From positions 1 through 28,079 of the forward strand of contig CAJMLF010000025.1 of the NCBI GenBank assembly GCA_905214235.1: a stretch of 28,079 bases of DNA. Direction: 5' to 3'. The first letter of the stretch is position 1. Each line of letters opens with the position of its first letter. Source of the DNA: an uncultured bacterium (GTDB taxonomy: Bacteria; Bacillota; Bacilli; Lactobacillales; Lactobacillaceae). The notes beneath the pieces were generated by a model. That model saw nothing but the letters and a program-made list of their open reading frames with translations, had not been told where the DNA came from and searched no databases. Of the stretch, positions 1-28,079 are shown piece after piece. A program made the translations under genes and the position numbers.

Positions 1-58
1 CCGGTATGGGTTTATTTTTTTACTTTGTGTTGCATTTCAATTGTAAATTCGCCACGAA

Positions 59-97
59 TTAAAAAAGGGAACCGGTACAAAGTGTACTAGTTCCCTT
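59..97 (-). terminator. Intrinsic terminator of the HPrK/PEPCK-like gene
   Basis: Inverted repeat AAGGGAAC / GTTCCCTT with an inner GTAC/GTAC pairing. Read on the minus strand it is followed by six T residues. It sits just past the stop codon of the minus-strand gene. The 58 bases before it show no gene or motif that I can support. Confidence 0.75.
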
Positions 98-121
98 ATT
101 TTATAGTTAATTAATTATCTG

Positions 122-1816
122 TTAGTTATTCATCAAAACGTCCAGTAATTCCCGTGCAGACTCGTGCAGCGCTTCCTTGGACTTGTCGTTACCAAGGTGG
201 GTGTAGACTTCACCGACATAAACGTTGTTAGCAAAGAGCTTGTTAAAGACCTTGTCAATAATTGGCTTGGTCCGTTCTTCTTCTTGAACGGGGCCAAATG
301 GGTTGGCAAAGAAGGTCGTGCTCATGCCGACTTCATCAGTCGTTCCGAGGGCTTTCCGCTTACCAGCAACGAAGACCTTCTTGGCTTCCTCCTCGTTTTC
401 AAAGCGGTGGATGCCAACCTTGTCGTCATAGTTGTTAGCGTAAACCCACATATCAATTGGGTGGTGCTTAATGACGTTTTCGTAAGTGTCCGCGGGGATG
501 ATGACCCGGGCGTTGGACAGTTCAGGATTGAGGTAGACACCCCGGTCCATGTTGTTGAAGGCAACTGCGCTGGAAAGGTCATCGAGGCGGACAAAGGCCC
601 CGGTTTCGGTCCCCTGGGCGTAAATCTTCCCGTCATCACCGATAGTGAAACTGCCCATGTCATCGAAGATTGTTTCCATGTCGACAATCTTGTCATCGGC
701 AATTTCTTGCATTGCTTCGATTGATTCAGACTTCCCGGCACCGGAGTCACCAAAGAAGACAACGTTCTTTTCCTTACCGTTGGTGAACCGTACCCGCAGC
801 ATCGAGCCGTGAATTGGCAGGCGGCCGTTGTAAATCTGGTGAAGGTTGTGCAATGTCAGGCACATCTTCTTCATGTAACCGAAGTAGGTGGTCTTGTCAG
901 TGTATGGCACTTCCCCAACCCAGATGTGGTTCTTGGTATCGTGGTAGTAATGCGAAACCATTCCCTCGGTTTCCTTCAAGCCGAAGAGTAGGATCAGGTC
1001 TGGCTTTTGCCCCCGGACCTCATCTGGCCGGGCCAACTGGAAGAGGTTAGAGAGGGCAATCCCGTTGACCAGGTAGTCAACGTTGAAGTAGATGTAGGCC
1101 AGGCTTTCCCCAATCTTAGCTGGGTAACAGTACCATTGACCCTTTTGACCGTGGAACCGCTTGATAGGGTTCTCTTCAACAGCTGAGAAGACCCCTTCAC
1201 GCTTGTTACTCTTGGTGTGCATCATCATTGGTGGCCGGAGCATCACAGTATCGATAAAGTCGATGTCGCGCAGCTGGTCGTAACCTTCTGGGATTGGCCA
1301 ATCATGTGTCTGAACAAGAATGGACGCGTTTGAAGCGGCGTTAACTTGCCGGTAGGTTTGGTTAGCAAAGCCCTGGAGCTTTTCTTCAACCACCCGGTAG
1401 GATTCACGAACCAGGTCGTTGAAATGCCCGTCAATCATCTTAAATTCATTGCCGGCAATTTTACTGTTGTTATAGTTGATCACCGTAACCCGGAGCAGTG
1501 AACGGTAGAAGGAGTATAACTCTTCAACGCTGGCCAGGATATCCTTTGGATCATACTTGTCAAAGGCACTGTCATCGTCAATCAGGATCTTCTTTAACGT
1601 TTGAACGTATTGTTCAGGCGTAGCATTATCAAATGCGTCATCGTCATATTCCGGATTCTTGGAATCAAGGTACAACTTAACAACTTCCAATAATTCATCA
1701 CTATTAACAAGTGAGTAAGTGTCCTTATAGTACGCATGACTCAGGTTCAGCAAAGCAACCCCGCGCTCCGTGTTGACATAGAGTGAAGGCGTCTTAATTT
1801 TTTCTTGTTTAGGCAT
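122..1816 (-). CDS. HPr kinase/PEP carboxykinase-fold P-loop protein
   Basis: 564 residues. A Walker A motif GDSGAGKS lies at about residues 356-363, preceded by HGSMLRVRF. This matches the HPr kinase signature (HG...GDSGVGKSE) closely, and PEP carboxykinase shares that fold. Acidic stretches follow (DMETIFDDMGSF), which could hold metal ligands. The roughly 350 residues before the P-loop are unlike classical HPrK, and the protein is nearly twice the length of HPrK. Homologues in lactobacilli are often labelled PEP carboxykinase-like; I infer a nucleotide-dependent phosphotransfer or carboxykinase role but cannot name the substrate. The ATG at 1816 has AAGGA about 9 bases upstream; an in-frame TTG 9 bases earlier is too close to that site. 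Monocistronic, with its own terminator. Confidence 0.7.
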   Translation of the reverse strand: MPKQEKIKTPSLYVNTERGVALLNLSHAYYKDTYSLVNSDELLEVVKLYLDSKNPEYDDDAFDNATPEQYVQTLKKILIDDDSAFDKYDPKDILASVEELYSFYRSLLRVTVINYNNSKIAGNEFKMIDGHFNDLVRESYRVVEEKLQGFANQTYRQVNAASNASILVQTHDWPIPEGYDQLRDIDFIDTVMLRPPMMMHTKSNKREGVFSAVEENPIKRFHGQKGQWYCYPAKIGESLAYIYFNVDYLVNGIALSNLFQLARPDEVRGQKPDLILLFGLKETEGMVSHYYHDTKNHIWVGEVPYTDKTTYFGYMKKMCLTLHNLHQIYNGRLPIHGSMLRVRFTNGKEKNVVFFGDSGAGKSESIEAMQEIADDKIVDMETIFDDMGSFTIGDDGKIYAQGTETGAFVRLDDLSSAVAFNNMDRGVYLNPELSNARVIIPADTYENVIKHHPIDMWVYANNYDDKVGIHRFENEEEAKKVFVAGKRKALGTTDEVGMSTTFFANPFGPVQEEERTKPIIDKVFNKLFANNVYVGEVYTHLGNDKSKEALHESARELLDVLMNN

Positions 1817-1848
1817 TAATCTCAATCCTTTCCTATAGCCTTGCTACT

Positions 1849-1854
1849 ATTATA
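1849..1854 (-). promoter_or_regulatory. -10 element for the HPrK/PEPCK-like gene
   Basis: A perfect TATAAT on the minus strand, 33 bases before the start codon. No good -35 box at 16-18 bases is visible, so the promoter call rests on the -10 only. Confidence 0.35.
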
Positions 1855-1883
1855 GTGTATCTTTGAGCAAACGGTTAGTAAAA

Positions 1884-1911
1884 TTTAATTTCGACCTAAT
1901 TATGTTAGAAT
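1884..1911 (+). promoter_or_regulatory. Probable promoter of the thioesterase gene
   Basis: TTTAAT, 16 bases, TAGAAT, ending about 30 bases before the thioesterase start, in the divergent spacer. Modest match. Confidence 0.35.
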
Positions 1912-1941
1912 AATAAAAAAGTGTAAGGGGTTCCATTTATT

Positions 1942-2451
1942 ATGCAAGCAAAATGTAATGACACACTCTCTATTTCTGTTCACCGGGTCCTCAATGATGA
2001 CCTTAACGAACACGGCACCGTTTATGGGGGCCGGATTCTGGAATTAATTGACGGTGAAGCCTCGATTGCCGCAATGCGGGTCGTCCGGACGGTTGTCGTT
2101 ACCGCAAGTATGGACCACGTGCAATTCCTCCAGCCCTTCAAGCTCCAGGATTCAATGTGTATGGAGGCCTACGTCACCGGGGTTGGTCACCGCTCCATCG
2201 AGGTTTTTGTTAAGGTCATTGGTGAACACCTGATGACTGGTGCACGCTTCTTGGGCTTTACCTGCTTCATTACCTACGTCATTGCGGACCCTAAAAAGGC
2301 GGTTCCGGTGACAGGGATGGTTCCGGAAAGCGATGAACAACGGACACTATTAGCCGGCTACGAGGGGCGCCGTCAGGAAAGACGCGTCAGTCGGCAGGCT
2401 GAGCAACAAATTACCGACGCTGTCTCGCTTGACTTTCCCTGGCGAAGATAA
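1942..2451 (+). CDS. Acyl-CoA thioesterase, hotdog fold (YkhA/BACH-like)
   Basis: 169 residues, expected to hydrolyse acyl-CoA esters to free acid and CoA in the cytosol. The hotdog motif HGTVYGGRILELIDGEAS (about residues 24-41) matches the family pattern in which GG is followed by the helix bearing the catalytic Asp (D37 here). The segment TASMDHVQFLQPFK is the usual substrate-channel strand. The C-terminal 35 residues are charged and poorly conserved in appearance. AAGGGG lies about 12 bases before the ATG. Single-gene unit between a divergent promoter region and a long terminator. Substrate chain length cannot be told from sequence. Confidence 0.88.
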   Translation: MQAKCNDTLSISVHRVLNDDLNEHGTVYGGRILELIDGEASIAAMRVVRTVVVTASMDHVQFLQPFKLQDSMCMEAYVTGVGHRSIEVFVKVIGEHLMTGARFLGFTCFITYVIADPKKAVPVTGMVPESDEQRTLLAGYEGRRQERRVSRQAEQQITDAVSLDFPWRR

Positions 2452-2500
2452 AAAGATCGACACTACGTTTGAATTCAAACGCTAGTGTCGATCTTTTTTT
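2452..2500. terminator. Long bidirectional terminator
   Basis: Outer arms GATCGACACTA / TAGTGTCGATC and a perfect inner palindrome CGTTTGAATTCAAACG, flanked by A-tract and T-tract. It ends the thioesterase gene and, on the other strand, the aldo/keto reductase operon. Confidence 0.92.
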
Positions 2501-2501
2501 A

Positions 2502-3350
2502 TTAGAGAACAGCGAGTGGCTGCTTACTGGTTGGCTTGGGAAAGGTGGCGGCTAACTGCTTCAGTTCGTCACTACTAAATTCAAGTGAACCGGCCTGGAC
2601 ATTTGCCTGGGCATGTTGCACCGAACTGCTCTTGGGAATTGCTAGGACGTCCGGTTCCCGAAGCGTCCACGCCAGCATTACCTGGTAAATCGTTGCCTGG
2701 TGGTTAGCGGCAATCTCTTGCAGGACCTTATTGTCTGCCAGTTTGCCGGAAAGGGAGTCACCCTGGGCAAGGGGCGAGTAAGCAATTAGGGGAAGGCGGT
2801 GGGCCCGCATCAGGGGGAGGAGGTCAAATTCAATTCCCCGTTCATCAAGGTTATACAGGTCTTGGTTAGCAACGCAGTGGTCACCTTTTGGGAGGGCCCA
2901 CAGCTCCTGGAGGTCACTAACATCAAAGTTGGAGACCCCCCAGGACCTGATTTTACCCTTCTTAACCATTTCTTCCATCGTGGTGACCGTTTCTGATAAG
3001 GGCACCGTTCCCCGCCAGTGGAGGAGGTAGAGGTCAAAGTAATCAGTTCCCACGTTTTGCAGGCTCCGGTCGAGACTCCGCTCTAAGAGGCGGGCACTGG
3101 CGTTTTGAGGCAGGACCTTATCGATCAGGAAAAGTTTTTCCCGGGCAAAGGGGGCGATGGCCTCCTTGATGAGCCGCTCCGAACGGCCATTGCCATACAT
3201 TTCAGCGGTATCCACCACCCGGGCTCCGGCATTGATGCCAGCTTGAATGGCGGCAATTTCGTTCTGTCGTTGTGCGGGATGGTCACCGATGTTCCAGGTT
3301 CCGATTCCCACGGCGGGGAGGGGGACCCCGTTAATTGTTACCTTTTTCAT
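2502..3350 (-). CDS. Aldo/keto reductase
   Basis: 282 residues, NAD(P)H-dependent carbonyl reductase of the AKR (alpha/beta)8 barrel family. The catalytic tetrad is intact: D47, Y52 (VDTAEMYGNG), K78 (LIDKV) and H111 (LLHW). WGVSNF (the GxSNF signature) and the IPKSSS cofactor loop are present. A strong AGGAGG lies 8 bases before the ATG and begins at the stop codon of the upstream L,D-transpeptidase, so the two genes are almost surely cotranscribed and perhaps translationally coupled. Such enzymes reduce methylglyoxal, diketones or xenobiotic aldehydes; the substrate is not determinable here. Confidence 0.9.
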   Translation of the reverse strand: MKKVTINGVPLPAVGIGTWNIGDHPAQRQNEIAAIQAGINAGARVVDTAEMYGNGRSERLIKEAIAPFAREKLFLIDKVLPQNASARLLERSLDRSLQNVGTDYFDLYLLHWRGTVPLSETVTTMEEMVKKGKIRSWGVSNFDVSDLQELWALPKGDHCVANQDLYNLDERGIEFDLLPLMRAHRLPLIAYSPLAQGDSLSGKLADNKVLQEIAANHQATIYQVMLAWTLREPDVLAIPKSSSVQHAQANVQAGSLEFSSDELKQLAATFPKPTSKQPLAVL

Positions 3351-3364
3351 TCGGAAGCCTCCTC

Positions 3365-3928
3365 TTAGTTATCCTGGACAACAACCTTGGTTCCTTCTGG
3401 CATGTTCATCATCCACTTGGAGTCTGGGATAGACAGGCGGACACAGCCGTGAGAGGCGGTCGTTTTACCCAGTTTGGCTGCTTCAGACTTGATGTAGTGG
3501 CCGTCCTTATCCGTTGGGACACTGTGGAAGAGGTAGGAGCCGTTATCATGCCAGGAAACGTAGTTATTTGCCCCGCACTTAACCGATGGGTTGTAGAAGC
3601 TATTACCCCGTTCGGACTGGATTGCGAAGGTTCCGGTTGGCGTTGTACTTACCCGTTTACCGTCCTTGTTTTCGTACTTTCCGGCACTGCAGTACATTGT
3701 GTACACCGCCTTATTGCCGGACATGATGTAAACCCGGTTCTTGTTGATGCTGACCTTGATCCAAGGGTCCTTGAGCTTGCTGATGTCCGGGTAAGGAATT
3801 GTCTCCGATGACTTCCGGTAGTCGATGGGTGTCCGCATGTTGGAGTGGGCGCTGGCAGTGACGCTCCCGGTGATCAATGCAAATACACCGACGAGGGTGA
3901 CTAAAAAGATTTTCTTCATTAAATTCAT
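3365..3928 (-). CDS. Secreted L,D-transpeptidase (YkuD domain)
   Basis: 187 residues. An N-terminal signal peptide (positively charged MNLMKK, a hydrophobic run, then SVTASAHS) suggests export with cleavage near residue 27. The YkuD domain fills the rest: FHS at about 134-136 and the catalytic motif SHGCVRL with C162 as nucleophile. The family cross-links peptidoglycan (3-3 links) or attaches or trims wall peptides. No peptidoglycan-binding domain is attached, unlike the larger L,D-transpeptidase in this window. AAGG lies 9 bases before the ATG at 3928; an internal ATG 9 bases on is less well placed. First gene of an operon with the aldo/keto reductase. Confidence 0.9.
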   Translation of the reverse strand: MNLMKKIFLVTLVGVFALITGSVTASAHSNMRTPIDYRKSSETIPYPDISKLKDPWIKVSINKNRVYIMSGNKAVYTMYCSAGKYENKDGKRVSTTPTGTFAIQSERGNSFYNPSVKCGANNYVSWHDNGSYLFHSVPTDKDGHYIKSEAAKLGKTTASHGCVRLSIPDSKWMMNMPEGTKVVVQDN

Positions 3929-3961
3929 TGTGTGATGCCTTCTTCAATAATTAATAGCTAC

Positions 3962-3970
3962 ATTTTAGCA
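3962..3970 (-). promoter_or_regulatory. Extended -10 promoter of the transpeptidase operon
   Basis: TGCTAAAAT on the minus strand (extended -10), 34 bases before the start codon. The -35 region is weak (CATTTA at 17 bases). Confidence 0.45.
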
Positions 3971-4107
3971 CAATAATGCATGATTAAATGTTCATATGTT
4001 TAGGGATAGTGGAAAACTTTTTGCCGTTAAAGCATCCAATGATTGAGGGCCCTAATCCATTTAGCGCGTAAGCTTCAGCAGTTTGGTTAAGATTGGTCAA
4101 GAAAAAA

Positions 4108-4134
4108 TTAGCACTCGAAACGATTAAGTGCTAA
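4108..4134. promoter_or_regulatory. CIRCE operator (HrcA) upstream of hsp20
   Basis: TTAGCACTC, 9 bases, AAGTGCTAA: 17 of 18 positions of the CIRCE consensus TTAGCACTC-N9-GAGTGCTAA. HrcA repressor binds this element at class I heat-shock genes. The repeat extends outward to perfect 20-base arms (4096-4115 and 4127-4146), much longer than the standard element. Confidence 0.92.
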
Positions 4135-4140
4135 TTTTTT

Positions 4141-4157
4141 CTTGACTATTGTTGACC
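4141..4157 (-). promoter_or_regulatory. CtsR operator overlapping the hsp20 -35 box
   Basis: On the minus strand GGTCAAC-AAT-AGTCAAG, fitting the tandem heptamer RGTCAAA-NAN-RGTCAAA except at the last base of each heptamer. It covers the TTGACT -35 hexamer, as expected for a repressor site. Confidence 0.75.
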
Positions 4158-4169
4158 AATGATTAATAT
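4142..4169 (+). promoter_or_regulatory. hsp20 promoter
   Basis: TTGACT, 16 bases, TAATAT, ending about 40 bases before the start codon. The -35 lies inside both the CtsR box and the outer arm of the extended CIRCE palindrome. Confidence 0.6.
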
Positions 4170-4209
4170 AGAAAATGTAAACAAGGTATGAGAAAGGATG
4201 ATTCGATAT

Positions 4210-4641
4210 ATGGCTAACGAAATTCAACGTCGTAACAACTTATTTGATAATCTGATGAATATGCGTGACTGGATGAATGATGACTTCTTCTCAGACTTAA
4301 CACCAGTAGCTGATCACATGAAGACCGATGTTGCCGAGAACGACAAGGGTTACACGGTTAAGATTGATATGCCGGGCTTTGATAAGAAGGACATTCATAT
4401 CAACTACGCTAACAACATTTTGTCCGTAACTGGTCACCGGGACACCTTTGCTGATGACAGCGACAAGGATGGTAATGTTCTCCACACCGAACGGCGGTAT
4501 GGTCAAATGAGTCGGCAATACCGTTTGCCGGACGTTGACCGGGACGCAGTCAAGGCCCAATACACGAATGGAGTTTTGACCTTGAACCTGCCAAAGCTGC
4601 AAGCCAGTGACGAGAATGATACCCGGATTGACATTGACTAA
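4210..4641 (+). CDS. Small heat-shock protein Hsp20 (alpha-crystallin family)
   Basis: 143 residues from MANEIQRRN. ATP-independent holdase that binds unfolding proteins in the cytosol. The alpha-crystallin domain is recognisable: KTDVAENDKGYTVKIDMPGF near the N-terminal side, then the GVLTLNLPK signature (A-x-x-x-N-G-V-L pattern). An in-frame ATG at 4198 abuts AAAGG with no spacer, so the ATG at 4210 with about 12 bases is preferred and gives the usual MANE-type N-terminus. Control by both HrcA and CtsR is visible upstream. Monocistronic. Confidence 0.95.
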   Translation: MANEIQRRNNLFDNLMNMRDWMNDDFFSDLTPVADHMKTDVAENDKGYTVKIDMPGFDKKDIHINYANNILSVTGHRDTFADDSDKDGNVLHTERRYGQMSRQYRLPDVDRDAVKAQYTNGVLTLNLPKLQASDENDTRIDID

Positions 4642-4655
4642 TAAAAATCACCTTT

Positions 4656-4701
4656 AAAAAACAAATAGCACCACGTGCCGAATTGGTACGTGGTGCTATT
4701 T
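4656..4701. terminator. Terminator between hsp20 and the HdeD-like gene
   Basis: Arms AAATAGCACCACGT / ACGTGGTGCTATTT around an 11-base loop. On the minus strand it runs into TTTGTTTTTT, so it is best as terminator of the HdeD-like gene; the plus-strand T-run is short. Confidence 0.8.
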
Positions 4702-4713
4702 GCATAAACGACA

Positions 4714-5238
4714 TTAGAATGCCTGAATAATCTGCATGATGCCGAAGACTAACAATAAAGTTGAAACCAGCCAAACAATCGTCAGTGCAGAAAGAATTGG
4801 ACTAAATAGGAGAATTACCCCCAGGACAACGCTGACGCCCCCTAGGATAACCAGCAGGGTGGCGTACCCGCGATGGAAAGTCTTGAAGAAGCCGGCAGCC
4901 TTGATTTGCATGATGGCATCGATGATGAACCAGATGGCAAACAGGATTGCCAGGTAGAGAATTCCCCAGTTAGGATAGACGAGGACGATAACCCCCAGAA
5001 TAATATCTAAAATAGCTGCAAAAACAATCCAACCGGAGTGTTCGTTCAGAGTGGCATTGATAAACTTGCGGAACCACAGTTCGTAGATTCCCCGAAAAAT
5101 AAAGGCGATCCCGACCAGAATGGACAGGAAGTGAAGGGTCTTGTCAGGGTGCATGAAGGATGCAAAGCCGGCAATCACAAACAGGATTCCTAGGACCAGA
5201 CTGAACCAGTCGAACCGCTTTTGATGTTCATTAAACAT
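4714..5238 (-). CDS. HdeD-like (DUF308) membrane protein
   Basis: 174 residues with about six membrane segments arranged as three similar hairpins. Repeated patterns such as SLVLGILFVIAGF, AAILDIILGVIVLVYP and LLVILGGVSVVLGVILLFSP show the threefold G-rich repeat typical of DUF308/HdeD. HdeD was named for acid resistance in Escherichia coli; the molecular role is unknown. AAGGGGG precedes the ATG by about 11 bases. It has its own promoter and terminator. Confidence 0.85.
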   Translation of the reverse strand: MFNEHQKRFDWFSLVLGILFVIAGFASFMHPDKTLHFLSILVGIAFIFRGIYELWFRKFINATLNEHSGWIVFAAILDIILGVIVLVYPNWGILYLAILFAIWFIIDAIMQIKAAGFFKTFHRGYATLLVILGGVSVVLGVILLFSPILSALTIVWLVSTLLLVFGIMQIIQAF

Positions 5239-5274
5239 AAACCATTTCCCCCTTTCTAATTTAGTAACGAGACC

Positions 5275-5303
5275 ATCATAGTTCTTTTTTATTAATTTAG
5301 CAA
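5275..5303 (-). promoter_or_regulatory. Promoter of the HdeD-like gene
   Basis: On the minus strand TTGCTA, 17 bases, TATGAT, about 37 bases before the start codon and just after the terminator of the upstream small gene. Confidence 0.65.
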
Positions 5304-5310
5304 TAGACTA

Positions 5311-5352
5311 AAATACGCCACGATGCGGGATTAACCGGGTCATGGCGTATTT
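5311..5352 (-). terminator. Terminator of the VanZ/56-residue operon
   Basis: Arms AAATACGCCA / TGGCGTATTT around a GC-rich loop, followed on the minus strand by TTTTAGTCT, right after the small gene. Confidence 0.7.
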
Positions 5353-5360
5353 GGTGTATT

Positions 5361-5531
5361 TTAATTAAGGTGTTCGCGGATACCATGGGGAAAGTCCTTG
5401 TCAATTTCCCGTAGAATCGGCAGTAAGTAGTTGACATAGCGGTGGTAGGCCTCGATTGGTTCAACGTCCTTGCTGTTGGCTTGCATTAGGGCAATTGCAA
5501 TATCGTGTGCACGTTGTTCGTTTGAAATCAT
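5361..5531 (-). CDS. Conserved-looking small protein, 56 residues
   Basis: I do not recognise a family. Soluble, mainly helical and slightly acidic (ISNEQRAHDIAIALMQAN, then a Tyr-rich AYHRYVNYLLPILREIDKDF). The ATG at 5531 has GAGGTGA 7 bases upstream; a longer reading that begins further up has no ribosome site and runs into the VanZ stop. It begins 23 bases after the VanZ-like stop codon and ends before a terminator, so it is the second gene of that operon. Spacing, site and terminator argue that it is translated. Confidence 0.65.
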   Translation of the reverse strand: MISNEQRAHDIAIALMQANSKDVEPIEAYHRYVNYLLPILREIDKDFPHGIREHLN

Positions 5532-5554
5532 TAATGTCACCTCACAGTAATAGT

Positions 5555-6091
5555 TTACCAAACTTTGTCCTTACTGAGACTAAAATATTGGATCAAGCGG
5601 CGGGCCCGGGTCCGAGACAGGAGGACCATGACCAGAAAACCGATTAGACCCCCAGCTGTGTTGGTAATCAAGTCATCGACATCCGCTAGTCGACCCAGGT
5701 TGACTACCAGGTCGAGGATGAACTGGTTCAACTCGATGAAAAGGCTAAACAGCAGGCAAAACAGGGTAGCCCGTGCTAACCTCAGTCGGTGGTTAATAAA
5801 GAAAAGGTAGACGCCCCAGGGAATCGTCATGATAACGTTGAGGAAAAACTCATGGCTGAGTCCTTGGAGGGGGATGGCGTTATAGGGAACCCCCCAGAGG
5901 TAAAAAAGCCGCTTATGTGCAGAGGCAACGCTAAGAATCGAAGGGGTCAGACACAGGGCCATGACCGCCGTGACGTAAACCAAGAGGCTCAGTAGGGTAA
6001 TCCGCTGCCCCCATTCCGGGAAGCGAGGCCAAAAGTGCTTAATGATGACGCAACATATTAAAAAGTAGGTTAGAAAAGCGAGGTATTGAAT
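5555..6091 (-). CDS. VanZ-like membrane protein, probable AUU start
   Basis: 178 residues if started at ATT 6091. The VanZ-family pattern is clear: several membrane segments, the motif LFIELNQFILDL, and LADVDDLITNTAGGLIGF. VanZ homologues affect envelope-targeting drug tolerance; their biochemistry is unclear. The first conventional start (TTG at 5983) has no ribosome site and would delete a first hydrophobic segment (YLAFLTYFLICCVII). The frame is open further up, and AAGGAG sits exactly 9 bases before an ATT codon at 6091. No ATG, GTG or TTG occurs in that frame between the two. I therefore place the start at ATT; a decayed start codon is the alternative. Confidence 0.7.
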   Translation of the reverse strand: MQYLAFLTYFLICCVIIKHFWPRFPEWGQRITLLSLLVYVTAVMALCLTPSILSVASAHKRLFYLWGVPYNAIPLQGLSHEFFLNVIMTIPWGVYLFFINHRLRLARATLFCLLFSLFIELNQFILDLVVNLGRLADVDDLITNTAGGLIGFLVMVLLSRTRARRLIQYFSLSKDKVW

Positions 6092-6110
6092 ATTAATTTT
6101 CTCCTTGCGG

Positions 6111-6138
6111 GTTCAATTTGCCAAAATAGGTATACAAT
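6111..6138 (+). promoter_or_regulatory. Possible promoter of the amino-acid permease
   Basis: GTTCAA, 16 bases, TACAAT. The -35 is weak, but this is the only reasonable plus-strand promoter before the leader hairpin. Confidence 0.4.
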
Positions 6139-6153
6139 AAAGGCTCGAGACTA

Positions 6154-6202
6154 ATTGTCAGCCGCCACTACTAGCTTAACTGCTAGGGGAAGGGTTGACA
6201 AT
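6154..6202 (+). promoter_or_regulatory. Leader hairpin before the permease gene
   Basis: Outer arms ATTGTCA / TGACAAT enclose an inner CTAGC / GCTAG helix, with CC/GG pairs possible between them. The structure ends 8 bases before the AAGGAG ribosome site. No T-run follows, so it is not a terminator; it may be a leader control element or an mRNA stabiliser. Confidence 0.4.
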
Positions 6203-6226
6203 GGAAGTTTAAGGAGAATTGAAAAA

Positions 6227-7576
6227 ATGGACGATAAACAGACGCAGATGAAGCGGAGCCTGAAGAGCCGCCACATCCAGCTAATGGCCCTCGGGGGAAC
6301 GATTGGCACGGGCCTTTTCCTGGGCTCAGGAAAGGCGATTCGGGCCGCGGGACCAGCAATCTTACTTGCTTACTTAATTACGGGGATTGTCTGCTTCGCA
6401 ATCATGCGGGCTTTGGGAGAGCTCCTATTATCGAATTTGCACTACCGGTCATTTATGGAGGCCATCCGCGACTACCTAGGTAAGCGGGTCAGTTTTATTG
6501 CTGGCTGGGCTTACTGGGCCTGCTGGTTAGCGCTGGCGATGGCGGAGATCACGGCAATCGGGCTCTATATTCAGATATGGCTCCCCCACGTACCCCAGTG
6601 GATCCCAGGGGTGATTACCCTCCTAATCTTCTTGTGCCTGAACCTGATTACGGTCAACGTTTTCGGCGAAATCGAATTCTGGTTTGCAATGATTAAGATT
6701 GTGGCAATCATTGTCTTGATTGCGGTCGGTATCTTCATGGTCCTGATCCAGTTCAAGTCGGCCGGTGGGTACGTGGCGTCCCCCAAGAATCTGGTGGCTT
6801 ACAATGGCTTCTTTGCGACGGGGGCCAAGGGCTTTGTGATGTCATTTCAAATGGTTGTCTTTGCCTTTGTTGGCATTGAAATGGTTGGGGTCACCGCAGC
6901 GGAAGCGGAGAACCCCCGTAAGGTAATTCCGGAGGCAATCAACGGCATTTCTATCCGGGTGCTGATCTTTTACCTCGGAGCACTGGCGGCCATCATGTGC
7001 ATTTACCCGTGGAACCAGCTTTCGCCTTCAAACAGTCCCTTTGTCCTGGTCTTCCAGGATGCCGGCCTGCGCGGGGCCGCGAGCGTGGTTAACTTCATTG
7101 TTATCACCGCGGCAGCTTCGGCATGTAACAGTTCGATCTACACGACGGGGCGGATGCTGGCGGAGCTGACTGCCAAGTCTCGCCATCCCCATGTCCAGGC
7201 AATCAGCCGCCTTTCTAAGCACCAGGTTCCGGCCCGGGCAGTCGTTATTTCCTCGGCGGTGATTGGAGTAGCAGCGTTACTGAACTTCTTGATGCCAGGC
7301 GAGGTGTTCACCCTGATCTCAAGCATTGCCACGACGAGTTTTCTTTTCATCTGGGCTGCCATTATTGGTGCCCACCTGCGCTTCATTAAGAACCGTTCAA
7401 TTGAGCGCCCGTTTAAGTTGCCCGGCGCGCCGTTCACGGATTACCTGGTCCTGGCCTTCCTGGTCTTTGTCCTCGTTGTCCTGTGCATGGATAAGCAGAC
7501 CCTGACTGCCCTTATCTTTACCCTGATTTGGTTTGCGGTTCTGTTTATCGCTTCTTTGACCCAGAAGAACGAGTAA
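6227..7576 (+). CDS. Amino-acid permease, APC superfamily (AAT type)
   Basis: 449 residues, about 12 membrane segments, proton-coupled amino-acid uptake at the cell membrane. The AAT-family signature LMALGGTIGTGLFLGSG sits in the first segment, GPAILLAYLI follows, and the loop VTAAEAENPRKVIPEAIN is the usual amphipathic motif after segment 6. The family includes CycA, LysP, ProY and AnsP; motif reading alone does not settle the substrate. The ATG at 6227 has AAGGAG 10 bases upstream; an open frame extends 24 codons further up through the leader hairpin without a ribosome site and is rejected. Ends at a terminator shared with perR. Confidence 0.9.
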   Translation: MDDKQTQMKRSLKSRHIQLMALGGTIGTGLFLGSGKAIRAAGPAILLAYLITGIVCFAIMRALGELLLSNLHYRSFMEAIRDYLGKRVSFIAGWAYWACWLALAMAEITAIGLYIQIWLPHVPQWIPGVITLLIFLCLNLITVNVFGEIEFWFAMIKIVAIIVLIAVGIFMVLIQFKSAGGYVASPKNLVAYNGFFATGAKGFVMSFQMVVFAFVGIEMVGVTAAEAENPRKVIPEAINGISIRVLIFYLGALAAIMCIYPWNQLSPSNSPFVLVFQDAGLRGAASVVNFIVITAAASACNSSIYTTGRMLAELTAKSRHPHVQAISRLSKHQVPARAVVISSAVIGVAALLNFLMPGEVFTLISSIATTSFLFIWAAIIGAHLRFIKNRSIERPFKLPGAPFTDYLVLAFLVFVLVVLCMDKQTLTALIFTLIWFAVLFIASLTQKNE

Positions 7577-7611
7577 AATAACAGACGGCCTTAATAAGTT
7601 ACATAACTGAG

Positions 7612-7665
7612 AAAAAACGTGGCTAGCGAGAAAATTAGTTTTTCTTGCTAGCCACGTTTTATTGT
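7612..7665. terminator. Bidirectional terminator between permease and perR
   Basis: Arms AAACGTGGCTAGC / GCTAGCCACGTTT with an inner AGAAAA/TTTTTCT pairing, flanked by A- and T-tracts. Confidence 0.9.
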
Positions 7666-7666
7666 T

Positions 7667-8122
7667 TTAGCGGTTTAAATGTAACTTTCGTTGGCACTCG
7701 GGGCACAGACCGTGGACCTCAATGTTGTTACCCGTTACCAGGTAGTGGGTCTTGCGCCGGGTCATGTCAGCCATTTCCCGGGTAATTTCAGAAAAATGTT
7801 CATCAAAGACATCAGTGATCTTACCACAATTGTCGCAGACAACATGGTAGTGGGGATGACCAAAGTAGTCGAAGTGGGTACTACCGTCACCGTTCTTTAA
7901 CTCGATTACCAAGTTATAATCGACGAACAGCTTAAGCGTATTGTAGACGGTGGCCATACTTATGTTATCGACACTATCTTTGAGGTCTTGATAAATCATT
8001 TCGACACTCGGGTGAGTATGGTGGGTGATCAGGTATTCCAGGATGGTCTTTCGCTGGGGAGTTAGCCGCACCTTGTGACTACGTAATAGGTCTAATGCCC
8101 GATCAAGTTCTGCCTCTGCCAT
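7667..8122 (-). CDS. perR: Peroxide-responsive repressor PerR (Fur family)
   Basis: 151 residues. Winged helix followed by the Fur dimerisation domain. Structural zinc cysteines are C96, C99, C140 and C143 (CDNC and CPEC). The PerR regulatory metal ligands fall at the Bacillus numbering: H37, D85, H91, H93 and D104. D104 is the PerR-type residue. Metal-catalysed histidine oxidation by peroxide releases PerR from DNA. The ATG at 8122 has AAAGGAG 8 bases upstream; a TTG two codons earlier is too close to that site. A Per box overlaps the expected transcription start, so autoregulation is likely. Confidence 0.93.
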   Translation of the reverse strand: MAEAELDRALDLLRSHKVRLTPQRKTILEYLITHHTHPSVEMIYQDLKDSVDNISMATVYNTLKLFVDYNLVIELKNGDGSTHFDYFGHPHYHVVCDNCGKITDVFDEHFSEITREMADMTRRKTHYLVTGNNIEVHGLCPECQRKLHLNR

Positions 8123-8144
8123 GAACAACTCTCCTTTCTTTAAT

Positions 8145-8159
8145 TTAAAATAATTATAA
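8145..8159 (-). promoter_or_regulatory. Per box at the perR promoter
   Basis: TTATAATTATTTTAA on the minus strand, one mismatch to TTATAATNATTATAA. It lies just downstream of the perR -10 box. Confidence 0.8.
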
Positions 8160-8168
8160 TCTAACAGT

Positions 8169-8196
8169 ATTATATCATTTACAAGCTTAGATTCAA
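8169..8196 (-). promoter_or_regulatory. perR promoter
   Basis: On the minus strand TTGAAT, 16 bases, TATAAT. It interlocks with the divergent exporter promoter. Confidence 0.7.
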
Positions 8197-8206
8197 AATA
8201 TATAAT
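8178..8206 (+). promoter_or_regulatory. Promoter of the DHA2 exporter
   Basis: TTTACA, 17 bases, TATAAT. Its -35 lies within the spacer of the perR promoter, so polymerase cannot sit on both at once. Confidence 0.75.
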
Positions 8207-8250
8207 GAGTATTTGTTAAATAATAATAGTTCTAAAAGAGGGGAATAAAA

Positions 8251-9687
8251 ATGGAAAGAAATGTTGATCAAAATGGCCGCGCTTATAGTCGTTTTTGGTT
8301 TATTTTTACTTTATTGGTAGGAACATTCACGATGTCGATTAGTCAATCATCGCTTTCGACGGCCTACCCGACATTAATGAATGCCTTTGGAATCTCTGCT
8401 GATACTGTTCAGTGGCTAACAACCGGCTTTATGCTGGTAATGTGTGTCAGCATGCCGATCAGTCCCTGGATGCTAAACAACCTGAACTTCAAGACGATGT
8501 TCATCGGTGCCCTGGCACTATTTGATATCGGATCATTGATGATTGTCCTCACGCCCGCAAGCTGGGGGACCAGTGGTTTCTGGTTTATGATGGTTGGCCG
8601 GGCAATGGAGGCCTTTGCTGTTGGTGTCCTTTTTCCGTCCTACCAGTCGGTCCTGTTGGAAATCACCCCGAAGGCTAACCGGGGGACAACCATGGGGATT
8701 GCCGGATTGGTCATGGGATCTGCGTTGGCATGTGGCCCGATCGTTTCCGGAATCGTTTTGAAATTCTTTGACTGGAAGAGTCTCTTCGGCCTCTTTATGA
8801 TTGTTATCACCCTGATCATTGTCCTCGCTGGAACGGGGCTGATCCGGGATGTTATGCCGCGACACGAAACCAGCCTCGACTGGCTGTCGGTGTTTCTTTC
8901 AATTGGCCTGATCGGTGTAATGTACGTTGTTAACCTTGCCGCCAAGCACAACGTCAACTGGGGGCTTAACGGGGCCATCCTGGTCATCAGTATCCTCGCC
9001 TTGGCCTGGTTCTGCTACCGGCAATTACACCTGGATGAACCATTACTGGAGTTGCGGGTCTTGAAGACCTTTAACTATGACTTAGCGGTTCTTTTAACGT
9101 CGATTTCCTACATTGCCTTAATTGTCACTACCATTATTTTTCCCCTTTACTACCAGGGGGTTCTCAAGGTCAGTCCCTTCGTTTCCGGGATGTCACTGGT
9201 TCCCGGGGCGGTGTTCTTGAGTATTCTTAACCCGTTGACGGGGAAGCTTGCCGATAAGATTGGTTTTAAACCCACAATGCTCGTGGGGATGGTAATGATT
9301 ATCTGTGGCTGGGTCGTTGGTCTGTTGATGCTAAACCGCCTGAGCCTGCTAGCAATGATCCTCTGTGCAATGGTCATTGAAGGTGGAAACGCCTTTGTCA
9401 TGATGCCGGCGGTTACTTTAGGGGCCAACGCCTTACCAAACGAGCTGGTTCCCCACGGCACGGCGGTAATCACCACCGTTCGTCAGGTCCTGGGATCTGC
9501 CGGGGTTGCGGTTGCCACGATTGTTTTGACGGTTGCTAGCAGCCACGCATTAAGCGCCGGCAGTCGACCATTGGCAGCATCCCTTCACGGTTATCACCTG
9601 GTATTTATCATGATGGTTGTGATTGAGATCATTGGTCTAATCCTGGCATTAATGCTGAAGAATACGAAGAAAGCTGTTGCAGATTAA
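8251..9687 (+). CDS. DHA2-family (EmrB/QacA) multidrug efflux MFS transporter
   Basis: 478 residues, about 14 membrane segments, proton-driven drug export. N-terminal SSLSTAYPTLMNAFGISADTV followed by QWLTTGFMLVM is the DHA2 pattern, VGRAMEAFAVGVLFPSYQSV is the motif A/B region, and MGSALACGPIVSG is motif C of antiporters. LGANALPNELVPHGTA marks the C-terminal half. AGAGGGG lies 9 bases before the ATG. Divergent from perR with overlapping promoters, so peroxide or metal status could influence it, though the Per box is on the perR side. Substrates unknown. Confidence 0.9.
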   Translation: MERNVDQNGRAYSRFWFIFTLLVGTFTMSISQSSLSTAYPTLMNAFGISADTVQWLTTGFMLVMCVSMPISPWMLNNLNFKTMFIGALALFDIGSLMIVLTPASWGTSGFWFMMVGRAMEAFAVGVLFPSYQSVLLEITPKANRGTTMGIAGLVMGSALACGPIVSGIVLKFFDWKSLFGLFMIVITLIIVLAGTGLIRDVMPRHETSLDWLSVFLSIGLIGVMYVVNLAAKHNVNWGLNGAILVISILALAWFCYRQLHLDEPLLELRVLKTFNYDLAVLLTSISYIALIVTTIIFPLYYQGVLKVSPFVSGMSLVPGAVFLSILNPLTGKLADKIGFKPTMLVGMVMIICGWVVGLLMLNRLSLLAMILCAMVIEGGNAFVMMPAVTLGANALPNELVPHGTAVITTVRQVLGSAGVAVATIVLTVASSHALSAGSRPLAASLHGYHLVFIMMVVIEIIGLILALMLKNTKKAVAD

Positions 9688-9729
9688 TGGCCTATGCCGT
9701 ATTTAAATAATAGGAGAAAAAATATTAGA

Positions 9730-9785
9730 GCGCTCCGGATGGCTAATATAATGAGAATTATACTAGCCATTAGGGGCGCATTTTT
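9730..9785 (+). terminator. Terminator of the exporter gene
   Basis: GCGCTCC...GGGGCGC with inner ATGGCTA / TAGCCAT and TAAT/ATTA helices, then ATTTTT. Confidence 0.82.
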
Positions 9786-9820
9786 CTAACAACCGAAAAC
9801 CGTATTAGGGGGTAATGATA

Positions 9821-10357
9821 ATGGAAATCAAACGGCCAACGTGGGTAAATACCAGTCCCGCAATGCAGGACTATTACGACCACTACTGGGGGTTACCGGT
9901 CCATGACGAGCGTTTCTTGTTTGAAATGCTGAGCCTAGAGCTTTTTCAGGCTGGCCTAACCTGGTCAACGATTTGGAAGCGGCGGCCAGCCTTTGAGGAA
10001 GCATTCAGTGACTTTGTAGTTGAAAGGGTGGCGGCCTTCTCATCGGATGACGTTGACCGCCTGCTTGCCGACAAGGGGATCATCCGTAACCGCCGCAAGA
10101 TCACGGCCACCATTAATAATGCCCAGGTTATCTATAAAATGCAGCAGGCAGGGCAAGACTTTGATGACTATATCTGGTCCTTTGTTGACTACCAACCCCA
10201 GCGCCTGATTCTTAAGCCAGGTGAGCCCCTGGCCCCTTGGACCGCGGCATCTAAGAAGATGGCAACCCAGATGAAGAAGGACGGCTTTAAGTTTATGGGC
10301 CCAACAATTGTGTGCTCGTTTATGACGGCGGTCGGTCTTGTCAACGCGCGCCTTTAA
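9821..10357 (+). CDS. tag: DNA-3-methyladenine glycosylase I (Tag family), zinc-site residues absent
   Basis: 178 residues. Excises 3-methyladenine in base excision repair. Tag hallmarks: YYDHYWGLPVHDE, LFEMLSLELFQAGLTWSTI (E40 corresponds to the base-contact Glu), KGIIRNRRKI and the C-terminal GFKFMGPTIVCSFM. The zinc snap of Escherichia coli Tag (Cys4, His17, His175, Cys179) is missing: RPTW replaces RCxW, YYD replaces YHD, and the protein ends at VNARL before the usual His/Cys tail. Hence a metal-free variant. The ATG at 9821 has GGGGG 8 bases upstream; an ATG 6 bases earlier is too close. Confidence 0.85.
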   Translation: MEIKRPTWVNTSPAMQDYYDHYWGLPVHDERFLFEMLSLELFQAGLTWSTIWKRRPAFEEAFSDFVVERVAAFSSDDVDRLLADKGIIRNRRKITATINNAQVIYKMQQAGQDFDDYIWSFVDYQPQRLILKPGEPLAPWTAASKKMATQMKKDGFKFMGPTIVCSFMTAVGLVNARL

Positions 10358-10368
10358 TAATATTTTAA

Positions 10369-10398
10369 TTGATTATTAATGTTGCTTTGTGATAGTAT
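10369..10398 (+). promoter_or_regulatory. metK promoter
   Basis: TTGATT, 18 bases, TAGTAT, placing the transcript start just before the riboswitch. Confidence 0.55.
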
Positions 10399-10416
10399 TG
10401 TCCTTGTTATGAAGCA

Positions 10417-10511
10417 AATTCCCGATAGGATTCACAAGGACCCCTTGTGAAGATGCCTTGTAACCGCAACTACAAAACTAATGTTAAGTTTCGACTAGAA
10501 CATGGGGGAAT
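10417..10511 (+). ncRNA. SAM-III (SMK box) riboswitch
   Basis: The conserved blocks of the SMK box are all here in order: TTCCCGATAGGAT, a hairpin with arms TTCACAAGG / CCTTGTGAA, GATGCCTTGTAACCG, a 37-base linker, and GGGGGAA, which is the metK ribosome site. SAM binding pairs ATTCCC with GGGGGAAT and hides the site, giving translational feedback on SAM synthetase. Found in Lactobacillales only, so it also helps place the organism. Confidence 0.95.
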
Positions 10512-10519
10512 TAATAAAA

Positions 10520-11707
10520 ATGACAGAAAAACACCTATTTACATCCGAATCAGTTTCCGAAGGGCACCCAGATAAGATTGCCGATCAAATCAGTGATGCC
10601 ATTCTTGACGCCCTGCTGGAAAAGGATCCAGATGCACGGGCGGCCGTTGAAACTTCAGTAACGACTGGGTTAGTCCTGGTCTTCGGTGAAGTTTCCACCA
10701 AGGCTTACGTTAACATCCAAAAGGTGGTTCGTAATACAATCCGCAAGATTGGTTACACCGATGGCAAGTACGGCTTTGACGCCGATAACTGTGCCGTAAT
10801 CACCTCGCTGGACGAACAGTCACCCGACATTGCCCAAGGGGTTGACGATTCACTGGAAACCCGTGAAGGGGATGCTGACCCGCTCGACAAGATTGGGGCC
10901 GGTGACCAGGGACTGATGTTTGGTTACGCAACCGACGAGACGCCTGAATACATGCCACTGACGCTGATGCTCAGCCACAAGCTGATGCAACGGATTGCCA
11001 AGCTCCGCAAGGAAGGGACAATTTCCTACTTACGTCCGGATGCCAAGGCCGAAGTAACGGTTGAATACGACGATAACGACAAGCCCCTGCGGGTGGACAC
11101 GGTGGTCTTAAGTACCCAACACGACCCCGACGTTACCCTGGACCAGATTCGTAAGGACGTGAAGGAACAAGTCATCAAGGCCGTCATCCCGGCTGACCTG
11201 CTTGACGACAAGACCAAGTACTTCATCAACCCAACCGGCCGCTTTGTCATCGGTGGTCCCCAAGGGGATGCCGGTTTGACGGGTCGGAAGATCATCGTTG
11301 ATACTTACGGTGGTGCTGCTCACCACGGTGGTGGGGCCTTCTCCGGTAAGGATGCCACCAAGGTTGACCGGTCGGCTAGTTACGCCGCCCGTTACATTGC
11401 TAAGAACCTGGTTGCTGCTGGCTATGCCAAGAAGCTGGAAATTCAGGTTGCTTATGCCATCGGGGTTGCCGAACCGGTTTCCATCTCCATTGACACCTTT
11501 GGGACGGGTACCCGGACCGAAGCGGAACTGATTGCTGCTGTCCGGAAGGTATTTGACCTGCGTCCAGCTGGGATCATTAAGATGCTAGACCTCAAGCGGC
11601 CAATTTACGAACAAACGGCGGCTTACGGTCACTTTGGCCGGACCGATGTTGACCTGCCTTGGGAACACCTGGACAAGGTTGATGAACTGAAAAAGATTTT
11701 AGGTTAA
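10520..11707 (+). CDS. metK: S-adenosylmethionine synthetase
   Basis: 395 residues, the usual length. Makes SAM from ATP and methionine in the cytosol. Signatures: [18 protein letters not shown] at the N-terminus, [12 protein letters not shown] (ATP-site hexapeptide region) and [16 protein letters not shown] (P-loop-like). The ATG at 10520 follows the riboswitch ribosome site by 11 bases. An in-frame ATG at 10502 overlaps the regulatory G-run and is not a credible start. No clear terminator follows, so some transcripts may run into the leuS leader. Confidence 0.98.
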
Positions 11708-11763
11708 TCTAGTGGCCCCCTTGCAAAAAGGCAGGGAGGACGTTAGAATACAATTAATATTTT

Positions 11764-11992
11764 TGATCGTGATAGAAGTAGTAGTTAACAGTGTGACTTT
11801 TAGAGACCTGCTGGTGGTGGAAAGTAGGAGGGCACGGTTAATGAACTCGTCTAGAAGATTGCTGCTGAATTGAGTAGGTAGTGACGTCTGCCGCGTTAAG
11901 GTCTTAAGTGCTATGGGTGACCATAGAAAACGGGTGGTACCGCGGATTAGATTTCGTCTCGTCGAAGCAAGGGCTTCTGCGGGACTTTTTTA
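11764..11992 (+). ncRNA. T-box leader of leuS
   Basis: Full T-box architecture: stem I start (GTGATAGAAGTAGTAG), the conserved GCTGGTGGTGGAAAG apical region, a specifier CTC (Leu) at 11846-11848 in TGAACTCG, and the T-box GGGTGGTACCGCG at 11932-11944. The terminator follows at 11956-11992 with arms GTCTCG..GAAGC / GCTTC..CGGGAC and a T-run. Uncharged tRNA-Leu pairs with the specifier and UGGU and prevents termination. The stretch from the metK stop to about 11760 holds a possible TACAAT -10 at 11749 without a good -35. Confidence 0.95.
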
Positions 11993-12038
11993 TTACGATC
12001 ATTTTAGTAGTGGACAGAATTGAAAAGGAGCAGAATTT

Positions 12039-14459
12039 ATGGCTTACGATCACACAGCGATTGAAAATAAGTGGCAAAAGTTTTGGAAAAAGGACAAGAC
12101 GTTTAAAGCGGAGATTAATAAGGACCAGAAGAAGTACTACGCCCTGGACATGTTCCCATACCCGTCAGGTCAAGGGCTCCACGTTGGTCACCCCGAAGGT
12201 TACACGGCAACCGATGTAATGGCCCGGATGAAGCGGATGCAGGGTTACAATGTTTTGCACCCGATGGGCTGGGACGCCTTTGGTCTACCAGCTGAACAGT
12301 ACGCCCTGAAGACCGGTCACAATCCAAAAGGCTTCACTAACCAGAATATTAACCACTTCCGTAAGCAAATCCAGTCTTTGGGCTTCTCTTACGACTGGGA
12401 CCGGGAAGTCAACACGACGGATCCTGAATACTACAAGTGGACCCAGTGGATCTTCGAACAGCTCTACAAGAAGGGCCTGGCATACGAAAACGAGATCATG
12501 GTTAACTGGGCACCCGACTTCATGGGCGGAACCGTGGTTGCCAACGAAGAAGTTGAAGACGGAAAGACAAAGCGGGGTGGCTACCCAGTATACCGGAAGC
12601 CAATGAAGCAGTGGGTATTGAAGATCACTGCCTACGCTGACCGCCTGATTGATGACCTCGACCTGGTTGACTGGCCGGAAAGTGTTAAGGAAATGCAGCG
12701 GAACTGGATTGGCCGTTCTGAAGGGGCCGCCGTCTTCTTCCCGGTTGCTGGTGACGAAGACACGAAGATTGAAGTCTTCACCACCCGGGCAGACACCCTC
12801 TTTGGTGCCTCCTACGTTGTTTTGGCCCCAGAAAAGAAGCTAGTTGACCAGCTGACGACGCCGGAACACAAGGATGAAGTTGCTAAGTACAAGGAAGAAA
12901 CCTCCCGTCGTTCTGACCTGGAGCGGACCGACCTGAACAAGGACAAGACCGGGGTATTTACCGGTTCTTACGTCATTAACCCGGTCAATGGTGAGAAGCT
13001 GCCAATCTGGATCAGTGACTATGTCCTGGCATCATACGGTACCGGGGCAGTGATGGCCGTTCCTTCCGGCGACCAACGGGACTACGACTTTGCCAAGAAG
13101 TTTGACCTGCCAATCAAGCCTGTTATCGAAGGTGCCGACCTTTCTGAGGGGGCCTTTGATGGTGACGGCAAGCACATTAACTCCGGCTTCTTGGACGGTC
13201 TGAACATCAAGAATGCCAAGGCTAAGATGATTGACTGGCTGGAAGAACACGACGCCGGTCACAAGAAGGTCAACTACCGCCTGCGTGACTGGATCTTCAG
13301 TCGGCAACGTTACTGGGGTGAACCAATCCCGGTTATCCACTGGGACGACGGGCGGACAACCCTGGTACCAGAGGATGAATTACCTTTGAAACTACCTGAC
13401 ACGGATAACATTGAACCATCAGGAACTGGTGAGAGCCCACTGGCCAACGTCAAGGACTGGGTCAACGTTTACGATGACCAAGGTCGTCACGGCCTGCGGG
13501 AAACCAACACCATGCCACAGTGGGCTGGTTCATCATGGTACTGGCTCCGTTACACCGACCCTCACAACAGCAAGGAATTTGCCTCTAAGGAAGCCCTTGA
13601 CTACTGGTCACCAGTTGACCTCTACGTCGGTGGGGCTGAGCATGCGGTCCTGCACCTTCTTTACGCCCGCTTCTGGCACAAGGTTCTTTACGACCTCGGT
13701 TTAGTACCAACTAAGGAACCATTCATGAAGTTGGTTAACCAGGGGATGATCCTTGGAGCCAACCACGAAAAGATGTCCAAGTCCAAGGGGAACGTTGTCA
13801 ACCCTGATGACATCGTTGACAAGTACGGTGCGGACACCCTCCGCCTGTACGAAATGTTCATGGGTCCGCTGACCGAATCCGTTCCGTGGGATGAAGAGGG
13901 GCTCCATGGTTCCTACAAGTGGATTCAACGGGTATGGCGCCTGTTGATGGATGATAACAACCACCTGCGGGACCGGGTCTCCAACTTTAACGATGGCAAG
14001 CTGACCAAGGTATATAACCAAACTGTCAAGAAGGTTACGGAAGACTATGAGCGGATGCACTTCAACACGGCTATTTCGCAACTGATGGTCTTCGTTAACG
14101 AAGCTTACAAGGCAGACGACCTGCCAGCGGAATACATGCAGGGCTTCGTCAAAATGATTTCCCCAATCATTCCGCACGTAGCTGAAGAACTGTGGAGTCA
14201 GTTTGGAATCAGCGACACGATTGCTTACCAGCCATGGCCAAAGTATGACCCGCAAGCATTGGTTGAAAACGAAGTCGAAATGATTCTGCAAGTCAACGGG
14301 AAGGTCCGGGCCAAGGTTAAGATGGCTAAGGACACCCCAAAGGAAGAGGCAGAAAAGGTGGCTCTGGCCAACGAACACGTTAAGAAGTTCACTGATGGCA
14401 AGGACATCAAGAAGATTATTGTTGTACCAAACAAGATTGTTAACATCGTTGCCAAGTAA
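12039..14459 (+). CDS. leuS: Leucyl-tRNA synthetase
   Basis: 806 residues, normal for bacterial LeuRS. Class Ia synthetase charging tRNA-Leu. The HIGH-type motif is HVGH at 48-51 ([16 protein letters not shown]) and KMSKS lies at 578-582. The CP1 editing domain is present ([33 protein letters not shown]), so mischarged tRNA can be cleared. The anticodon-binding domain and the C-terminal extension ([11 protein letters not shown]) complete it. AAAAGGAG lies 7-8 bases before the ATG. Controlled by the upstream T-box; ends at a strong terminator. Confidence 0.99.
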
Positions 14460-14474
14460 TAAGCACACGAAAGA

Positions 14475-14519
14475 AGGGACCGGTATTCAGCCTGACGCTG
14501 AGTAGGCGGTCCCTTTTTC
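14475..14519 (+). terminator. leuS terminator
   Basis: AGGGACCG...CGGTCCCT with inner CAGC/GCTG, then TTTTT. The ribosome site of the next gene starts immediately after. Confidence 0.85.
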
Positions 14520-14533
14520 AGGAAGGAATAACA

Positions 14534-14797
14534 ATGGAATTAGTTTCTTATCCAGCCCTCTTTACCGCCAAGGATGGGGAGATCCTGGTGGACTTCCCGG
14601 ACCTCCCGGAGGCCTTTACTCAAGGGAAAACAATGGAAGAGGCGATGGACTTCGCCAAACTGGGCCTGGCAATCACTATAAATGATAAACTGGGCCACTT
14701 TGAAAAGGCCCCCCAGGCCAGTGATCTAGCGGCAGTGAAGCGGGACCATCCGGAAAGCACCGTCAAGCTGGTAACGGTCGACCTGGACCAGTACTAG
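14534..14797 (+). CDS. Orphan HicB-like protein without DNA-binding domain
   Basis: 87 residues. The HicB N-terminal partial RNase H-like fold is clear: YPALFTAKDGEILVDFPDLP, then EAFTQGKTMEEAM, and the terminal strand KLVTVDLDQY. In full-length HicB antitoxins of Firmicutes the DLDxY strand is followed by a ribbon-helix-helix or HTH segment; here the stop comes at that tyrosine. No HicA toxin reading frame lies on either side. GGAAGGA precedes the ATG by about 6 bases. It may be a stand-alone HicB-fold protein or a relic. It follows leuS closely and could be expressed by read-through. Confidence 0.8.
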   Translation: MELVSYPALFTAKDGEILVDFPDLPEAFTQGKTMEEAMDFAKLGLAITINDKLGHFEKAPQASDLAAVKRDHPESTVKLVTVDLDQY

Positions 14798-14830
14798 CCC
14801 TTAAGTAAAATTTAAAAAAGAGAAAAGAAA

Positions 14831-14859
14831 TTGCGCCCCGCCAAGTTTCACGCTAAAAT
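14831..14859 (+). promoter_or_regulatory. Promoter of the flippase gene
   Basis: TTGCGC, 17 bases, TAAAAT, about 45 bases before the start codon. Confidence 0.6.
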
Positions 14860-14903
14860 GGTATGGATTGTTTATTTTTAAGAAGGCAGGAATTTAACGA
14901 ATC

Positions 14904-16553
14904 ATGACTAAAAAACATAATGATGGTTCGCAAGTGGTGAATCCTAATAAGGACGCTCAATCAAAGATGCTAAGCGGTTCCGCTTGGATGACGGTAGGGA
15001 GTATCACCTCGCGAATCTTAGGTGCCGTTTACGTTATCCCTTGGGTAACCTGGCTCGGTGCTTACAGTAACGAAGCTAACGCCCTCTTTGCACAGGGGTA
15101 TAACATTTATAACATCTTCTTAATTATTGCAACGGCGGGGCTGCCCTCCGCAATCTCCAAGATGGTTGCCCACTATAACGGGTTAAATGAATACGGGGTA
15201 AGCCGGCGCCTTTACATCTCGAGCATGTACGTTGCTCTGGCGATGGGGGTTGTTTGTGCGACGGTGATGATGTTTGCCGCCCCAATGATGGATAATGGTG
15301 ACGCAAACGTCATTCCGGTTGTCCGGTCGCTGGCCTGGGCCGTTTTGATCATTCCTGCCCTGGCGATGAGTCGGGGATTCTTACAGGGGTATAACTGGAT
15401 GGCACCGTCGGCCATGTCCCAGTTTGTGGAACAAGTCTTCCGGGTTATCTATATGTTGGCGGCCACCTACCTGATTATGAAAATCCAAAAGGGGAGTTGG
15501 GTAGCGGCCGTTACCCAGTCGACCTTTGCGGCCTTTATCGGGGCAATTGGTGCCATCATGGTCCTGTCCTGGGCCTGGATGAGCCACCGACGGGAGATGA
15601 ACGATCTGATTAGTCAGGGGAGGTCAAACCTGCAGGTGTCGACGATGGAACTGGTCGCCCGGATGGTTTACCAGTCAATCCCGTTTGTCATCATTGAATC
15701 GGGAGTGGCGGTTTACCAGCTAATCGACCAGTTTACCTTCCCCCACATGCTGTTCTGGGTTGGTCACTTTACCCATTACCAGGAAACGATCCTTTACGCC
15801 CTGTTTGCCTTCAACGCTAACAAGCTCTACACGATTATTATTTCCCTGGCGGCAGCCATGGCCGCTACGGTTATCCCGTTGTTAGCAACGGCCCGGGCCC
15901 AAAACGACCTGCAGGGAATCAGAAAGCAGATTGAAAACGTCCTCCTGCTTTTCTACTTCGTAATGATCCCGGCTTCACTTGGCCTGGCAGCGGTGGCCCA
16001 ACAAATTTACACGGTCTTCTACCGCTACGACCAGGCAGGAATTGTGGTCCTCCAATTTGCGGCCTTTGTATCAATTCCAATGGGTCTTTATACCGTTGCC
16101 GCCGCTATGATGCAGGGAATTTCTGAGAACCGGCGGATGATGAAGTTCTTAGGAATCGGTATTATTATCAAGCTGCTTTTGCAGTACCCATGTATTAAGC
16201 TTTTGCAGGGGTTGGGACCACTACTTGCCACCTGCCTGTCAATGTTTGTGATTGACTACATGATTCTGCACTCCTTTAATATGGAGTTTGGCCTTCACTT
16301 CTACAAGATGTCCAAGCCCACTAACCAGATTCTTTGCTACTCAATCATTATGTTCGTGGTCACCAAGGCATTCATGCTCCTGACTGGCCACTTCGTAAGT
16401 CCCTACGGTCGGTTTACGGCTTTCTTTACCCTGATCTTAGGGGTAATGCTGGGCGTCGGGGTCTTTGCCTTCCTCGCTCTCAAGTTCCGTTTAACGGACC
16501 AGATTATTGGTCCCCGGTCCGCAGCTCTTCGGCAAAAATTGCATATTCGTTAA
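14904..16553 (+). CDS. MOP-family lipid-linked precursor flippase (MurJ/YtgP/SpoVB-like)
   Basis: 549 residues with about 14 membrane segments and a charged cytosolic N-terminus. The pattern SGSAWMTVGSITSRILGAVYVIPW, then YNIYNIFLIIATAGLPSAISK, followed by GFLQGYNWMAPSAMSQFVEQ, is the polysaccharide/lipid II flippase subfamily found in Gram-positive bacteria (YtgP/Amj-redundant group). It would move undecaprenyl-linked wall precursor across the membrane. Choice between lipid II and another lipid-linked glycan is open; no glycan cluster surrounds it, which favours a housekeeping wall role. GGCAGGAA lies about 12 bases before the ATG. Confidence 0.87.
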   Translation: MTKKHNDGSQVVNPNKDAQSKMLSGSAWMTVGSITSRILGAVYVIPWVTWLGAYSNEANALFAQGYNIYNIFLIIATAGLPSAISKMVAHYNGLNEYGVSRRLYISSMYVALAMGVVCATVMMFAAPMMDNGDANVIPVVRSLAWAVLIIPALAMSRGFLQGYNWMAPSAMSQFVEQVFRVIYMLAATYLIMKIQKGSWVAAVTQSTFAAFIGAIGAIMVLSWAWMSHRREMNDLISQGRSNLQVSTMELVARMVYQSIPFVIIESGVAVYQLIDQFTFPHMLFWVGHFTHYQETILYALFAFNANKLYTIIISLAAAMAATVIPLLATARAQNDLQGIRKQIENVLLLFYFVMIPASLGLAAVAQQIYTVFYRYDQAGIVVLQFAAFVSIPMGLYTVAAAMMQGISENRRMMKFLGIGIIIKLLLQYPCIKLLQGLGPLLATCLSMFVIDYMILHSFNMEFGLHFYKMSKPTNQILCYSIIMFVVTKAFMLLTGHFVSPYGRFTAFFTLILGVMLGVGVFAFLALKFRLTDQIIGPRSAALRQKLHIR

Positions 16554-16555
16554 AT

Positions 16556-16592
16556 AAAAAAGGTTGAAGAAATTTTCTCCAACCTTTTTTAT
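16556..16592. terminator. Bidirectional terminator flippase/nnrD
   Basis: AAAAAAGGTTG / CAACCTTTTTT with inner AGAAA/TTTCT pairing. Confidence 0.88.
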
Positions 16593-16620
16593 TATGGGGC
16601 AAAATTAATTTCCCGGGAAA

Positions 16621-17481
16621 TTAATTCAAGAAACCAATGTGGTGTTCGTTTGGTGCCTGTTCCATCTTCTTCATGAAAGTCGGCAGGGCTCGACTGATCT
16701 GGTGGGGCAGGACAATGTATTGGCTCTCCGCAATCTTCTCGGCAATTGCGCTGTGGGCGTAAACGGCAGCCAAGACAGCGTTAGTAACGTCCTGGTGGAA
16801 TTCGGCAGTGAAACCACCGACCATTCCGGCCAGGGTATCACCCATCCCACCAACGGCCTGGGCCGGGGTCCCAATCGTCAACTGGTAAACCTCATTGGTG
16901 GTATAGATCTCCGTGTGGTGCTTCTTAAGAACGACGGTTGCGTTGAGCTGGTCCCGGACAGCACGGTTTTTCTCTTCGGTTTGTTCGCCAATCTTGATAC
17001 CGGAGAGTCGTTGCCATTCCATTTCATGCGGTGTGTAGATTACGTTGGCGGCCGGCTGGGAAATATTTTCCCGGGCCATCAGGGTAATGGCGGAACCATC
17101 AATGACCAGGTTCTGCTCAGGCTTGACACTGGCAAAAACGTTCTTAAGAATGTGTTTGCTGGTTTCGTCGTCACCCAGGCCGGGGCCAACAACCACCGTA
17201 GTTGCGGCACTGACCAGGCTGGCGACCTGTTTATCGTTAGTGAAGTCGGCAAACATTGCTTCCGGTAGTTGGGCGTGGAGGGCGCCGGAGTTACTAGCGT
17301 CGGTTGCCGTCGTCACCAGGCCCGCCCCTGCGCACACGGCGGCCGTTGAAGCCATGATGATGGCCCCACCAAAGTTACGGTTACCCCCTACCAGGGTTAC
17401 CTTGCCAAAGGTTCCCTTAAAACTGTTGGCCGGCCGGGGCTTAATCACTTGGTGAAGAATTTGATCGGAAAGTTTTTTCAT
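16621..17481 (-). CDS. nnrD: ADP-dependent NAD(P)HX dehydratase
   Basis: 286 residues, ribokinase-like fold (YjeF C-terminal/YxkO family). Repairs hydrated NADH and NADPH. Visible: GKVTLVGGNRNFGGAIIMAS near the N-terminus, VVGPGLGDD, LVIDGSAI (D128), YTPHEMEW, and the catalytic GTPAQAVGGMGDTLAGMV with D215. No NnrE epimerase domain is fused, as usual in Firmicutes. AAAGGAG lies about 9 bases before the ATG. Divergent from pepV; the 88-base spacer holds small inverted repeats (GTAA-CGC-TTAC; TAATG-GTAT-CATTA) but no convincing full promoter. Confidence 0.92.
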   Translation of the reverse strand: MKKLSDQILHQVIKPRPANSFKGTFGKVTLVGGNRNFGGAIIMASTAAVCAGAGLVTTATDASNSGALHAQLPEAMFADFTNDKQVASLVSAATTVVVGPGLGDDETSKHILKNVFASVKPEQNLVIDGSAITLMARENISQPAANVIYTPHEMEWQRLSGIKIGEQTEEKNRAVRDQLNATVVLKKHHTEIYTTNEVYQLTIGTPAQAVGGMGDTLAGMVGGFTAEFHQDVTNAVLAAVYAHSAIAEKIAESQYIVLPHQISRALPTFMKKMEQAPNEHHIGFLN

Positions 17482-17569
17482 TATAAAAGTCTCCTTTAGA
17501 TTTTGTAACGCTTACTTTAATGGTATCATTATTTTAGCGTTAATGATTACTTCGATGGAGGGATAAATT

Positions 17570-18970
17570 ATGACAGATTGGCTCAAGGCAGCAGAAAGCC
17601 AGAAGAAGGACTATTTAACGGATTTAATTTCCTTAATGAAGATTCCAAGTGTTAGAGACGACGATGCAGCAACGGACGAATACCCACTCGGACCCCGGCC
17701 GGCCCAGGCACTGAAGGCCTTTTTGGAAATGGCTGACCAGGATGGCTTTAAGACCAAGAACATTGATAACGTGGTCGGTTATGCCGAATGCGGTACGGGT
17801 GACGATACCCTGGCGATCCTGGCCCACGTTGACGTGATGCCCGCCGGCAAGGGCTGGGATACGGATCCCTTTGACCCGGTAATTAAGGATGGTAATCTCT
17901 ATGGTCGGGGGGCTTCCGACGATAAGGGCCCTGGAATGGCGGCATACTACGCCCTCAAGTATTTGAAAGACCAGGGGACTAAGTTTAACAAGCGGGTCCG
18001 CTTTATCGTCGGTACGGACGAAGAAAGCAACTGGACTGGGATGCACCGCTACTTTGAAGTGGAGCCCGCACCGACCCTTGGCTTCTCACCGGATGCTGAG
18101 TTCCCGGTTATCAACGGCGAAAAGGGCCAAGTCTCCCTCCTCTTGTCCGTGCCGGCCAGCAATGATGGCGCCTTCCAACTTAAGAGCTTCAAGTCGGGTC
18201 TGCGGTTCAACATGGTTCCGCGCGAGGCAGTGGCGGTAATTACGGCTGCTGACAACCAGCAAATTCGGGATGACTTTGCCCGCTTTGTTGGTGAGAACCC
18301 GATTTCCGGTAACATTGCGGAAAATGGGGATGAACTGACCATCACCGTGGTTGGGAAGGCCGCACACGGAATGGAGCCGGAAAAGGGGATCAATGCCGGA
18401 ACTTACCTGGCAAACTTCCTTGACCAGTATGACTTTGCCAAGGGGGCGAAGAGCTTCATCCACTTCCTGGGTAAGTACCTGCACCTTGATACCCGGATGG
18501 ACGGCTTTGACGGCGCCTTCACCGATCCCGTAATGGGTGAGCTGACGATGAATGCCGGGATTTTGAACTTTGACCTTGAAAACGGTGGGGCCATCAATAT
18601 GAACTTCCGTTTCCCAAAGGGCATTTCACCGGACCAGTTACAGGCAACCGTTGAAAAGGTCGCCACGCCACTTGGAATTGCTGTTAAGCAGGAACCTGCC
18701 CAAGAACCTCACTACGTTGACCCGGATGACCCAATTGTTAAGACCTTAATGGAGGCGTACATCAACCAGAGTGGTGACAAGAACGCCCAACCGGAAGTTG
18801 TCGGCGGTGGGACCTATGGTCGGCTGATGAAACGGGGCGTTGCCTTTGGGGCCCTGATGCCGAACACGCCAAACACGATGCACCAGGCAAACGAATACCA
18901 GCCAGTCGATGACCTGATTAAGTCGATGGCAATTTACATGGAAGCTATTAAGAATTTGGTAAGCGACTGA
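17570..18970 (+). CDS. pepV: Dipeptidase PepV (M20 metallopeptidase)
   Basis: 466 residues. Cytosolic two-zinc aminodipeptidase finishing casein-type peptide breakdown. Metal and catalytic residues by motif: H86 and D88 (LAHVDVMP), D118 (GRGASDDKG), E151-E152 (GTDEESN), D175 (SPDAEFP) and a C-terminal His in MHQANE. The inserted lid domain (about 185-385) carries VGKAAHGMEPEKG. GGAGGG lies about 8 bases before the ATG. No terminator follows before the usp promoter. Confidence 0.96.
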   Translation: MTDWLKAAESQKKDYLTDLISLMKIPSVRDDDAATDEYPLGPRPAQALKAFLEMADQDGFKTKNIDNVVGYAECGTGDDTLAILAHVDVMPAGKGWDTDPFDPVIKDGNLYGRGASDDKGPGMAAYYALKYLKDQGTKFNKRVRFIVGTDEESNWTGMHRYFEVEPAPTLGFSPDAEFPVINGEKGQVSLLLSVPASNDGAFQLKSFKSGLRFNMVPREAVAVITAADNQQIRDDFARFVGENPISGNIAENGDELTITVVGKAAHGMEPEKGINAGTYLANFLDQYDFAKGAKSFIHFLGKYLHLDTRMDGFDGAFTDPVMGELTMNAGILNFDLENGGAINMNFRFPKGISPDQLQATVEKVATPLGIAVKQEPAQEPHYVDPDDPIVKTLMEAYINQSGDKNAQPEVVGGGTYGRLMKRGVAFGALMPNTPNTMHQANEYQPVDDLIKSMAIYMEAIKNLVSD

Positions 18971-18987
18971 GTTGAATAACGACTTTG

Positions 18988-18996
18988 TGATAAAAT
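18988..18996 (+). promoter_or_regulatory. Extended -10 of the universal stress gene
   Basis: TGATAAAAT; no good -35. About 30 bases before the ATG. Confidence 0.4.
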
Positions 18997-19025
18997 AAGT
19001 GTATCAATTAAGTGGGGGTGTCAAT

Positions 19026-19523
19026 ATGACTTATCAAAAGATTTTAGTAGGAATTGATGGTTCTAAGCAGGCCGACATGGCATTTGACAAGGCTGTCGAG
19101 ACGGCCAAGCTGAACAAGGCTCAGTTGTACTTGCTCAGTGTGATTAATGGTGAAAAGATTCCATCTGGCGGCCCGAACGGCTACAGCCTTGTTGACCGGA
19201 GCATCTACCAGCCGGCAATTGATACGATGGAAAAGCGGCTGAATGAATACAAGAAGAAGGCACAGGCTGCCGGTATTACCAACGTCGTTACCGAAGTCAA
19301 GGTTGGTAACGCTAAGTTAGAGCTGGCCGAAAACTACCCAAAGAATAATGGTATTGACCTAATTGTCATTGGGGCAACTGGTTTGAACATGATTGGGCGG
19401 CTGATCGTTGGTTCCACGGCTGCGTACACTATTCGGGAAGCCCCTTGCGATGTCACCGTTGTTAAGACGGATAAGGACAATAAAAAGGTTGACCTGAAGA
19501 AGAACAGCTACTTAGAAATTTAA
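19026..19523 (+). CDS. Universal stress protein (UspA family, ATP-binding type)
   Basis: 165 residues. YQKILVGIDGS at the N-terminus and the nucleotide motif G-x2-G-x9-GS (GATGLNMIGRLIVGS) near 120-136 indicate the ATP-binding subclass. Lysine-rich C-terminal tail. GGGGGTG lies about 6 bases before the ATG at 19026; the open frame extends 9 codons further up through that site and is rejected. Role in stress survival is known for the family; the trigger here is unknown. Confidence 0.92.
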   Translation: MTYQKILVGIDGSKQADMAFDKAVETAKLNKAQLYLLSVINGEKIPSGGPNGYSLVDRSIYQPAIDTMEKRLNEYKKKAQAAGITNVVTEVKVGNAKLELAENYPKNNGIDLIVIGATGLNMIGRLIVGSTAAYTIREAPCDVTVVKTDKDNKKVDLKKNSYLEI

Positions 19524-19546
19524 TCACCAACAATGTTAATTAAAGG

Positions 19547-19584
19547 AAACGGGGCGCGGCAAGAGAATGCCAAGCCCTGTTTTG
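19547..19584 (+). terminator. Terminator of the universal stress gene
   Basis: AAACGGGGC..GGCA / TGCC..GCCCTGTTT, followed by a short T-rich stretch. Imperfect but GC-rich. Confidence 0.6.
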
Positions 19585-19613
19585 ACTATTAAGTGTCAAG
19601 AAACGGGCAATTA

Positions 19614-19623
19614 GTTTACGTAA
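19614..19623. repeat. Small palindrome TTTACGTAAA upstream of the large transpeptidase
   Basis: Perfect 10-base palindrome, extendable as TTA-N-TTTACGTAAA-N-TAA, in the AT-rich stretch about 70 bases upstream of the -10. Possibly a regulator site; no known consensus matched. Confidence 0.3.
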
Positions 19624-19688
19624 ATAAGACATTTGTTACAGAAAGATTTCAGAAATAAGAAATAAAGTGTGCTAAATGTCATAAATGC

Positions 19689-19697
19689 TGGTACAAT
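19689..19697 (+). promoter_or_regulatory. Extended -10 promoter of the large L,D-transpeptidase
   Basis: TGGTACAAT, an extended -10, 53 bases before the ATG. The -35 region is weak. Confidence 0.5.
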
Positions 19698-19707
19698 ATG
19701 ATCGTTA

Positions 19708-19726
19708 TCTTTAGTTCGACTAAAGA
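19708..19726. promoter_or_regulatory. Operator-like inverted repeat in the transpeptidase leader
   Basis: TCTTTAGT-TCG-ACTAAAGA: perfect 8-base arms around a 3-base centre, at about +5 to +23 of the expected transcript. The 3-base centre makes it a poor RNA hairpin and a good dimeric protein site. Confidence 0.45.
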
Positions 19727-19750
19727 AAATAAATTTTAGGGAGTTTGAAA

Positions 19751-21142
19751 ATGCAATTGAAAGCAAGACGTTTAGTTATTGCAATTATTGCTGTTGTAAT
19801 TGTTCTATTAGGCGTAATAATGACGTGGCACCAACACACGCATTTCAACCGCAACACAACGGTTAACGGGGTCGCAGTTGGTGGAATGACCACGGATGAG
19901 GCCTACCAAAAGGTTAAGGCTACCGACCGGAGCAATGATGTTTACCTTGATGGTAAGTTGATTTACGACGGTCAGGCAAGTGGCTCTGGTATTACCAGTG
20001 CTGACAAGGATAAGTTTGTGACGGCACAAAAGGAACAGCGGACCTTCTTCCCCAGTGGTAAGAAGCAAAACGTCCTGGTTACGCCAGAACATTCCAGTAA
20101 CCAGACGAGTGCAATGCGGGATGCCGTTGAAACAGCCGTTTCTGAGATGAACAAGGGACGGAAGGCACCGGTTGACGCCTATGCTAAGCTGGAAAATGGC
20201 AAGATTAGCACCATTGCTGCGAAGAAGGGGAACCAGTATGATGCTAAGAACTTACTGAAGCAGTTTGACAATAAGAAGAATAATGGGACGATTCGTTTAA
20301 CCGCCCACTACACCAAGCCGTTAACCGCTGACAGCAAGACGGTTCAAAACGAAAAGGCAAAGTTGAAGGACCTGGTTAACAAGAAGGTTAATTACAAGGT
20401 CGAAAACGAAACCTACAAGTTAAACTCTAACGACATTATCACAAGTGCCACCTACCAAAATGGTAAGTACAGCTTTGATACTCACGCTGTTAACAGCCAG
20501 ATTGCTAAGATCAACAATAAGCAGGCAACGCTGGGTAAGTCGTTCAAGTTTAGGACCCACTCCGGTAAGGAAATTACCACTTCTGACAAGGGTTCCTATG
20601 GTTGGAAGATCAGTGACCAACGTGCCGGCCAATCTTTAGCTCAAGCGGTTGCGGACGGTAAGAAGACGGTTAATGCCAAGGCTGATATTTACGGAATCGG
20701 CTACAACCGGCGGGGGACTGGCTATGGTGTTACCGCTAATAACGGTATTGGCAACACCTATGTTGAACTGTCACTGGCTGACCAACACGTATGGTTCTAC
20801 AAGAATGGTAAGTGTGTCTTTGATGCTGACGTGGTAACGGGGAGTAATACGCCAGGCAACCGGACACCAAAGGGCGTTTGGTACATCATGTACCAGCAAT
20901 CACCAGCTACTCTGCGGGGCTCCAACGATGATGGATCACTGTACAGTAGCCCAGTTCAATACTGGTCACCATTTACTGATACCGGCTGTGGCTTCCACGA
21001 TGCCAGCTGGCGGAACAACTGGTCCAAGACGGAATACCTGACCACGACTGGTGGCTCACATGGTTGTGCAAACATGCACCCGGCAGATGCTGGAACGGCA
21101 TACCACGACATGGAAATCAACGAACCAGTGGTTATTTACTAA
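19751..21142 (+). CDS. Membrane-anchored L,D-transpeptidase with PG-binding domain
   Basis: 463 residues. An N-terminal membrane segment (about 8-25), then an extracellular region with the TVNGVAVGGMTTDEA repeat typical of the PG_binding_4/VanW-like module, and a YkuD domain from about 334 with TGGSHGCANM; C439 is the nucleophile. Functions outside the membrane in peptidoglycan cross-linking or modification. AGGGAG lies 8 bases before the ATG at 19751. Preceded by an extended -10 and an operator-like palindrome; own terminator. Larger and differently built than the small L,D-transpeptidase at 3365. Confidence 0.92.
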   Translation: MQLKARRLVIAIIAVVIVLLGVIMTWHQHTHFNRNTTVNGVAVGGMTTDEAYQKVKATDRSNDVYLDGKLIYDGQASGSGITSADKDKFVTAQKEQRTFFPSGKKQNVLVTPEHSSNQTSAMRDAVETAVSEMNKGRKAPVDAYAKLENGKISTIAAKKGNQYDAKNLLKQFDNKKNNGTIRLTAHYTKPLTADSKTVQNEKAKLKDLVNKKVNYKVENETYKLNSNDIITSATYQNGKYSFDTHAVNSQIAKINNKQATLGKSFKFRTHSGKEITTSDKGSYGWKISDQRAGQSLAQAVADGKKTVNAKADIYGIGYNRRGTGYGVTANNGIGNTYVELSLADQHVWFYKNGKCVFDADVVTGSNTPGNRTPKGVWYIMYQQSPATLRGSNDDGSLYSSPVQYWSPFTDTGCGFHDASWRNNWSKTEYLTTTGGSHGCANMHPADAGTAYHDMEINEPVVIY

Positions 21143-21154
21143 GATTTAAAATGT

Positions 21155-21193
21155 AAAGAGGATTTCGGCGAAGCACCGAAATCCTCTTTTTTT
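21155..21193 (+). terminator. Terminator of the large transpeptidase gene
   Basis: AAAGAGGATTTCGG / CCGAAATCCTCTTT with a short loop, then T-run. Confidence 0.93.
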
Positions 21194-21205
21194 AGTAAAA
21201 AAGTG

Positions 21206-21257
21206 CCTCCTCATCAATTGTCCGTATTTAATAAATAAGGATAACGATGAGGAGAGG
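21206..21257 (+). promoter_or_regulatory. Inverted repeat able to hide the glucosaminidase ribosome site
   Basis: CTCCTCATC (21207-21215) is perfectly complementary to GATGAGGAG (21246-21254), which contains the ribosome site AGGAG. Inside, TTGTCC pairs with GGATAA with one G-U. In RNA this would be a long hairpin closing over the start region. No obvious promoter lies between the previous terminator and the left arm, so a DNA operator is the alternative. Confidence 0.5.
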
Positions 21258-21262
21258 ATATT

Positions 21263-22360
21263 ATGAAACGACAACTTATTATTGGACTAATGGCGGGACT
21301 AACGATCTTCGGAAATGCTTCGGGTGCCTTGGCCGCAAGCGTCTCTGAGGATGCTTACCAGGATGCTAGACAAGCCGTTTTGAACCGCCAGTTGGTTGAC
21401 GAAAACCAGGTTAAGCAACGCGGTGATGAGTATGCCAGTGCCTTCTTGTCAGCCCTTGCGCAAGTGGGACAGGTGTATGAGCAGGCCTTTCGCCAGGGGG
21501 TGAATGATGGCCTCCAGGGGCATCCTGCACAACCAGGTGGGGACGATGTGGCTGTTACTGCCTACCAGCGGGGCTTTGCACGGGGGCAAAACTTTCGCAG
21601 CGGAAACCAGCCGGCACCCAGCGATGGCGAAGTCACGACTAATGGGGGGATGGCTGATAACCAGCTGCCGGAGGAAAGTGGTCCGGACTCTAGTGAATAC
21701 CCCTTGAAGCACCCTTCACCGGCCCAGGCCGCCTTTATTGCCCGAATTGCTAAAGATGCGCAGCGGATTGGGGCAGAGTTTGACCTCTACCCGTCAATCA
21801 TAATTGCCCAGGCCGCTTTGGAGAGTAACTGGGGAACGAGTGACCTGGCTCGTAAACCCTACCATAACTTATTTGGGGTCAAGGGCGCGTTTCAAACACG
21901 GTCTGTTTTGCAACCAACCGTTGAATTTGATAAGGAGGGGCACCGGCACGAGATTAAGGATTACTTCCGTTGGTATGATAACGACTACCAGTCCCTCCAT
22001 GATTACGCCCAGACGTTGGAAGATCCCTTGTACGATGGTGTTCACCGGCGGGCCGCGAAAAGCTACCGGCAAGCGACCCGTGCCCTCCTGGGAAGGTACG
22101 CGACCGATCCCCATTATGACCGGAAACTCAACGAAATTATTAGTAACTTCCAGCTTACCAAGTATGACCACCAACCACAGCGGACTGCTATGCACCGGCC
22201 GGCGGTCTTTAAGGAACCACCGATGGCCCCGACTAGTAGTCATGAGGTAAAGGCGAGCCGGGTCCACCATCCCCACCGGGTCACCTGGCTATCAATTTTG
22301 GGTGGGGCTGGATCTGCCGGCGCCATTACCCTCCTTCGTCGCTTTGCCTTGGTGAAATAA
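21263..22360 (+). CDS. Secreted N-acetylglucosaminidase (GH73)
   Basis: 365 residues. Signal peptide (MKRQL, hydrophobic run, GALAAS; cleavage near 25). About 30-115 holds two short YxxGxxxG-like units (AFRQGVNDGLQG and AYQRGFARGQN) of unknown role, then an acidic linker. GH73 spans about 150-298: IIIAQAALESNWGTSDLA with E187 as probable catalytic acid, and YHNLFGVKG. Hydrolyses the glycan backbone in wall turnover or cell separation. The C-terminus has a hydrophobic run (WLSILGGAGSAGAITLL) and RR, like a sortase tail, but no LPxTG precedes it, so membrane anchoring is likelier. Ribosome site AGGAG 8 bases before ATG. Confidence 0.9.
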   Translation: MKRQLIIGLMAGLTIFGNASGALAASVSEDAYQDARQAVLNRQLVDENQVKQRGDEYASAFLSALAQVGQVYEQAFRQGVNDGLQGHPAQPGGDDVAVTAYQRGFARGQNFRSGNQPAPSDGEVTTNGGMADNQLPEESGPDSSEYPLKHPSPAQAAFIARIAKDAQRIGAEFDLYPSIIIAQAALESNWGTSDLARKPYHNLFGVKGAFQTRSVLQPTVEFDKEGHRHEIKDYFRWYDNDYQSLHDYAQTLEDPLYDGVHRRAAKSYRQATRALLGRYATDPHYDRKLNEIISNFQLTKYDHQPQRTAMHRPAVFKEPPMAPTSSHEVKASRVHHPHRVTWLSILGGAGSAGAITLLRRFALVK

Positions 22361-22412
22361 AGAAGCTGAAAAAGCATCAGGGCCCTCTGATGCTTTTTCA
22401 GCTTCTTTTTAT
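22361..22412. terminator. Bidirectional terminator GH73/deoxynucleoside kinase
   Basis: Perfect 20-base arms, AGAAGCTGAAAAAGCATCAG and its complement, around GGCCCT, with T-tract. Confidence 0.93.
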
Positions 22413-22415
22413 TTA

Positions 22416-23048
22416 TTAACGGATTGTCTTGAGCCGGTCATCGATCATTGCCAAGACAGTCTTAACGTTGGCCGGATCTTCCAGGTCGTATTTTTCTAGG
22501 TCAATCTTCATCTTAGGACTCGCATCGTAGTCCTTGTACCACTGCTTGTAGGCACTCCACATCTTGTAGTAGTAGTCCTTCAGTTCGGGGTTGTTGTCGA
22601 TCTGTTCGTAGTCACGACCCCGCTTCTTGATCCGGTAAAGGATTGTTTCAAAGTCAGTCTCGGAATATACCATCAGGTCCGGAGCCTTCTTTGGCAGCTG
22701 CTGGAGATCTTTCATCATGTTGTCCAGTAAGGTCAGGTAGACTTCAAGCTCGGTATCCGTGATGTTGCCTTCCGCATTGTTTTCGCGGGTGAATAGGGCA
22801 TCTTCGTAGATTGAACGATCCAATACGTTGTTGTCGTCCGCCAAGGCCTGTTTGATCATTGAAAACCGCTTATTAAGGAAATAAATTTGCAGTAAGAAAC
22901 CATATTGCTTTTGATCCTTATAGTATAACGGCAAGACCGGGTTATTACCGACCGGTTCAAAAAATGCTTTAGTGTGGAGGTGTTCGGCGATTTTACCCGT
23001 TAAGGTTGTTTTCCCGACACCAATCATTCCTGCTGTAATTATCACCAT
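22416..23048 (-). CDS. Deoxynucleoside kinase (dAK/dGK family)
   Basis: 210 residues. ATP-dependent phosphorylation of deoxynucleosides for salvage, a pathway many lactobacilli rely on. P-loop GMIGVGKT at 7-14, the DRSIYEDALF motif (ERS/DRS-type) with the catalytic-site region, and a lid with RIKKRGRDYE. Only one gene is present, whereas some lactobacilli carry adjacent dAK and dGK paralogues. AGAGGGG lies about 7 bases before the ATG. Confidence 0.92.
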   Translation of the reverse strand: MVIITAGMIGVGKTTLTGKIAEHLHTKAFFEPVGNNPVLPLYYKDQKQYGFLLQIYFLNKRFSMIKQALADDNNVLDRSIYEDALFTRENNAEGNITDTELEVYLTLLDNMMKDLQQLPKKAPDLMVYSETDFETILYRIKKRGRDYEQIDNNPELKDYYYKMWSAYKQWYKDYDASPKMKIDLEKYDLEDPANVKTVLAMIDDRLKTIR

Positions 23049-23066
23049 AATGGCCCCTCTTTACTT

Positions 23067-23095
23067 TTTTTAGCACAAGAACCATCTTACTACAA
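23067..23095 (-). promoter_or_regulatory. Promoter of the deoxynucleoside kinase gene
   Basis: Minus strand TTGTAG, 17 bases, TAAAAA with TGC before it (extended -10). Confidence 0.5.
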
Positions 23096-23223
23096 AATAT
23101 GGGGGATTCCCACCGTAAATTCACAATATTTGGCTGTGGAAAATCATCACTAGCAAAAATATTTGAAAATTATGGGGAAAACCCGGAAAATAGAAGGGGA
23201 TAATTACTGTAAGGAAGATAATA

Positions 23224-23832
23224 ATGACAAAAATGAAACTAAATGAAATTCGGGCCCAGCTGGCCATCGCCCGTCAGCAGGGCACGCTGATCGAGGTCCA
23301 TAATATTCCGAATGATGACTACTTTAATGTTGGGTTCGTCCTCGCGATTGATCCCCTCTTTTGCCTCCTGATCAGCATTGACTGGGATGGCAAGATCAAC
23401 GGCTTGATTGCAGTTCGCCTCAGCAGTATTGACTACGTGGCCAAGGGGACGGACTATTTGATGACCATTTCGGAGAAGACCAAGGTTGCCCACCAGTACC
23501 ACTACTTTGATATTTGGCAGGTGCAGAAGTTCATTGACGACCATCCGGACTATACCAAGGGGGACCTCTTAAGCAATGTCTTGGACGATTCGTTTACCAA
23601 CCACTTGCCAGTGGTAATTGGGACCGCAAAGTATAAGGGGGCCGATGACTTTGAAGGAGTGATTGCCAGCTTGGACCGGGTTAAGCTGACCCTCCACTAC
23701 TTTAACGAGCACGACCTTTCTTCAATGTGGACGTACGACGTTTTACTTGCCCAGGTTGACTATGTACGAGTCCGGGGAACTCAGGCGGCAACGACGCGCC
23801 AGGTCCTGCACGATATTTTTGGTCAGCAATAA
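23224..23832 (+). CDS. Unknown protein with internal duplication
   Basis: 202 residues; family not recognised. No signal peptide or membrane segment. Two units of about 44 residues look alike: residues 34-77 (GFVLAIDPLFCLLISIDWDG ... SSIDYVAKGT) and 143-186 (FEGVIASLDRVKLTLHYF ... AQVDYVRVRGT). Each is a run of short beta-strands ending in [IV]DYVxxxGT, suggesting a duplicated small barrel (Sm- or SH3-like), which is an inference. AAGGAAG lies 7 bases before the ATG. It precedes the LacI-type gene, which has its own promoter. Confidence 0.75.
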   Translation: MTKMKLNEIRAQLAIARQQGTLIEVHNIPNDDYFNVGFVLAIDPLFCLLISIDWDGKINGLIAVRLSSIDYVAKGTDYLMTISEKTKVAHQYHYFDIWQVQKFIDDHPDYTKGDLLSNVLDDSFTNHLPVVIGTAKYKGADDFEGVIASLDRVKLTLHYFNEHDLSSMWTYDVLLAQVDYVRVRGTQAATTRQVLHDIFGQQ

Positions 23833-23833
23833 T

Positions 23834-23862
23834 TTGCATGACCCGCAATTTTAGCTTAATAT
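23834..23862 (+). promoter_or_regulatory. Promoter of the LacI-type regulator operon
   Basis: TTGCAT, 17 bases, TAATAT. A TTGC-N7-GCAA inverted repeat starts at the -35 box and could be an autoregulatory site. Confidence 0.65.
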
Positions 23863-23894
23863 TTGGAAGTAAAAAAGGATAGAAGAGGAAAATA

Positions 23895-24917
23895 ATGGGG
23901 AAAAAAGTTACAATTCGTGATATTGCGCGGATGGCCGGTGTTTCAGTTACCACTGTCTCACAGGTGTTGAATGGTAAGGGAAAACGGTTCAGTAAAACCA
24001 CCCGTGAAAAGATTATGAAGCTCCGTGACCAGTACCAGTACGTGCCGGACTTTCACGCGCGGAGCCTAATTATGAAGGGAAACATCAATACAATTGGGGT
24101 GCTCGTGCCCAACGTCAGTGAGTCCTTCTTCGGTACCTTTGTCGAAGGGGTCCAGCAAGTTGCCCGCCAGGAAAAGCTAATTCCGCTGATTTTCAGTGCC
24201 AACCGGGAACCCAAGCTGGAACAGGAGTACCTGGAGCAAATGGTTGAGCGGTCCATTGATGGCCTCATCATCGCGAGTGCCCGGATGACGACCGAGATGA
24301 TTAACCAGGCCCTCAGCAACCGTGATATTCCTTACATCCTATTTGACCGTAACTACGACCAGCAGGGGGCCCGGGTACTGACGGATGACTACCATGGTGG
24401 TCAGCTGGCCGCCCAGCACCTCCTGGCCCTTGGTCATACTAAGATGCTGTTCTTGGGGGTTAAAAATATCACTGAAAACTTTAAACAGCGGATGGCGGGC
24501 TTTCAGGAAACCATTAATGCGCAGGGGATCGACTTTGATGAGAACCATAACCTGTTGAAGGCCGACCTGAGTAAGGAAGGCGGCTACCGGATGGCCCAGC
24601 CAGTGATTGAAAGTGGTGCAACGGCCGTCTTCACGGCTAATGACGAGGTTGCCATTGGCCTGATGCGGGGACTGCGCGAACAGGGGGTCCGTGTTCCGGA
24701 AGATATTTCTGTCATTGGCTACGATGATATTATTCTGGACGAATACGTTTACCCGCAGCTGACAACGATTCACCAACCAATCTTTAAGCTGGGGGTAGGG
24801 GCCACCAAGATTTTATTAAACAAGATTAACCACCCGGATGCTGAACCGGAGCAGGTTGAACACTTCCCGGTTAAACTGATTGCCCGCCAGAGTACTGGCA
24901 AGTGTCAGCAAAATTAA
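23895..24917 (+). CDS. LacI/GalR-family transcriptional regulator
   Basis: 340 residues. N-terminal HTH VTIRDIARMAGVSVTTVSQVLNGK, hinge FHARSLIM, and a periplasmic-binding-protein-like sensor (INTIGVLVPNVSESFF; TAVFTANDEVAIGLMRGLRE; ISVIGYDD; LTTIHQP). The general build is like RbsR/CcpA relatives, but no sugar operon lies next to it. A small membrane protein and a CPBP protease follow in the same direction with short gaps, so these may be targets or operon partners. GAAGAGGAAAATA precedes the ATG. Effector unknown. Confidence 0.9.
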   Translation: MGKKVTIRDIARMAGVSVTTVSQVLNGKGKRFSKTTREKIMKLRDQYQYVPDFHARSLIMKGNINTIGVLVPNVSESFFGTFVEGVQQVARQEKLIPLIFSANREPKLEQEYLEQMVERSIDGLIIASARMTTEMINQALSNRDIPYILFDRNYDQQGARVLTDDYHGGQLAAQHLLALGHTKMLFLGVKNITENFKQRMAGFQETINAQGIDFDENHNLLKADLSKEGGYRMAQPVIESGATAVFTANDEVAIGLMRGLREQGVRVPEDISVIGYDDIILDEYVYPQLTTIHQPIFKLGVGATKILLNKINHPDAEPEQVEHFPVKLIARQSTGKCQQN

Positions 24918-24942
24918 TTGAAAGTGCGAAGGGAGAAAGCAG

Positions 24943-25182
24943 ATGAAAGCTGAATATTTAATAAAGGTCATTTTGCCACCGTTCATTATTTTTGCCGTCC
25001 TGGTTGCTTTGACCATTGCCAAGCTAATTTCGGGCTGGTTGATGTATGCCCTATGGATTGTTGGCTTTATCGTTGCAAACCTGATTGTGACGCGGTATAC
25101 CGCTAAGCAGACCTATCAACGACGGAAGGAAATCCGCTTAAAGGAGGAAAAAAAGCAGAAAAATGAAGATCAAGGAGACTAA
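24943..25182 (+). CDS. Small two-segment membrane protein
   Basis: 79 residues; family not recognised. Two hydrophobic segments (VILPPFIIFAVLVALTIAKL and LMYALWIVGFIVANLIV), then a strongly charged cytosolic tail (RRKEIRLKEEKKQKNEDQ). GAAGGGAGAAAGCAG before the ATG is a good ribosome site. It starts 25 bases after the regulator and overlaps the CPBP gene by 20 bases, so the three are one operon. Confidence 0.75.
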   Translation: MKAEYLIKVILPPFIIFAVLVALTIAKLISGWLMYALWIVGFIVANLIVTRYTAKQTYQRRKEIRLKEEKKQKNEDQGD

Positions 25183-25843
25183 GCTGGGGGACTTCCTTTA
25201 CCGGGTGGGCCTCTTCCTCGTTTTCTATGTCCTTATTCAAACGCCCCCCATGGCGATAGCAATTGCTAACCGGCGGCCCGATAACCAGGGAGTGGCAATC
25301 GTGATGTCTAGCCTGTTCGTGTTAATCTTTTTGTTCATTATCGACCGAGCCAGCTACGTCTTTCACCAGTATAACCAGCTGCCCCAAAGGGCCGGGATTA
25401 AGGTTGGTGCAATAATTGGTGGCTATCTTGCTCTGATGGTCGGGATGATGTTTTTCTCCTGGCTCAACCAAGTAATTTTCCACCAGAGCGGGACGGCGAA
25501 TAACGAGTTAATTCGACAGATGCTGGACCATAACAGGTTAGTGACCGGTGTATTTGTAATCTCTTCCTTTACCCTGACTCCGGTTGCCGAGGAGTTGATT
25601 TTTCGGGGGATCTTAACCAACCTTTTCTTCAAGCCGACGCGTTTTTGGCCCAAAATTATTTTGTCCGGGATCGTTTTCTCATCAGCCCACGCCAGCACAA
25701 CAATCGTGAGTTTTCTCCTCTACTGTTTTATGGGGATGGTGCTGGCCTATGTTTACCGGAAGACGGGAAACATTAAGAACAGCATGCTGATTCACGCCCT
25801 AAATAACGCGGTTGCCATCTCTGCCTTGTTGCATACAATTTAG
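25163..25843 (+). CDS. CPBP-family intramembrane metalloprotease (CAAX/Abi-like)
   Basis: 226 residues, about six to seven membrane segments. All three family motifs: EELIFR (E143, E144, R148), FSSAHAS with H176, and HALNNAVA with H211. Members cleave prenylated or other membrane proteins; in lactic acid bacteria several are bacteriocin-immunity proteins. The start overlaps the upstream gene by 20 bases; AAAGGAGG is about 15 bases upstream, a little far, so translational coupling is likely. No terminator follows before the next promoter. Confidence 0.88.
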   Translation: MKIKETKLGDFLYRVGLFLVFYVLIQTPPMAIAIANRRPDNQGVAIVMSSLFVLIFLFIIDRASYVFHQYNQLPQRAGIKVGAIIGGYLALMVGMMFFSWLNQVIFHQSGTANNELIRQMLDHNRLVTGVFVISSFTLTPVAEELIFRGILTNLFFKPTRFWPKIILSGIVFSSAHASTTIVSFLLYCFMGMVLAYVYRKTGNIKNSMLIHALNNAVAISALLHTI

Positions 25844-25856
25844 TTTAAAAAGATGG

Positions 25857-25871
25857 TTGCAACCGCTTACA
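25857..25871 (+). promoter_or_regulatory. cre site (CcpA) over the -35 box of the candidate RNA
   Basis: TTGCAACCGCTTACA matches WTGNAANCGNWNNCW at every position and the stricter TGWAANCGNTNWCA with one mismatch. It covers the -35 hexamer, a placement that gives CcpA repression when preferred sugar is present. Confidence 0.8.
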
Positions 25872-25885
25872 AGTGGTGGTATATT
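25857..25885 (+). promoter_or_regulatory. Strong promoter of the candidate RNA
   Basis: TTGCAA, 17 bases, TATATT with TGG before it (extended -10). It starts 14 bases after the CPBP stop codon. Confidence 0.8.
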
Positions 25886-25888
25886 AAA

Positions 25889-26215
25889 GATGTGGAAGGA
25901 AAGAAGAAAAGAGATCATGATCCGTCATGAAGATCTCCCACGATGTAAGGAGCCGAAGGACATAAGGAGTAGGCAGAAGCAACGTAAGAGTGACCAATAG
26001 TATTGGTAAAGTTTATGAAGTGAGTCAGGTCACCAGGGTGCGCTTTACACATGGTTTATAAAATGCGACTTTGTGGAAGATAGAATCAAAATGTTAGGTA
26101 ATTAATCAGTTCCAGAGCAAAGTGGCGAGATTCCTTCCGTATAGCCGGGGGATAAAGCTCCCCGTGCACAATTAAGTCCCCAGGATTTGGGTTAACCAAG
26201 TTCTGGGGACTATTT
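25889..26215 (+). ncRNA. Candidate CcpA-controlled structured RNA, about 330 nt
   Basis: No protein gene of credible form occupies this stretch. It starts from an extended -10 promoter and ends at a strong terminator. Visible folding: GGAAGGAA (25894-25901) pairs with TTCCTTCC (26131-26138), closing a domain of about 240 nt. Inside are a hairpin with arms GAGATC..ATGA / TCAT..GATCTC and a TCCG loop (25911-25937), GTGACC/GGTCAC (about 25990-26033) and CGC-TTTA/TAAA-GCG (about 26041-26067). CGGGG/CCCCG follows outside (about 26146-26164). Two TAAGGAG copies lie in an unpaired-looking part. It lacks the signatures of RNase P RNA, tmRNA, SRP RNA and T-box. It could also be a long leader for the YbjQ-like gene, but that gene has its own -10. 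Confidence 0.6.
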
Positions 26216-26220
26216 GTTTG
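26175..26220 (+). terminator. Terminator of the candidate RNA
   Basis: AGTCCCCAG / CTGGGGACT with inner TTGG/CCAA, then ATTTGTTTG. Confidence 0.85.
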
Positions 26221-26239
26221 GTTAATAAAGGGAAAAGCT

Positions 26240-26248
26240 TGTTATACT
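26240..26248 (+). promoter_or_regulatory. Extended -10 of the YbjQ-like gene
   Basis: TGTTATACT directly after the RNA terminator; -35 weak. Only about 27 bases before the GTG start. Confidence 0.4.
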
Positions 26249-26274
26249 GGATGGTAAGAAGGGGATGGGGTCGA

Positions 26275-26556
26275 GTGTTTTTATCAACAGAGAATTATCC
26301 ACAGGCGCACCGAATCTTAGGGATTGTTAACGCAACGGGTCACCTGATGCTGACCAGTGACGCAATCGATGCTTTTGAATCTATGGACCAGCTCTTTGAT
26401 GAGGTCAAGGAGAAGATGAAGGAACGGGCCGAAGCTAAGGGGGCTGACGGAATCGTCAATATTCGTTTTAATACGAACGTCGCCAATGTCCAAGTGGCAC
26501 CGCGCTTCTTAGTGTTGACCGGTTACGGGACAATGATTCAACGGGTGAAAGCGTAA
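26275..26556 (+). CDS. YbjQ/UPF0145-like small protein, GTG start
   Basis: 93 residues from GTG 26275. The pattern ILGIVNATGHLMLTSDA, then KEKMKERAEAKGADGIVNIRF, and a closing beta segment LVLTGYGTMIQ fits the YbjQ family (DUF74), pentameric proteins proposed to bind heavy metals; function is not established. AAGGGG and a second GGGG lie upstream of GTG. The open frame extends 19 codons further up through the promoter and is rejected. It overlaps nothing and ends before a shared terminator. Confidence 0.75.
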   Translation: MFLSTENYPQAHRILGIVNATGHLMLTSDAIDAFESMDQLFDEVKEKMKERAEAKGADGIVNIRFNTNVANVQVAPRFLVLTGYGTMIQRVKA

Positions 26557-26604
26557 GAGAAAAATGGAACATAAAAGGAGACACTTATCGTCTCCAAAGA
26601 AAAC

Positions 26605-26660
26605 AAATAAGCCTTCAGTGTTCATGACTAATGCCGGCACTGAAGGCTTTATTGTACTTT
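26605..26660. terminator. Bidirectional terminator YbjQ-like/potassium channel
   Basis: AATAAGCCTTCAGTG / CACTGAAGGCTTTATT around an 18-base loop. A small extra hairpin GGAGAC/GTCTCC lies just before it at 26577-26595. Confidence 0.8.
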
Positions 26661-26702
26661 CCGTGTTTCATCTAATTTATTGAGCTTATGCCACAACCCC
26701 AC

Positions 26703-27419
26703 TTATTTATTGCGTTCTTCTTTCAAGAGTTTACGGACTTCTGCTTGGAGCTCCCGGTTTGATTTTTCGAGATCGCTTAACTTGTTTAAGACGGTTGCCA
26801 TCCGGTCGTTGGTGTGGTCCTGGATGAAGAAATTAGTCAGGGAACTAGTAAGGACCCCGACAAAGCCGATTCCAATCACCATTAACAGGATTGCGGCAAG
26901 CTTACCGAGAAAGGTATGGGGCGAAATATCTCCGTAACCAATTGTGGTGGCGGTTGCGATGGTCCACCATAGTGATTCGCCGTAAGGAACATGCTCACTG
27001 ATTGAGTACATCGAGGCACTGACAATCAAAATAGCGATACTGGTGTAGATGATGTATATCAGGCCGTTGATCTTTAGCAACCGGTTGAGTTTACCGGTAA
27101 GCCCGATGAGACGGACAAGGCGGAAGACAACGACGAGCCGCCCAATGCGGGCAAACCGGAAGAGGTTAAAGGAGGCACTGACTGGGATGATCGACAGGAG
27201 GTCAAAAATATTTTCCTTAAAGAACTTTTTCTTGTCCTTGGCGAGGAAGAGGCGGGCAAAGTAATCAATGGTAAAGATGATTAAGATGGCGTTATTTAAC
27301 AATTCGGGGTAGCCATGGTTGATATCAATGACCGACCCGTAGCTAAGGACAATTAGGATAATCGAAATGATGGCGAGCACCGCCATAAATACTTCATAGA
27401 TTTTCTGGTTAGTTTTCAT
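26703..27419 (-). CDS. Voltage-gated-type potassium channel
   Basis: 238 residues. Six membrane segments with the selectivity filter TIGYGD at 159-164. S4 carries spaced arginines (RFARIGRLVVVFRLVRLIG), so it is of the Kv type rather than a two-segment channel. The C-terminal tail (about 205-238, ATVLNKLSDLEKSNRELQAE) is a heptad-like coiled coil, probably for tetramer assembly. GGGGG lies about 7 bases before the ATG at 27419; a GTG four codons earlier overlaps that site. It follows a tRNA gene and terminator without a clear promoter of its own. Confidence 0.93.
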   Translation of the reverse strand: MKTNQKIYEVFMAVLAIISIILIVLSYGSVIDINHGYPELLNNAILIIFTIDYFARLFLAKDKKKFFKENIFDLLSIIPVSASFNLFRFARIGRLVVVFRLVRLIGLTGKLNRLLKINGLIYIIYTSIAILIVSASMYSISEHVPYGESLWWTIATATTIGYGDISPHTFLGKLAAILLMVIGIGFVGVLTSSLTNFFIQDHTNDRMATVLNKLSDLEKSNRELQAEVRKLLKEERNK

Positions 27420-27435
27420 TATTTCCCCCACGTAC

Positions 27436-27466
27436 GAAAAAAGCCCGGTAGAAAAACTACCGAGCT
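27436..27466 (-). terminator. Terminator of tRNA-Leu
   Basis: Minus strand AGCTCGGTAG / CTACCGGGCT around TTTTT, then six T residues. Confidence 0.85.
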
Positions 27467-27472
27467 AACTGA

Positions 27473-27556
27473 TGCCCCAAACAGGATTCGAACCTGTACA
27501 TGGAAACCCATACAACGACCTGAACGTTGCGCGTCTGCCAATTCCGCCACTGGGGC
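27473..27556 (-). tRNA. tRNA-Leu, anticodon CAG
   Basis: 84 nt class II tRNA: acceptor GCCCCAG / TTGGGGC with discriminator A, D-arm GGAATTGGCAGAC, anticodon stem CAACG/CGTTG with loop TTCAGGT, long variable arm, and T-arm ACAGG-TTCGAAT-CCTGT. CCA is not encoded. Reads CUG. Confidence 0.97.
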
Positions 27557-27589
27557 ATTGCTATCTATCTCTATCAGACAACAATAATT

Positions 27590-27617
27590 ATTATACTGAT
27601 TTTTCATCAGAATGCAA
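27590..27617 (-). promoter_or_regulatory. tRNA-Leu promoter
   Basis: Minus strand TTGCAT, 16 bases, TATAAT. A CTGAT-GAAAA-ATCAG repeat lies in the spacer. Confidence 0.75.
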
Positions 27618-27625
27618 GCCTTTAT

Positions 27626-27961
27626 TTAAAATAAAGCAATAATAATTATCAAAGTGATGACTAACGCCGTCGTAACAACGAAAGCTTGGAGGGGGTTACC
27701 AAAAGTTTCCCGCTTAAGCCGGAAAGTGTTTTCCATCAGGATGTAAACTGCTACTAGGTAGAGCAGCCAGATAATGTGCCAGACAATGTGGGCAGGGAAA
27801 ACAACAATAAATTGGATAACAGCCAGGGTCAAGAGAATGAAGAAGGTAATTCGGGCGATCCCTAACCAGTCCGAAACGTGTTTTTCCTTCTTAGAGTGGT
27901 TACCAAAGATGTTGGCAAATAAAAGAATCAGGACGATAAATTCCCAAAACAACTTGAGCAT
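27626..27961 (-). CDS. Small membrane protein of unknown function
   Basis: 111 residues; family not recognised. Four hydrophobic segments: an N-terminal one (WEFIVLILLFANIFG), then ARITFFILLTLAVIQFIVVF, HIVWHIIWLLYLVAVYIL and a C-terminal one (VTTALVITLIIIIALF), with a charged loop NHSKKEKH after the first. GGGGG is about 9 bases before the ATG. Its 3' end overlaps no gene; only a weak AT-rich inverted repeat follows before the tRNA promoter. Confidence 0.75.
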   Translation of the reverse strand: MLKLFWEFIVLILLFANIFGNHSKKEKHVSDWLGIARITFFILLTLAVIQFIVVFPAHIVWHIIWLLYLVAVYILMENTFRLKRETFGNPLQAFVVTTALVITLIIIIALF

Positions 27962-27985
27962 TTCGCTGACCCCCTTTCTGCTATG

Positions 27986-28014
27986 ATTTTATCATAATTA
28001 TGGACAATGACCAA
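27986..28014 (-). promoter_or_regulatory. Promoter of the small membrane protein gene
   Basis: Minus strand TTGGTC, 17 bases, TAAAAT with TGA before it. Beyond it, to the window end, only a TTTGAC / GTCAAA repeat at 28021-28040 is notable. Confidence 0.6.
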
Positions 28015-28079
28015 TTTGCTTTTGACGGCGAATTGTCAAACTAAGTGCAACGGTTTATCAAAAAATACTTCATATGGGG

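Follow-up and report, generated by a model that had tools for sequence, protein, structure and literature searches.

The locus considered here raises the question of what is encoded between a CPBP-like protease gene and a YbjQ-like gene in a window (the whole stretch of DNA analysed) of 28,079 nucleotides from a member of the Lactobacillaceae. The first-pass annotation, made from the sequence alone, had read this gap as a stand-alone small RNA gene lacking a credible protein frame, driven by a near-ideal promoter with a cre site over its -35 box and closed by a strong terminator. Between the two genes come first the cre/-35 and extended -10 elements, then approximately 285 nt in which no frame is credible, and last the terminator; the features of the locus are, in order:

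25163-25843, + strand: CPBP/Rce1-like protease gene (PF02517, by Pfam), the preceding gene
25857-25885, + strand: promoter, with -35 box TTGCAA (25857-25862), a 17-bp spacer and extended -10 element TGGTATATT (25877-25885; hexamer TATATT), read from the sequence and scanned
25858-25871, + strand: cre-like site TGCAACCGCTTACA over the -35 box, matching 13 of 14 positions of TGWAANCGNTNWCA
About 25890-25892 to 26216, + strand: predicted RNA, its start placed by the distance from the -10 element and by a conserved GNGG at the start of helix P1, its end past the terminator
26175-26211, + strand: intrinsic terminator, a 16-pair stem followed by ATTTGTTTGG (terminator scan)
26243-26248, + strand: possible separate -10 element of the YbjQ-like gene, TATACT, read from the sequence
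26275-26556, + strand: YbjQ-like gene (PF01906, by Pfam), the next gene, with a GTG start at 26275 and lying outside the RNA

The predicted RNA is approximately 325 nt long, or approximately 250 nt when the terminator region is not counted. The CPBP-like protein of the window shares 93% identity with its counterpart in Limosilactobacillus panis DSM 6035, and the RNA stretch shares 98% identity with that strain, which places the window in a Limosilactobacillus near L. panis. L. oris DSM 4864 likewise has a copy of the gene. Two other RNA elements lie elsewhere in the window. A SAM-III (SMK box) riboswitch (10407-10522) precedes a metK-like gene, and a leuS-like gene is preceded by a T-box leader (11754-11964), both genes being named by eye.

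Promoter, cre site and distribution among genomes

The hexamers of the window promoter match at 9 of 12 positions and are accompanied by the TG extension. In the region 25000-27500, promoter-like sites number 4 compared with 3.3 +/- 1.8 in shuffled sequences, which is not above chance, and terminators number 6 compared with 2.8 +/- 1.5. As the promoter pattern alone is at chance level, comparison across genomes has to decide. For this comparison 47 promoters were scored, comprising the window and 46 further loci (39 from Limosilactobacillus and seven from a second genus), with one decayed copy (L063) left out. Scored against TGWAANCGNTNWCA, which we take to be the cre consensus, a cre-like 14-mer is present at the -35 position in all 47 promoters, with 12-14 of 14 positions matching; the best upstream scores are 14 of 14 in 17 promoters, 13 in 27 and 12 in three. 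In shuffled 210-nt sequences (single-base shuffles), a score of at least 13 arises in 166 of 20000 and of at least 12 in 1947 of 20000.

It is conservation that raises the observation above chance, the cre-like site recurring in every one of the scored promoters. The fuller pattern of cre site, TG and -10 element is found at 44 of the 46 loci, the exceptions being L024 and L028, each with an altered -10. The cre-like site at the -35 box, both read and scanned, is borne out, as is the strong terminator after the promoter; 'near-ideal' was a generous description of a promoter with nine hexamer matches plus the TG extension and a site count no higher than in shuffles. At one locus (L054, genome G005) the -10 element is weaker (TGATACAGT), the core is altered (AGAATCAACG) and P6 contains TTTGCAGAAG; this copy is perhaps drifting.

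A cre site that overlaps the -35 box points to repression; cre sites may also mediate activation. The same layout at the 6S RNA genes of lactic acid bacteria (LAB) is interpreted as likely inhibitory in PMC8414754.

A blastn search with 25844-26145 gave matches in 38 of 50 genomes of the genus Limosilactobacillus, and covariance models added G004 and G015, such that homologues are present in 40 of the 50, one of them decayed. Two covariance models were used, R1 built from 29 sequences and R2 from 28 sequences including five of the second genus. R1 gave matches in 11 of 151 family genomes, and R2 in 28 of 397 (20 Limosilactobacillus, seven others and G181), and in 395 genomes of the order R2 gave six matches, all found before and G181 included, with no further convincing copy; these large searches used stricter filters with 6 candidates scored each, and weak distant copies may be missed by them. 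The seven others all belong to a single second Lactobacillaceae genus, probably Paucilactobacillus to judge by that genus's kinship and number of species, and represent seven of the seven genomes of that genus searched. Collections of phages and plasmids gave no match to the RNA.

Two sets of candidates were discarded. G181 (29.1 bits at E 1.3e-4 and 27.6 bits at E 2.8e-4) has, by eye, no such promoter, P1 strand or core, and single-mismatch matches to the promoter pattern in G105, G133, G138, G223, G229, G260 and G329 were taken as chance.

In 10 of the 50 Limosilactobacillus genomes no copy was detected by blastn, R2 or the promoter pattern, the last of which is not fully sensitive since it misses G038, which has a copy. 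The RNA is consequently either dispensable or was missed in incomplete assemblies. The decayed copy in G015 (L063, about 1450-1700) has an unrecognisable promoter and cre site and lacks parts of the fold, with changes to the core and to the P5 partner strand, which suggests that some species can lose the gene.

Predicted fold and covariation

The folding energy of 25891-26216 is -100.3 kcal/mol, with z = -5.2 relative to shuffles, to which the terminator hairpin contributes. The consensus structure, imposed on the window sequence, has an energy of -98.7 kcal/mol compared with a free minimum of -101.2 kcal/mol, the pseudoknot not being counted. The predicted helices are as follows:

25891-26141, + strand: helix P1 closing the RNA, 25891-25898 with 26134-26141 (from the alignment and the window fold)
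25911-25937, + strand: variable hairpin P2 (inverted repeat I4), its sequence differing between species
25941-26052, + strand: helix P3, 25941-25950 with 26043-26052, of which seven of ten pairs form in the window
25952-25974, + strand: hairpin P4, GCC/GGC, 25952-25954 with 25972-25974 (89.7% of alignment cells paired)
25975-26041, + strand: helix P5, 25979-25981/26039-26041 and 25990-25995/26028-26033 (96-100% of cells paired), its core largely invariant
26065-26126, + strand: helix P6, 26065-26074/26117-26126 and 26075-26078/26110-26113 (98.9% and 97.4% of cells paired)
26083-26133, + strand: predicted pseudoknot, GAATC 26083-26087 with GATTC 26129-26133 (95.2% of cells paired)

Across a 29-sequence alignment covering eight helices, the pseudoknot included, 92.3% of cells are paired and both sides change in 18 of 48 pairs. 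The covariation score is 0.214, compared with 0.109 +/- 0.006 in shuffled alignments (none of 500 as high) and at most 0.085 with slid partners; the number of further pair types in this alignment is not above shuffles (135 of 500). A 28-sequence alignment that includes five sequences of the second genus gives, for 35 nested pairs, 93.4% of cells paired and a covariation of 0.330 compared with 0.146 +/- 0.009 (slid partners, at most 0.102), and none of 500 shuffles reaches it on any of the five measures, this alignment being one fitted to the structure. A MAFFT alignment of the core misplaced P3 and was kept out of the modelling.

The helices contribute unequally to this signal. P3 provides most of all the exchanges, with changes on both sides in nine of its ten pairs, yet only 78.4% and 84.0% of its cells are paired in the two alignments. 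P4 changes from GCC/GGC to GUC/GAC in L022 and L040. For P1, seven or eight of the eight core pairs form in all 46 testable copies, a count biased upward by the choice of the best-fitting partner (in L061 a stretch too far downstream was picked by the script, and the right one also gives eight pairs), with G-C/A-U and A-U/C-G exchanges between copies; in the window, GGAAGGAA (25894-25901) can also pair with TTCCTTCC (26131-26138). The pseudoknot hardly varies, with changes on both sides in one of five pairs, and is more weakly supported than the other helices. Taken together, the models predict a P1-closed, multi-helix structure with a likely pseudoknot.

The most invariant bases are those of the AGAAGCAACGTAAG strand (25975-25988) and its P5 partner loop, and those of the P6 motif TTTGYGGRAG, which reads TTTGTGGAAG in the window and of which similar forms occur in 44 of the 47 copies. 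The internal loop of P5 is conserved and in the window reads ACGTAAGA / CAGGG.

Downstream of the fold, a terminator-like hairpin lies within approximately 65 nt of the end of P1 in 38 of the 47 copies as judged by script, and was seen by eye in eight more (L017, L018, L021, L022, L036, L042, L054 and L061). The sequence of L016 ends before both the terminator and the P1 partner, neither of which can be judged there.

The stretch between P1 and the terminator differs between copies. A GC-rich hairpin lies there in the window (approximately 26144-26167) and in L. panis-like copies (L004, L007), and by eye it was not seen at this place in most others; L020, L021, L022 and L036 have an extra hairpin (TGAGGAAG ... 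CCCTCA) between the RNA and the terminator, and with it one more copy of GAGGAAG, also by eye.

Mode of action

We consider it likely that the locus encodes a stand-alone, CcpA-repressed, structured RNA acting in trans. When a preferred sugar is present, CcpA together with HPr-Ser-P would occupy the cre site at the -35 box, thereby blocking RNA polymerase; once the sugar is exhausted, the RNA would be made and accumulate, ending at its own terminator, fold into the P1-closed multi-helix structure with the likely P6 pseudoknot, and act in trans. As to how it might act, we tentatively favour a protein partner bound through the P5 internal loop, which is conserved, and the P6/pseudoknot region, because most invariant bases lie there and not in an open single-stranded seed.

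The main rival to protein binding assumes the same promoter but another way of acting. It holds that the RNA is a CcpA-repressed base-pairing sRNA of the RsaI type, in which a CU-rich stretch (CTCCCAC in the window) located between P2 and P3 pairs with Shine-Dalgarno regions. RsaI of Staphylococcus aureus is described in PMC9266662 and PMC8383071 as a CcpA-repressed RNA with an unpaired CU-rich sequence acting on Shine-Dalgarno regions. It is a stand-alone RNA that responds to glucose shortage, which the new RNA, with its cre-like sites, may resemble; by analogy RsaI is the closest functional precedent for the new RNA. Segments resembling CCTCCC follow P2 in many Limosilactobacillus copies, as seen by eye, and would suit such pairing. 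Against it, P2 takes up part of this segment in pairing, and by eye the segment is absent from L031, L032 and L033, where the sequence is not C-rich, such that it is not kept throughout the copies, and most invariant bases belong to the structured core. The Rfam family of RsaI, presumably RsaOG, gave no match to the window RNA or to 15 homologous loci by cmscan. We regard pairing of this type as a credible but doubtful account.

Unlikely, in our judgement, is a further proposal in which the RNA represents a new class of large structured bacterial RNA made in sugar shortage, and not an antisense sRNA, its P5 loop and P6 pseudoknot binding RNA polymerase, the ribosome or a metabolic protein so as to adjust growth, perhaps by way of two conformations. 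The last element is suggested by a GGAAG that occurs twice, in P1 (25894-25898) and in P6 (26075-26079), a single 3' CTTCC (26134-26138) being able to pair with either copy. Two conformations formed through the duplicated GGAAG are possible in the model; the fifth pair of P1 shows an exchange that favours P1 over the GGAAG copy in P6.

Neighbouring genes, coding potential and known RNA families

The two genera have different genes beside the RNA. Upstream, a CPBP-like gene is present at 39 of 39 Limosilactobacillus loci (further off in L006 and L008) and at none of the seven loci of the second genus. In four of those seven the upstream gene was named by Pfam: L039 and L040 each have an alpha-acetolactate decarboxylase, L042 has a PLD-domain protein, and L064 has a protein with a periplasmic-binding-protein domain; by eye, the upstream genes of L041, L058 and L062 resemble the decarboxylase. 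A YbjQ-like gene lies downstream at 24 of the 39 Limosilactobacillus loci, and of the other 15, L014 and L016 have less than 250 nt of downstream sequence. In L026 the YbjQ-like gene is approximately 1 kb further from the terminator than in relatives, as after an insertion, and the RNA gene is intact.

Since the neighbours differ between the genera and the promoter, fold and terminator stay, the RNA is its own gene, as had been proposed. This bears on the notion that the element is a leader or riboswitch controlling the YbjQ-like gene by termination, which we consider improbable: the frequent presence of that gene downstream would fit, but L031-L033, L038, L055 and L057 have the RNA, promoter and terminator with no YbjQ-like gene in the available downstream stretch, the second genus has other neighbours, terminator sequences vary between species (by eye), and the YbjQ-like gene has a possible -10 element of its own. 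A transcript continuous into the YbjQ-like gene had been named as evidence against a separate RNA; at the sequence level, a terminator precedes that gene.

Comparison with all 4227 Rfam families by cmscan gave no match to the window RNA at gathering score. The low scorers at E up to 10 within 25800-26300 were mir-5583 (16.0 bits, E 8.9) and mir-3473 (15.3 bits, E 2.9), both far below their gathering scores and set aside. The RNA of 15 homologous loci, searched in the same way at E up to 1, also gave no match, and the Rfam hit that had been named as counter-evidence is thus absent. A model for Lacto-usp (RF01710) gave no match either, but its controls were also silent, and the result is uninformative. 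We found no description of the RNA in the open literature, mostly at the level of titles and abstracts, nor, by genus-name search, in the discovery papers PMC11109978, PMC8632094 and PMC6429828, and it may be in print elsewhere.

A diverged 6S RNA (ssrS, RF00013) deserves separate consideration, and we judge it very improbable. In PMC8414754, 6S RNA is reported in more than 91% of the LAB genomes searched, as a stand-alone RNA gene which in about a third of LAB species has a cre site over its -35 region; the Rfam 6S model, moreover, finds nothing in six of nine Limosilactobacillus genomes or in three of five of the second genus (G052, G148 and G122), which would leave room for a divergent form. 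Opposed to this, G173 and G091 (two of 11 genomes) as well as G008, G017 and G009 have a 6S RNA at another place, and all five carry the new RNA, and the 6S model gave no match to the RNA in the window (E up to 10) or in the 15 loci (E up to 1). The fold differs too, 6S being a rod with a central bulge and the window RNA a branched, covarying structure with a P3/P5 arm, P6 and a likely pseudoknot. The 6S gene usually, although not always, lies by rarA and/or uspA, whereas the window RNA adjoins CPBP-like and YbjQ-like genes. Further hallmarks of 6S RNA are that it binds RNA polymerase and serves as template for pRNA. A Usp-like gene (18999-19523, named by eye) lies 6 kb from the window RNA.

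SR1 of Bacillus subtilis, to which the RNA had been likened, was given in the annotation as an example of a CcpA-controlled small RNA. SR1 encodes a peptide and pairs with mRNAs, and the comparison is a loose one: both would be small RNAs, but no frame is conserved in the new RNA. Each of the seven stop-free segments of at least 20 codons in the window is open without frameshift in at most two of 28 aligned homologues and broken in 26, which upholds the reading of the gap as free of a credible protein gene. That the transcript, like the dual-function SR1, serves as mRNA and encodes a conserved small peptide is therefore scarcely credible, despite a 27-codon ATG frame inside a 62-aa TTG frame at 25812-26000.

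On the evidence at hand, which is comparative and drawn from genome sequence, the putative RNA is a new family of Limosilactobacillus and one related genus; it is close in logic to the CcpA-controlled 6S and RsaI RNAs and matches neither. RNAs of large size whose core is conserved and covaries usually have a specific task, and the conserved cre site ties this one to sugar status in a form kept by 40 of 50 Limosilactobacillus genomes and by all seven of the second genus. As a single gene outside coding sequence it lends itself to clean deletion in food bacteria that are harmless, and its partner would be directly testable. The new RNA would be an addition to the carbon-controlled RNAs that belongs neither to 6S nor to any catalogued family.
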